Virus record (IMG/VR): IMGVR_UViG_3300048584_000005
Coordinates: 1 to 49,922 of that record
From: a virus
Length of the DNA stretch: 49,922 nucleotides
Reading direction: 5' to 3' (one strand)
The notes beneath the pieces are model-generated. The model saw nothing but the letters and a program-made list of their open reading frames with translations, was not told the DNA's origin and made no database searches. Position 1 is the first letter of the stretch; each line of letters starts with the position of its first letter. The translations under genes and the position numbers were made by a program. Shown piece after piece: positions 1 through 49,922 of this stretch.

Positions 1-418
1 AGGTGCCACCCCGCTTCGGCCTGAAGTTGAAGACGCCACCGTAGTCTTCAGCTTCTTCAAGGATTCCACGGTTGCCATGATAGCGAGTGCCGATGTCCTT
101 CAAAATTTCAGTGAGTGACTCAGCACACCTTTCGTTGACCCTTGTCCTCTTGACCAGCTTGCCATCATAGAACATGGGAAACGGGAAGTCAATCATAATC
201 AGACGGGACTCATCACCTGCTTCGCCGTAGAAGGCTCGGAGGCTTGCTTGGTCTTGCCGTGGCCAAGGGTTGACTTCAGGCATCATAGACCTCAGGTGAT
301 TCTGGCAGGCACGAATGGAGCGTGGTCCCCAGAAACCATCATCACAACCTTCCTGAAAGGCGGCTGGATAAGAGGCCTTGATGCGAAGCTGAGTGGCCTT
401 GATTTCTTGAGTGGTCAC
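1..418 (-). CDS. Endolysin, M15-type peptidase (allele A, C-terminus beyond window)
   Basis: This is the N-terminal 139 residues of a peptidoglycan hydrolase. The complete allele at 46486-47109 shows what is missing: the C-terminal M15 zinc-peptidase motifs. The N-terminal part carries the conserved GCDDGFWGPRSI segment, reminiscent of peptidoglycan-binding and endopeptidase enzymes of phages. I chose the GTG at 418 because it overlaps the holin stop codon as GTGA and because the complete allele also starts with GTG at the same junction. It would cleave host peptidoglycan once the holin opens the inner membrane. Truncation is by the window edge and not by mutation. The sequence differs from allele B mostly in the first 100 residues and is nearly identical after that. 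Confidence 0.85.
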   Translation of the reverse strand, partial: MTTQEIKATQLRIKASYPAAFQEGCDDGFWGPRSIRACQNHLRSMMPEVNPWPRQDQASLRAFYGEAGDESRLIMIDFPFPMFYDGKLVKRTRVNERCAESLTEILKDIGTRYHGNRGILEEAEDYGGVFNFRPKRGGT

Positions 419-870
419 TTGGTTGAATAGATGGGGATTTTGACAGGTCTCGCGGGTGGTGTGTAAAGGACAGACCCATCCTTGGCACTGCTGAATTCTC
501 CGTAGGGTGATTGAACGGACACACCCGCGCAACCACTCAGAGTCAGGATGTATCCAAGGACCGTTAGTGGGATCAGGAGTGGGATGATCACCGTGCTGAT
601 CTTGAAGCTGTCATTCTTGACTCCATCGTCAAGGTAGTCACCAATCAGCATCAGCAGTGGTTTCGCTCCTGCCGCGAACGTGGGACCAGCCACGACCAGC
701 CACGAGGCCACATCAGGCGGGACAAGTGCCAAGACCTGCAGGAAGTCGGCACCGCCGACAAAAGCGGCGAGCAGGCCAAGGAGTTGGAGTATGCGGATTG
801 TTTGGATGCGCCATAGCGGCACACCATAGGCTTTCAGTTCAGCAGGCACTAGGGTTGGATCATTGTTCAT
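415..870 (-). CDS. Holin-like membrane protein with lipobox-like C-terminal segment (allele A)
   Basis: This 151-residue protein has about three hydrophobic segments (roughly residues 25-50, 55-80 and 93-112), and its gene lies directly before the endolysin gene (GTGA overlap), so a holin role is likely. Unusually, the third hydrophobic segment ends in LSGC, a lipobox-like motif, followed by a short hydrophilic tail with a conserved VQSPYG motif. The allele at 47106-47549 has LPSC and VQSPYG at the same place. The tail resembles small phage lipoproteins found near lysis genes, so this may be a holin joined to a lipoprotein or spanin-like element. No internal Met separates the two parts. The leader is A/C-rich (CCACAAACCAACAAG) with no Shine-Dalgarno. 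Function is inferred from topology and position. Confidence 0.6.
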   Translation of the reverse strand: MNNDPTLVPAELKAYGVPLWRIQTIRILQLLGLLAAFVGGADFLQVLALVPPDVASWLVVAGPTFAAGAKPLLMLIGDYLDDGVKNDSFKISTVIIPLLIPLTVLGYILTLSGCAGVSVQSPYGEFSSAKDGSVLYTPPARPVKIPIYSTK

Positions 871-904
871 TTTCTTGTTGGTTTGTGGTTTCAGTTAGTA
901 GATT

Positions 905-2440
905 TTACGAAAGGTCACGCACCATCTTGATTGACACGGCACACTTCAAACGCTGAGTGTCAAGTTTCACGAATGGAGTGTTGAAGGTCAAACACCAATT
1001 GATGTATCCACTTGCTCCAGGTGGTGCGATCTGGGCGATGCGATTGTTCCCAGTTGAAGTTCCAGCGTTCCACGTGAATTCGCGTGTGTGGGTGAAGTCA
1101 TTTGAAGCTGACGCGCTTGTGATTACCTCTGCGCTTCTGGAGACTGATCCGGTGGTGTTTGCCAACCAGCTCGTCACCGCTGGTAGAGCTTTCTTGTTTG
1201 CTTCAGACAGCCATCCTGGAGAGTTCACGATTGCGCCGGAAGAAAACCCGTGTGTCCACCGTAAGTCAACACCTGGATCACCTCCAATGGTGGCTGTCGT
1301 GTCAACCGCTGGACCAGTGATTGTTGATGTGATGCGTGCCACACTGCTCGAAACCATGCTGGCAACGGTGGCAAGACCAAGATCATCAAAGTAGGTTGCG
1401 GGAGTGGCCAGACGGATGGTGCCACTTGCTCCCATTGCTCCAGGGTTGGCAGCGTCTGTGATGGTGATGGTGGTTGAGTTAGGCACGGTCGCAACCACGA
1501 ATGTTCCATTGTATCCTGCCAAGCTGGCACCTGCAATGATCACAGTGTCCGACACATTGAATCCATGAGCGACAGAAGTGATGATTGTAAGTGTGCTTGA
1601 GTTGGAGCTTGCTGAACTGATGTTGAACCTTCTTGGGATCACACCCCTCAAGTCCAGCTTGTCTCCTGCTAGGAAATGGGTCGCTCCAGTGAAAGTCACA
1701 TCTACGTTGGTGCCGTTCCCAACGATGGAAGTGATTGCATACTTGGTTGGGATACCACTTGCCTCTGCTCCCAAGTCGTAGTTCTGGATGCGATTTGAGT
1801 AGGTAGTGGTGATGGTGTAAGTGAATTGGATCTGGTCGTCAACTTCAATTGAAACCGGGGATGGCAGAACAATCCTTGCCACGCTACCAATCATGACGCT
1901 TCCCAAGGTGTAAGCTGAAGTCGCAGAATCAAAGGTTACAGTGCAACTTGAAATTGACGTTCCTGCCGTTAGGTCAACCGTCGGACTTGACGATCCTGCA
2001 GTCTTTGATTGGATAGAACCCGTTGACGTTACATTCGTCAACCAACGGCGGATTGTCTTGCCCGTGATAGTCCTTGCTGGACCGCTGACTGTGATCTGCG
2101 TGTCACTCACCCGCGTGACAACGTGGCACCTTTCACCGTCTTGCCATTGAAGCTCATTTCCGATTTGACTAGGTGACGATGGAAACGTGGCTGACCCGGT
2201 AGCTCTTGTCACGGTGTTTCCTGATTGACTCCAGGTGCCTCCAAGGTCTTCATAGTTCAAAGCGGTTGAGGTGAAGGTGAAACACGTTTGACTTCCAACC
2301 GTGGCAGGTGCTCCAGACCCGGAAAGCGGGCTGTTGAGCACGGTGTTCTTGATGCCTTTGAAAACCTCAATGACTTTGCCTTTGCGAATGATCCGCAGGT
2401 CCAGGGTTCCACCTACTCTTGCTTCTGTTTCAAATTTCAT
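905..2440 (-). CDS. Tail fibre / receptor-binding-like protein (allele A)
   Basis: This 511-residue beta-rich protein is full of Thr, Ser, Val and Gly. Residues around 230-350 hold a unit of the type 'VxDxVxIxGxxxxxYNGTFxVxxVxxxxTxTIT', a small beta module common in phage fibres and also seen in the tail tube protein here (7456-8634). It follows the minor tail gene with an ATGA overlap (2437-2440) and precedes the lysis genes. Compared with allele B (47582-49198, 538 residues), the centre (from the YDLGAEA segment to the GDPG segment) is highly conserved, while the first 200 residues and the C-terminal 100 differ strongly, as expected for receptor-contact parts. A role in host recognition is inferred; no known fibre family is recognised with certainty. 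Confidence 0.6.
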   Translation of the reverse strand: MKFETEARVGGTLDLRIIRKGKVIEVFKGIKNTVLNSPLSGSGAPATVGSQTCFTFTSTALNYEDLGGTWSQSGNTVTRATGSATFPSSPSQIGNELQWQDGERCHVVTRVSDTQITVSGPARTITGKTIRRWLTNVTSTGSIQSKTAGSSSPTVDLTAGTSISSCTVTFDSATSAYTLGSVMIGSVARIVLPSPVSIEVDDQIQFTYTITTTYSNRIQNYDLGAEASGIPTKYAITSIVGNGTNVDVTFTGATHFLAGDKLDLRGVIPRRFNISSASSNSSTLTIITSVAHGFNVSDTVIIAGASLAGYNGTFVVATVPNSTTITITDAANPGAMGASGTIRLATPATYFDDLGLATVASMVSSSVARITSTITGPAVDTTATIGGDPGVDLRWTHGFSSGAIVNSPGWLSEANKKALPAVTSWLANTTGSVSRSAEVITSASASNDFTHTREFTWNAGTSTGNNRIAQIAPPGASGYINWCLTFNTPFVKLDTQRLKCAVSIKMVRDLS

Positions 2441-3936
2441 GGGATGTCTAGTGTGATTGTGGCTTTAGGGAAAGTGGTTGAGATGTTCTCTGATCCCACG
2501 GCTCCAAGGTCTTCAAGGACAGTTTTGATTTCAAGAACTGCTTTCGGGAAAGTGGTTGGGATGTTCTCTGATCCAACTGTTCCAAGTGGTTTGACTACTG
2601 AAAGCAACGACAATACTGCTTTGGGGAAAGTAGTTGGGATGTTCTCTGATCCCACGGTGCCGATGTTCTTTAGGATGTCAATCAATTGCAAGTTTGCCTT
2701 GCCGAATTGCGGGCTCAGGTTTTCACTGAATGAACCCACATTCAGGATGAACGGTCCACGAGTGATGAGCACATTGCCAAGGCCAAGCACGGTGACCCCG
2801 AACTCAAGTGTCCGACTGTAGATGTGAAGACTGATGGTTTGCCCTTCAGCAGGATATACATTGAACATCTTGTATGCGTCACCAGCAAGTATCTTGCGAT
2901 TGGCATACACATTGACCGCTGGAGCGTAGTAGAGTGGATAGGGACGCTCACTACTGGGGATCACGGTTTGTGCAACCACTCGTTCAAGCTGAGCTGTGAC
3001 CTTGAAACGATTGTGTGGAACGTATGACTCATTGAACTTGCCACCAATGAAACGGACAGGGACGCTGAAGAACTGGCCATCAACAGGGAGTGTGATGAAG
3101 AAGTGCATGGCTCCACCCTGCAATGTGACATAGAAGAAATCTTGGAACTCTTGCAACTCATCAAGGCTCAATTCCCAGCTTGCTGAATATTTCCTGGTCG
3201 TGGTTTCAAACCGTGGCCACTGGCGAGTATGACCACTCTCCATCTCCAATCGCTCAGCTCCACGATTGGCGGTTTCGCTGAACTGGATATTGACTGATGG
3301 CAGGCCAGCGGGGAAACTTGGTGCCGTGTAAGTTGGGATCGGGTCAACATCTTGACTGGTGATTAGGACATCACCAGCTCCGAAGTTCTGGACACCGAAG
3401 TAGACCCACTGAGTTTCATCAGTTGGAGGTGGCACTCGGTAGGTCGTCAAACTGCCACTCCCAGGTCTTGCAATGAGTTGAGCGTTCCTGAATGAAAGTC
3501 CAAGTGTCTGGCTGAGGGCTTCATCAACCCTCATGCGGAACCAAGGTGCCACGGGAGGAGTCCGGCTTGGTGCCGCTGACGTTACGAACATGACTTCAAC
3601 AGTGGCACTGATAGAAAACCAGAAGGCTCCATCATGGCTGATGCGGTAGTCACCGCCGACAAACCTAGCAGGAACCTCTTCAAGTCCACCATCAACCGCC
3701 ATTGTCAATGCGAAGATGAGCTGTCCACCTGCCAAGGTTTCATTGAACCAATCTTCAAAGATGACGGTCTGTGCCTGTGAGAGCTTCCAGCTCAACTCAT
3801 ACGTGTCACGGCCTGTCGCAAACCTACCTTGTTGAATGAGCAGGCCAGTTTCTTGATCGGTGCGGATGACAGGTGTGACGGACTCACCTGTGAGGCTGTC
3901 CGTTGGCTGAGGTAGGTTGCTTGGATAGTCAATCAT
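2437..3936 (-). CDS. Minor tail protein with internal duplication and C-terminal repeats (allele A)
   Basis: This 499-residue protein follows the tape measure gene with an ATGA overlap (3933-3936). Two copies of one domain are visible. The first (about 45-120) contains YELSWKLS...FEDWF...LAGGQLIF...PARFVGGDYR. The second (about 240-330) contains YSASWELS...FQDFF...LQGGAMHF...PVRFIGGKFN. The C-terminus carries three 26-residue repeats with the core VGSENI(P/S)TTFPKA. Position and two-domain form suggest a distal-tail or tail-hub component between tape measure and fibre. Allele B keeps the second domain almost unchanged but has a different C-terminal repeat family. The exact tail role is inferred from gene order. 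Confidence 0.6.
   Translation of the reverse strand: MIDYPSNLPQPTDSLTGESVTPVIRTDQETGLLIQQGRFATGRDTYELSWKLSQAQTVIFEDWFNETLAGGQLIFALTMAVDGGLEEVPARFVGGDYRISHDGAFWFSISATVEVMFVTSAAPSRTPPVAPWFRMRVDEALSQTLGLSFRNAQLIARPGSGSLTTYRVPPPTDETQWVYFGVQNFGAGDVLITSQDVDPIPTYTAPSFPAGLPSVNIQFSETANRGAERLEMESGHTRQWPRFETTTRKYSASWELSLDELQEFQDFFYVTLQGGAMHFFITLPVDGQFFSVPVRFIGGKFNESYVPHNRFKVTAQLERVVAQTVIPSSERPYPLYYAPAVNVYANRKILAGDAYKMFNVYPAEGQTISLHIYSRTLEFGVTVLGLGNVLITRGPFILNVGSFSENLSPQFGKANLQLIDILKNIGTVGSENIPTTFPKAVLSLLSVVKPLGTVGSENIPTTFPKAVLEIKTVLEDLGAVGSENISTTFPKATITLDIP
2468..2700 (-). repeat. Three 78-bp tandem repeats in minor tail gene
   Basis: On the plus strand the unit starts GGGAAAGT(G/A)GTTG(A/G)GATG at 2468, 2546 and 2624, an exact 78-bp period (26 residues). 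Units are similar but not identical. The repeats encode the C-terminus of the minor tail protein. Allele B has four units with a 78-87 bp period at the same place but with another core (GTFYKP). Confidence 0.9.
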
Positions 3937-6716
3937 CGTGCCGCTCTCCCGCGTGTGAAATTGTAAGTGCCTTCAATGGCCTTGGCAATACCTGTCCCGC
4001 CCTTCTTGATATCACCCGCAACCCGTTCAGCCGCTTGGCCAATGATGAACTCCACCATCTGCTTGTCACCATCCTTTGAACGCTTCTCAGTGACGGTGGC
4101 TCCAGTATTGTTGATGATGGTGACTTGCACGTTTGAACCGTCCCCTTCTGCTCCACCCGTGGCATCCGCAGTGGCACGCCGACTGGAAACCATGGCGGGT
4201 CCACGGACGAGCTCTGGACCGATCTCCCCGACGATCCCAGTGGTTCCGGCGGGAATCATGCCACCTTTGTCATACATGGCGATGGCCTCATCCTGGGATT
4301 TGATTGCTGCGATATTGGCAGCTCCGGCCGCAAGTGCCGCTCCGGCCGCGATTGGTGCCGCGATGAAACCATAGTATGGAATCGCCGCTGCCGATGCGTA
4401 TGCACTGGTCGCGGACTCATACATCTTGACCGTTGCTTGCACGATGGCCAGTGCCTTCGCCGCCTTGGCTCCTTTCTTGCCGAACACGCTTGCGATCTGG
4501 GAAAGATTGCCGAACAGGTCAGCCACTCCCGTGACCATCTGCCGTTGACGCTCAAGCTCCATCTGCCGTTGCATGTTCGTGTATTGAGATTCCGTCTTGG
4601 TCAACAAGGCCAGCTTCTCACTTTCAGTCAACTCAGTGGTTTCAAGGATCATCTTTCGCCGGCGATCATAGGACTCCTTGAGGTCTGCTTCCTCCTTGGC
4701 CAGTTGCTCAAAGACGTTTGAATTGTATCCAACATCATTGATCTGTGGCAGCATGTCTTCAATATCTGCCATCCTCAATGCTGAAGAATCCAAACCACTG
4801 CCACCCCCGCCTCCGCCTCCCAGCTTGGCGTTTCGCTCATCAATCAGCTTGATCTGCTCGTTGAGAGTTGCAATGGCCTTCTTGCCAGTTTCAGCATCCA
4901 GCTTGCCAGCGTTCACCAGTGCCTGGATGCTTTCCTTTTCAGCCGTGATCTTTTCTGTTTCGGTTGTCGCAAGCTCCTTGGCACTTTTGATTGACTTCTT
5001 GTCTTGCGCTTCCTTTTCTTTTTGAAGCTCAAGCGTGGCCTCGGCGTCCTTGAGCTTCTGTGCCATCAGCTTGTCCTCCTCAGCCATGGCTTTCTTCTTC
5101 TGCTCGGAGGCTGTCACTTCGGCCTTTGCAGTTGCGCTCACTTCACCCTGGAGCAGTGCATACTCTTCACGAAGAGCTTGGATCTTCAAGGTGTATCCTT
5201 CGGCCTCAACTGGATTGGTGGCCTTCTTCTGTGCTTCAACCAGCTTGTTGACCTCAAACGTGATCTGGCCGAAAGCCTTGTCCTTGTCAGCCACACCTTC
5301 CAGTCCAGCTTGCAGAGCGGCGATTTCCTTGTTGACATCAATCAACCTGCTATTCGCCACACCCGCATTCGTGAGTAGCGGCAGCAATCCCCAGTCAGCT
5401 TTCGCCTTGGCACCCTTGGCCAAGTCTGCTCCACCTGCGATCAGCTTCTTCTGCTCCTCTTGCAGTTTCTCCAACTGGCCAAGGGTTGCGGTCACACCCA
5501 TCTTGCCACCAAGATTGAGCGCGTTCTGTGTATCAGCGCTGAGGTTGCCAAGTGACTGGATCAAACCTGCCACACCACGCAAGGCCTCACCGAATGCGGC
5601 GATGATTCCCATGCTGGCCTCCATCTGCTCAACTAGCAGAACCGCTGAAGTCTTTACAGAGCTGATCGCCGCTGACGTGACGTCCGCATTCGTTTTGAAA
5701 GCCTTTTCAGTGCGACCGCTGGCATTGTTCACCTCATCAAGAGCGCGACGGGTCTTTTCCAGCTTTTCCCCTGTCGTGCCGAGGACGGCTTGATAGGCGA
5801 CCACGGATCCAACCGCCTTGACGAGTCCAGCGTCGTTGCCAGCATAGGCTTGACGCAACCGTTCAAGGACACCAATGAGGCCAAGCTGGTCCACTGCTTG
5901 ACGAGCACTTGCGAAACCCATTGAACGCAGAGCCGCTGTCATTTCCTCAGTCGGGTTGAGGAGTGAAGTCATGGCACGCTCAATCTGTGTGATAGACTCA
6001 CTCGTGCTCGTGCCTTGCGATGTGATCTGCGTGACCATGGCAAGCACTTCCTCAAAGCTCACACCGAAGGCGGCAGCGGGGACCATGGCACCCGCCAAGG
6101 CACCGCCGAGTCCCTCAAAGGTGGCTTTTCCGTAAAGGACAGTCGTGAACAGCTTGTCACTGATCTCTTGCGCTCTGTTCGCCTCAAGGCCATAGGCATT
6201 GATGACGTTCGTGATTGCATTGACAGCGGTTGCCACCGTTGTCCCACCGCCGACAGAGGTTTGAATGGCGGTCTGCAGGAAGTCAAGAGCGTTTTCCTTG
6301 GGAATATCCGCCTGGATGATTTCAAACAAACCTTGTGCCGCTTCTTTCGCATCAACACCAAGGGCCGAAGCCAAGTTAAGGACATCCTTGCGTAGATCCT
6401 TGAATTGCTTGGCGGAGTATCCTGCGATTGAGTTGACCTGCTTGATGGCCTTGTCATACTCAAGCCAAGCCTGAGTCGCAGATCCCAGGGTCAGGGTGAG
6501 GCCTCCCACGCCGATACCAACGACCGCAAGAGCGGAGGTGGCCACACTTCCAGCGGTGCGAAAGGCATTTCCCATTTTCAGCGCGGAGGCTGAATTCTTG
6601 TCCATCTGCCGTTCCGTCTTGGCACCTGCTCTTTCCAGTGCGGACAACCGTGTTTCGGCGGTCTTTACTCCGTCGGAAAGAACTTTGATTTGCAGGCTTG
6701 TGACGTCGTCTGGCAT
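3933..6716 (-). CDS. Tail tape measure protein
   Basis: This 927-residue protein sets siphovirus tail length and occupies the tail lumen. The N-terminal third has the TP901-type tape-measure look: a hydrophobic stretch near residues 55-85, then segments such as SIAGYSAKQFKDL and NVINAYGLEANRAQEISDKLF. The middle is helical and coiled coil (about 400-640, rich in Lys, Glu and Ala), broken by a poly-Gly linker near 645. The C-terminal part has an Ala/Gly-rich hydrophobic region (AAPIAAGAALAAGAANIAAI) and the motif IVGEIGPELV, common in phage tape measures. It follows the two chaperone genes, the usual position. About 1.5 Å per residue predicts a tail near 140 nm. Confidence 0.93.
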   Translation of the reverse strand: MPDDVTSLQIKVLSDGVKTAETRLSALERAGAKTERQMDKNSASALKMGNAFRTAGSVATSALAVVGIGVGGLTLTLGSATQAWLEYDKAIKQVNSIAGYSAKQFKDLRKDVLNLASALGVDAKEAAQGLFEIIQADIPKENALDFLQTAIQTSVGGGTTVATAVNAITNVINAYGLEANRAQEISDKLFTTVLYGKATFEGLGGALAGAMVPAAAFGVSFEEVLAMVTQITSQGTSTSESITQIERAMTSLLNPTEEMTAALRSMGFASARQAVDQLGLIGVLERLRQAYAGNDAGLVKAVGSVVAYQAVLGTTGEKLEKTRRALDEVNNASGRTEKAFKTNADVTSAAISSVKTSAVLLVEQMEASMGIIAAFGEALRGVAGLIQSLGNLSADTQNALNLGGKMGVTATLGQLEKLQEEQKKLIAGGADLAKGAKAKADWGLLPLLTNAGVANSRLIDVNKEIAALQAGLEGVADKDKAFGQITFEVNKLVEAQKKATNPVEAEGYTLKIQALREEYALLQGEVSATAKAEVTASEQKKKAMAEEDKLMAQKLKDAEATLELQKEKEAQDKKSIKSAKELATTETEKITAEKESIQALVNAGKLDAETGKKAIATLNEQIKLIDERNAKLGGGGGGGSGLDSSALRMADIEDMLPQINDVGYNSNVFEQLAKEEADLKESYDRRRKMILETTELTESEKLALLTKTESQYTNMQRQMELERQRQMVTGVADLFGNLSQIASVFGKKGAKAAKALAIVQATVKMYESATSAYASAAAIPYYGFIAAPIAAGAALAAGAANIAAIKSQDEAIAMYDKGGMIPAGTTGIVGEIGPELVRGPAMVSSRRATADATGGAEGDGSNVQVTIINNTGATVTEKRSKDGDKQMVEFIIGQAAERVAGDIKKGGTGIAKAIEGTYNFTRGRAAR

Positions 6717-6722
6717 GGTGGT

Positions 6723-7043
6723 CTATGATTGGCGGTGGAGCTTGTCTAGTGTGAGGAGGATTTCAACTTCAATGGATGTGACGGGACGTAGCATCAACCG
6801 GGACCACGCGTCTATTTCTTGAAAGGTGACGGGACTGTTCCAGATGAGTTCGTTTTCATACCACTTCCAAAGATAATGCAGTGCCTCGGGAACACGGGCT
6901 GAGCGCTGGAGTTCAGGTGGCTCAACCCGTGTGACCTTGGCGATTTGTTCTAAGTGCTTCCGCTGGGAAGTGCCGTTCTTGCTACCTTTGACAATGCTGT
7001 TGAGGAAGAACTCATTCTTGGCATAGTCTAGCAGTTCCGTCAC
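6723..7043 (-). CDS. Tail assembly chaperone, frameshift extension (GpT-like)
   Basis: This 106-residue reading frame lies between the first chaperone and the tape measure, the place of lambda T. Its only start at the upstream edge is GTG at 7043, inside the GTGA junction with the upstream gene, and no A/C-rich leader precedes it. The sequence has a pattern typical of small tail-chaperone partners (EALHYLWKWYENELIW, then EIDAWSRL and EVEILLTLDKLHR). The T-TTT-TTC heptamer at 7058-7052 would place ribosomes in this frame after a -1 shift. It is therefore probably made mainly as the C-terminal part of a fusion with the 7040-7420 product. Independent initiation at GTG remains possible. Confidence 0.7.
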   Translation of the reverse strand: MTELLDYAKNEFFLNSIVKGSKNGTSQRKHLEQIAKVTRVEPPELQRSARVPEALHYLWKWYENELIWNSPVTFQEIDAWSRLMLRPVTSIEVEILLTLDKLHRQS

Positions 7044-7420
7044 CGCTTGGCGAAAAAACTTGCACGTCTTGCTGATGTTGAATCAACTAGGCCACGAATC
7101 ATCGGGCTTTCCGTTAGCAGTCGGACAGTGTTCTCCTGATTGAATTCAGTTTCCATTGTCCAGCCACCAACCAGCTCAGCAAGCAATTCCGTATCCGCCT
7201 TGTCGCGGGCGTCTTGCTGTTCCTCTTCCGGCAGTTGCAAGATGAGCAGGTTCTTTTTGGAACGCTCAACTTGCGCCTTGCGAAAGTGGTCACTGTCAAC
7301 ACCACGAATCGTGATGCTTTCACCGCTGTCACTACCGTCAGGGAGTAGCAACGGCACACTGATGCCTTCATTTGATTTTTCACGGGTGAAGAACGCGTCG
7401 ATGGGGAGTTTCTGTGTCAT
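7040..7420 (-). CDS. Tail assembly chaperone (GpG-like)
   Basis: This 126-residue protein lies between the major tail protein and tape measure genes, where siphoviruses encode the chaperone that keeps the tape measure soluble while the tube polymerises. It is soluble and acidic-helical, with a beta N-terminus (SVPLLLPDGSDSGESITI). It ends ...ASFFAKR, and the two Phe codons form a slippery heptamer only 9 nt before the stop. Frequent -1 slippage would give a longer fusion with the next frame, as in lambda G/GT. Identity is from position, size and the frameshift signal more than from sequence. Confidence 0.75.
   Translation of the reverse strand: MTQKLPIDAFFTREKSNEGISVPLLLPDGSDSGESITIRGVDSDHFRKAQVERSKKNLLILQLPEEEQQDARDKADTELLAELVGGWTMETEFNQENTVRLLTESPMIRGLVDSTSARRASFFAKR
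7052..7058 (-). other. Programmed -1 frameshift slippery site
   Basis: Read on the minus strand, the heptamer is T TTT TTC with zero-frame codons TTT TTC, the X XXY YYZ form. After a -1 slip the next codons are CGC CAA GCG GTG ACG, which run without a stop into the 6723-7043 frame. The site lies nine bases before the upstream stop codon (7042-7040). Confidence 0.8.
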
Positions 7421-7455
7421 GGGGAGTTAGGTTGGTTTCTTAGGGGATTGTTGGA

Positions 7456-8634
7456 TCAAGCAGGGATACGCTCAACCTTGAGTTGCGTGGCTTCGCCGGC
7501 ATCATAGATGGCCTGGAACGGCATGGCCAGCGTGATGGATCCTTGGTTGCTCACGTCAGGTTGTCCGCCAGTGTATTTGATGTTCGGCAGGGTGAACTTC
7601 AAGGTATTGCCGTCTTCATCAACAAGACTGAACTCCAGGCTGGAGGCGGTTTCGTTGAGGAACTTTTCAAGCATGGTGGCATTCTCGAAATAGACAGTGA
7701 TCTGGCCAGTGCAATTGGAACGACCAATGGAAGGCTCCAGGGTGAGGTCACTGAACACGACGAACCGTGGCTCCAACCCGTTTTCAAGGGACAGGCTGAT
7801 CTCCGTCACGATGCCAATGGTGGCACCATTTTCCTTGAGCGATCCGGTGAAACTGTCATAGACCTTGCTGGTCGTTGGGAGTTCCAGGGTGGAGCCAGCG
7901 GGAGCAGTGGTAGCAAGAGCAGGTTCACGTCCAAGGACACCGAAGGTGCCAGTGATGATTGCTCCAGGTTGGACAGACAGACTGAGCATGTTGAGCTCAA
8001 CCCCTTTGAAAAGGTGGAACGGTTTGTCCGCACTCTGGATGTCACTGAAGTGACGCATGAAGGTGAACGAGCGGCGAGCCACACCAACCTTCAAGACTTC
8101 AGTGGTCGCAGTGATATCCACGGCGTCACCAGCGGCTTCATCAACAAGGTCAGCAGGACTGTCATCAACCTTTGTCACGGTCATACGACCAGCGGTGAGC
8201 ACGGTGATCTTGAACGTGCCATTGTTCGCAGGTGTGGTGAACCCTGTCACTGTGACGATGTCACCAACTTGAAAGCCATTGATGATGAATAGCAGGCCAG
8301 AATCCAAGAAGCTGTCGTCACTGTCATCAACAGAAAGGGTGTCATCAGCAATGGTGCCTTTCGGTGTCCAGGTGCCAAGGGTGACCGCTTCCAGCATGTC
8401 GTCAAACGTGCCATAGGACAGTTCAAAGCCGACGTCACCGCCGACCTGCTTTGTGCCATGGCGGAAGTCCTTGATCTGGCGATCCGGGCTCAACTCCTCG
8501 CTGACGTTGGTTGACTTGGTCGTGCCAAGGGTTGCGGAGGTGTGACGCAGACGTTTCATGGTCGGCGTGTTCGGGGTGGTTCCATACGTGGTTTCTTTCA
8601 CGTAGTAGAGGGCGTGACGGGATGCATCGCTCAT
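7456..8634 (-). CDS. Major tail (tube) protein
   Basis: This 392-residue protein probably forms the tail tube. It begins with a segment common in tube proteins (HALYYVKETTYGTTPNTPTMKRLRHT), followed by GGDVGFELSYGTFDDMLEAVTLG, the pattern of the phage tail-tube family. Residues about 110-165 look like an inserted beta module (VGDIVTVTGFTTPANNGTFKITVL), the same kind as in the fibre proteins, and may be exposed on the tube surface. The C-terminal half continues the tube fold (SCTGQITVYFENATMLEKFL-like segment). It lies between tail terminator and chaperones, as expected. The leader contains ACACCACCATC before ATG and has no Shine-Dalgarno. Confidence 0.88.
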   Translation of the reverse strand: MSDASRHALYYVKETTYGTTPNTPTMKRLRHTSATLGTTKSTNVSEELSPDRQIKDFRHGTKQVGGDVGFELSYGTFDDMLEAVTLGTWTPKGTIADDTLSVDDSDDSFLDSGLLFIINGFQVGDIVTVTGFTTPANNGTFKITVLTAGRMTVTKVDDSPADLVDEAAGDAVDITATTEVLKVGVARRSFTFMRHFSDIQSADKPFHLFKGVELNMLSLSVQPGAIITGTFGVLGREPALATTAPAGSTLELPTTSKVYDSFTGSLKENGATIGIVTEISLSLENGLEPRFVVFSDLTLEPSIGRSNCTGQITVYFENATMLEKFLNETASSLEFSLVDEDGNTLKFTLPNIKYTGGQPDVSNQGSITLAMPFQAIYDAGEATQLKVERIPA

Positions 8635-8668
8635 GATGGTGGTGTTCTATTGTTTGTTGGTGGTGTGA

Positions 8669-9151
8669 TTACGGGAATGACGGTGGAGGGCCGATGATAA
8701 CTGGAGGCATGGTGTTCGGCCACGTTGGGATGAGGCCACGTTGATAGCGTGCTGAGAAATAAATTGAAAGGGAAACCCTCCAGTCGTTGCTGACGAGTCT
8801 GCCGTTTGAGCGTGCCGTTGAATGGATCTTCACTGATTGGCTGTCATACACGAAACGAACTCCTGGAATGAAGTATTGCTCCAGAGTGTTGAGTGCTGCC
8901 AACTGCTCCGCCTCACCGCTGTCACTAGGCACGTTGATGTCCAACTGCAAGACACCGCGCAACTCATCCTCGCCTAGCTCACCAATCGTCATGGCGACAG
9001 GGTTTCCAGGCATGTAAGAGACGTTGACCCATAGGCTCCCAGGTGGTTTGAATAGCTTGTTTGGCCACGCGGTCTTCGCGGTCAAGCTCATCGTATCCAT
9101 CTGCCGTTTGACAGCGTGGAAAAGGGTGGCTCTGACTTTCTGCTGGCTCAT
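8669..9151 (-). CDS. Tail terminator, DUF4128-like
   Basis: This 160-residue protein resembles the DUF4128 tail-terminator group: an N-terminal helix, then PGSLWVNVSYMPG, LQLDINVP and a C-terminal WRVSLSIYFSARYQRG. Such proteins cap the tail tube and join it to the head. Gene order (neck protein, this gene, tube protein) fits. The closing Pro-rich tail (IIGPPPSFP) is probably disordered. Confidence rests on position plus the beta pattern. Confidence 0.72.
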   Translation of the reverse strand: MSQQKVRATLFHAVKRQMDTMSLTAKTAWPNKLFKPPGSLWVNVSYMPGNPVAMTIGELGEDELRGVLQLDINVPSDSGEAEQLAALNTLEQYFIPGVRFVYDSQSVKIHSTARSNGRLVSNDWRVSLSIYFSARYQRGLIPTWPNTMPPVIIGPPPSFP

Positions 9152-9155
9152 GTGA

Positions 9156-9575
9156 TTAGAAGTTCATGCTGAAGCTTTCACCTAACGTCTCTTTGAGTAG
9201 GATTTCAAACCGGAAAGTATTGCGACGGACCATGCCGAAGGGAGACTTCGTGTGGCTCCATCCATCATACTCAATTCGTGCCGCGTATGGCATGGAGTTT
9301 GACATGAAGATGGCATCATCACCCTTTGAGGATCCAACCACTTCATTGATGATCTGCATGGATACCGAGCCAGTCGTGTCACGTGTGAGTTCATTCACGC
9401 GGCGGTCAGGTGCTCCAATGCTGAAACGCCAGTTTCCTCGCAGGGTGCCAGCAAGGACTGGAGTGTCCTCAACGATGGCATTGAAAAGTTTGATGGCCAC
9501 ACCTTTCTTCACGCGAGCCATCTCCTTTGACGACTTGCGGTTGAACTTGCTCAGGTCATCTGCAAACTTTCCCAT
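9156..9575 (-). CDS. Neck / tail-completion protein (HK97 gp10-like)
   Basis: This 139-residue protein has the familiar pattern of phage neck proteins: a basic helical N-terminus (DLSKFNRKSSKEMARVKKGV), the segment TPVLAGTLRGNWRFSIG and the motif NSMPYAARIEYDGWSHTKSPFGMVRRN near the C-terminus. These proteins join head completion to tail attachment. Its ATG at 9575 shares one base with the stop of the preceding gene, so the two are probably translationally coupled. Confidence 0.78.
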   Translation of the reverse strand: MGKFADDLSKFNRKSSKEMARVKKGVAIKLFNAIVEDTPVLAGTLRGNWRFSIGAPDRRVNELTRDTTGSVSMQIINEVVGSSKGDDAIFMSNSMPYAARIEYDGWSHTKSPFGMVRRNTFRFEILLKETLGESFSMNF

Positions 9576-9979
9576 CAGTCAACAAGTAGAACGCCAATTT
9601 GATACAGGATCGTCACACCCGCTGGTCTCAACGGTGAAACGCCAATGATCCGCCACTTCTTATCATCAAAGGTGATGACGTCTTGTGGCAGTGGTTCCGT
9701 GACGGTCAGGCCATCACGGTTGACAGCGGAGGCAAGTAGATACCGAGCCTTCGCAAGAATGAGGTTTGTGTCCTCAGCGAGTTTGTTGTCAATGCCACGG
9801 AAGCGGGCGATGGTGGCAGGCAAGACGACAGCATCAATGCTCCAGGTCGCTGTGGACTTGGTGCCACTGCCATCAATTGGATTGTAGCTGGCAACCGTTT
9901 CGCGATCTACCTGCATCGCACGACCCGAATCCTTGATGAGGCGGGTGGCAGTTGCGGCAGATTGCTCGTAATTCGGCAT
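9575..9979 (-). CDS. Head closure / connector protein
   Basis: This 134-residue protein is predicted to be beta-rich, with a C-terminal segment VITFDDKKWRIIGVSPLRPAG followed by a beta strand. This pattern is common in head-closure (stopper) proteins that sit below the adaptor. It lies between the DnaT-like adaptor and the neck protein. Function is assigned from position and size; no catalytic motif is expected or seen. Confidence 0.62.
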   Translation of the reverse strand: MPNYEQSAATATRLIKDSGRAMQVDRETVASYNPIDGSGTKSTATWSIDAVVLPATIARFRGIDNKLAEDTNLILAKARYLLASAVNRDGLTVTEPLPQDVITFDDKKWRIIGVSPLRPAGVTILYQIGVLLVD

Positions 9980-9983
9980 CAGA

Positions 9984-10493
9984 TTAGATCCTGGAGGTCG
10001 TTAGGAAGACGCCGCTTGCACTGGCCTCAAAGAGTGGTTGCAAGAGCGCCAGAGCCTTTGTAAAGGTCGGCGATGGCGTGCCGCCGGAAGAGGATGGTGC
10101 ATACTCGGTTTCAAGGACGTCAATCTTTTCACGGATGACTTCGCGGCCGTCACTGTTTGGAAGCAGGTCTGAACCGGATGAGCCATCAACGATGAGCTGG
10201 CATTGTGCATCCTTTAGAACCGTTGGAATTTCGTCATCAGCAATATCAAAGCCATCACAGACCACTCCAGTCCTTGGCCACTGGAGCCGCTGGTCCTTGC
10301 TGATCTTGGTTCCTTGATACTCACTCCTCAAGGACTCCAAGAAGTCCATGGCCTTGATCACAAAGGGTTCAAGCGTGGCATCCACCGCGCTCAACGTCAC
10401 ACCGCGTGCCAGTGCAAAGGCACGAGCTTCGGCGAGTGTGACATAGCTGTTCGCGTTGGATACGATATTGCCATCTTCAATGATCAAGGCCAT
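9984..10493 (-). CDS. Head-tail adaptor, DnaT-like family
   Basis: This 169-residue protein carries the signature often annotated as 'putative DnaT-like ssDNA binding protein' in phages: an N-terminal EDG...NANSYVTLAEARAFALARG, then KAMDFLESL and a Q-LQWPR element. In structural operons such proteins act as the head-tail adaptor bound to the portal, and the ssDNA-binding name is probably misleading. It follows the coat and two small genes and precedes the head-closure gene. Confidence 0.78.
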   Translation of the reverse strand: MALIIEDGNIVSNANSYVTLAEARAFALARGVTLSAVDATLEPFVIKAMDFLESLRSEYQGTKISKDQRLQWPRTGVVCDGFDIADDEIPTVLKDAQCQLIVDGSSGSDLLPNSDGREVIREKIDVLETEYAPSSSGGTPSPTFTKALALLQPLFEASASGVFLTTSRI

Positions 10494-10524
10494 GGTTCAG
10501 GGGTCCAGTCGGGAGTTGGTGTGA

Positions 10525-10740
10525 TTACGGAATGGCAGCGATCTGGCGAGCGATCTCGTCATGGAGCACTTTCGGCGTGACCAGCATCGCGACCGTGCTT
10601 GTGCCAGCTTGCGCTTGAGCGGCGGTCATGGTTGCGGCAGCGTCTTGCTCCTTGGCGAATTGCTTGTTGAGTGAAGCTGCCGAGGACTTCCCAGGTTTGA
10701 TGGGAGTGCGAGGCTTCAGTGGATGTGCGGATTTTGACAT
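10525..10740 (-). CDS. Small basic protein of unknown function, structural operon
   Basis: This 71-residue protein has a Lys/Pro-rich N-terminus (HPLKPRTPIKPGK) and an Ala/Gln-rich helical centre. It lies between the coat-adjacent small gene and the adaptor in the virion operon. It may be a minor head decoration or assembly factor, but nothing in the sequence is diagnostic. Its ATG is preceded by an A/C-rich leader (ACATCAACACGTTCACACC). Confidence 0.6.
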   Translation of the reverse strand: MSKSAHPLKPRTPIKPGKSSAASLNKQFAKEQDAAATMTAAQAQAGTSTVAMLVTPKVLHDEIARQIAAIP

Positions 10741-10767
10741 GGTGTGAACGTGTTGATGTGTTGATGG

Positions 10768-11001
10768 TTAGTCAAGCAGGCTTTCGTCAGCAACCTTGGC
10801 AGGTTTTGAGGCCTTTGCCTTGGCAGGCTTGCCATCAAGAAAAACCTGGACCACACCTTGGCGATCCACGGTTTTGATGAAGGCAAGAATACGGTGGCAC
10901 ACCTTTGTCACATCTTCATTGCTGTTGACCGTGACGTGAATGGTGCCGACCTTCTGTTGACGGACGACCGCTTGGTTTCGTTTGGGGGCGGATACTGACA
11001 T
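10768..11001 (-). CDS. Small protein downstream of coat gene
   Basis: This is a 77-residue protein. I chose the ATG at 11001 (MSVSAPKRNQAV) because it follows an A/C-rich leader (CAACTCAACAAGGTC). The longer open frame to 11148 would run into the coat gene. It has a basic N-terminus, a beta segment (VGTIHVTVNSNED) and an Ala/Lys-rich tail (GKPAKAKASKPAKVADE). The size and place just after the coat gene would fit a head decoration or accessory protein, but no family is recognised. Confidence 0.6.
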   Translation of the reverse strand: MSVSAPKRNQAVVRQQKVGTIHVTVNSNEDVTKVCHRILAFIKTVDRQGVVQVFLDGKPAKAKASKPAKVADESLLD

Positions 11002-11084
11002 GACCTTGTTGAGTTGAATCCTCGGGGTGACCCCGCTCGCACTCCCCCCCGGAAGTGTGAACGAGGCCTCCCCCAAGAAATGGT

Positions 11085-12122
11085 TCAGCCGTTGACGTAG
11101 GAACGAACGATGCGCGTTTCCTTGACGTTGACGTATGCGGTCTTCCATGCTCCGGCGGTTGCCAGTTGCGCGTCAGTCGGTCCGCCCTTGGCAACGGTCA
11201 GGTCAGGATCAGGACCGGTCGGGGTCCAGACGGTGCCGTTCACGTGAGCAAGGAACACGATGCGGTCGTAGAGTGCCTTCCGCAGATTGGGGATGTCACT
11301 GTCATACGCGAGCGAGCTGGAGGTGGTTCCATCCTGGCCTTGCGTCGCGATGTTGAAGATCATCGTGTTCGGTGCCTGGATCGTGATGGGATATACCTTT
11401 CCACCGCCGGAAGTGGCGTTCTTCACAAGGCGGTCGTCAGTGATGACGCGGAGGCCTTTGTAAGTTTGGAACAGGATACCTTGACCTTCGGACTGCTTCA
11501 CCGTGTCAAGCTCGTTGAGCTTCTTCAGGTTGGTGCGGACCTTGGAGTGCATCGAGATGGTGCCACCAATGAAGTCATCCTCCTTGATGCCGAGCAGGCC
11601 AGTCATGTCATGGAACAGATCCTGGTCGAAGAACACATCCGGGTCGGTGCCGTTGTCGTTGAAGTCCGTATCAAAGATCAGGCTGGCGAAATCGCTGGAA
11701 GCAAAGATGCCGTTCTGGATTGCGAGGTATGCTTGCTCAGCGTCGGAGAACCGAACATTGAGCAGACGATCTGCAATGTGAGCGAACGGGTCCATGCCGG
11801 ATTGAGCACGGGAGAAGGCATCCGCTCCCCAAGCCTTTTCACGGTATCCAACGGGTGACTTCTGGCGACCCGAGGTGATATTGTCAATGGCAGGTGGTGT
11901 CCCGGGATTCTGCAGGGTGTATCCACCTTCAAGCGGGTGGATGAGCGGAATCTCGACGTCAACCGCGCCATCTTCAAGAGCACGGTTCGCAAAGTTGCGA
12001 CCGTCTTTGATGACGAGCGGAGAATTCCAGATGGAATTGAGGAGTGGCTGGCGTTCCGCCATCGCTTCAAGAAGAAGTTCGACGGGAGCGTGAGCCAGAT
12101 CGGTGATGGTGGTGTGTGCCAT
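11085..12122 (-). CDS. Major capsid (coat) protein
   Basis: This 345-residue protein lies directly after the scaffold gene, as major capsid genes do. It starts ITDLAHAPVELLLEAMAERQPLLNSIW, a typical coat N-terminus, and has segments found in HK97-fold phage coat proteins: EIPLIHPLEGGYTLQNPG, the helical AHIADRLLNVRFSDAEQAYLAIQNGIF, and MHSKVRTNLKKLNELDTVK followed by FQTYKGLRVITDD. No separate protease gene is seen next to it, so maturation by cleavage is not indicated. The leader is A/C-rich. The 83 bases after the gene (11002-11084) hold G/C-rich hairpins on the minus strand but no T-tract, so they may temper read-through or stabilise the coat mRNA. Confidence 0.88.
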   Translation of the reverse strand: MAHTTITDLAHAPVELLLEAMAERQPLLNSIWNSPLVIKDGRNFANRALEDGAVDVEIPLIHPLEGGYTLQNPGTPPAIDNITSGRQKSPVGYREKAWGADAFSRAQSGMDPFAHIADRLLNVRFSDAEQAYLAIQNGIFASSDFASLIFDTDFNDNGTDPDVFFDQDLFHDMTGLLGIKEDDFIGGTISMHSKVRTNLKKLNELDTVKQSEGQGILFQTYKGLRVITDDRLVKNATSGGGKVYPITIQAPNTMIFNIATQGQDGTTSSSLAYDSDIPNLRKALYDRIVFLAHVNGTVWTPTGPDPDLTVAKGGPTDAQLATAGAWKTAYVNVKETRIVRSYVNG

Positions 12123-12187
12123 GGTATTGTCTGTTCGGTTTGTGTTTCAGTGGGATCTTGCGAAACCTACTTACAAGCCACCCAAGA

Positions 12188-12922
12188 TCACTGATCTGCG
12201 GCGGTGGAAGCAGGGTTGGAATTGAATTCCTTGATTTGCTCAAGGAGCTGAGGATTGGTGGCCATGTCCTGATTGACTTTCACCCAGTTCGTGGTCCCGT
12301 CCGCGTTCTTGTAGTTCTTAAGATTGGAGGCACCGCCACCACTCCCGCCTCCGCTGGCACCGCCACCTGAAGCAGAACTACCCTTGAGGATACCGGAAAA
12401 CCGCTTGTCAGCAAGCAAATCTTTCTTCAACTCATCAGGACTCAGTGCAGACAGTTTGCCTTCAGCGTCCAAGACGCGAGTGGTTGCCTTGCCATCTTCA
12501 CCGAACTCAGCTTGGAGCCTTTTCTCCACCCATGGCAAGAGCAGATCCGGGTAGACCGCAAGCTCGGCACTGATTTCTTGCGCCTTGTTTGTCACGAGCA
12601 ACTGGCGAAGACTGTTCTCGCGTGCTGCGATGACGGCATCCTTGTCAGCCTGGAGCTTGTCATACTTCTTCTGCCAGCTTGCGTTGATGCTGTCCACATC
12701 CCCTTTGCCTTTGTTTCGCTCGTGCTCAGCATCTTCTTTTTCCTTGACCAGTCGGTCACGCTCGGCCTTCAATGCCTTGCGCTCCTCCTTCTCATGCTCA
12801 AGAGCACGCTTCAGGGCGGAGTCATCATCATTGGCCTTCATGACGTAGTTATCACCGTCAGCGGTGAACATCTTCTTCAGTGAAGCAGGAAGGGCATCAT
12901 ATTCTTCTTTTGTCAGTTTCAT
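12188..12922 (-). CDS. Capsid scaffold protein
   Basis: This 244-residue highly charged protein has a strong coiled coil at about residues 35-85 (Lys/Glu/Arg-rich), a helical centre, then a Gly/Ser linker (ASGGGASGGGSGGG) and a C-terminal helical end. The N-terminal EEYDALPASLKKMFT is typical of phage scaffold-like proteins. The gene sits just before the coat gene. It would direct procapsid assembly and leave or be removed before packaging. Confidence 0.85.
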   Translation of the reverse strand: MKLTKEEYDALPASLKKMFTADGDNYVMKANDDDSALKRALEHEKEERKALKAERDRLVKEKEDAEHERNKGKGDVDSINASWQKKYDKLQADKDAVIAARENSLRQLLVTNKAQEISAELAVYPDLLLPWVEKRLQAEFGEDGKATTRVLDAEGKLSALSPDELKKDLLADKRFSGILKGSSASGGGASGGGSGGGASNLKNYKNADGTTNWVKVNQDMATNPQLLEQIKEFNSNPASTAADQ

Positions 12923-12947
12923 GGTTGGTTAGTTTGGGGGATTCAAT

Positions 12948-14051
12948 TCACAATCCTGCTCTTTTGAAGGCGGCAGCATCCTTTTCACGCATCTCTGCAA
13001 GAGTCAAAGGCTCAAAGTCACGACCGAGGTTGAGCTTGGCAAACTGTCCAGCACTCAGGCCTCCATCTGTGAAGAGCTTGGCACGGGTGGCACCGAGCGC
13101 GTCCTTGACGAACTCAGGTTCCTGTGTCTTCAGCCAATCATAGTAAGACAGCTTGGAGCTGACATAGCCATCGGCTGAAGAACGGGTGGCACCCTTGTCC
13201 AGAAAGTCAAATGCTGGTCCCAGGTCGGCAATGGTGGTGGAACGACAGTTCACATGGAGTGGAGGCATCGGTCCTTTGCCGATCTTGAACCGTTGCTTGT
13301 CAAGTGAGCGGCAGATCGCCGTCGTCACACCGTCAAGCGTGGCGATTATGATGTATCCCTTGACGACGTCGCTATTGGCCTCCCAGGTCGCTGTCCGTGC
13401 CGTGTTCGCAACTTGTTGCACCGCCGTCCTCGCAACCGCCTCTGCCTCGCGCCTAGACTGGATGCCGAGACCGTCCTTGTAGTTTGCCTTCTTGGTTCCG
13501 CGCAACTGCCGAGTGATGTCGCCGATGGTTTTTCCTTGTGACCATCCGTTGCGAACCACTCCCTCAGCACGGCGAACCACGCTTGCGGAGTAGCTGTCAA
13601 TGAAACCCTGCAAGAGCTGGCCAGTGGCATGGATCGGTTGAGTTTGCACCCGCTCAAGGATCGCGCTTGCGCTTGGCACCTTGAACTTCGGAGTGCCACT
13701 GGCAACCCTGCTCGCCCATTGATCCAAGACCTTGGCTTCACGCTCAGCCTCAAACTTGGCGGTGTCATTCAGATCACGCTGAAATTGCTTGGTGCTCTTG
13801 TTGAGGATTTCCTGCTGAGCGGTATTGATGCGCTCAAGCAGTGCCTCAAGCTGTCTGCGGGTCAAGTCACTCAGGTCATCACTTTCAAGGTCACGAAGGA
13901 TGTTGATGACGGCGTCTTCAGCCTGCTTGACTGCTGACGTCAAGTCTTTGACATAGCCACTCTTCAGCCGCTCAAGGAAGACTTGGTGCCGGATGGCGTC
14001 ATCCGAAATCTGTTGAGCGGTGCGAGCCGTCATTGGTTTGTTCTTGGCCAT
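12948..14051 (-). CDS. Head morphogenesis protein, SPP1 gp7 / Mu F-like
   Basis: This 367-residue protein has a long helical N-terminal half (coiled coil) and a C-terminal Mu F-like domain. The diagnostic stretch is at about 230-280: AVARTAVQQVANTARTATW, then DGVTTAICRSLDKQRFKIG and PPLHVNCRSTT. The conserved C...L...P.H.NCRS pattern marks the minor head protein family that is injected with, or packed beside, the portal. Its start overlaps the portal stop by one base (14051), as usual for portal/gp7 pairs. Confidence 0.88.
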   Translation of the reverse strand: MAKNKPMTARTAQQISDDAIRHQVFLERLKSGYVKDLTSAVKQAEDAVINILRDLESDDLSDLTRRQLEALLERINTAQQEILNKSTKQFQRDLNDTAKFEAEREAKVLDQWASRVASGTPKFKVPSASAILERVQTQPIHATGQLLQGFIDSYSASVVRRAEGVVRNGWSQGKTIGDITRQLRGTKKANYKDGLGIQSRREAEAVARTAVQQVANTARTATWEANSDVVKGYIIIATLDGVTTAICRSLDKQRFKIGKGPMPPLHVNCRSTTIADLGPAFDFLDKGATRSSADGYVSSKLSYYDWLKTQEPEFVKDALGATRAKLFTDGGLSAGQFAKLNLGRDFEPLTLAEMREKDAAAFKRAGL

Positions 14052-15673
14052 CAGGCTTGAGGTTCAGGTTTTTGTGGATCTTGCTTGGCAGGTGCCTTCG
14101 TTGCGGCCGGAACGGGTTTGCCAGTTGCGGGATCAACTACGGTGCCTGGAAGCGGATCAGGGAACAGTGCCTTGTCCGCTTCGAGCGCATCCTTGTATTC
14201 CTCAAACGGCATGGTTGCAATCCCCGCTGTCACCATGATGTGACGATATTCTTCGGTGGTGATGCCATCACCCTGCCATTCAGCAAGCAACTGCTGACGC
14301 TCTTGCGCCGTCATGTCTGCTAGGTCAAAGTCTGTGTTGAGTTGGTAGCTGATCTTGGAGTTGTCCGTTGAATCATCGACCTCACCAATGAACAGGCCAG
14401 CCATCTTCAAGGCCATTGTCAAGGCATCACTGACGTTCTTGGCACTAGAGCTGAGGACGCCAGTGGTTTTCGTTTGATTGTTGCGCTCCTCAGTAGCTGT
14501 CTTCTGGATGTTGGTCTGTTGGACCAGTTGGGAACCGAGCGCGATCATCTTGGCCTCCAGCGCATCCATTGCCTCCTTGGCCATGGTGTTCGGTGCCGCT
14601 TGAAGTAGCATGGCGGTCGCATTGGATGGCAGCGGAATCGCAGCACGGGTGCCAAGCGCGATCGTCCCCTTGGGAAACACATCCTTGACCCAATCCTTTG
14701 TGAGGCCACTGAAGACGGGCGTCGGTTGACCGACAAGGAACACGGCTTCATGATAGTCCGCTGAAACCATGTAATGATGGACGTTGACGCTGGCCATGTC
14801 GTAGAGTGGAGCACTGTTCGGCGTCGGTGTGTTTTCCTGCCAACCAACAAACACGAATGGAATCTCCTTGAGTGGCTTGCCAGTGCTGTCAACAGGTGTG
14901 ATTGGATAGCCATCAATGATTGACCACACCTCGCCGGCATCTTCCTTGCGCCAGATCTCCACTGAGTAGATCGGTGATGCTTGGTTGCTAGTGTCAAGCC
15001 GAAGGACACGATACTGGCAAGCCGTGTCACTACCGAAGCCATCATCGTCAACCGCGTATTCTTCCTCAAGACAGATCATGCTCAGCACGGCACGCGCTCC
15101 AATTTCAGTTGTCCGCCAGTTGCGGATCTTGAAGGGTGAGTAGCTGACGATCTTCGGGCGGATCTGGCCTTCATCCAAATCCTTGATGGTGACAACCATC
15201 TTGCCATCAGGGAGCTTCGGGTAGTCAGCGAGCAGACCTGTTCGTCCATAGCTGAGGACACGCGCAAGCATCAGCTTGGCAAGTTGCTCAAGGGTCTGTC
15301 CGGTGCCGTCAATGTTTGACTTGATGAGTTCAAGCCTCGGTGTCAGCTTGACCTCACTGTCCTTGCGAAACACGTATCCAACCATCCCCTCAAGAGTTCG
15401 GCCAGTGGCGTTGAACCACACCGCTCTTGCGAGGTATTGAAGATATCGTGCCGTGGCCTCCTTTGACTTGTCCTCAGGATTCGGCCTTGGCAGGTAGGTT
15501 TCACCCTTGGCTTTGATGGCTCGCTCACCATTGACGGCGTCACGGATGATGGTCCATTCATGCACCCGCTCATCAAACTGCGGATGCGTTGAATACACCT
15601 TCTTCCCCGAGCGGTCGGTGGCAATCGGCGTCTTGCTGGTCGGGGGGACGGTATTGTTTGGAATCACATTCAT
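14051..15673 (-). CDS. Portal protein, DUF4055 type
   Basis: This 540-residue protein matches the DUF4055 portal pattern: early VRKD-like GMVGYVFRKDSEVKLTP, then ARVLSYGRTGLLADYPKLP, IVSYSPFKIRNWR, and a distal helical region with IALGSQLVQ. It forms the dodecameric channel through which DNA is packaged and ejected. It lies between large terminase and the gp7-like protein. The C-terminus is Pro/Ala/Lys-rich and probably disordered. The leader (CACACTAACCAACATC) lacks a Shine-Dalgarno. Confidence 0.9.
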   Translation of the reverse strand: MNVIPNNTVPPTSKTPIATDRSGKKVYSTHPQFDERVHEWTIIRDAVNGERAIKAKGETYLPRPNPEDKSKEATARYLQYLARAVWFNATGRTLEGMVGYVFRKDSEVKLTPRLELIKSNIDGTGQTLEQLAKLMLARVLSYGRTGLLADYPKLPDGKMVVTIKDLDEGQIRPKIVSYSPFKIRNWRTTEIGARAVLSMICLEEEYAVDDDGFGSDTACQYRVLRLDTSNQASPIYSVEIWRKEDAGEVWSIIDGYPITPVDSTGKPLKEIPFVFVGWQENTPTPNSAPLYDMASVNVHHYMVSADYHEAVFLVGQPTPVFSGLTKDWVKDVFPKGTIALGTRAAIPLPSNATAMLLQAAPNTMAKEAMDALEAKMIALGSQLVQQTNIQKTATEERNNQTKTTGVLSSSAKNVSDALTMALKMAGLFIGEVDDSTDNSKISYQLNTDFDLADMTAQERQQLLAEWQGDGITTEEYRHIMVTAGIATMPFEEYKDALEADKALFPDPLPGTVVDPATGKPVPAATKAPAKQDPQKPEPQA

Positions 15674-15681
15674 GATGTTGG

Positions 15682-17253
15682 TTAGTGTGGTTGAAGAACT
15701 TTCAGTGAGCGTGCGAAGTCAGGAGCGTTGTCAAGAACCATGTAACGAACATCATCATAGGGGTGATCTTCGGCAGTGGTATCAACGTCGTCCATGTCAT
15801 CTTCATCACGCGGGAGGATTGGCAGTGTGGTTAGAGCGGCTTCGCAGTTGTCCATGAAGTAGAGGCCTGCTCCTTCTCCATTGATAGAGTTTTCAAGCGC
15901 ATCGCGCATCAACTGAAGGCCGTTCTTGCGGGAGCCTGAACGCTTGTCAGCAGGATACCACTCAATCCCTTCCTCAAGCATCTTGCTGGCAATGCTATGT
16001 GACTCCGTTTCGTTGACTGAGTAGATCTGTCCGTCAGCAGGTCCAGGGTCTGGAGTGGTTTGGATCCATCCGTTGGCAAGATACTTCTGCTCACGTTCCT
16101 TGATGCCCTTGGCAATGTTTCGCGCTGACATCTTGATGCCTCGGTTGGTGCCGATGTCCTCAGTGCCATACCACTCGGCAAAACGAATGAGGCTCCCAGG
16201 TGGCAGGCGGAGAACGTGATTGGCACTGACCTTGACGTCCTCACCATTGCTCCTCGCCCACCATCCAACGCTGAACGGGTGTGTGCTTCCCCAGTCAAAT
16301 GAGCGTGTGATCTTCCAGTTGGCAGGCACCTTGAAGCGAGGGAGCTTCTGGTGTTGAGGACTCCACACACCCTCAAGCGCTCCACCGACGTCAATATCCC
16401 AGTCGCCTAGCAACCAAGCCTTCCTTCGGTTCGGGTCTGTGGTGTTTTCAAGCTCAAGGACATACTCAGGAGGGAGGTAGATGTTTTCCTTGTAGCTGCC
16501 GAACAGGCGGATCTTCGTGCGGGTCACGTTCTGTTTCTTCTGCGTCCTAGGGTTGAAGATTTCCTTGGTGTCACGCATCACGACTCCAGGTGCCACATCA
16601 CCGATCCGCCAGTGCTTCTTCACCCAGATGTGGCCTGGACCGTGAGGGTTTGTCGTGCTGAACGTGACTAACGGAATGTCCGGCAGAGGGTTGCTCAAAT
16701 CTGGTGAATGCAACTCAGGAATGAATGATGAGCGGTTGCAACTCTTCATCATGTCATAGAGCTCACTGGTCGGTTGCTTGGTCAGCTCATTCCATGCGAT
16801 GTATGGATACTCGTGACCGTGATAATTGTGATAGTCACTCAACCGCATCATGTGACGGAACAGCAAGGCCTCACCAGTCGGCCATTCCCATCGCAGGCCT
16901 CCACCCTGGATGAAGTTGGCACCGTCTTCAAACAGAGGAAACCAGCGGTTCGCCTTGGCAATGATGTCATCCAGGTTTTTGTATTTCCTGTCAAACACCA
17001 CACCGCGCCAGAATCGTCCATATCCTTGACCGACGAAACGGCGGAAATACATGAGTTGAGCGTCAGTCTTGCCTGGACCCCGTGTCCCCTCATAGAGGAT
17101 TTCGTTGCAAGGGCAAGACAGCACTCTGCTCTGCGATCCTGCCAATGGTTGCCACACCACTTTCGGCGGTCGCACCTGCTCTTCGCTAGGCTTGAACAGA
17201 GCGGGAAGTGCCTTTCCAATGCAGACCCCTTGATGCTGGCCGAACTGGCTCAT
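15682..17253 (-). CDS. terL: Terminase large subunit
   Basis: This 523-residue packaging ATPase-nuclease has a Walker A motif EGTRGPGKT at residues 55-63. The expected Walker B place (151-157) reads YIAWNEL, so the usual Asp before Glu is Asn155; Glu156 is kept as catalytic carboxylate. The nuclease half has acidic motifs at SFDWGSTHPFSVGWW and at HPYDDVRYMVLD near the C-terminus. ATG (17253) overlaps the end of the small terminase gene by 4 bp. Length is normal for the family. With the gp7-like and DUF4055 genes it forms a common packaging module; headful versus cohesive-end packaging cannot be read from the sequence, but a permuted contig favours headful. Confidence 0.95.
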   Translation of the reverse strand: MSQFGQHQGVCIGKALPALFKPSEEQVRPPKVVWQPLAGSQSRVLSCPCNEILYEGTRGPGKTDAQLMYFRRFVGQGYGRFWRGVVFDRKYKNLDDIIAKANRWFPLFEDGANFIQGGGLRWEWPTGEALLFRHMMRLSDYHNYHGHEYPYIAWNELTKQPTSELYDMMKSCNRSSFIPELHSPDLSNPLPDIPLVTFSTTNPHGPGHIWVKKHWRIGDVAPGVVMRDTKEIFNPRTQKKQNVTRTKIRLFGSYKENIYLPPEYVLELENTTDPNRRKAWLLGDWDIDVGGALEGVWSPQHQKLPRFKVPANWKITRSFDWGSTHPFSVGWWARSNGEDVKVSANHVLRLPPGSLIRFAEWYGTEDIGTNRGIKMSARNIAKGIKEREQKYLANGWIQTTPDPGPADGQIYSVNETESHSIASKMLEEGIEWYPADKRSGSRKNGLQLMRDALENSINGEGAGLYFMDNCEAALTTLPILPRDEDDMDDVDTTAEDHPYDDVRYMVLDNAPDFARSLKVLQPH

Positions 17254-17834
17254 AGGATTACCTCCGCTTTCAATCGTGCCTGCTCTTCGGCGGTTTCACG
17301 CTCCCAATCAGCCATGGAGCCCATCGCTGGAACAATCATCACTCCTCCGCCAGTGGCCTTCGCACCTGCTGAGATGGCCTTGATCTTATCGTCAGGCTCC
17401 ATACACATCACCTTCGCAATCTGCTTTTGAGCGTTGACCCGTGCGACGGGATTGGCCAGTGGATGGAAGTTGCTCGCATCACGATACATGAGGCTGAGGA
17501 TGTTCCCTTCACTGGCAATGTTTGATTCACGGAAATTGTGGATTATGGAGCGAATCTTGCGCTGGACAAACCAGTGCCTGAGGTATCTATTGCCAAGTGC
17601 CTCCGACTCGGCACGGTCTACACCAAGCCTCTCCATTGCTCGTCCAGGGTGGAAGTCATAGAGGTATTCGTTTGCAAACAGGGTGCCACACACCTCAGCG
17701 GTCACTTCATCTTGTGTGTCCCAGAGCATGGGATCACCGCTTGGCAGTGGCACCATCTGTGAGCCGTAGAAGCGTGAAGCCTCGTAGGTTTCAGCTTGAG
17801 CCTGCTCATCCGTTTGTGAGAAGTTCCCTTCCAT
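17250..17834 (-). CDS. terS: Terminase small subunit
   Basis: This 194-residue protein shows the small-terminase pattern at residues 46-100: LFANEYLYDFHPGRAMERLGVDRAE...LGNRYLRHWFVQRKI, which matches the helix-turn-helix region 'FVxEYLxDxNxxxAAxRxG...A...G..LLR...V...I' of TerS. It would recognise the packaging site and regulate the large subunit. The C-terminal part has a Gly-rich stretch followed by a charged helix that could contact TerL. It is the second gene of the minus-strand operon. Confidence 0.85.
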   Translation of the reverse strand: MEGNFSQTDEQAQAETYEASRFYGSQMVPLPSGDPMLWDTQDEVTAEVCGTLFANEYLYDFHPGRAMERLGVDRAESEALGNRYLRHWFVQRKIRSIIHNFRESNIASEGNILSLMYRDASNFHPLANPVARVNAQKQIAKVMCMEPDDKIKAISAGAKATGGGVMIVPAMGSMADWERETAEEQARLKAEVIL

Positions 17835-17838
17835 GGCC

Positions 17839-18141
17839 TCAACTGTCCATCAATGCGTCTTCAAAAATCTCATCCAGCTTGACACGGGATTCCTCACTGT
17901 GATAGTGCATGGAGAACATCGCCTCCAGGTATGCACACATCGAGATTCCACGTGAAGCACTTTCCAGCTTCAAGGCGGCGGATACCGCATTGTTCAAGCG
18001 GAAGTTGCTCAACGACCTGTTCGATTGGCCTTTGCTTGTGAGCAGGTAGCGATGAGGACCACGATTGCGGACCGTTAGCAAATCCTTCGGCAGCGGGACG
18101 GGCAATCGCTCAGTTTGCACAAAGTCGGTTAGATGGTTCAT
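17839..18141 (-). CDS. Putative ribbon-helix-helix regulator
   Basis: This 100-residue first gene of the structural operon has a centre (about residues 45-80) that reads like a ribbon-helix-helix protein: a beta stretch SNFRLNNAV, a helix AALKLESASRGIS, then CAYLEAMFSMHYH. Such small proteins often bind operators or packaging sites. It is encoded next to the divergent control region, so autoregulation or packaging-site binding are both possible. It has no close family I recognise. The C-terminus is acidic. It ends 5 bp before the TerS gene start. Confidence 0.6.
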   Translation of the reverse strand: MNHLTDFVQTERLPVPLPKDLLTVRNRGPHRYLLTSKGQSNRSLSNFRLNNAVSAALKLESASRGISMCAYLEAMFSMHYHSEESRVKLDEIFEDALMDS

Positions 18142-18176
18142 TTGGATGGAGTAGTTAGAGGGAGTTTAGAGCCTTA

Positions 18177-18204
18177 GATCTACACAAGCCTGAAAGATTG
18201 TAAA
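18177..18204 (-). promoter_or_regulatory. Candidate promoter for structural operon
   Basis: On the minus strand TTTACA (18204-18199) is followed after 16 bases by TAGATC (18182-18177), weakly sigma70-like, about 36 bases upstream of the first structural gene. The -10 match is poor, so this is tentative. Confidence 0.3.
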
Positions 18205-18605
18205 TCACAACCTTGACCAGACTCTATCATCAAGTTTCCAGAAATTGCGTAGCAGTTGAGTCCCATCTTAAATCACGAGACCATCGCCTTCCGGCGGTTC
18301 ACAATCTTCAATGCAAAATCATCCTCCAAACTGCCAATCCCAACAAATCGCGCTCGCACTCGCTGACACCCCCTATTGCTTTTCCTACTTTTTTTATTCT
18401 TTTTTTATGAATTATTTTTTGAAAAAAGAAATAGCATCAAAAGCGAGGCAGCGTGGCACGCACCAATCCAAAAACCACTCAAAACAAAGGATATTGAAAA
18501 ACTGTGTTGACAATCACACTCTGTTTGCTTTCCTTTATTTTAAGTCATTTGATTAAGAATCCCGTTCCAACTTGTGGTGAAGAATATCGTTTGATAACAA
18601 TAGAG

Positions 18606-18660
18606 TAATCAAAGTGATAACAATGGCAGATGCGTTGAAGTGGCGTTATCACTTTGATTA
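18606..18660. repeat. 16-bp perfect inverted repeat (operator-like)
   Basis: TAATCAAAGTGATAAC (18606-18621) and its exact reverse complement (18645-18660) are separated by 23 bases. A further direct copy of the core TTGATAACAAT-like sequence lies just upstream at about 18591-18601, so TGATAAC occurs three times. The element ends 26 bases before a TTTACA hexamer and 62 bases before the primase start. A repressor operator, origin iteron set or RNA hairpin would all fit. Confidence 0.75.
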
Positions 18661-18722
18661 TTTGATAGAGCTCTTCTCAATTCTGCTTTACAAGGTTTCG
18701 TGACACCGCTTGTCTTCTGGCC

Positions 18723-21365
18723 ATGTCATCCAAGGCACTTTATTTCGGCGGCAGTGGCACGGACCTTTCTTCGGTTCGGGCCTTGCGGCACAAAAACTTC
18801 CAAGAGCTGGTTGAGCAGACTCTCAACATCGCCGTCACTTTGAACGTGACTCGTGAGGAGTTCCATGCGATGCCGAAGGCGCGACGTGACAAGGCGAAAC
18901 GGTGCATCTACTTGGTGCCAGCCTGCTTCACCCAGAACGAATCCAGGCGGTTGACGGAAAACGTGACGCACTGCAATCTCATCTTCCTGGACATTGACGA
19001 CAGCTCCGCTGCCATGCCATACTTCAACGCTCCAGAAACTCTGCTGGACCAGCTCATGCCATTTGATTTCGCAGTCTATACCACTGCGAGTTCCACACCG
19101 GAAAAGCCACGGCTCCGCATCGTGGTGTCTGCGGACAACCTGCTCCTCAAGCACTATCCGCGAGCCGTTCGCAAGGTTGCACGCCTCATCGGCCTCAGTC
19201 ACATCACGCCGGAATCGTTCGTCCCGGTCCAGCCTATGTATCTTCCCACGCTGTTCAAGGACGACGGCGAGGACATGCACCCGCTGTTGATCTACTCTTA
19301 CCATGGCCGAGCCATGAACCAGAAGGACGTCCCCATCAACGAGAAGGAAGAGGACGACGATGAAGACCTGCTTGACACCACCAAGCGCAAGGTGAACGCT
19401 GGACGCAAGGAGAACGTGACAGGTGACGCTCTTGACTACTTGAGGCCGAACGTGCCGGAGGTCACACTTGAAATCGTTGCCGAAGCGATGGACCACCTGG
19501 ACCCGGACATGTCCTACGCTGAATGGCTTGAGGTGGCAGCGGCACTGAGGCACCAATTCCACGGCACTGATGATGCTGAGCTGGCATACAAGCTCTTTGA
19601 CGAGTGGAGTGCCAAGGGAACCAAGTATGCGGGAAACAAGGACACTCAAGCCAAGTGGACCAGCCTCAGGCCACACCCTGTCAACCGTGTCCCCATCACC
19701 ATCCGCTCGCTACTGCTGAAGGCCACGCAAGGAGGCTGGAGCAATACCACTGTGAAGGACAGGGTGTTCCAAGGAGTGGTTCGGTGGATGGTTGATCCCG
19801 ATAGAAGCGCGAGCCAGTTGCTCAGTGAAGGGTTGGGACGCATCCTCGCCGCTCCACTGCTATCCCAGGCTGAGGAGGAGAGCCTGCTTCACCAGATCAG
19901 CGACCAGTGCCGCAAGCGGTTCGGCATGAAGATCAGCATCAGCTCGCTTCGCAAGGACATGGCTGAACTTCGCATTGAAATGAAGGAAACCATGGCCAAG
20001 AAGAAGCCGAAGACGATACCTTCATGGGCGAAGGGATTGTGCTACGTCGGCGCGACCAACCAGTTCTATCGTCAGTCCACTCGTGAGCGGTTTGACCCTG
20101 GAGCGTTGAACATCTACTACTCAAGGAAACTGCTACCAACTGAGGAAGAGCTGAAGGAGATGGGTCCGGCGGCACGACCTGACAAGCCATTGATCCAGCC
20201 TGTTGAATACCTCATGAACAGCGTGCAGATCCCGACGGTCTATGATTTCGTGTATGACCCCCGATTTCCCAATGACACGTTCCTCCATGCGGATGGCAAG
20301 CCGTTCGTCAACCTCTATGTTCCAAACCACCCTGAGCCGGACAAGACTCAAGCCGCGTATGCTGGCAAGATCTTCATGACTCACTTGAGACACCTCATCG
20401 CCGAGGAGGAGTATCGCCGAACGGTCGTTGACTTCCTCGCTCACGTTGTCCAGTTCCCAGGCAAGAAGATTCGGTGGGCGATACTGCTCCAGGGTGTGGA
20501 GGGTTGCGGAAAGACCTTCCTCGCCAAGGCCATGGACGCCGTCCTCGGCCGTGGTCACGTTCGCAACGTGGATGCCTCAGCACTCAACAGTTCTTGGAAT
20601 GATTGGGCGTATGGAGCACAGATGGTCGTCCTTGAAGAGGTTCGCGTTGTCGGTCATAGCAGGCATGATGTCATGAACGTGCTGAAGCCGCTGATTTCAA
20701 ACGACTACATCAACGTCAACCAGCGGCATCGTGACAGCCGACAGACTGACAATACGGTCAACTATCTGCTATTCACCAACCACCATGACAGCATCGTTGT
20801 GACTCACGGTGACCGCCGATACTACGTCCTAAAGAGTGCCATGCAATCCAAGGAAGATGTCGCCAAGCTCGGAGGTGACTACTTCACTGACCTGTTCAAC
20901 ATGCTCAACACTCACGCCGCTGGCCTTCGCGCCTTCCTGGAAGACTGGCTCATCAGCACAGACTTCCAGGCCAGTGGCCACGCTCCAAGAACCAAGTATC
21001 TCTACGAACTGCTCCACGACACGGCGAATGAAAACGTGCAAGCCGTTCGCGAAGCCATTGTGGAAAACCCCTCGGCGCTCATCAGCCACGATCTTATCGG
21101 CACTGGCACGCTCCTCAGCTATCTTGAGGCGAGCCCTCATGCCTATGTCCGCAACCTGAACGGCATGATGCTGGCGAGTATCCTGCGCGACGAGGGTTAT
21201 CGCAAGATGGGACGCTTCAATGTCGGGCCTGAAAAGGAGCGCGAACAGCTATGGTGTCGCCTCGGCACACCCATCTTCTCGAGCAAGCATCTCGTTGAAG
21301 AGGTGACACGACGCATCAAGGCCAGGAATGAAATCGGCATTGAGACATGGAGCCTTCTAGACTAA
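18723..21365 (+). CDS. Primase-helicase (AEP-like primase, PriCT-like, VirE/SF3-like helicase)
   Basis: This 880-residue protein opens the replication block. The N-terminal domain looks like an archaeo-eukaryotic-type primase: FLDIDD (Asp90 and Asp92) and YTTASSTPEKPRLRIVVS (119-136). Residues about 245-335 match a PriCT_2-like domain (LEIVAEAMDHLDPDMSYAEWLEVAAAL... and GNKDTQAKWTSL). The C-terminal ATPase has Walker A GVEGCGKT (about 590-597), Walker B-like MVVLEEV and a sensor-like LLFTNH. It would synthesise primers and unwind the phage DNA for the PolA enzyme encoded downstream. The start codon follows the intergenic TTTACA by 31 bases with no Shine-Dalgarno. Similar primase-helicases accompany DUF2800/DUF2815/PolA cassettes in many phages. 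Confidence 0.88.
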   Translation: MSSKALYFGGSGTDLSSVRALRHKNFQELVEQTLNIAVTLNVTREEFHAMPKARRDKAKRCIYLVPACFTQNESRRLTENVTHCNLIFLDIDDSSAAMPYFNAPETLLDQLMPFDFAVYTTASSTPEKPRLRIVVSADNLLLKHYPRAVRKVARLIGLSHITPESFVPVQPMYLPTLFKDDGEDMHPLLIYSYHGRAMNQKDVPINEKEEDDDEDLLDTTKRKVNAGRKENVTGDALDYLRPNVPEVTLEIVAEAMDHLDPDMSYAEWLEVAAALRHQFHGTDDAELAYKLFDEWSAKGTKYAGNKDTQAKWTSLRPHPVNRVPITIRSLLLKATQGGWSNTTVKDRVFQGVVRWMVDPDRSASQLLSEGLGRILAAPLLSQAEEESLLHQISDQCRKRFGMKISISSLRKDMAELRIEMKETMAKKKPKTIPSWAKGLCYVGATNQFYRQSTRERFDPGALNIYYSRKLLPTEEELKEMGPAARPDKPLIQPVEYLMNSVQIPTVYDFVYDPRFPNDTFLHADGKPFVNLYVPNHPEPDKTQAAYAGKIFMTHLRHLIAEEEYRRTVVDFLAHVVQFPGKKIRWAILLQGVEGCGKTFLAKAMDAVLGRGHVRNVDASALNSSWNDWAYGAQMVVLEEVRVVGHSRHDVMNVLKPLISNDYINVNQRHRDSRQTDNTVNYLLFTNHHDSIVVTHGDRRYYVLKSAMQSKEDVAKLGGDYFTDLFNMLNTHAAGLRAFLEDWLISTDFQASGHAPRTKYLYELLHDTANENVQAVREAIVENPSALISHDLIGTGTLLSYLEASPHAYVRNLNGMMLASILRDEGYRKMGRFNVGPEKEREQLWCRLGTPIFSSKHLVEEVTRRIKARNEIGIETWSLLD

Positions 21366-21377
21366 CCACACACCACC

Positions 21378-21515
21378 ATGACTTTCAAGCAACTTCTACG
21401 CGTGATGCTTTGCTCCGTAGGTATGCACTTCTATCCAAGAAGTATCCACCGATTCGGTGATAGATGTGCCTTCTGCCGCCATGAACTCAAACCGAAAAGA
21501 AACACACCACCATGA
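21378..21515 (+). CDS. 45-residue protein with CxxC
   Basis: A short gene fits between the primase and Nudix genes. ATG at 21378 sits behind CTAACCACACACCACC, the same A/C-rich leader style as neighbouring genes, and the stop codon overlaps the next start as ATGA (21512-21515). The product is basic and contains CAFCRHE, a possible half zinc site. No family is recognised. The leader and coupling make it likely to be translated. Confidence 0.6.
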   Translation: MTFKQLLRVMLCSVGMHFYPRSIHRFGDRCAFCRHELKPKRNTPP

Positions 21516-22744
21516 AAAAGAAAGACCTGAAGAAACTACGCATCGCGGCCGGACCAGCCTCGGCCATGTTCGCAAACCACTCCACGGCTGAAATCGCCGC
21601 TGAAATAGAAAGGCGCAAGAAGGCGCAAGAATCTCCCCAAACAAACAAGACAATGAACAAACTGCAAACCACGTTGGACGAGGCCGTCAAGGCACTCGCG
21701 ATTGACACTAGATTCCCCCTGCCTCAACGGCTTGAAATGATTGGTGCCATGAGTGCCATGCAAGAAGGCTTCAAGGAGTCCTTGAAACTGCCAGAGGGTG
21801 ATCCAGGCAAACTCACACCGGAACAGCTTGACCTCATGGCGGAAGACTATGAGGCCATCAAGGCGATCATGATGCGTCGTGAGCCACAAGTCAGCATCGG
21901 CACTCTCGCGCTCTGCATGACACTCTATGGACTTGAGCTGGCATACTCAGCAGTTGAAGAAGGTGCTGACCCTGACGAGCTTGAAACCATACTTGACAAC
22001 ATCATGCCGGGACAGCCATCCACTGACAGTGGTGAGCGCGTTCTGGTTGCGACGGTGCCTTGGCTGGCTCACGTGTTCGGCGGTGCCAGCCTGCCACAAG
22101 GCTTCATCAATGGAAGTGAAACCACGCTTGCGGGTGTGCTTGAAGAAAGCCACTTCCAACCGCGTGCCAAGATGGAGACGGACACCTTCTACAAACAGTT
22201 GATCCCGTATTGCATTGTCCTTGACGAGCACAATCAAGTCCTCACTTACACCAGAGGCAAGGCTGGCCAAGAAGACAGGCTCCATGACAAGCTCTCGATG
22301 GCCTTCGGTGGCCACGTGAACCCGCTTGACAGCATTGACCCGGAGTTCAACACGCTCAACATCGTCCATTCATGCGTTCGCCGTGAGGTTGAAGAGGAGT
22401 TAGGGTTGAACATACTTGAGCATCCAATCAAACCTGTCTTCGCAGGTTTCGTCAACAATGATGCCGACGCGGTTGGTGCCGTCCACCTGGGATTGGTCTA
22501 TCTCATCCGCATTCGCAACGAGTGGGTTGATCTGGCCAAGGTTGAGCAGGCTGTCGTCCGTCCCCGCTGGAGGCCAGTGTCACACCTGCTCCCGGGTGGC
22601 TTGGCTGTCACCTTTGTCAACGATGGAGCCGGCGATGAAGGCCAGAACACGAGCCGACTTGAGGAGTGGTCACGCCTGATTGTTGAGCCGCTGTTCGGCA
22701 CCCGCAAGCGTGCCATTGACGATGGAGTTTTCCCGCAAGACTGA
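21512..22744 (+). CDS. Nudix hydrolase with long N-terminal extension
   Basis: This 410-residue protein has a Nudix domain in its second half: YKQLIPYCIVLDE, then GGHVNP at about 266 and RREVEEELGL at about 290, which fits the REUXEEXGU core. The spacing between the Gly and the REV core is about ten residues longer than usual and the first Glu of the box is replaced by Asp or displaced. The N-terminal 200 residues are helical and unrelated to Nudix enzymes that I know. Substrates could be modified nucleotides, ADP-ribose-like compounds or capped RNA. Its position next to the primase and in a genome with a base-modification operon makes nucleotide-pool control plausible. Confidence 0.75.
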   Translation: MKKKDLKKLRIAAGPASAMFANHSTAEIAAEIERRKKAQESPQTNKTMNKLQTTLDEAVKALAIDTRFPLPQRLEMIGAMSAMQEGFKESLKLPEGDPGKLTPEQLDLMAEDYEAIKAIMMRREPQVSIGTLALCMTLYGLELAYSAVEEGADPDELETILDNIMPGQPSTDSGERVLVATVPWLAHVFGGASLPQGFINGSETTLAGVLEESHFQPRAKMETDTFYKQLIPYCIVLDEHNQVLTYTRGKAGQEDRLHDKLSMAFGGHVNPLDSIDPEFNTLNIVHSCVRREVEEELGLNILEHPIKPVFAGFVNNDADAVGAVHLGLVYLIRIRNEWVDLAKVEQAVVRPRWRPVSHLLPGGLAVTFVNDGAGDEGQNTSRLEEWSRLIVEPLFGTRKRAIDDGVFPQD

Positions 22745-22756
22745 TATTTCCCACTG

Positions 22757-22780
22757 AACCAACAAACCAACAAACCAACA
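22757..22780 (+). repeat. Triple AACCAACA direct repeat in leader
   Basis: Three perfect tandem copies of AACCAACA lie 10 bases before the ATG at 22791, in place of a Shine-Dalgarno. It is an extreme form of the A/C-rich leaders used across this genome. Confidence 0.8.
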
Positions 22781-22790
22781 AACTGAAACA

Positions 22791-23576
22791 ATGAAAACAA
22801 GCGATGAAGACATGCTAGGCGGAACCACTGAAGAAGAAGCCATGCTCGGCACGGCTCCACCCGCCAAGCCACAAGCCAAGCCGACAAGCGTCAAGAAGAA
22901 AATTGAAGCCAAGGCCAAGAAGAAAGAAGCTGCGAAACAGAAAGAGGACAGCAAGAATCTACCGCGCCTCAGCAATCCGGTGAAATCCACAGAGCCTGCC
23001 AAGGCGGCGAAGAAGGTGGCCAAGCCTGCCAAGGCTGAAAAGCCTGCGGAGCCTGCCACATCGGCCAAGAGCCGGACCGTTCGTCCCCCCGCTGGTCCAG
23101 GTGTGAATATCAAACCGATGTTGACAAACAAACAGGTCACCGTCATCAGCACTCTGCTAGGATCTGGTCCATTCACGGCTGAATCCTTGAGTGAGGTTGT
23201 CATTGGCAAGGATGGCAACAAACAGACGTTCCAGAAAACCACCCTTGGACCGCTCATCAAGGATGGCATCGTCACCAAGAATGAAGAAGCCAAGCCGATG
23301 ACCTACTCGTTGAACACGAAAGCCACTGGCAAGTCACCCGAAATCGTGACCGTGCTCAAGCATGTCCCGACTGATCCTGCTACTGCGATCACCGTAGGTT
23401 TCCTCGGTGGCTTGGTCTGGGGGAACTCTGTGCCTAACGGGAAGCGTGATCTGTGGATCAATGTCCGTTTCGGTCGTGCCGCCGGAGCCGTGCTCAAGCG
23501 ATTGGTGGCCATTGGCGCGGTCGGCATCAAGCAGGCCAATGACCGCAAGCCGAAACACTACTACCGCAACGCGTGA
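22791..23576 (+). CDS. Lys/Ala/Pro-rich tail plus winged-helix-like protein
   Basis: This is a 261-residue protein. Residues about 20-105 are low-complexity and rich in Lys, Ala and Pro (histone H1-like). The C-terminal part (about 110-261) looks like two small helical-wing units: MLTNKQVTVISTLLGSGPFTAESLSEVV...LGPLIKDGIVTK, then a second unit ending LKRLVAIGAVGIKQ. This suggests a DNA-binding protein with a flexible, nucleic-acid-coating tail. A terminator-like hairpin follows at 23607-23644, so this gene ends the primase-Nudix transcription unit. Function is unknown; chromatin-like compaction or transcription control are possibilities. Confidence 0.65.
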   Translation: MKTSDEDMLGGTTEEEAMLGTAPPAKPQAKPTSVKKKIEAKAKKKEAAKQKEDSKNLPRLSNPVKSTEPAKAAKKVAKPAKAEKPAEPATSAKSRTVRPPAGPGVNIKPMLTNKQVTVISTLLGSGPFTAESLSEVVIGKDGNKQTFQKTTLGPLIKDGIVTKNEEAKPMTYSLNTKATGKSPEIVTVLKHVPTDPATAITVGFLGGLVWGNSVPNGKRDLWINVRFGRAAGAVLKRLVAIGAVGIKQANDRKPKHYYRNA

Positions 23577-23606
23577 AAACAGGTGGCCAGTGGTCACAAA
23601 GTCGTC

Positions 23607-23644
23607 AAAACAGGTCGGGCCTTGGCGGGTCCGGCCTGTTTTTT
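23607..23644 (+). terminator. Rho-independent terminator
   Basis: AAAACAGGTCGGGCC pairs with GGTCCGGCCTGTTTT (two G-U pairs) across a short TTGGC loop region and ends in a run of six T. It lies about 30 bases after the stop of the 22791-23576 gene and before the next promoter-like cassette. Confidence 0.85.
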
Positions 23645-23647
23645 CAG

Positions 23648-23773
23648 AACTTTCTTTCCTACTGCTTCCGTTGAATAGCGATCAAAAACCAATTTAGTTT
23701 CGCAAAGTGCTTTACAATCAATCAAGGTTTTTGGCATTCTAATCACGTTGCCAGTCGGCACCGCTACCACACC
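23648..23773 (+). promoter_or_regulatory. Composite promoter/leader cassette, copy 1
   Basis: Three blocks are shared with 27203-27325: 23648-23687 (40 bases, identical), 23696-23716 (ends GTGCTTTACA) and 23742-23773 (ATCACGTTGCCAGTCGGCAC onward). TTTACA (23711-23716) and CATTCT (23735-23740) are spaced 18 bases, sigma70-like. It follows the terminator and precedes the first of the small accessory genes. The spacer sequence is not conserved between copies while the blocks are, as expected for a promoter with a common 5' leader. Confidence 0.65.
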
Positions 23774-23779
23774 ACGACC

Positions 23780-23986
23780 ATGACAGCCACCATCTACCAC
23801 TTCACCGTCCGCCGCTCAGGCCTCACCACCCTGTCGCAGTTTGAAAACACCACCAACGGCAAGACCTCCCGTTTGGAAAGCTTCAAAATGACCGACGCTG
23901 AGTTTGCCGATTGGCTGGCACACACCCGCTCCAATGGCCACAAGGTTGACGTCAAGGTCAATGGCCAGCCTGCTTTCCTTGCTTGA
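23780..23986 (+). CDS. Small protein of unknown function
   Basis: This 68-residue protein starts right after a partial A/C-rich leader. It is the first gene after the promoter cassette. It looks like a small alpha/beta protein (MTATIYHFTVRRSGLTTLSQF; later TDAEFADWLAHTRSNGHKVDVKV). No family is recognised. Early promoter position and small size are typical of phage host-takeover or anti-defence genes, but this is inference. Confidence 0.6.
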   Translation: MTATIYHFTVRRSGLTTLSQFENTTNGKTSRLESFKMTDAEFADWLAHTRSNGHKVDVKVNGQPAFLA

Positions 23987-24023
23987 AACTACCACACACC
24001 ACCAACCACACCACACCACGACA

Positions 24024-24398
24024 ATGAAAACTGAATACACACTCCGTCCAATGATCCGCGAAATGGTTCGCACTTGCACCAAGGCCATCCGCGAAACCCG
24101 TGCTGACCGCTCTGTCCCCGCCTTGCTTGGTTGCGGATACACGGTTGCCATCCGCAAGTCCCCATCCTGCTACGCTCAAGTTGAGGGTGGCTTCAACTTC
24201 AGTGGCACCTGGAACCGTGGCACCTGCTACTGGACCAAGGCAACCGCCATCAAAGTGCTCATGAGCATCGTTGAGGCACGTCACCCGCTGGCTGACCAGT
24301 TGGTTGTCACTCACCACAATGACCTCCGTGACATTGCTGAAAAGCGTGCCTATGATTGCCTCTGCCACTGCTTCAAAGCACGCAACCACAAAGGCTGA
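24024..24398 (+). CDS. Accessory protein of unknown function
   Basis: This 124-residue protein starts at the ATG after a leader copy with a 5-base insertion. It has a basic helical N-terminus, a central beta-like part (GCGYTVAIRKSPSCYAQVEGG) and a Cys/His-containing C-terminus (YDCLCHCFKARNHKG). The six or so cysteines could bind metal. Not recognised. It belongs to the run of small genes driven from the cassette at 23648-23773. Confidence 0.6.
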   Translation: MKTEYTLRPMIREMVRTCTKAIRETRADRSVPALLGCGYTVAIRKSPSCYAQVEGGFNFSGTWNRGTCYWTKATAIKVLMSIVEARHPLADQLVVTHHNDLRDIAEKRAYDCLCHCFKARNHKG

Positions 24399-24453
24399 AC
24401 CACCAACCAAGGCGGGGTCCAATCCCCCGCTAACCACCAACCACACCACGACC

Positions 24454-24603
24454 ATGAAATTCACATTCGCACTGCTCATTCTATTCGCCATTCTGGCGGT
24501 CGCGTGCTTGACTCGTAGCGAGTCCCCCGCTGGCCTGTTCCGCTCTAAGGCACAAAGCCACCAAGCTGTCCTTGAAGACGCCATGGCTCTATCCTACCGC
24601 TAA
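24454..24603 (+). CDS. Small exported or membrane peptide
   Basis: This 49-residue protein begins with a hydrophobic segment (FTFALLILFAILAVACL) that could be a signal anchor; AVAC could act as a lipobox-like site. The rest is polar. It begins right after a full leader copy, and its stop codon lies inside the next leader copy. Function unknown; a membrane-acting early protein such as a superinfection-exclusion factor is possible but unsupported. Confidence 0.55.
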   Translation: MKFTFALLILFAILAVACLTRSESPAGLFRSKAQSHQAVLEDAMALSYR

Positions 24604-24623
24604 CCACCAACCACACCACGACG

Positions 24624-25361
24624 ATGAACAATACTGACCGCGAAAAACTGCTCAACAAGATCCAGGCACTGCTCAACAAGGCGGACACGGGTCGGGGAGC
24701 CAGCGAGGCTGAGGCGCAAGCCTTTCTTGCCAAGGCACAAGAGCTGATGGCAAAGCACGGCATTGAGGAAATGGACCTTGCCATGCTTGATGATGGCACC
24801 ATGCCAGCCTTTGACATTGGCCACGATGGATATGACACTGGCCACGTGAGGCGCAACGCGGACATCTATGTCAGCCGTGTTCTACGCAAGGCATTCGGCG
24901 TTGACATCGTGTTCAGCGAATACCGTGAAAACGGCAGTTCCAAAAACAAGTGCCGGATGGTCATCATGGGGGACAAGCTGGACCGCGATATCGCCCGCAT
25001 GGTGGCACCAATGATCTACGAAACCATGATGCGCGGTTATCACTCATGGGTCAAGCTTGAAGGCATGGGATACAGCGTCGGCCATGAGCGTGACTACTGC
25101 CAAGGCGTCAGCGATGGATACCTCCAGGCCAGTGATGAGGGAAAAGATCATGCCATGGCGCAACTCAGCAAGGAGCAGAAAGAACAGTTCGGCCTCATCA
25201 TTGCAAACAAGGAAGGCCTCATCGTTGATTACAAGAAGCAACTGTTCCCGAAACTCGGCAGCATCGGCATGAAGGCCAGACCTGGAAGTGCCAGTGCTCG
25301 CAGTCATGGCTTTGCCACTGGCTCCAGAATGACCCTCACACCAACCAAGAAACTGAAATGA
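24624..25361 (+). CDS. DUF2786-domain protein
   Basis: This 245-residue protein opens with the DUF2786 signature KIQALLNKADTGRGASEAEAQAFLAKAQELMAKHGI (written across residues 12-47). The remaining 200 residues are helical with MAPMIYETMMRGYHSWVKLEG and resemble the C-terminal part of other DUF2786 phage proteins. The biochemical role of the family is not known. Basic, Lys-rich C-terminus (MTLTPTKKLK). It has a full leader copy before the start. The next open frame overlaps its stop as ATGA at 25358. Confidence 0.8.
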   Translation: MNNTDREKLLNKIQALLNKADTGRGASEAEAQAFLAKAQELMAKHGIEEMDLAMLDDGTMPAFDIGHDGYDTGHVRRNADIYVSRVLRKAFGVDIVFSEYRENGSSKNKCRMVIMGDKLDRDIARMVAPMIYETMMRGYHSWVKLEGMGYSVGHERDYCQGVSDGYLQASDEGKDHAMAQLSKEQKEQFGLIIANKEGLIVDYKKQLFPKLGSIGMKARPGSASARSHGFATGSRMTLTPTKKLK

Positions 25362-25405
25362 AACCACCCTGCATCCTAACCACCAATTTCAACCAAGGCA
25401 AACCA

Positions 25406-25567
25406 ATGTCACGCCGCAACCGCCGCAAGCCGTTCTACCGACTCCCAAGCGATCCTACCGAGTCCAGGGTCACCCGTCGTGCCACCATCATCGCTGTCAT
25501 AATCACGCTTGGCCTGCTCGCGTTTGGCGACCTCATTTTCTTCACCATCAAACTGCTCATCAAATGA
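25406..25567 (+). CDS. Small single-pass membrane protein
   Basis: This is a 53-residue protein. A basic N-terminus (MSRRNRRKPFYR) is followed by a long hydrophobic helix (IIAVIITLGLLAFGDLIFFTI), so it is probably inserted with the N-terminus in the cytoplasm. I prefer the ATG at 25406, behind AACCAAGGCAAACCA; an in-frame ATG at 25358 overlapping the previous stop would add 16 residues. No family is recognised. Confidence 0.55.
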   Translation: MSRRNRRKPFYRLPSDPTESRVTRRATIIAVIITLGLLAFGDLIFFTIKLLIK

Positions 25568-25746
25568 AATACCTCATCTTCCACATAGCTGGTCACCGCG
25601 TCATGGCGGCAGTGCTTCCAAGTGCGATTCGTGCATACCTCGCGTCATACACGGCACACCACAAGGACCTCATCATCTACGCCGAAACTGACGAAGACCA
25701 TGCTGAAGGCATGTCCGTTGAAGAATGGCTCCAAGAAAATCCCTGA
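25564..25746 (+). CDS. 60-residue acidic protein
   Basis: ATG overlaps the stop of the preceding membrane gene (ATGA), so it is translationally coupled to it. The start KYLIFHIAGHRVMAAVLPSA is beta-like and the end is acidic (ETDEDHAEGMSVEEWLQENP). Not recognised. The pair of a tiny membrane protein and a tiny acidic protein may work together. Confidence 0.55.
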   Translation: MKYLIFHIAGHRVMAAVLPSAIRAYLASYTAHHKDLIIYAETDEDHAEGMSVEEWLQENP

Positions 25747-25773
25747 ATGCAAACCACCAACCACACCACGACA

Positions 25774-26061
25774 ATGAACACCACCATCACACACACCACC
25801 GTCGCCCTCAAGTTCTTCACACCGTGCTTGGACCTAACGGAAATCACCGCCAAGGCAACCACCTTTCGCCGGCTCATTGAGTGGCACGAAGACCCGGTCT
25901 TCCACTCACCAAGTGGCACTTCACCAACGGAATTCCGCCGCCTCGTGTGGAAAGAGCTTGCGGCTCGCACCCGTCAACGTGCCGCAACCAAGCGCGTGAG
26001 CTGGCGTTCAACTGGCGAAGTTTTCCAGGTTGGACCTCCCGTTGCCTCCTTCCGCTTCTAA
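25774..26061 (+). CDS. Small basic protein of unknown function
   Basis: This 95-residue protein starts after a full leader copy. Its C-terminal half is Arg-rich (EFRRLVWKELAARTRQRAATKR), suggesting contact with nucleic acid or with acidic partners. No family is recognised. It ends 11 bases before the endonuclease V-like gene, so the two are co-transcribed. Confidence 0.55.
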   Translation: MNTTITHTTVALKFFTPCLDLTEITAKATTFRRLIEWHEDPVFHSPSGTSPTEFRRLVWKELAARTRQRAATKRVSWRSTGEVFQVGPPVASFRF

Positions 26062-26072
26062 CCACTGCCACC

Positions 26073-26483
26073 ATGACCAGGATCAATTCGGCCATCAAGC
26101 CTTTCAGTCTGTGTGACCAGCATCTGCTCGCAGAATACCGGGAACTCCCGAGGCTTTCCAACCTAGCAATCAAGGCCACTGCCAAGCCGGACCTCATCAT
26201 ACCGGATTCCTTCAGGCTCGGCAGTGGCCACATCAAGTTCTTCCTTGACAAGGGTGCCTTCCTTTACATGCGATTCCTGGACATCTGTTTGGAGCTCAAT
26301 CGCCGTGGCTTCAAGCTGGCCTTCACTGAATACCGCTTGCACCCGCCTGGACTCAACCAGATGCACACACCAACTCAACAAGAGTTTGACCTCCTTGCTG
26401 AACGCATCCTACTGCGGATGCCTGCCAAGCCACGTTTCACCAACCACACCAAGCAACCAACTCTAGAGCTCTACAGACCATGA
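26073..26483 (+). CDS. denV: Pyrimidine-dimer DNA glycosylase/AP lyase (T4 endonuclease V homologue)
   Basis: This 136-residue protein is close in length to T4 endonuclease V (138). The N-terminus MTRINSAIKPFSLCDQHLLAEYRELPRL (residues 1-28, contiguous) parallels that of T4 DenV, including Thr2, the N-terminal nucleophile after Met removal, and Glu24, equivalent to T4 Glu23. A later GSGHIKFFLDKGAFLYMRF matches the T4 region GAGHVTFF. The start must be 26073, since catalysis needs Thr at the mature N-terminus; longer upstream in-frame extensions are rejected. It removes UV-induced cyclobutane dimers from phage DNA. It lies within the small accessory genes. Confidence 0.93.
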   Translation: MTRINSAIKPFSLCDQHLLAEYRELPRLSNLAIKATAKPDLIIPDSFRLGSGHIKFFLDKGAFLYMRFLDICLELNRRGFKLAFTEYRLHPPGLNQMHTPTQQEFDLLAERILLRMPAKPRFTNHTKQPTLELYRP

Positions 26484-26827
26484 ACCCTCCTATCCATTTT
26501 TCCAAGATCCATCCGGGTGGCCTGTTCTACCTGGACCACTGTCCCGGGAACAGCTATCGCAAGGTAGATCACAAGACCGCGGAGTTTGCCAGTCACCGAT
26601 TTGACAACTCATACATTGGATGCAAGATCAGCATGGGACCGTCATCATGGGTGAGGCTGGCACCGTTCAGCGAGTTGCTCGATGCGCCGATTCCGCCAGA
26701 GTGGCGTTCTTGTTGGTGTGGAAACCACATCTACCACGCCACTCATGAAGAGTGTCACCACTGTCGCAAGAGTGCCAGCGGTGAAGACCTGCTTGAAACC
26801 ACCAACGGGATGGACCTACTTGCATGA
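26480..26827 (+). CDS. Zinc-ribbon-like small protein
   Basis: This 115-residue protein overlaps the denV stop (ATGA). The C-terminal part has CWCGN...EECHHC (two Cys pairs spaced about 12 residues), a plausible zinc ribbon. The N-terminal 80 residues have mixed polarity (FYLDHCPGNSYRKVDHKTAEF). Not recognised as a known family; a nucleic-acid-binding adaptor is one possibility. Confidence 0.6.
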   Translation: MNPPIHFSKIHPGGLFYLDHCPGNSYRKVDHKTAEFASHRFDNSYIGCKISMGPSSWVRLAPFSELLDAPIPPEWRSCWCGNHIYHATHEECHHCRKSASGEDLLETTNGMDLLA

Positions 26828-27087
26828 GCATGATACCGTCACACCCAATCTTTCAGGAATTGCTGGCCTTGCCAGTTGAAGACCAGTGCCTCGTTCATCG
26901 TGTGCTCTACTACATCTTCGCAAGGCCAATCATTGATGATCGTGAGTATGACATGCTTGAACGGGATGCTACTATGAAAGCAGTAGAAGGTCACCTGATC
27001 CACAAGCCTGGGAGTGACCGCGAAGAAACCTATCCTGCCAACCTGCTTGAACTGGCATACCGCATCCACAATCCGGTCCTCCAATGA
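26824..27087 (+). CDS. Mini-protein resembling the N-terminal domain of NAD-dependent DNA ligase
   Basis: This 87-residue protein contains ARPIIDDREYDMLERDA, close to the Ia subdomain pattern 'YY...P.ISDAEYD.L...L' of LigA, where that region helps bind NMN. No nucleotidyltransferase domain follows, so it cannot be a ligase by itself. Similar stand-alone 'LigA-related' proteins occur in other phages. It might bind NAD or NMN, or modulate host LigA. It starts with an ATGA overlap. Confidence 0.6.
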   Translation: MSMIPSHPIFQELLALPVEDQCLVHRVLYYIFARPIIDDREYDMLERDATMKAVEGHLIHKPGSDREETYPANLLELAYRIHNPVLQ

Positions 27088-27104
27088 TCTACTAGGAACG
27101 TAGT

Positions 27105-27197
27105 ATGAACCAAGAAATAGAAATTGACCCCTTGTGGCTGGCCATTGGTGCCAGTTTGGCCAGTTTGGCAGCAATTTTCCTCGGTTTTTGTGGCTGA
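27105..27197 (+). CDS. 30-residue transmembrane peptide
   Basis: The ATG at 27105 opens a 30-codon frame with a short acidic N-terminus (MNQEIEIDP) and one hydrophobic helix (LWLAIGASLASLAAIFLGFCG). It lies between the LigA-like gene and the second promoter cassette. The leader TACTAGGAACGTAGT forms a tiny hairpin and is not A/C-rich, so the call is tentative. Confidence 0.4.
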   Translation: MNQEIEIDPLWLAIGASLASLAAIFLGFCG

Positions 27198-27202
27198 CCT
27201 GA

Positions 27203-27325
27203 AACTTTCTTTCCTACTGCTTCCGTTGAATAGCGATCAAAACTAAAAAAGTTTCGCAAAGTGCTTTACACCTCCGGGGAGTGTGGTATTCTGATCACGT
27301 TGCCAGTCGGCACCGCTACCACACC
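27203..27325 (+). promoter_or_regulatory. Composite promoter/leader cassette, copy 2
   Basis: Same three blocks as 23648-23773: 27203-27242, 27250-27270 and 27294-27325. TTTACA (27265-27270) and TATTCT (27287-27292) are spaced 16 bases, a fair sigma70-like match. The spacer differs from copy 1 in length and sequence. It precedes the gene at 27363, which begins after a full A/C-rich leader. Confidence 0.7.
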
Positions 27326-27362
27326 TCAACTCCTACCACACACCACCAACCACACCACGACC

Positions 27363-27866
27363 ATGAAAATTGATACCACTAGCTCACGCCACTATCTCAT
27401 CACTGACGTCACCAAGATGGTGAATGGATACACGGCACAAGCCACCCAAATCTTCGGCAGCAATCCAAGCCAAGGTGAAAAGCTACTTGATGACCTTGTG
27501 CAAGCCATTGATGAGCGTCTTGACTACCTGCAAACCTGCATCGCCAAGGGGGACATCAAAGAAGCCGCCGACCGCTTCAATGGCCGTTCCTCCTATCCCC
27601 GGTCCGCCGGATACTTTGAGTTCAAGCAGGCTTTCAGCATTGAGGCCAGCGTCTATGTCAAGTTGCAAGCTACCGTCGTCGTAGAACGCAACAAATCCAT
27701 CGCCCTTAGTTTCAACCTCACTTGCGAAGTGAATGCACATGCCACCAATCGCGATGTCGTTGGTGCCGTTGCTTTCGGTGCATTGTATCAGCAAGCCACC
27801 AACCTCGCCGCCATGATCCAAGGCACTGGCAACCTCTTCACCCGCATGAATGTCCTTGAGGCCTGA
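27363..27866 (+). CDS. Accessory protein of unknown function
   Basis: This 167-residue protein is the first gene after cassette copy 2. It is mostly helical: QGEKLLDDLVQAIDERLDYLQTCIAKGDIKEAADRF, then a beta-rich centre (SIEASVYVKLQATVVVERN) and a C-terminal helix. No family is recognised. Its position suggests an early or middle gene. Confidence 0.6.
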   Translation: MKIDTTSSRHYLITDVTKMVNGYTAQATQIFGSNPSQGEKLLDDLVQAIDERLDYLQTCIAKGDIKEAADRFNGRSSYPRSAGYFEFKQAFSIEASVYVKLQATVVVERNKSIALSFNLTCEVNAHATNRDVVGAVAFGALYQQATNLAAMIQGTGNLFTRMNVLEA

Positions 27867-27903
27867 TTGCACCTGCTACCACACCACCAACCACACCACG
27901 ACC

Positions 27904-28254
27904 ATGAGCCTCACGACCACTGTTTTTCCCGCATTCCGTGACTTCACGAAACTTGACTATCAGCTCTACGCTGGCGTTGAGTCACCCTCACCACGCATCG
28001 TTGATATTGAGGAGCTCGGCACCGAATGCGGTCTGTCAATCATCCTTGATGGCAGCATCATTCACCTGAGCCTGTTTGCTGACGATGAAGCCAATGAGTG
28101 GTTCTCCTGTGACTACCCTGGGAACGCCACTGCTGAAGCGGTAGCTGAAGCGATGCTGACACTGGCCAAGGCCACACTGGAGGCCAGTGAGAACAATACC
28201 GTCTGTGACGTTGCACAAGCCATCGTTGAAAAGTATTCCCTCACCCTTGTTTGA
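27904..28254 (+). CDS. Accessory protein of unknown function
   Basis: This 116-residue acidic protein starts after a full leader copy. Secondary structure looks alpha/beta, with ILDGSIIHLSLFADDEANEWF in the middle and two helices at the end (AEAVAEAMLTLAKATLEA). High acidity would fit a DNA-mimic or inhibitor but this is speculation. No family is recognised. Confidence 0.58.
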   Translation: MSLTTTVFPAFRDFTKLDYQLYAGVESPSPRIVDIEELGTECGLSIILDGSIIHLSLFADDEANEWFSCDYPGNATAEAVAEAMLTLAKATLEASENNTVCDVAQAIVEKYSLTLV

Positions 28255-28285
28255 TACCTGCCACACCACCAACCACACCACGACC

Positions 28286-28522
28286 ATGAAATTCCTTCCC
28301 ACCGTCAACCTGGATGACCCTGCCACTCATGAGGCTTTGCGCCGTGGCCAGTTGCGCCTCCAAACAGGCCAATGGATCCGCATTGATTCCAACCCGAAAA
28401 CCAAGCCTTCACGGTTTGTGTGCCGCAAGCCAAGCGGAAGCATCTGGGCGATCCACCCGTATGGCGATCGTGGGATCACAACCACCCGCTTCCAGGCAAC
28501 GTGCAAGGCTTGGCTGTCCTAA
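28286..28522 (+). CDS. Small basic protein of unknown function
   Basis: This 78-residue protein follows a full leader copy. The sequence has GQWIRIDSNPKTKPSRFVCRKPSGSIW-like beta pattern in the centre (residues 28-54), rich in Arg and Lys. A small OB- or SH3-like nucleic-acid binder is conceivable. Not recognised. Confidence 0.58.
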   Translation: MKFLPTVNLDDPATHEALRRGQLRLQTGQWIRIDSNPKTKPSRFVCRKPSGSIWAIHPYGDRGITTTRFQATCKAWLS

Positions 28523-28545
28523 CCCTCCCACAATCGCTCCTAGAC

Positions 28546-28734
28546 ATGAAAACCAAGTTCATAGACCTGTCAGTCGGCACCCTGTTTCGCACGGCTGAAG
28601 GCAACCTGCTGAAAAAGCTGCCAGACTCGCGCCGTGGCTCCGGCCAAGCTGAGTTCGTGCAAGTGGCCAAGCGTCCTGACCTGAAAGGGAAAACTTGCTG
28701 CCACCCGCGCAACCAATGGACCTTCCCCGCCTGA
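28546..28734 (+). CDS. Small protein of unknown function
   Basis: This 62-residue protein starts at the ATG at 28546. The upstream CCCTCCCACAATCGCTCCTAG is A/C-rich although not a leader-family copy. It has a beta-like start (FIDLSVGTLFRTAEGNLLKKL) and basic residues in the middle. It resembles small phage proteins of the 'MKTFKDLKVGDRF' type, a weak similarity. Confidence 0.5.
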   Translation: MKTKFIDLSVGTLFRTAEGNLLKKLPDSRRGSGQAEFVQVAKRPDLKGKTCCHPRNQWTFPA

Positions 28735-28777
28735 TACTGCAAACCTAGTAGAACCAACCCTTTCCCCCTTTGGACTG

Positions 28778-29581
28778 ATGAAAACGTGCAACGTGAAAAC
28801 TCCTGACCTCAAGTCCCCCGATGTGGTAGTCGGTGAGGCCAGTGAGGCGTCAGTTCAAGCCGCCATCCTCCGTCGTGGTGTGATGGCGGCACACCTTTCC
28901 CCCTACGGAGCGGGAGCAACCAGCGTGATCGGCACTCCCCCCGCCGAAGTCCCCCGACTGCTGACACGGCTGGAGCTCCTGCTCCGAAATCTTTACGCTC
29001 CAAGCCTGCTCCGGTCCTACTGGAAAGGCCAGCAAACCACTCTCGCTGAAATCAGTGGCACTGATGCACCTGATGACGCGGACAACCAAGAACAAACTGG
29101 AACCACAAGTAGTATGAAATCGAAAATCGCAACCGCAACCGCCGCCTTCGGTGAATTCCTCACCGCACTCGTAACAATCCTGATCGCTGTTCGCAGCACT
29201 GGCACCGAGGCACCTGCCAAGGAGGCCGACACTGGTGATGATGGTGACGACGGTGCCGACGAGGAAACTCCGAAGCAGAAGCAGGCACGCTTGAAGGCTG
29301 AAAAAGCTGCCAAGGCCGAAGCCGCTGCCAAGGCGAAAGCCAAGGCCAAGGAAGAAGAGGAAGCCGAAGGCGGCGACGACGATGACCTGCTCGGCGGCGA
29401 CGATGAGCCTGAGGAAGTCACAATTGAACAGCTTCGCGCCGCTGGCCAAGCCGCTCTCAAAGCTGGCAATGCTGACGCCATGAAAAAGCTCCTCAAGAAA
29501 CATGGTGCCGAAAACCTTGGCGGTCTTGACAAGGATGACTACGCGGTCGTTCTTGCCGGGATGAAAAAACTGGCCAAGTAA
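28778..29581 (+). CDS. Charged coiled-coil protein with conserved helical C-terminus
   Basis: The open frame codes for 267 residues. The part after the in-frame ATG at 29114 is clearly protein-like: a hydrophobic helix (FGEFLTALVTILIAV), an acidic segment, a Lys/Ala/Glu coiled coil (about 170-200), a DDDDLLGGDDEPEE spacer and a C-terminal helical module (IEQLRAAGQAALKAGNADAMKKLLKKHGA). Such C-terminal modules occur in other phage proteins near recombination or ssDNA-binding genes. The first 112 residues are less convincing, so the true start may be 29114 (CCACAAGTAGT before ATG) and not 28778. It lies before the DUF2800-DUF2815 pair. Function unknown. Confidence 0.62.
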   Translation: MKTCNVKTPDLKSPDVVVGEASEASVQAAILRRGVMAAHLSPYGAGATSVIGTPPAEVPRLLTRLELLLRNLYAPSLLRSYWKGQQTTLAEISGTDAPDDADNQEQTGTTSSMKSKIATATAAFGEFLTALVTILIAVRSTGTEAPAKEADTGDDGDDGADEETPKQKQARLKAEKAAKAEAAAKAKAKAKEEEEAEGGDDDDLLGGDDEPEEVTIEQLRAAGQAALKAGNADAMKKLLKKHGAENLGGLDKDDYAVVLAGMKKLAK

Positions 29582-29830
29582 GTCCCGCATCACGAGGAAA
29601 CGGGGGAGTAAGATTGTAGACCGAGTATCCCGTGCCGCAAGGCAAATCACACGTCGCATCGGGGAGTAGTCCACCTGGAATAAAGAACGGACTAACCATA
29701 CACCTGACGACCACTGGGACGCTGAGCTTTTAAGCGTGGAGCCAATATCCTCCGCAGCGATACAAATCGCCTGATCGCGGCGTCCCAGTGGTCCTTTACT
29801 TTTCCAATCTACTTTGCCACCCTGCCAACC
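29582..29830 (+). other. Non-coding region with structured element
   Basis: This 249-base gap in a dense gene block holds no convincing frame. It is G/C-rich at the left, with two copies of GGGGAGTA (about 29604 and 29660), and it ends in the nested inverted-repeat structure at 29709-29793. Confidence 0.6.
29709..29793 (+). ncRNA. Candidate structured RNA (14-bp closing stem)
   Basis: GACCACTGGGACGC (29709-29722) and its perfect complement (29780-29793) close an 85-base element. Inside are smaller helices: GCTTTTAAGC, GGAG with CTCC, and GCGAT with ATCGC. The layout is multibranched and faintly tRNA-like but loop lengths do not fit a tRNA. It lies 38 bases before the DUF2800 gene start, so cis-regulation or a small RNA are both possible. 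Confidence 0.5.
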
Positions 29831-31153
29831 ATGTCATCCAAGCCGAAGCTATCCCTACGTCCCTCAGGCGCATCCGTCTGGACCAGTTGCACGCGCTCAC
29901 CCATCTTTCTGTTTGACAACCATGACAAGGTCCACGATGATGAGTCAAGCTACGCGGCTGAAGGAATCCTGGCACACACACTCGCCGCTGAGTGGTTGCT
30001 ACTTGGCAAGCTCAAGGCTGACCAGTTCCCGAATACGGAAATGCTCCGGTTCGTCAGTGCATACACCCGCTTCATCAGTGAGGAGCGAACGGAGTTCTGT
30101 GAGCAGTTCGTTGAAAAGAAAGTTGACCTGTTCTACATGCCTGGAAGACACGGCTTTGTTGACGTCGGCCATGTCAACCGTGAACGGCTTCAGGTGATTG
30201 ACTTGAAGTATGGTGCCGGAGTGGCTGTCAATGCCTTCCAAAATCGGCAGCTTGCAATCTACGCCAGATCGCTCGCAGAAGAGTTGCGGTTGCAATTCGG
30301 TTTGACTGGCCAGACCAAGGTTGAAATCATCATCTATCAGCCACGGGTGTTCCGCGGCGAAAAGATCAGCCGCTGGTCAATGGGACTCAACGAGCTGTTC
30401 AACTTTACGGACGAAATCGCCGCAACCGCCGCAACCATCAAGCAGGCACACAAGGGGGACAGAAAGGCACTGGCCAGCCTCAAATTTGAACCGAATGAAA
30501 GCAACTGCCAATTCTGCGGAGCTGCCGCCTTCTGCAAGGCTCGCGCGGAGTGGCTCCTGGGTGACACCACGCTCTTTGAAGACCTTGAAGCGGGTGCCAG
30601 CATCGTGGATGAATCCGAGACTCATGCGTTCCTTCTGGGCGATGCGGATGCCACGCTTGCACCTGGAGTCCTTCAAAGGCCAGAACGCATGGATCCCGCG
30701 TTGCGGGTGGCACTGGTGAAAAAGCGCAACGCGATTGTGAAGTGGCTTGACAACCTGGAAACATACACCTTCAATCGTCTTCGCACTGGCAACCATGAGG
30801 ATGCCCCAAACTTGAAGATCGTGCATGGCAAACCCGGGAGCCGCTATTGGAATGACCCTGAATGCGTTGAATTCCTGCTGAGTGAGCACATCGCAGAATC
30901 CGAACTCTTCAAGCGTTCCATGCTGTCACCGCGTCAAGCAGAGGACTTCCTCAAAGGCAAACCACTTGATGAGGACTTCATGTCCACACTGGCCAGCCTC
31001 ACAAGCCGCAAGAACGCATCCATGACCATGGTTGACATCAGTGATCCTCGCCCTGAAGCGAGTGACTTCGTTGATGCCAGCCAAGAGTTCACAAACCTCA
31101 ATCAAGTTGACCAAGAGCTGGCCAGCGAAATCGCCGCTGACATGCTGGCATGA
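29831..31153 (+). CDS. DUF2800 protein (Cas4/RecB-type nuclease-like)
   Basis: This is a 440-residue protein. The start SSKPKLSLRPSGASVWTSC is the usual DUF2800 opening. The nuclease-like core includes LKYGAGV (about 117-123), where the Asp-x-Lys of the family is DLKYG, and later the Cys cluster SNCQFCGAAAFCKARAEW, which could bind Fe-S or zinc. Members are adjacent to DUF2815 and PolA in many phage replication cassettes and are thought to act in DNA end processing or recombination. Length is normal. It starts after the structured element at 29709-29793. Confidence 0.88.
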   Translation: MSSKPKLSLRPSGASVWTSCTRSPIFLFDNHDKVHDDESSYAAEGILAHTLAAEWLLLGKLKADQFPNTEMLRFVSAYTRFISEERTEFCEQFVEKKVDLFYMPGRHGFVDVGHVNRERLQVIDLKYGAGVAVNAFQNRQLAIYARSLAEELRLQFGLTGQTKVEIIIYQPRVFRGEKISRWSMGLNELFNFTDEIAATAATIKQAHKGDRKALASLKFEPNESNCQFCGAAAFCKARAEWLLGDTTLFEDLEAGASIVDESETHAFLLGDADATLAPGVLQRPERMDPALRVALVKKRNAIVKWLDNLETYTFNRLRTGNHEDAPNLKIVHGKPGSRYWNDPECVEFLLSEHIAESELFKRSMLSPRQAEDFLKGKPLDEDFMSTLASLTSRKNASMTMVDISDPRPEASDFVDASQEFTNLNQVDQELASEIAADMLA

Positions 31154-31204
31154 ACAATCTCCCGTGGAGAAAACAAGAACAAGAAACACAAACCAGATAG
31201 ACAG

Positions 31205-31759
31205 ATGAGCACACAGAACATCAAACTCGTTGGAGTCCGCCTTTCATTCCCTAACCTTTTCAAGCCGAAAAGTTTTGAGGATGGTGGCGAGGCAAAGTAT
31301 TCGGCCGCATTCATTCTTGACAAGAGCAAGCACGCCAAGCTGATCAAGCAGATCCGCATGACCGTGGATGATCTTGCCGAGGAATACTTCAAGGGAGCAG
31401 TCCCGAAGATGGTCAAGCAGAAGTATCCACTCCGTGACGGTGCCGAAAAGGAGGACATGGATGGCTATGGAGACGGCGTCATGTTCATCGGCTCAAGTTG
31501 CAAGCAACGGCCGACAGTCGTTGACCGCGATGTGAACCCTATCACAGAAGAGGACGGTGTGATCTACGCTGGTTGCTATGTGAACGCAACGGTTCGTCCA
31601 TGGGTCCAGGATAATAAATACGGGAAGCGCGTCAACTTCCAGTTGCGTGCCGTGCAATTCGTCAAGGATGGGGATCCATTCGGCATGGCACCTGTCAATG
31701 CTCATGAAGAGTTTGAAGCTCTTGATGAGGACGACGATGACGACGGCCTGCTCGGCTGA
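31205..31759 (+). CDS. DUF2815 single-strand DNA-binding protein
   Basis: This 184-residue protein has the OB-fold type pattern of DUF2815: IKLVGVRLSFPNLFKPKSFED, KYSAAFILDK, and GDGVMFIGSSCKQRPTVVDRD. It ends with a very acidic tail (EALDEDDDDDGLLG), the mark of phage SSB proteins that recruit partners through the C-terminus. It lies directly after DUF2800 and before PolA, and would coat ssDNA during replication and recombination. Confidence 0.9.
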   Translation: MSTQNIKLVGVRLSFPNLFKPKSFEDGGEAKYSAAFILDKSKHAKLIKQIRMTVDDLAEEYFKGAVPKMVKQKYPLRDGAEKEDMDGYGDGVMFIGSSCKQRPTVVDRDVNPITEEDGVIYAGCYVNATVRPWVQDNKYGKRVNFQLRAVQFVKDGDPFGMAPVNAHEEFEALDEDDDDDGLLG

Positions 31760-31793
31760 TAGCTCTTGACTGTAAGGGGTCACAGAAACCCGC

Positions 31794-31820
31794 TGGCATA
31801 CCGGGAACAAACGTATGCCA
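31794..31820 (+). other. Intergenic hairpin after SSB gene
   Basis: TGGCATAC (31794-31801) and GTATGCCA (31813-31820) form a perfect 8-bp stem with an 11-base loop, between the DUF2815 stop and the next start. No T-tract follows, so an mRNA processing or stability element is more likely than a terminator. Confidence 0.55.
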
Positions 31821-31849
31821 CCCTTCACACCCTTTCTCAATTTCACACC

Positions 31850-32065
31850 ATGGCAATCCAGAAGCGATCATACACCACAAAGCTCCCATCCCAGGTAGAT
31901 GCCGGGGATGTCATTCTACTCCAGGGTGGCGGAACAGCCACCGTCACCATCCAGCCCGATCGCCCTGACAAGGGTGAGCCATGGCTGATCAAAACTGACC
32001 GCTGGCCTCAAGGGTGCCTAGCAGAACCCGCATTGAGGATCCCAATCAAACGTGAATACATTTGA
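31850..32065 (+). CDS. Small beta-rich protein of unknown function
   Basis: This 71-residue protein starts at ATG 31850 behind TTTCTCAATTTCACACC. Its body (PSQVDAGDVILLQGGGTATVTIQPDRP) suggests a small beta barrel. It overlaps the next gene by 14 bases. It lies between SSB and PolA, so a replication accessory role is plausible. No family is recognised. Confidence 0.55.
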   Translation: MAIQKRSYTTKLPSQVDAGDVILLQGGGTATVTIQPDRPDKGEPWLIKTDRWPQGCLAEPALRIPIKREYI

Positions 32066-32345
32066 GTTCTTGCGTGCGAACGGCTTGCTACTCACGGACG
32101 CTCTCGCTCTATGCTGGCTCAAAACCTTTCCCTCAAGTGACCAAGCATCTTTCTCCAAAAGATACCGTGTCAACAAGGTCCAGACCAGCCACCTTTTCCG
32201 CAAGTTGGAAGCTGCCAACCTCATCCAGTGTGATGACCTTGATAGACGAGGCAAGGTTTCAGTCTCCTGGAAATTCTACTCACTAACCACAAAAGGCGAA
32301 AGCCTAGCACAAAATCTCCCCGATGCCACCAATCATCCATCTTGA
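32052..32345 (+). CDS. Winged-helix DNA-binding protein
   Basis: This 97-residue protein reads like a winged helix: ALALCWLKTFPS, then a recognition-helix-type segment VNKVQTSHLFRKLEAANLI, a wing (DDLDRRGKVSVSWKFYSL) and a final helix (TTKGESLA). MarR-like single-domain regulators look similar. It overlaps the PolA start by 23 bases. It may regulate the replication block. Confidence 0.62.
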   Translation: MNTFEFLRANGLLLTDALALCWLKTFPSSDQASFSKRYRVNKVQTSHLFRKLEAANLIQCDDLDRRGKVSVSWKFYSLTTKGESLAQNLPDATNHPS

Positions 32346-34353
32346 CTATGAAACCTTCTCTGCCGCCAATCTACACGATGTTGGTGCATACCGATACGCG
32401 GCTGACAGCTCCAGTGAAATCCTCATGATGGCGGTTGCGCTTGACGATGAGGATCCAATGCTGTTCGTTCCAGAGCTCTATGAGTGCGAAGGCATGTTCA
32501 CAGACCCTGAACTCTTTCGTATGCTGGCGAAATACCTGCCCCGCGAAGATGTTCTGGTCTATGCTCACAATGCTCAGTTTGAAATCGCAATCACCAAGTA
32601 TCTGTGGAAGGCCACGTTCGGCAGGTTGCAACCACCAAGGCTTGACCAGTGGAGATGCACCGCTGCCATGAGCAGAAGAGCCGCTCTACGTTCCAGTCTT
32701 GCCGGGATTGGTGAGGACTTGAAACTGACAGACCAGAAATCCAAGACAGGCACCAACCTCATCAAGAAGTTCAGCATCCCACAGAAAATCACCAAGAAGC
32801 AGACCGTGGACCGCATCTATCCCTGGGACGATCCTGCCGCCTTTGCGGAGTTCGGTCAATACTGTTTGCAAGACGTAGTGACCGAGCGGTCTGTGCATCG
32901 CGCGTTGAAGGCATTTGAAATCAAAGGTTCCAGCCTGGACACGTTTCAACTTGATCAACGCATCAATGATCGTGGAATCCCCATTAACCTGGAAGCCATC
33001 AAGAAGGCCAAGGTGATAGTTGATAGCACTCAAGCACGCTTCGCAAAGCAGTTCCGCGAACTGGTCGGCCTCAACCAGACGCAACGTGAAAAGGTGAAGG
33101 CTTGGTTGGCAGAACGTGGCTATCCGTTTGAAAACATGCAAGCTCAGTCCGTTGAAGATGCGCTTGATCACACTGAATGGGCGAATGGCGATAGTGATGT
33201 GCTAACGGCTCTTCGCCTCTATTCTGACCTTTCCTACGCTGCCGTCAGCAAGTTGAACTCAATGATGGCTTGTGAGTGTGGTGACCGCCATGTCCGCGGG
33301 ACGTTGCTCTACTATGGAGCAGGCACTGGACGCTGGAGCGGTCAGTTGATCCAGCCGCAGAACTTCAAGCGAGCCACCATCAAAGGCACTGGTGAGGCGT
33401 ATCGCATGATCTGTGATGGTTGCACCGAAGAAGAGCTTGAACTGGTTTTCGGCAATCCCATTGAGGTCATCAGTTCTTGCATTCGGCACTTCATCCAACC
33501 GCATACTGGACAGTTCCTCCAAGCGGACTACGCGGCGATTGAGGCGCGGATTGTTTGCTGGTTGGCAGGCCAAGAGGATGCTCTTGACCAGTATCGCCGA
33601 GGGGCGGATCGCTATGTGACGATGGCGACCAAGATCTACGGGTGCCAAGAAAGTCAGGTTGACAAGGACATGCGATTCGTCGGCAAACAGGCCGTTCTCG
33701 GTTGCGGGTTCCAGATGTGGTGGCCTGCTTTCCAGAAGCAGTGTGCCAAGTATGGACAAGAGGTTGATGATGAAACGGCGGAGCTTGCGGTTGTCACCTT
33801 TCGTGACGTCCATCACAAGGTGGCCAAGCTCTGGAAACTGGCAGATGACGCCGCCAAGGAGGCGATCAACAATCCAGGTCGTTGGATCCCCGCTGGTGAC
33901 AAGCTGGCGTTCGCTCGCACTCACATCAAATCTGCCGGGATGGACTTCCTGTTCTTGAGGTTGCCATCTGGCCGAATGCTGGCCTATCCGCAACCCGCTG
34001 TCGCCAAGGTCAAAAAGAAAATGGGGACGAAGACAAAGCTGGTTGACCAGATCACTTTCTATGGCCAGCTCCCCAAGAGCAAGTTCTGGGGAAGGATCAG
34101 CACGTATGGAGGCAAGCTGGTTGAGAATGCCACGCAAGCAACCGCTGGTGACTTGATGGCTAACGGAAGCGTAGAGGCCGAAAAGCGTGGCTTCCGAATT
34201 GTGACACTTATCCACGATGAAGCTATCGCCCATGAACATGAACATCTTACTCTCGAAGACTTTTGTGATGCTCTATGCACACTGCCAGAATGGGCGAAAG
34301 GTCTACCCTTGGTTGCTGAAGGCAACGTCATCCCATACTACCTCAAAGCATGA
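32323..34353 (+). CDS. polA: DNA polymerase, family A, with 3'-5' exonuclease
   Basis: This 676-residue protein carries exonuclease motif I at HLDYETF (Asp8 and Glu10). Polymerase motif A is QADYAAIEARI with Asp402. Motif B (O-helix) is RFVGKQAVLGCGF with Arg451, Lys455, Leu459 and Phe463, which align with E. coli Pol I Arg754, Lys758, Phe762 and Tyr766; the residue-762 equivalent is therefore Leu. Motif C is LIHDEA (His631-Asp632-Glu633). It lacks a 5'-nuclease domain. With the primase-helicase, DUF2815 SSB and SNF2 helicase it makes a nearly complete replisome. The gene starts inside the winged-helix gene and ends in an ATGA overlap with the next gene. Confidence 0.96.
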   Translation: MPPIIHLDYETFSAANLHDVGAYRYAADSSSEILMMAVALDDEDPMLFVPELYECEGMFTDPELFRMLAKYLPREDVLVYAHNAQFEIAITKYLWKATFGRLQPPRLDQWRCTAAMSRRAALRSSLAGIGEDLKLTDQKSKTGTNLIKKFSIPQKITKKQTVDRIYPWDDPAAFAEFGQYCLQDVVTERSVHRALKAFEIKGSSLDTFQLDQRINDRGIPINLEAIKKAKVIVDSTQARFAKQFRELVGLNQTQREKVKAWLAERGYPFENMQAQSVEDALDHTEWANGDSDVLTALRLYSDLSYAAVSKLNSMMACECGDRHVRGTLLYYGAGTGRWSGQLIQPQNFKRATIKGTGEAYRMICDGCTEEELELVFGNPIEVISSCIRHFIQPHTGQFLQADYAAIEARIVCWLAGQEDALDQYRRGADRYVTMATKIYGCQESQVDKDMRFVGKQAVLGCGFQMWWPAFQKQCAKYGQEVDDETAELAVVTFRDVHHKVAKLWKLADDAAKEAINNPGRWIPAGDKLAFARTHIKSAGMDFLFLRLPSGRMLAYPQPAVAKVKKKMGTKTKLVDQITFYGQLPKSKFWGRISTYGGKLVENATQATAGDLMANGSVEAEKRGFRIVTLIHDEAIAHEHEHLTLEDFCDALCTLPEWAKGLPLVAEGNVIPYYLKA

Positions 34354-34760
34354 TAACGATAAACGAAGAAGACCGTGAAAGGCTTGGCCAGCATCTGACA
34401 GGCTGGAACAAACTCAACGAGCTGTTCGTCCTTGATGCGCTCAGCCTTGAAGACCTTGAACGCATGGTGATAATGGAGTTGACTGGTCCCGCACGTATGA
34501 ATATAATTCACAAGCTGGTTGGCAGGCTCTATTCACGCATGAGAAATGAAACCCTTGAATCTATCAATCTATGGCGATCCTTGAAAAACATCTCGAAAGT
34601 AAATTGGGAAAATGGTGCAAGTCAAACGGATATCTGTTCTACAAGTTCTCCAGTCCCGCACGACGTGGCGTCCCAGATAGGATTGCCATTGCTCCCAACG
34701 GACGGATCGGCTTCCTTGAGCTCAAAGCGAAAGGTAAGAAACCCACGAACCTCCAGATAA
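34350..34760 (+). CDS. Small phage protein overlapping VRR-NUC gene
   Basis: The open frame codes for 136 residues, starting with an ATGA overlap with polA. Only the first 72 or so look like a real protein: helical, with WNKLNELFVLDALSLEDLERMVIMEL and ARMNIIHKLVGRLYSRM, a pattern known from small conserved phage proteins next to VRR-NUC genes. The remainder overlaps the VRR-NUC gene in another frame for 190 bases and is unlikely to be selected as protein. The true product may simply have lost its stop codon, or there may be an indel near 34565. Confidence 0.55.
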   Translation: MITINEEDRERLGQHLTGWNKLNELFVLDALSLEDLERMVIMELTGPARMNIIHKLVGRLYSRMRNETLESINLWRSLKNISKVNWENGASQTDICSTSSPVPHDVASQIGLPLLPTDGSASLSSKRKVRNPRTSR

Positions 34761-34855
34761 AGGAGCTTCAACTGCTACTTGAACAGAACTGCGAAGCAAA
34801 CTGGTTTGACAATTATGATGACGCGATCACGTTCCTTAAGCGACTTCAATCCTGA
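34571..34855 (+). CDS. VRR-NUC domain nuclease
   Basis: This 94-residue protein is a stand-alone VRR-NUC of typical length. The core is FYKFSSPARRGVPDRIAIAPNGRIGFLELKAKGK (about 24-57), containing the PDR Asp and the E-x-K catalytic pair of PD-(D/E)XK nucleases. Stand-alone VRR-NUC proteins from phages cut branched DNA, such as Holliday junctions. It is followed by the SNF2 helicase with overlap, the normal phage cassette order. Confidence 0.92.
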   Translation: MAILEKHLESKLGKWCKSNGYLFYKFSSPARRGVPDRIAIAPNGRIGFLELKAKGKKPTNLQIKELQLLLEQNCEANWFDNYDDAITFLKRLQS

Positions 34856-36221
34856 AATCTATCAAGAGTTCGCAATCCAGCACTTGCTGGAAAACAAGCA
34901 CGCCGCTCTTTTCATGGGGATGGGACTTGGGAAAACCGCTTGCACCTTGGCAGCTACCAATGAACTCCTCTTTGACGCTGCCATACGCTCAATCCTTGTG
35001 GTCGCGCCGATTCGTGTGTGCAATCTCACATGGCCGAATGAGGTTGAGAAATGGGGACCGTTCAGTTGGATGAAGGTGGCCAATCTTAGGACTGAAGAAG
35101 GCATGAAACTCTATCATGACCGTGCCGCTCAAATCTACCTGATCAATTATGAACAGCTTCCCAAGTTTGAACAGCGAGTGCTCCAGACCGAGCGCAAGCG
35201 TCGCAAAGATCTGGCCTTTGATGTGGTAGTGTGGGATGAGATCAGCAAGGCCAAGAACCCCTCCAGTGTCAGGTGCAACGCGCTCCGCAAGCACTGGGAT
35301 ATCATTGATCGTCACTGGGGACTCACAGGCACACCCGCTCCAAACTCACAGATGGACCTCTTCGCTCAAATCCGCCTGCTTGATGGTGGCCAGCGGCTCG
35401 GCAAATCTTTCTTTGAGTTCCGCCGTGCATACTTCTATGCGATGGACCGTGATGAGCATGTCTGGGGAATACGCAAGAGTGAGAAGGACAAGCTGGAAGC
35501 GAAGATCGCTGACTTGGCACTTGTCCTGAAGAGCAGTGATTGGCTTGACATACCGGACACGGTCATTGAGGACATAGATGTTCCCATGCCAGTTGAAGTC
35601 CGCAAGATCTACAAGGAGTTTGCGAAAGAGCTCTATCTGTTGATCAATGGCACTGATGAACTCCAGGCGGCGAACGCGGCGGTCCTCGTCAACAAGTTGC
35701 TCCAAGTCACAAGTGGAGCCGTCTATGACCCGGAACGCAAGGTGATACACCTGCATGACGCCAAGATCAAAGCACTGGCCAGACTCATGAAGCGCAAGCA
35801 AGGTCCAATGATGGTGACCTACCAATATCAACATGAAAGAGCACGCATCAAGGAGGCATTTCCTCACGCTGTTCTATTCAGTGATGCCAAGAACCACATT
35901 CAACAGGACGAGCTCGCCAAGAAATGGAATCGCGGTGAGGTTGATCTACTCGTGGTCAGCCCGATGTCTGTCGGCCACGGCTTGAACATGCAAGAAGGTG
36001 GAAGTGAGATTTGTTGGTTCACCTTGCCATGGAGCCGCGAAATCTATGACCAGATGAATGCACGGGTGGCACGCAAGGGTCAAACCAAGACACCAATCGT
36101 CTATCGCCTGCTATCGCCAGAAACCATGGATGATGCCGTGGCGGAAGCGTTGAAAGGCAAAGGGGATCAGCAGTCCGCCCTCCTTGACACCATTGACAAT
36201 TTCCGCAAGATGGCTCATTAA
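34818..36221 (+). CDS. SNF2-family DNA helicase/translocase
   Basis: This 467-residue protein begins, from the ATG at 34818, with FNPEIYQEFAIQHLLE, the usual start of phage SNF2 helicases. Motif I is FMGMGLGKT, motif II is VVVWDEISKAK, motif III is GLTGTPAPN, motif V is SPMSVGHGLNMQEG and motif VI is QMNARVARKGQTK. It would translocate on dsDNA to remodel replication or recombination intermediates. An in-frame ATG at 34779 would extend it into the VRR-NUC gene by 13 residues; I consider this less likely. It closes the replication cassette before the modification operon. Confidence 0.93.
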   Translation: MTRSRSLSDFNPEIYQEFAIQHLLENKHAALFMGMGLGKTACTLAATNELLFDAAIRSILVVAPIRVCNLTWPNEVEKWGPFSWMKVANLRTEEGMKLYHDRAAQIYLINYEQLPKFEQRVLQTERKRRKDLAFDVVVWDEISKAKNPSSVRCNALRKHWDIIDRHWGLTGTPAPNSQMDLFAQIRLLDGGQRLGKSFFEFRRAYFYAMDRDEHVWGIRKSEKDKLEAKIADLALVLKSSDWLDIPDTVIEDIDVPMPVEVRKIYKEFAKELYLLINGTDELQAANAAVLVNKLLQVTSGAVYDPERKVIHLHDAKIKALARLMKRKQGPMMVTYQYQHERARIKEAFPHAVLFSDAKNHIQQDELAKKWNRGEVDLLVVSPMSVGHGLNMQEGGSEICWFTLPWSREIYDQMNARVARKGQTKTPIVYRLLSPETMDDAVAEALKGKGDQQSALLDTIDNFRKMAH

Positions 36222-36230
36222 GAATAATCA

Positions 36231-36238
36231 GCTTTACA
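36231..36238 (+). promoter_or_regulatory. GCTTTACA motif before modification operon
   Basis: The same octamer occurs in the promoter-like regions at 18685-18692, 23709-23716 and 27263-27270. Here it lies in the only gap (36222-36267) before the seven-gene modification operon, 30 bases before the ATG. No good -10 is seen at the usual spacing, so it may be a phage-specific promoter element. Confidence 0.4.
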
Positions 36239-36267
36239 TTCTATTCAAACTCCACACACTAACTCCC

Positions 36268-37278
36268 ATGTCCGAAATCTACCAATGTCCACCGCCGAAT
36301 GCCATTCAAATTGAGCCTGTTGAGGGTTGCTCCCTTGCTTGCTGGTTCTGTGCCTTGCAAGTGCTCCGTGACAACGGTGCCGACCGCGACAGTCAAACGC
36401 ATGGCAAGAGCTCCAGTCCGTATCTTTTCATGACTCTTGAAACCGCTGAGCGCATCGCCAGTGAAATCGCAAGAGCAGGCTGGATCCCACGCATTGAATT
36501 CGCCATGCACGGTGAACCAACCATGAGCAAGCAACTCCCGGCGATACTGGCCATCTTTCGCAAGCACAATCCCAAGGCCTCACTGATGGTGACCTGCAAT
36601 GGCGGCGGACTAACCACTGGCACCTTTGAAAAGATCCAGGCCATGTTTGACGCTGGCCTCAACAGCTTGGTCTTTGATGATTACAAGCACGCTGATTTCG
36701 TGCCGAAGATCCGGCCATTCCTTGCACTGCTTGACATGCCTGTCTATGAGTATCCATTGCAGAAGGATGAGGCCAATCCTCACCAGAAGTTCAATGGCAG
36801 GCGGGTCATCATTATCCAGGACATCAGCATCAACACCACTGGCTCGCACCAATTGAGCAACCAAGGCGGGTCAAGTGGCAGTCACAAGGAAAACATTCAG
36901 CGTCGGTGTGCCAAGCCGTTCCGTGAGCTGTCATTCCGCTGGGACGGAAACGTGGCCTTGTGCTGTGACGACTGGCCTGGGAAATACAAGATCGGGAACA
37001 TCCATGACATGCCGCTTGAGGAGCTATGGAACCATCCGCGATTTGATGCCGCTCGCCGGCGACTGTATCAAAAGGACAGGTCTTTCGGTCCTTGCAACGG
37101 ATGCACGGTCAAGACACCCCGGGATGGAATTCTTCCCGACAAACAAGGTGTTGATGAAATGCCTTTGCCTGATGCTGAAAGTCACAAGCACTTGGTTGAC
37201 GCCATGCGTGGCCAGCCATTCACGCCGCTCATCAAGCGGACCAAGTTCCAGTCAAGCCTCAATGACATGCTACAATGA
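36268..37278 (+). CDS. Radical SAM enzyme with SPASM-like C-terminus
   Basis: This 336-residue protein binds its radical-SAM cluster through Cys21, Cys25 and Cys28 (GCSLACWFCA). FAMHGEP is the S-adenosylmethionine amino-group (GGE-type) motif. The C-terminal part (about 210-290) has RRCAKPFRELSFRWDGNVALCCDDW and later GPCNGCTVKT, a SPASM/twitch-like set of cysteines that could hold an auxiliary cluster. It is the first gene of the modification operon and overlaps the first glycosyltransferase (ATGA). Radical SAM enzymes are known in pathways that rearrange hypermodified thymines, so acting on the modified base or its substituent is a reasonable inference; a sugar-modifying role is the alternative. 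Confidence 0.9.
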   Translation: MSEIYQCPPPNAIQIEPVEGCSLACWFCALQVLRDNGADRDSQTHGKSSSPYLFMTLETAERIASEIARAGWIPRIEFAMHGEPTMSKQLPAILAIFRKHNPKASLMVTCNGGGLTTGTFEKIQAMFDAGLNSLVFDDYKHADFVPKIRPFLALLDMPVYEYPLQKDEANPHQKFNGRRVIIIQDISINTTGSHQLSNQGGSSGSHKENIQRRCAKPFRELSFRWDGNVALCCDDWPGKYKIGNIHDMPLEELWNHPRFDAARRRLYQKDRSFGPCNGCTVKTPRDGILPDKQGVDEMPLPDAESHKHLVDAMRGQPFTPLIKRTKFQSSLNDMLQ

Positions 37279-38063
37279 ATGGACCAATCTACATCCCAAC
37301 GATGGGGCGGACAACGTGCCAGAAAACCCTGTTGAGCCTCCCAGATTGGATCCTTGACCACGTTGTCCTTGTGGCACCTGCCAAGGATGTCAAGGCACTG
37401 GAGCGCAACTTTGTCAAGGTGAAAGTCCTTTGCTGTCCATGCCATGGCATCGCAGCGACGAGATCCTGGCTCGTGGACAACTGTCCGGCTGAAGTATGCA
37501 CCATGATTGATGATGACCAAGTGTTCTTCAAGCGTATCGGTGACAGCATCAAGTTGGAAGCCATGAGCAAGGACGAGGTCGGTAAGATGATCGTTGAAAT
37601 GGAAGGCTTGACCATGCTCTACCCGATGGTCGGGCTCAGTGCGAGGCAAGGCAACAATCACATGGAGGAACCATACCTTCGCACCGCAAGCCGCGTTCAC
37701 AACCACTACGCTCTTGACTTGGCAGTTCTCCGCCGTGAGAACATCCGGTTTGACACCATGCAACTCATGGAGGACTTCTATGTCAACTTGCGATTGCTGT
37801 TCGCAGGATACGAAACCGCCAAGGTCGTTGACAGATGCTGGAATCAAAGCGAAAGCAACGCAAGCGGGGGATGTAGCTCCTACCGAAATGCTGAAATGCA
37901 AGAGCAGGCATCCAAGTTCCTGGCCAAGCAATTTCCCAGCGTGGTGACCGTCGTTGAAAAGAAAACGAAAGGTGGTTGGTTTGATGGTGGCATCCGATAC
38001 GATGTCCGCATCCAATGGAAGAAGGCTATGGAGCTTGGAAAACAAGGAGCATCAATTCTATGA
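37275..38063 (+). CDS. GT-A-type glycosyltransferase
   Basis: This 262-residue protein starts with PIYIPTMGR and contains HGIAATRSWL (about 58-66) and then the acidic metal-binding motif MIDDDQVFF (Asp79-Asp81). This is the layout of compact GT-A enzymes that use UDP-sugars, and resembles groups that occur beside hydroxymethylated-base enzymes. The middle (LYPMVGLSARQGNNHMEEPY) and the C-terminal region support a full single domain. It shares ATGA overlaps with both neighbours. The likely acceptor is a modified base in phage DNA, inferred from context. Transfer to a virion protein or host surface cannot be excluded. Confidence 0.82.
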   Translation: MNGPIYIPTMGRTTCQKTLLSLPDWILDHVVLVAPAKDVKALERNFVKVKVLCCPCHGIAATRSWLVDNCPAEVCTMIDDDQVFFKRIGDSIKLEAMSKDEVGKMIVEMEGLTMLYPMVGLSARQGNNHMEEPYLRTASRVHNHYALDLAVLRRENIRFDTMQLMEDFYVNLRLLFAGYETAKVVDRCWNQSESNASGGCSSYRNAEMQEQASKFLAKQFPSVVTVVEKKTKGGWFDGGIRYDVRIQWKKAMELGKQGASIL

Positions 38064-39088
38064 AAACTAAAATCGCGCTGTTCTACGCAAGAAAAGATGT
38101 TGGTGGCGGAAGCACATCATTCACAGTTCACCTCTATCGTGCCATGAAGATGGCTGGCATTGATGTGACCCTCTACCGCTTCCATGATGCCGCATCAAAG
38201 CCACGCAAGCCACGTGACCTCGCAAGCTATGTGGACACTCCTTGCCACTTCGTCACACCGAAGGAGGCCTTGGCAGTTGTCAAAAGCACTGCGAGCCTCC
38301 TTGTCGCACCTGAACATTCCAAACGACTGGTCCATGGTGTTGACTTGAAGCGGCTCATGGCTGAGGGGATGCGGATTGTTCTGCATGACCCTAACGAGTT
38401 CAAGGTCTTTGATCACCTTGATGAAAAGGAACTGGTCGTTGACCCGATCTGCATTCGGCCGACCATGCAACGGTTCTTCCCGAATGCCACCTTCATTCAC
38501 CACCCGTATGTCCGTGAGTTCACTGGCCATCAAGGTGGTGATCTTGAATTCAGGAAAGCCGCTGCCACCATTGCTCGCATCACATTCGTCAAGCGTCCAG
38601 AGATCCTGCTTGATGCGAATCGCCTTCTTGACACTGCCAACCGAATCGCATTCCACGGTGCTGAAAACAGGCTGTTCACTTTTGTCAAGTTCAAGGAGGA
38701 CTATCCTGAATTCAAGCAGGGTGGCCACAATCTGCCGATGGTCTGGGGAGCCAGTGCTCGCGCGATCAAGGATTATGCCATGATGATTGACATGACACAC
38801 TTCCCAGATGATGGAGGTGGCAGTCAATACACCTTCATGGAAGCGTGGGACGCGGGTGCCGTAGTGGTTGTCAACCGTGACTGGCTCCGGTTCCCAGGGG
38901 AAATGGTTGAGGGGGTCAATTGCTTGGCCATCAGCTCTGCAGACGAGCTGGCCGATCTTATCCGGAACCGGGACCAAGCTGGCCTGGAAACGGTGGCCAA
39001 GACTGCTGGACGATCGCTGGATGACCTCCATGACCCGATTTTGGTCGCAAAGCGGTATGCGTGGCACCTCACAGGTTCTTTTTTATGA
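38060..39088 (+). CDS. GT-B glycosyltransferase, T4 alpha-glucosyltransferase-like
   Basis: This 342-residue protein has a Rossmann N-terminal half that begins IALFYARKDVGGGSTSFTVHL, comparable with the T4 alpha-glucosyltransferase start (FMARGLEGCGVTKFSL). The C-terminal half has GGGSQYTFMEAWDAGAVVVV followed by NCLAISSADELADLI, the donor-binding pattern of GT4/GT-B enzymes, and LELGACGTIPV is the T4 counterpart. This argues for a DNA-base glucosyltransferase. It overlaps both neighbours by ATGA. It is encoded next to a second, differently folded glycosyltransferase, so the two may add successive sugars, or act on different acceptors. Confidence 0.82.
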   Translation: MKTKIALFYARKDVGGGSTSFTVHLYRAMKMAGIDVTLYRFHDAASKPRKPRDLASYVDTPCHFVTPKEALAVVKSTASLLVAPEHSKRLVHGVDLKRLMAEGMRIVLHDPNEFKVFDHLDEKELVVDPICIRPTMQRFFPNATFIHHPYVREFTGHQGGDLEFRKAAATIARITFVKRPEILLDANRLLDTANRIAFHGAENRLFTFVKFKEDYPEFKQGGHNLPMVWGASARAIKDYAMMIDMTHFPDDGGGSQYTFMEAWDAGAVVVVNRDWLRFPGEMVEGVNCLAISSADELADLIRNRDQAGLETVAKTAGRSLDDLHDPILVAKRYAWHLTGSFL

Positions 39089-39996
39089 AACCAATCGCAC
39101 AAATCAAGGATGTCAGGGAACGCTTTGTGGCGTTCATAATTGAGCGGGAGAACTGCCGCTTGGCAAAGGAGATGGGAATCTACCCGCATACGCAAGACCT
39201 GATCTTGCGGGTGAACCGTTTCTGCAATGTCAACCGGGAGCATGACGCTGTCACACGATGGGTGAAAACTCATGTCCGTGACCGGGATGACCTGAATCAC
39301 CGCCAGATGGTTTTGAACCTGCTCGTGGCACGCATCTTCAACAATCCAAACGCTATTCAGCACGTGATACCGTGCCACGACCTGGACCGTTGCGCCATCC
39401 GCCTGAATGCCATGCGGCGAGGTGGCCAGTCCGTCTTCCGTGGAGCATACATGATGGTCGTTCACGGGGATGCTGGAAAAGGCAAGAATGCGATTGACTT
39501 CTATTGCAACTTGGTGAAGAACGTGGACATGCTGGGAATCGGTGACAGGGTTGACAACCTTGCTTTCGTGGCTGACCTCATCAGCAGTGTCACGGGACTT
39601 GGACGATTCATGGCTAACCAGATTGTTACAGACTTGCGATACACCCGATTCTATCCTCCTGAAGCCACCAAGGACTGGGAGACGTTCTTGTGGTCCGGTC
39701 CAGGGACGTTGCGTGGTGTTCGCAGATACTACGGTCTTGACATAGACTCCGGCCGTGAACCGGATTTCATCAAAGGAACCTGCTTGACACACAAACAGGC
39801 ACCCGCTATCGTGCTCAGGTTGCGCGATGAGTTGCGTGGCCAGTTCCCAATAGAAATACAGAACCACTTCAAGGATCCCAACAATCTATCCAACTGCTTT
39901 TGTGAGTTTGACAAGTATGAACGTGTCCTTGGCATGGTGCCAAGCACTAAAGAACGGAAAGCCACCCTTAGAAAATACACACCAACGAAACCATGA
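39085..39996 (+). CDS. Thymine hypermodification protein, aGPT-PPlase / amino acid:DNA transferase-like
   Basis: This is a 303-residue protein. Residues 43-60 (VNRFCNVNREHDAVTRWV) fit the 'RFCNVxRExDxVTRW' signature of the alpha-glutamyl/putrescinyl-thymine pyrophosphorylase family and the related 5-hmdU DNA kinase helical domain. A glycosylase-like helix-hairpin-helix region follows at about 175-235 (SVTGLGRFMANQIVTDL; GPGTLRGVRRYYGLD). Members tested in hypermodified-thymine phages replace the pyrophosphate of 5-PPmdU in DNA with an amino acid. No P-loop kinase is fused or encoded nearby (its own GDAGKGKN lacks the Ser/Thr of a P-loop), so the leaving group or acceptor may differ here. ATGA overlaps on both sides put it in the same operon as the TS-like gene. 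Confidence 0.82.
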   Translation: MKPIAQIKDVRERFVAFIIERENCRLAKEMGIYPHTQDLILRVNRFCNVNREHDAVTRWVKTHVRDRDDLNHRQMVLNLLVARIFNNPNAIQHVIPCHDLDRCAIRLNAMRRGGQSVFRGAYMMVVHGDAGKGKNAIDFYCNLVKNVDMLGIGDRVDNLAFVADLISSVTGLGRFMANQIVTDLRYTRFYPPEATKDWETFLWSGPGTLRGVRRYYGLDIDSGREPDFIKGTCLTHKQAPAIVLRLRDELRGQFPIEIQNHFKDPNNLSNCFCEFDKYERVLGMVPSTKERKATLRKYTPTKP

Positions 39997-41048
39997 TCAC
40001 ACTGACAGCACGAAACCTCTATGACCTCACTCCACAGATGAGCGTCGCCTTTGATGAGCACGCATACAAGCGGACAAGCCGAAACGGCAAAGTTCAGCGG
40101 CTCCCAGGGTTGACGTCAATCTGCATCACACACCCGAAGGAGCATGTCTGCCTCTATGCGAAGCGGGATGCCAACCCTTTCTTTCACTTGATTGAAGCGA
40201 TGGCCATGCTCGCAGGCCGGAACAGCAATTCCCTTCTCAGCTTCTTGGCTTCAAACATGAGCAACTTCAGTGATGACCTAGTGCGATACAATGCGTTCTA
40301 TGGAGAACGGGCTCGTGTCAAATGGGGAGACCAGATCCGTTCTGTCATCCATGAGTTGCGTTGCAACCCGGACAGCCGTCAAGCAGTTGTCAATCTGTGG
40401 GATCCAACTGACCTGCTACGGCAGACAAAGGACAAGGCTTGCAACCTTTGCATGATTTTCAGCGTTGAGGATGGCGTGCTCCACATGACAACGTTCAACC
40501 GCTCAAATGATTGCGTCTGGGGATTTTTGACTGGAGCGAACATGGTTCACATGCCGTTCTTCATGGAATACGTGGCCAGCTCTCTTGGGATGTCAATGGG
40601 AAATTGGTATCACTGCTCAGCGAACATGCACATCTACGAATGGAACGAAAAGTGGCAGGCCATTGAGGAAGATCCCTTGTATGGCCTGGACCCCTATCAA
40701 GAGCGCGGTCTTAGGACCATGCCGCTCATGGTCACATCCGGTGAGGTGATTGGATTTGATCTTGAGCTTGACACCCTGCTTGACCAGATGTGTGGAGCGG
40801 TTGCCAACTTCAAGCGGGGATTTTCCCCTGTCTATGCGGTTGATGGAAGCACACCCGCGTTCATCAAGGATACAGTTCTTCCAATGTTCAACACGATCTG
40901 CCTCTACAAGAAAGCGCGTGAAGGAAAGGTTGAGGACTCCCAGGTCCGTGAAGAAGTGATGCCATGGGTCCGTTCTATCAAGGCGCAAGACTGGCAAGCT
41001 GCCGCTCGCTTGTGGCTTGACAACCGCTTGAAAGGAGTGCAAGCCTAA
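39993..41048 (+). CDS. Thymidylate synthase homologue, probable dUMP hydroxymethylase
   Basis: This 351-residue protein of the TS/hydroxymethylase fold has nucleophile Cys150 in KACNLC; the His after the Cys in classic TS (PCH) is Asn151. Glu68 in NPFFHLIEAMAMLAG matches E. coli Glu58. FNRSND (Arg170, Ser171, Asp173) matches RSCD. Asn183 in TGANMVH most likely matches E. coli Asn177, which selects dUMP; the dCMP enzymes have Asp. His213 and Tyr215 (NMHIYEW) complete the nucleotide site. With the downstream modification genes, 5-hydroxymethyl-dUMP is the expected product. ATGA overlap with the preceding gene. Simple dTMP synthesis is the alternative. Confidence 0.88.
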   Translation: MITLTARNLYDLTPQMSVAFDEHAYKRTSRNGKVQRLPGLTSICITHPKEHVCLYAKRDANPFFHLIEAMAMLAGRNSNSLLSFLASNMSNFSDDLVRYNAFYGERARVKWGDQIRSVIHELRCNPDSRQAVVNLWDPTDLLRQTKDKACNLCMIFSVEDGVLHMTTFNRSNDCVWGFLTGANMVHMPFFMEYVASSLGMSMGNWYHCSANMHIYEWNEKWQAIEEDPLYGLDPYQERGLRTMPLMVTSGEVIGFDLELDTLLDQMCGAVANFKRGFSPVYAVDGSTPAFIKDTVLPMFNTICLYKKAREGKVEDSQVREEVMPWVRSIKAQDWQAAARLWLDNRLKGVQA

Positions 41049-41051
41049 CTC

Positions 41052-41588
41052 ATGGACCACTCTCTTGAAGAAGAAATTCGGCGCATCAGCAACGTGATTG
41101 AAAGTGGTGAGGTCCAGCGGTTTCACGCCGTGCCATCCGTCCCGATGCAATCTGTCGCTCAGCACGCTTGGGGAGTTTCAGTGCTTTGCACGTTCATCAA
41201 AACGGATCCCCGTCCTGACATGATCATGTTCGCACTCTGCCACGACATGGAGGAGCTCTACACGGGTGACATCCCTTTCACCACGAAACGTGAAGTGACT
41301 GGTCTTAACGAGCTACTGGAAAAGGCTGAAGACGCGTGCCGAAAGGAACACCTGTTTGATCTGCCACGAATCACCAAGGCTGAAAAGGCTGTCATCAAGT
41401 TCGCTGACATGCTTGAAGGCTTGCGATGGACCATGATCTACGAACGTGGTGACAAGGTGGTTTGTCACCGCTGGCGTGCCGCCATCTGGGACATGATGCA
41501 CCATGAGGAGACGTTGCTTGCTCTAAGTGATGCCGAAATGCAACGTGTGAAAGCTCTGTTTGAAACCTATCTACCAACCATACAATGA
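41052..41588 (+). CDS. HD-domain 5'-deoxynucleotidase, YfbR-like
   Basis: This 178-residue HD phosphohydrolase has metal-binding residues His38 (VAQHAW), His64-Asp65 (LCHDMEELYTGDIP) and Asp119 (KFADMLEGL). An Arg-aromatic pair (Arg23-Phe24) resembles the Arg18-Trp19 pair of E. coli YfbR. YfbR-type enzymes remove phosphate from dNMPs. Encoded beside a hydroxymethylase, it may deplete dTMP or another canonical nucleotide so that the modified one is used in replication. It follows the TS-like gene by 3 bases and overlaps the next gene as ATGA. Confidence 0.88.
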   Translation: MDHSLEEEIRRISNVIESGEVQRFHAVPSVPMQSVAQHAWGVSVLCTFIKTDPRPDMIMFALCHDMEELYTGDIPFTTKREVTGLNELLEKAEDACRKEHLFDLPRITKAEKAVIKFADMLEGLRWTMIYERGDKVVCHRWRAAIWDMMHHEETLLALSDAEMQRVKALFETYLPTIQ

Positions 41589-42019
41589 AAGACGCATTGA
41601 AACGACAAGTCGGAGGAAGCCACTATCAAAGCAGTGGAGTCCAGCACGCTCAGTTCTGCCAAGCCAATAGAATCCCATGGTGTGAATCATCAGCGTTGAA
41701 ATACCTCACAAGACACCGCCGAAAGAATGGCAGGCAAGATCTTGAGAAGGCCAAGCACTATCTTGAAATCTGCTGTCACGAGGATTACCTTGTCAGGAAT
41801 GCCAACCCTGTCGGGATGTATCCCAAGAACTTCATGATCCCGCTGGCCACGTTCTTGAAAGACAATGCCGTGCCAGCGGCTGAGGCGGAAATCATGAAGC
41901 TGATTGTCAGTCACCAAGAGGTCCATGGAGAAAGCACTTTGTTGAATGCCATTCGCAAGATTGACACACTCATCAAGCACTATGATGATGAAACCCTTGG
42001 TGCTGACCTGCTTTTTTAA
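41585..42019 (+). CDS. DUF3310 (SaV-like) protein
   Basis: This is a 144-residue protein. The family signature is at the N-terminus: VGGSHYQ (residues 9-15), QFCQANRIPWCESSALKYLTRH and GRQDLEKAKHYLEI. DUF3310 proteins are widespread in phages and often lie next to nucleotide-metabolism genes; T7 gp1.7-like nucleotide kinases are in the same area of sequence space, so an enzymatic role on nucleotides is conceivable. The C-terminal 60 residues are helical. Its stop overlaps the stop of the convergent tail gene (42016-42019), with no terminator between them. Confidence 0.85.
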   Translation: MKDALKRQVGGSHYQSSGVQHAQFCQANRIPWCESSALKYLTRHRRKNGRQDLEKAKHYLEICCHEDYLVRNANPVGMYPKNFMIPLATFLKDNAVPAAEAEIMKLIVSHQEVHGESTLLNAIRKIDTLIKHYDDETLGADLLF

Positions 42020-45000
42020 GGAATCACCCCTTCATCGCTGAGGGTGATCTCCGGTCCCCACACATCAACGGCTCCAACCCTCCAATAGACCGGACGGGTT
42101 GGAGCCGGAATCGTTGAGGTGACACCTGTCGTCACAGTGGCAACCAAGTTCCCAGGTCCAGGTGTGAATCCCATCGTGGTGGAGGCATAGACGTTGAACT
42201 GCTTCATGTCCGCCTCAAGAGTGTGAGTCCATGAAACGGGATAATTGCTGCCGCTTGGCGTGCCGACTGTCAATGCCGTCGCTGCCGTTGGAGCAGGGTT
42301 GGTTCTTGTGATTGTCAGTGCATCACCCTCGCCACCCGCATTGAAGGCACGGATTTGGAATTCAAGCACACGACTGACACTGACCGTGTCAACCTCATAC
42401 TGAGCGCGGGTGTATTCAGCGATGAGTGCCGTGCCGACATCAAATGACCGTAGGGGTGTGACTCCACCTGGAAGATAGACATAGACGATGTATCCCTGAG
42501 CACTGTTGACAGCGTTCCACTTTGCGGATGCAACCAAGCCGTCAAAGGCATTCTGCGTTGGATTCGCTTCTGGAGCGGTCGGGGTGGCAATGTTTGAACC
42601 AACCACAAAGGAGTTTGAAACCGTGTAGATGACATTCCCATTGAGCGAAAACGGTGCGACCCGAACCTTCAATGTGCCTGCATTGACCTGGAGCTGGACT
42701 GGAGGGTTGGCATACGTGGCCACGGCGTTCCACGTGGCACCATCATCGTAAGATGTCTGCATCACGTAGGAGGCAGATCCAGGCTCTGGCAACCAATCAA
42801 TGAACACCCTGTCATCACGGTCTGGCACTGCTGAAATCGTCACCCATCCAACTTGTGGATTCGTGCGGTTGCGGATGACGTTGAACGGAATGGCATCTAC
42901 CGTAGTGCTGTCCTCATAGTCGTATGACTGTGAAACGTAGTTGACAACCGTTAGTTCAACCGTCTTAGAGTCAATTGGCCGGATACCAATGACCTTTCCA
43001 AGGAAGCTCCACAGATCAGCCACTCCAAACGCATAGAGCGGAGGGACCCGGTTCTCACTGAAGTCCAGAGCAGGCGAAGGGTCACTTGCAAGAACCACTT
43101 TGTTTGGACTCGGTCCAGGTGTGCAAGTGATGGGACTGCCAATGATGGCACCGTCGTCACCACGGATGGCGATCTTATGGACGATAGATTCGGTTGCGAA
43201 TTGCACCTGCTCTGAAAGTGTCATCACATTGGTCGCTGAATCATAGGCCATGATCATCCCCCCCTGTCCAACCCTGACCGTGTCATGCGTGATTGAAACT
43301 AGGTCAAGGTATGCTGGGATGTGACCTTCAAGACCAGTTTGAAAAATCACTGTCTTGCGCTGGAGCTCACGTCGGGCCTGAATGTGCATTCCTTCTTGAT
43401 AGGCACGGTTCCTGGATGTGACACCCGGAAGCTTGAGCCTGTCCAGGTTGAGCCCGGATCTTCCAGGTAGCACACAATTCACTTCCTTCGGCTTCCACGT
43501 GTCAGGGTCTGTGTATTCAATCGTCAAACCATCAAACGGCTGGAACTCAAACATGGCCAGTCGTTTGCTCAAAGTGCCTTGAACGATATTGTGCTGATTG
43601 AACACCGCGGATGGAAGTGTCTGTGGCACATCACGGACCGCTGTCACAAGTGAACCGCGTGGCACTGGCACGGCACGACCAACCCGAAGGATCATCTTGG
43701 CGGCTTCCCAGATTGTCATGGGCGAATCAAAGATCCAATCAAAGTGGACACCCTCTGCATCAAACGTGTCTGCCAGATTCTTGAGCGTTGGAAGATCAAG
43801 ATAGAGATCAGGTAGCTTGGCACCATAAACTGAACGGAACAGGTCACAGAATGACCAGATCGGGTTCCTGGTTGCAACCCTAGCAGACCAACCGCTGCCA
43901 CTGCTCCAGGTCGGGACTTTCCTTGTGCAGATCACGTTGAAGGCTTTCGCTGACTGGTCATTGAGATTGTTGGTGGCCAGTGCCTTCATTGCGATCACTG
44001 TCACATCACCGAAGTTTCCAATGCTTTGTGCATATCCTTTCACGGCTTCCCAGCGAGCCATGGTGGCCTTTCGTGTGCTTCCTGGTTTGTTTGTGCTGCG
44101 ACGGCCGCGAACCTCATAGCGTCCCGCTGGAACAGCCTTGGAGAACGTGATGCGTTGAGGAGTATTGTCAGAACGTGTGACGACAGGGTTGGCGATATTC
44201 GTCCAGGCACCAAGAGCGGCTCCAGCCTCGTTGATTGAGCGGTATTCAAACAAGAGCGTCACCGATTCACTTTCAAGTTTGCCCTTGTCATTCATTGAGT
44301 AGAGTCCTTGTGGGAAAGAAACATCCACAGCGATACGGTGGATTGGTGAATCCCATTCGTTCAATGTGAATGGACCACTTGGTCCATCATAGAGATCTTC
44401 ATTCGGGCCGAGGAGCTCAATGTTTGAAACTTCAAGGGATGTGGTGACGGATGATTCAACCAGTGTCACGTTCGTCCCAGGTGGACAGATTTGCAGTTGC
44501 ACCTCATTGAAGTCTCCAGTCGGTGTGTCATCGAGCTGAGTGACTTCAATATCATAGGAGCCTTGACCGATGCAGAACAGTGAATATTGATATTGCTCAT
44601 TCCCGACATACTCAGAATAAGGACGGCAGATGTATGTCGGCCATCGCCGGCATCTTCCATAGACAACCTCAATCGGCTCACCTGGACGGAACTGATTGCT
44701 CTGTCCGCGCAAGGTGTAGACGCTGTTCGGGCTGTTCGTCTGGTCTTGCGGGATGCGCGGGTCTGGCATCAAAAGATACGCTGCCACTGCCACGATGATG
44801 GCCACGATCGCAATGATGATTGTGACAACCTCACCAGGAAGCGCGATGAAGATGGCGACGTCACCATCCTTGATGATTCGCCTGTCCCATTCTTCACGAA
44901 CGAGCAGTTCACCATTGAACTGGAGCGCCGTCGGCCGCTCAAACTCAATGAAGTCTGGTCCATAGTGGCTGGCCAGCCATTGCCGAATCGTTTGGCCTGC

Positions 45001-45072
45001 TGATACTTGATACCGCTCAAGTCCCTCAAGAGGGTTGAACGGGTTTGTGACGATTACGATTTGGGGGATCAT
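42016..45072 (-). CDS. Tail tip / host specificity protein, J-like
   Basis: This 1018-residue protein has an N-terminal hydrophobic stretch at about 80-100 (VVTIIIAIVAIIVAVAAYLL), typical of phage tail-tip proteins of the lambda J/TipJ kind. The next part has RPGEPIEVVYGRCRRWPTYIC and later a hub-like domain. The C-terminal 250 residues look like fibronectin type III repeats (GWVTISAVPDRDDRVFIDWL; VQVNAGTLKVRVAPF). The N-terminus resembles a ubiquitin-like fold used at the same position in J. Order DUF1833, NlpC/P60, J is the usual tail-tip module. It closes the minus-strand block and is the largest protein in the window; receptor contact is likely. Confidence 0.85.
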   Translation of the reverse strand: MIPQIVIVTNPFNPLEGLERYQVSAGQTIRQWLASHYGPDFIEFERPTALQFNGELLVREEWDRRIIKDGDVAIFIALPGEVVTIIIAIVAIIVAVAAYLLMPDPRIPQDQTNSPNSVYTLRGQSNQFRPGEPIEVVYGRCRRWPTYICRPYSEYVGNEQYQYSLFCIGQGSYDIEVTQLDDTPTGDFNEVQLQICPPGTNVTLVESSVTTSLEVSNIELLGPNEDLYDGPSGPFTLNEWDSPIHRIAVDVSFPQGLYSMNDKGKLESESVTLLFEYRSINEAGAALGAWTNIANPVVTRSDNTPQRITFSKAVPAGRYEVRGRRSTNKPGSTRKATMARWEAVKGYAQSIGNFGDVTVIAMKALATNNLNDQSAKAFNVICTRKVPTWSSGSGWSARVATRNPIWSFCDLFRSVYGAKLPDLYLDLPTLKNLADTFDAEGVHFDWIFDSPMTIWEAAKMILRVGRAVPVPRGSLVTAVRDVPQTLPSAVFNQHNIVQGTLSKRLAMFEFQPFDGLTIEYTDPDTWKPKEVNCVLPGRSGLNLDRLKLPGVTSRNRAYQEGMHIQARRELQRKTVIFQTGLEGHIPAYLDLVSITHDTVRVGQGGMIMAYDSATNVMTLSEQVQFATESIVHKIAIRGDDGAIIGSPITCTPGPSPNKVVLASDPSPALDFSENRVPPLYAFGVADLWSFLGKVIGIRPIDSKTVELTVVNYVSQSYDYEDSTTVDAIPFNVIRNRTNPQVGWVTISAVPDRDDRVFIDWLPEPGSASYVMQTSYDDGATWNAVATYANPPVQLQVNAGTLKVRVAPFSLNGNVIYTVSNSFVVGSNIATPTAPEANPTQNAFDGLVASAKWNAVNSAQGYIVYVYLPGGVTPLRSFDVGTALIAEYTRAQYEVDTVSVSRVLEFQIRAFNAGGEGDALTITRTNPAPTAATALTVGTPSGSNYPVSWTHTLEADMKQFNVYASTTMGFTPGPGNLVATVTTGVTSTIPAPTRPVYWRVGAVDVWGPEITLSDEGVIP

Positions 45073-45479
45073 GGCAGTAGTCGGTAGAATTTCAGATTTT
45101 GGATTCCAGAGAATTGCAGGCTGGCACGGTGCTGGAACACCACACCCGCTCCATCAAAGGCATGGAAGACGCCACCCTGTCCTTCGCCCTCTTCAATCCA
45201 CAGACCGACATGGTGGCCATGCCTGTTCGTTGACATCATGACGGCGCAGAAATGCTCTGGTTCAGGTATTTCCTCCCAGTGCTGTTTTTCGTGCTTGCTG
45301 GCTCGCAGGACAGATCGCAGATCCTTGGCGTCAACATTGGCCAGAAGTGACAGGGTGCGACCCCTACGCTCGCGGTAGGAATGGCACACAAGTCCCCAAC
45401 AATCAAAGGCGTCCGGGCCTCTTGCGCCGGACACCCATGGTTTCCCAATGAGGGACATGCAGAACTGTGAATCCGTCAT
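45069..45479 (-). CDS. NlpC/P60 tail-tip peptidase
   Basis: This 136-residue protein has the NlpC/P60 pattern: Cys27 in GPDAFDCWGLVCHSY, His89 or His90 in NRHGHHVGLW, and a third polar residue at His106 (VFHAFDG). These enzymes cut peptidoglycan cross-bridges or stems as the tail tip penetrates the wall. ATGA overlaps link it with DUF1833 and J-like genes. Length is short but complete for phage versions. Confidence 0.88.
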   Translation of the reverse strand: MTDSQFCMSLIGKPWVSGARGPDAFDCWGLVCHSYRERRGRTLSLLANVDAKDLRSVLRASKHEKQHWEEIPEPEHFCAVMMSTNRHGHHVGLWIEEGEGQGGVFHAFDGAGVVFQHRASLQFSGIQNLKFYRLLP

Positions 45480-45976
45480 AGCGGTGGGAACCGAACTGAA
45501 TTGTAGATTTCAGTCGGAAACTTGAGGTTGAGGAAATCAACTGGCACGGCACGACCGGAAACTTGCGCTTCACTAACGGTCACACCAAGCAAGAAGAGGC
45601 GGAGCGGCGGGTCCATGAGTGGTGTTTCAAGATCACTTGACAGGTATGGACGGTAGAGGATTTCAACAGGTGCCGGAAAGTCCATAGCAGATTCACAGAA
45701 GTCTGACACGCGGTTGTCAGCATTGTCAATCGTGATGCTCAGCTCTTGAAGACCTCCATCGTCTGTGGCTGGCAACGTGAAGTTGAAGGCGCAAGCGCGG
45801 AACTTTGTCCAGGCTCCACTTTCAAGTCGCATCTGTTTGTGGAAGAAACCTTGCACAAGATACAGAGGCCTGGACATGGAAGGGTGGCTGAGTTCCAGTG
45901 TGTGGAGGTATGCCACGTTCGCTGGAGCGATGGCATAGGCCTCAACAAGTGCTGGATGAAGGTGGTCGTTTGGCAT
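45476..45976 (-). CDS. DUF1833 tail protein
   Basis: This 166-residue protein fits DUF1833: N-terminal ALVEAYAIAPANVAYLHTLELSHPS, central FNFTLPATDDGGLQELSITIDN and C-terminal PVDFLNLKFPTEIYN. The family always lies before NlpC/P60 and J in phage tail operons and is regarded as a tail-tip hub component. Start at 45976, 4 bases from the end of the spanin-like gene. Confidence 0.85.
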   Translation of the reverse strand: MPNDHLHPALVEAYAIAPANVAYLHTLELSHPSMSRPLYLVQGFFHKQMRLESGAWTKFRACAFNFTLPATDDGGLQELSITIDNADNRVSDFCESAMDFPAPVEILYRPYLSSDLETPLMDPPLRLFLLGVTVSEAQVSGRAVPVDFLNLKFPTEIYNSVRFPPL

Positions 45977-45979
45977 AGG

Positions 45980-46438
45980 TCAAGTTTCGTTTGCTTCTTC
46001 AATCTTGCGATTGTTCGCTTGGATCAAATCCTCAACATCTTGGCGTTCAATCTTGCCGACGCATGGCAGGCCACTCATCTTGCGAAACATCATGCGAAGA
46101 GCGGCAGAGTGGTCATCTCTTGAACGATTGGCTTCTTTCGTCAACTGCTCAATGCGTTGCGCGTGCTTTTCCATCATTGCGATCTGTGCCTTCTGCAGAT
46201 CATTGTTCTCGCTGAGCAGTGCCTTTCGTTCCTCTTGGTTGGCATCCTCTTTACGAATACGATCAACCTTATCTTTCTCGTCACGCTTGGCTGTCCACCA
46301 AGCTAGGACGCAGAAGAAAACAAGACCGACCAAGCCGATTCCCCATTTTTCAAGGAGCCGTTCCCAGGTGCCAATGTCCTCATTCGTTACAACTCCAAGC
46401 AATGAGACGCCGAACAGGGTGAAAATAAAATCCTTCAT
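45980..46438 (-). CDS. Membrane protein with coiled coil, i-spanin/holin-like
   Basis: This 152-residue protein starts at 46438 (MKDFIF) because ACACCACACC precedes it. Two hydrophobic segments (about 3-18 and 32-50, the second ending LAWW) are followed by a long charged coiled coil (about 55-125). That is the arrangement of inner-membrane spanins with an extra TM, or of a holin-associated protein. It lies directly after the endolysin, where Rz-like genes are usual. The CGLP-like PCVGKIERQDVEDLI at the end contains one Cys. Confidence 0.6.
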   Translation of the reverse strand: MKDFIFTLFGVSLLGVVTNEDIGTWERLLEKWGIGLVGLVFFCVLAWWTAKRDEKDKVDRIRKEDANQEERKALLSENNDLQKAQIAMMEKHAQRIEQLTKEANRSRDDHSAALRMMFRKMSGLPCVGKIERQDVEDLIQANNRKIEEANET

Positions 46439-46485
46439 GGTGTGGTGTAAGTGCATGAGATTTTATCTCCACCCTGATCTATAGA

Positions 46486-47109
46486 CTAGCCTTTTGTCGC
46501 CTGGAAGTGCATCGCATCATATCCCCAGAAGGCACCTGCTGAGAGCCAGCCTTTGCGGGCGAAGCACTCCATGATTTCCAACGGCATGTCCGCCACCATT
46601 GGCCAAGAGTCGCGGAAGGTATTGTCATCGGCATCCAGGTCTATTGCAGCTCCATAGGCATGGCAGCTCCAAGAGGTGCCACCCCGCTTCGGCCTGAAGT
46701 TGAAGACGCCACCGTAGTCTTCAGCTTCTTCAAGGATTCCACGGTTGCCATGATAGCGAGTGCCAATGTCCTTCAAAATTCCAGTGAGTGACTCAGCACA
46801 CTTGCGGTGGACGCGTGTCCGGGTCACCCGCTTGCCATCATAGAAGGTGGGATAGGGAAACTCAATGAACACAAGTTGACTTTCGTCTCCAGGCTCTCCA
46901 TAGAACTTTCTGAGGCTCATCTGGTCTGGAGCAGGCCACGGGTTGACCGCTGGCATCATGGATCGCAGGTGGAGCTGACAGGCGGCGATGCTCCTCGGTC
47001 CCCAGAAGCCATCGTCACACCCATCCCGGAACTTGAGTGGGTAGGAGTTGCGGATGCGCTGTTGCATCGCCACAATGCGGTTCGTCCGCTGAAGGTTGGT
47101 TTCGCTCAC
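46486..47109 (-). CDS. Endolysin, M15-type zinc peptidase (allele B)
   Basis: This 207-residue protein is the complete version of the enzyme truncated at the left edge. The catalytic domain is C-terminal: His150 and Asp157 in SCHAYGAAIDLD match the SxHxxGxAxD zinc motif of M15 peptidases, and His201 in YDAMHF matches the third zinc ligand. The N-terminal 60 residues contain CDDGFWGPRSIAACQ, a peptidoglycan-binding-like unit. It probably cuts L-Ala-D-Glu or D-Ala bonds of the stem peptide. It starts with GTG overlapping the holin stop as GTGA. Endolysin, holin and a spanin-like gene form the lysis cassette, embedded between fibre and tail-tip genes on the circular map. Confidence 0.9.
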   Translation of the reverse strand: MSETNLQRTNRIVAMQQRIRNSYPLKFRDGCDDGFWGPRSIAACQLHLRSMMPAVNPWPAPDQMSLRKFYGEPGDESQLVFIEFPYPTFYDGKRVTRTRVHRKCAESLTGILKDIGTRYHGNRGILEEAEDYGGVFNFRPKRGGTSWSCHAYGAAIDLDADDNTFRDSWPMVADMPLEIMECFARKGWLSAGAFWGYDAMHFQATKG

Positions 47110-47549
47110 TTGCTTGAGTAGTTAGGAATGAAGATGGGGGAGGAAGGTGGTGTGTAGAGCATACCACCCTTGGATGAGCTCAAGCTGCCGTAGGGTGATT
47201 GAACGGTGAGGCCTTGGCAGCTTGGCAAAAGCAGTGAAGCGAGTCCAGCTACTAACAGCAAGATCGGGAGCTGGTCCACCTTGAAGCTGTTGTTCTTGAT
47301 ACCGTCATCAACGTAGTCGCCGATCAGCATGACGATAGGCTTTGCGGACGTGGCAAGGGCTGGACCCGAGATCATCAACCACTTGGCTGTCTCCGCAGGG
47401 AAGAAAGCTAACAGGTTAAGGAAATCCGCTCCACCGATGAAGGTCATGATGATCCCCAGGATGTAGAGGACACGGATGATTTGTGAGCGCCATAACGGAG
47501 GGCCGAAACTGACGAGTTCTGCTTGGACTTGGACGGGTTCGTTTTTCAT
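47106..47549 (-). CDS. Holin-like membrane protein with lipobox-like C-terminal segment (allele B)
   Basis: This 147-residue protein starts at ATG 47549 (MKNEPVQVQ), behind ACACCAACAAAAGAAAACAG; the open frame continues 12 codons upstream but without a leader. It has the same organisation as allele A: hydrophobic segments around 25-45, 52-75 and 92-107, the lipobox-like LPSC and then the conserved VQSPYG and YTPPSSP tail. The first two segments are well conserved (FIGGADFLNLLAFFP versus FVGGADFLQVLALVP), while the third differs fully, so the third segment seems to be needed only as hydrophobic sequence. Confidence 0.6.
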   Translation of the reverse strand: MKNEPVQVQAELVSFGPPLWRSQIIRVLYILGIIMTFIGGADFLNLLAFFPAETAKWLMISGPALATSAKPIVMLIGDYVDDGIKNNSFKVDQLPILLLVAGLASLLLPSCQGLTVQSPYGSLSSSKGGMLYTPPSSPIFIPNYSSK

Positions 47550-47581
47550 GGTTCTGTTTTCTTTTGTTGGTGTTAGGAGAA

Positions 47582-49198
47582 TCAAAGGCCAGTCAAGTCA
47601 AGGGCTCTTACGGCCTGCTTTGAAAAGCTGATTGTCAGGCGTTGAGTGGTAGCCTTGCCAAAAGGTGTATTGAAGGTGACTTGATGAGAGACGCCATTGC
47701 CACCTGAAGCAGAATAGATCTGCTTCAACCTTGTGATGTTAGTCCCCGCTCCGGCGTTCTTTCGCAGATACTTGACGAGAGTGAAATCTGAAGAGAAAGT
47801 GGCTGCCACGTTTGAAGGTGCGGTGTCATTCATAGACCAAGTTGACCCGGTTGTTACGAGTGCTCCTGTTCCTGTTACGTCTGCCAGTGCTTTCGCGTTG
47901 GCTTCATTGAAAACGTAGGAGGAAGAACCAGAGGAAAGCATCTCAAAAGGAGCATTGACGCCGTTCCTGCGAAGGCGGTATTCACAACCTGGATCACCAC
48001 CTAACAAAGTAGAGGTGTCAACCGCTGGTCCAGTGATTGCTGAAGTGATTCGTGCCACACTGGTAGAAACCATGCTTGCGATCGTGGCCAAGCCGAGGTC
48101 ATCAAAGTAGGTTCCAGGTGTTGCAAGGCGAATCGTGCCGCTGGCACCCATTGCTCCAGGGTTGGCAGCGTCTGTGATGGTGATGGTGTCTGTATCAACC
48201 ACCGTGGCGACCGTGAACGTTCCATTGTAGCCTGCCAAGCTGGCACCCTCAATCACAACGGAGTCACTAACGGACAAGCCGTGAGCGGCAGTGGTATTGA
48301 TGGTGAAGGTGGTGGAGTTGGATGAGGCGGAGCTGATGGCAAACCTACGGGGAACCACACCTCTCAAGTCCAGCTTGTCACCTGCTAGGAAGTGCGTCGC
48401 TCCAGTGAAGGTGACATCCACGTTCGTGCCATTCCCCACAATTGAAGTGAGGGCATACTTTGTCGGGATGCCTGTTGCTTCTGCTCCCAGATCATAAGTT
48501 TGTGAACGGCCAGAAACAGTTTCTTGCACTTCATACTCAAAAACGATCTGGTCTTCTGCATCAATAGCGATTGTTGATGGCAGCAATACCCGAGAGCAGT
48601 TAGGGAAGATGAAAGATCCCAAAGTGTAGGCTGAAGCGGCAGAGTTGAAGTTCACACGGACACGGCGAATCCAAGTGTTAGAGGTGTCTGAGATTGTAGT
48701 AGAAAGGACCGTGATACTGGCAGAGGTTTGAATAGAACCTGTCGTGCTGGAAGCTCCGCTTGCATTGACTGAAAACCTGCGGATCCTTCCCCCGGTGATG
48801 GTCTTAGCCACACCCGTCACCGTGATGGAAGTGTCACTCGCTCTTGCGCTTACGTGGCAACGGTGGCCAGTGTTACCTCCAGCGCTAAACCAATAGAGTT
48901 CATCTCCGATTTTTGAAGGAGAGCTGGGAAAAGTCCCGCTCCCTGTCGCACGTGTAACCGTGTTCCCGCTTTGGTTCCAAGTGCCATCCAGGTCTTCATA
49001 GTTAGGAGTCGTTGAAGTCATCGCATGGCAGGCTGTCGCGGTGGTAGTAGTCCAAGTGGGGCAAGCCTCAATGTTCAAACCTGCATTCAAAATGATGTTA
49101 GGGACATTCTCCATCCGGGTCTTCAAGCTGCCATCTTTTCGGCGGACTTCAAGCCATAGGATCTTTCCGGAAATTTCTGATGTATGTTCAAAGTTCAT
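47582..49198 (-). CDS. Tail fibre / receptor-binding-like protein (allele B)
   Basis: This is a 538-residue protein. The centre, including the GAxLAGYNGTFTVATV unit and the YDLGAEATGIPTKYA segment, is nearly the same as in allele A, and the N-terminal 150 and C-terminal 130 residues are different. It has three or more beta modules and many Thr and Ser. It is preceded by the minor tail gene (ATGA overlap at 49195-49198) and followed by the holin-like gene. A receptor-binding role is likely given its position and variability. Confidence 0.6.
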   Translation of the reverse strand: MNFEHTSEISGKILWLEVRRKDGSLKTRMENVPNIILNAGLNIEACPTWTTTTATACHAMTSTTPNYEDLDGTWNQSGNTVTRATGSGTFPSSPSKIGDELYWFSAGGNTGHRCHVSARASDTSITVTGVAKTITGGRIRRFSVNASGASSTTGSIQTSASITVLSTTISDTSNTWIRRVRVNFNSAASAYTLGSFIFPNCSRVLLPSTIAIDAEDQIVFEYEVQETVSGRSQTYDLGAEATGIPTKYALTSIVGNGTNVDVTFTGATHFLAGDKLDLRGVVPRRFAISSASSNSTTFTINTTAAHGLSVSDSVVIEGASLAGYNGTFTVATVVDTDTITITDAANPGAMGASGTIRLATPGTYFDDLGLATIASMVSTSVARITSAITGPAVDTSTLLGGDPGCEYRLRRNGVNAPFEMLSSGSSSYVFNEANAKALADVTGTGALVTTGSTWSMNDTAPSNVAATFSSDFTLVKYLRKNAGAGTNITRLKQIYSASGGNGVSHQVTFNTPFGKATTQRLTISFSKQAVRALDLTGL

Positions 49199-49922
49199 GG
49201 TATGACGAGTTCAATTGTTGGTTTGTAGAAGGTGCCAGTGGTTGCATCATTGGGAACTGTTACGAGAGCGCTGACATCAACTAGCACCTCTAGAATCTCA
49301 ACGACAGGCTTGTAGAAGGTGCCTGCCAAGGTTTCAGGTGTTAGAGTGCCGATGTCTCTTTCGGTAGACTTCAATTCAACGACAGGCTTGTAGAAGGTAC
49401 CAGATACTTCATCGGCTGTTAGCATTCCAATATCTCTGATGGTGTCACGTAGCTCAAGAGTCGGTTTGAAAAACACTCCCTGCAAAGGCTCAACGAAAGT
49501 GCCGATGTCCAGGACAAACGGTCCCCGGGTTATGAGCACGTTGCCAAGCCCTTTTACGGTGATGCCTATCTCAAAAGTCCTTGCATAGATGTGAAGGCTG
49601 ATGGTCTGACCTTCTGCCGGATAGACCTCAAACATTTTCAATTGATCAGCATCAACTATCTTTCTGTTGGCATACACGGCCACGGTTGGGGCGTAGTAGA
49701 GTGGATAGGGACGCTCACTGCTAGGGATCACAGTTTGTGCAACCACTCGTTCAAGCTGAGCTGTAACCTTGAAACGATTGTGTGGAACGTATGATTCATT
49801 GAACTTGCCACCAATGAAACGGACAGGGACGCTGAAGAACTGGCCATCAACAGGGAGTGTGATGAAGAAGTGCATGGCTCCACCCTGCAATGTGACATAG
49901 AAGAAATCTTGGAACTCTTGCA
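49195..49922 (-). CDS. Minor tail protein (allele B, N-terminus beyond window)
   Basis: This is the C-terminal 241 residues of the allele of 2437-3936. The second domain (GGAMHFFITLPVDGQFF, then VPVRFIGGKFN) is almost identical to allele A up to about the YAP(T/A)V segment. After that it diverges, and the C-terminus is built of four repeats with the core GTFYKP(V/T)(V/I)E, where allele A has TTFPKA repeats. The reading frame stays open through the right edge of the window, so the gene is cut and not broken. Confidence 0.7.
   Translation of the reverse strand, partial: QEFQDFFYVTLQGGAMHFFITLPVDGQFFSVPVRFIGGKFNESYVPHNRFKVTAQLERVVAQTVIPSSERPYPLYYAPTVAVYANRKIVDADQLKMFEVYPAEGQTISLHIYARTFEIGITVKGLGNVLITRGPFVLDIGTFVEPLQGVFFKPTLELRDTIRDIGMLTADEVSGTFYKPVVELKSTERDIGTLTPETLAGTFYKPVVEILEVLVDVSALVTVPNDATTGTFYKPTIELVIP
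49220..49479 (-). repeat. Four tandem repeats in minor tail gene (allele B)
   Basis: On the plus strand the unit core GG(T/C)TTG(T/A)A(G/A)AA begins at 49220, 49307, 49385 and 49463, with spacings of 87, 78 and 78 bases. The 78-base period is the same as in allele A (2468-2700) though the coded repeat differs. One unit carries three extra codons. Confidence 0.85.

Follow-up and report, generated by a model that had tools for sequence, protein, structure and literature searches.

Are the two versions of a fibre and lysis gene block that stand at the two ends of a viral contig neighbours in one molecule, or alleles of one locus that belong to two phage strains and were brought together by the assembler? 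The question is raised by the window, i.e. the whole stretch of 49,922 nucleotides analysed here (IMG/VR record IMGVR_UViG_3300048584_000005), in which positions 1-3155 (hereafter allele A) have a counterpart at 46674-49922 (allele B). The initial annotation had taken them for alleles of one locus in two strains that differ in lysis and fibre genes, and this is supported by the shape of a k=127 graph modelled on it, by the single-copy state of the locus in relatives and by an intact gene formed upon joining the ends. We consider it very probable (roughly 0.91) that the end repeat is an assembly effect, caused by the co-existence of two strains of a 46.8-kb, circularly mapping phage that differ in their fibre/lysis blocks. 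Outside the duplicated block, the window is a complete-looking tailed phage, with minus-strand genes for terminase, portal, scaffold, capsid, connectors and tape measure, and plus-strand genes for primase, exonuclease, single-strand binding protein, DNA polymerase and helicase; no tRNA genes were found in it.

The duplicated block comprises four minus-strand genes: one for an endolysin, one for a small membrane protein of holin-like character, one for a fibre-like protein, and that part of a fourth which encodes the C-terminal portion of a 499-aa tail protein; all four were found in both copies, and a gene count taken at face value doubles them, as had been pointed out earlier. The endolysin of allele A (2-532) is cut at the contig start, leaving an open frame of 177 aa that matches PHROG 17001 (endolysin, E 3e-10), while that of allele B (46486-47109, 207 aa) matches the same PHROG and the Peptidase_M15_4 family (PF13539). 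The small membrane proteins (415-870, 151 aa, in allele A; 47106-47585 in allele B) are 54% identical to each other and gave no match in family and PHROG searches; a holin-like role is suggested by the place of the gene and by hydrophobic stretches. The fibre-like proteins are homologous: that of allele A (905-2440, 511 aa) matches PHROG 9998, and that of allele B (47582-49198, 538 aa) matches PHROG 9998 as well as the PHROG 4176 tail fibre family (E 1e-4). The 499-aa tail/virion structural protein (PHROG 384) is encoded at 2437-3936 in its allele A form, with 3029-3936 on the side of the shared backbone, and the C-terminal part of its allele B form lies at 49195-49922, open at the contig end. 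In both alleles (2462-2661; 49298-49401), as in relatives (L008, L009), the C-terminus of this protein is a series of repeats, each about 26 aa long, whose sequence differs between A and B.

The two copies are collinear and on the same strand, with blocks of about 79% identity (1-353/46674-47026), about 78% (1271-1773/47987-48489) and 87% (2743-3155/49510-49922). The terminal 127 bases (49796-49922) equal 3029-3155 exactly, and the base just before the match is C in one copy and T in the other; outside these 127 bases global alignment gives 63% identity. Both the diverged repetition and the exact match with a mismatch directly before it, as described in the initial annotation, are thereby confirmed. 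No longer suffix of the window recurs in it, and a scan with k=127 revealed 3029/49796 as its sole repeated 127-mer. So many exact bases beside sequence of 75-80% identity far exceed what would be expected by chance (about 0.8^127, roughly 5e-13). The contig end is an exact repeat of the maxK type, of length k and with a mismatch on its outer side, as expected of an assembly-generated end overlap. The left edge converges too: positions 1-91 are identical to 46674-46764 and identity drops afterwards, so that the divergent patch is flanked by identical sequence on both sides, for no fewer than 127 bases on one and 91 on the other, the flanks of strain A being visible over those stretches only.

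Within the patch, reading frames are open throughout both copies, with dS of 0.85-2.1 and dN of 0.23-0.44 between A and B; the divergence of the two versions is therefore old and has proceeded under purifying selection. These values bear on an explanation that we find hardly credible, namely that the contig is a chimera, in which a fragment of another, less related phage was joined at a short conserved stretch, so that allele A would not come from a strain with the same backbone. The visible shared edges are indeed just 127 and 91 bases long, and A and B are 44-60% identical in many 100-base windows. However, both edges of the patch are perfectly identical despite the high dS between them, which points to a recent shared backbone on both sides, and the GC content of the two sequences is nearly equal (51.1% and 51.4%).

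The two-strain explanation accounts for the way in which the contig is written. When a circle (3156-49922, with allele B) and a side branch (1-3155, allele A) are entered into a k=127 graph, it shows a single branching vertex (3029), with two entries and one exit, and one dead end, at position 1. A walk that follows the branch, then the circle, and halts upon meeting the vertex again yields exactly the written contig. We considered a clean bubble at both ends and rejected it: the left match spans 91 bases and not 127, so the left end is a drop-out, with the dead end lying 36 bases short of any 127-mer that A could share with B.

The closure of the circle joins 3936-3156 to 49922-49195 into an uninterrupted allele B gene of 502 aa and brings together one operon in the order tape measure, 499-aa protein, fibre, holin-like protein, lysin, three small tail genes and J-like protein. 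The earlier estimate of a circular or permuted genome of about 46.7 kb agrees well with the 46,767 bp of the closed allele B strain (3156-49922), with the intact gene and with the gene order of four relatives. Closure restores intact genes and an operon order known from relatives, and the genome is circularly mapping, a property common to circular, permuted and cohesive-ended linear genomes; together with the graph and the closed relatives, it suggests that 3156-49922 is the complete map of the allele B strain and that the genome is probably complete.

Relatives of the window were detected at the protein level, via the J-like protein and a small tail protein; among phage records there were none at the DNA level. 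Four of them (IMGVR_UViG_3300036945_000541, IMGVR_UViG_3300049919_000065, IMGVR_UViG_3300043449_001145 and IMGVR_UViG_3300040801_004733; G001, G002, G003 and G005, respectively) cover, in one contig each, the tape-measure gene, the J-like gene and the locus between them, crossing the join of the window. They exhibit the same gene order, with mostly 40-80% protein identity at the locus, and each carries the cassette in a single copy, with one 499-aa gene and one fibre gene. The lysins of G001 and G002 are of types other than that of the window, whereas G005 (which carries L029) has the same type, in one copy. The contig of G003 (44,832 bp) has its first 127 bases identical to its last 127 bases; it thus closes to a 44,705-bp circle and is an instance of a 127-base end overlap within the viral collection. 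G001 (45,393 bp), to which L008 and L021 belong, closes by an exact overlap of 116 bases that rejoins the tape-measure gene intact. The closure (L008 1-139 and L021 13278-13393), to about 45,254 bp, falls in a glycine-rich stretch of that gene and is obscured by the G run with which the contig starts, probably a sequencing artefact. The closed genomes of the relatives (44.7-45.3 kb) and their gene order are consistent with the 46.8 kb of the window circle and with one cassette per genome. Exact probes of 31-33 bases from the lysin edge, from a fibre stretch common to both alleles and from the 127-base match identified no other contig of this species in the viral collection, from which very near records may be missing, and the 499-aa protein used there as a pattern-search query gave no match. 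A search of host genomes returned distant matches only (36% in a Polaromonas MAG, 32% in Caballeronia), insufficient to settle the host.

The arrangement in the relatives has to be set against a true tandem duplication, in which both cassettes would be present in one molecule, and the interior between them would be missing from the assembly as an exact repeat; this interior would consist of the end of lysin A and the stretch that encodes the N-terminal part of another 499-aa protein. We regard it as improbable: the second copy occurs in none of the four relatives that span the locus, and the reading would require a second breakpoint that the contig passes unbroken, as well as a coverage drop-out at position 1 in an otherwise well-covered genome. 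The open reading frames in both copies are what a duplication would leave. Trees of six tips, made for the fibre, the holin-like protein and the C-terminal part of the 499-aa protein, bear on the same issue from both sides. In the fibre tree L008 is the partner of B (support 0.94) and L029 that of A (support 0.96), and because they side with different relatives the two copies are not fresh duplicates; the holin-like protein of A is likewise closer to L029 (70% identity) than to B, so that for these two proteins the copies are not each other's closest relatives. In the C-terminal part of the 499-aa protein they are: A and B are sisters there (61% identity, support 0.996), as a duplication predicts. 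This sisterhood is neutral to slightly adverse for the two-strain explanation; it is ambiguous, since it is expected near a recombination edge in a shared gene, and a local duplication would give the same.

According to the two-strain explanation, the sample would have contained two or more strains of a tailed phage whose genome maps circularly and measures about 46.8 kb. The strains would be identical at either edge of a cassette of some 3 kb, and presumably in the remaining backbone as well. Each strain would carry its own long-diverged version of the cassette, which comprises the C-terminal part of the tail protein, the fibre, the holin-like protein and most of the endolysin, and which was presumably swapped in by homologous recombination, with edges within conserved parts of genes. 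Since both strains would have the same tail-protein sequence from 3029 onwards, an assembler with a maximum k of 127 would merge their paths there and write the allele A side branch (1-3155), then the shared circle, and stop after allele B at the same 127-mer. Strain A would be the less abundant one, as suggested by a branch that ends 36 bases before a shared 127-mer, and the dead end at position 1 would fit a thinly covered minor strain. We infer that recombination between co-occurring strains exchanged the block from the tail-protein C-terminus to the lysin, which is the best-supported origin of the two versions. The cassette includes genes of the host-recognition kind, i.e. the PHROG 4176 tail fibre of allele B and the PHROG 384 tail/virion protein, and a receptor role of these products is suggested by their families. 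Judging from the kind of genes, and by analogy with marine metaviromic islands, the exchange may alter host recognition or host range. A more elaborate possibility, that the two divergent cassettes stand in tandem as a reserve for switching host recognition via recombination at their identical edges, is likewise improbable. The exchange between strains would be an ordinary phenomenon, the swapping of fibre and lysis genes being a common route of phage variation.

Both sides of the two-strain explanation have counterparts in the literature. According to the work on COBRA, contigs from metaSPAdes and MEGAHIT overlap at their ends by maxK bases where repeats occur, and false joins can stem from strain variants (PMC10914622). 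The window resembles these cases in the exact k-base overlap where paths meet and in strain variants as the probable source, but its last bases match an internal position, and a comparison of contig start with contig end misses the closure because the 3-kb side branch precedes the circle. In metaviromic islands of marine phages, co-existing variants with different tail-fibre genes share a backbone (PMC3909814); the variation of host-recognition genes on a shared backbone is the same, whereas the window holds both variants in one contig and has lysis genes within the exchanged block. It would thus add to the cases in which co-occurring phage strains have exchanged fibre and lysis genes jointly. 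If it were annotated at face value, its length would be wrongly taken as 49.9 kb rather than 46.8 kb, four genes too many would be counted, a tandem duplication would be recorded in error, and the probable completeness of the genome would be overlooked. A general test of contigs, in which the last k bases are compared with internal positions, would recover complete genomes that are missed by comparison of start and end.

Two further regions of the window deserve mention. Between 23755 and 28304, the plus strand has eight exact copies of ACCACACCACGACNATG (0.04 expected by chance), most of which sit in a longer leader, ACCACCAACCACACCACGACNATGA. The copies of ACCACACCACGACNATG end in ATG codons at which early genes seem to start, with no clear Shine-Dalgarno sequence; a shortened version of the motif does not occur in the relatives G001, G003 and L024. 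Possibly, ACCACACCACGACNATG and ACCACCAACCACACCACGACNATGA represent a shared leader for the start of transcription or translation. A pair of repeats of about 150 bases (23648-23800 and 27203-27353), 82% identical, 3.55 kb apart and with the first 40 bases identical, stands upstream of two of these leaders. Finally, the plus strand at 36184-42019 encodes a radical SAM/SPASM protein, a TET-associated glycosyltransferase (TAGT), a 5-hmdU DNA kinase and a thymidylate-synthase homologue, together with an HD nucleotidase-like protein and a putative nucleotide kinase, and is likely to be a DNA hypermodification cluster.
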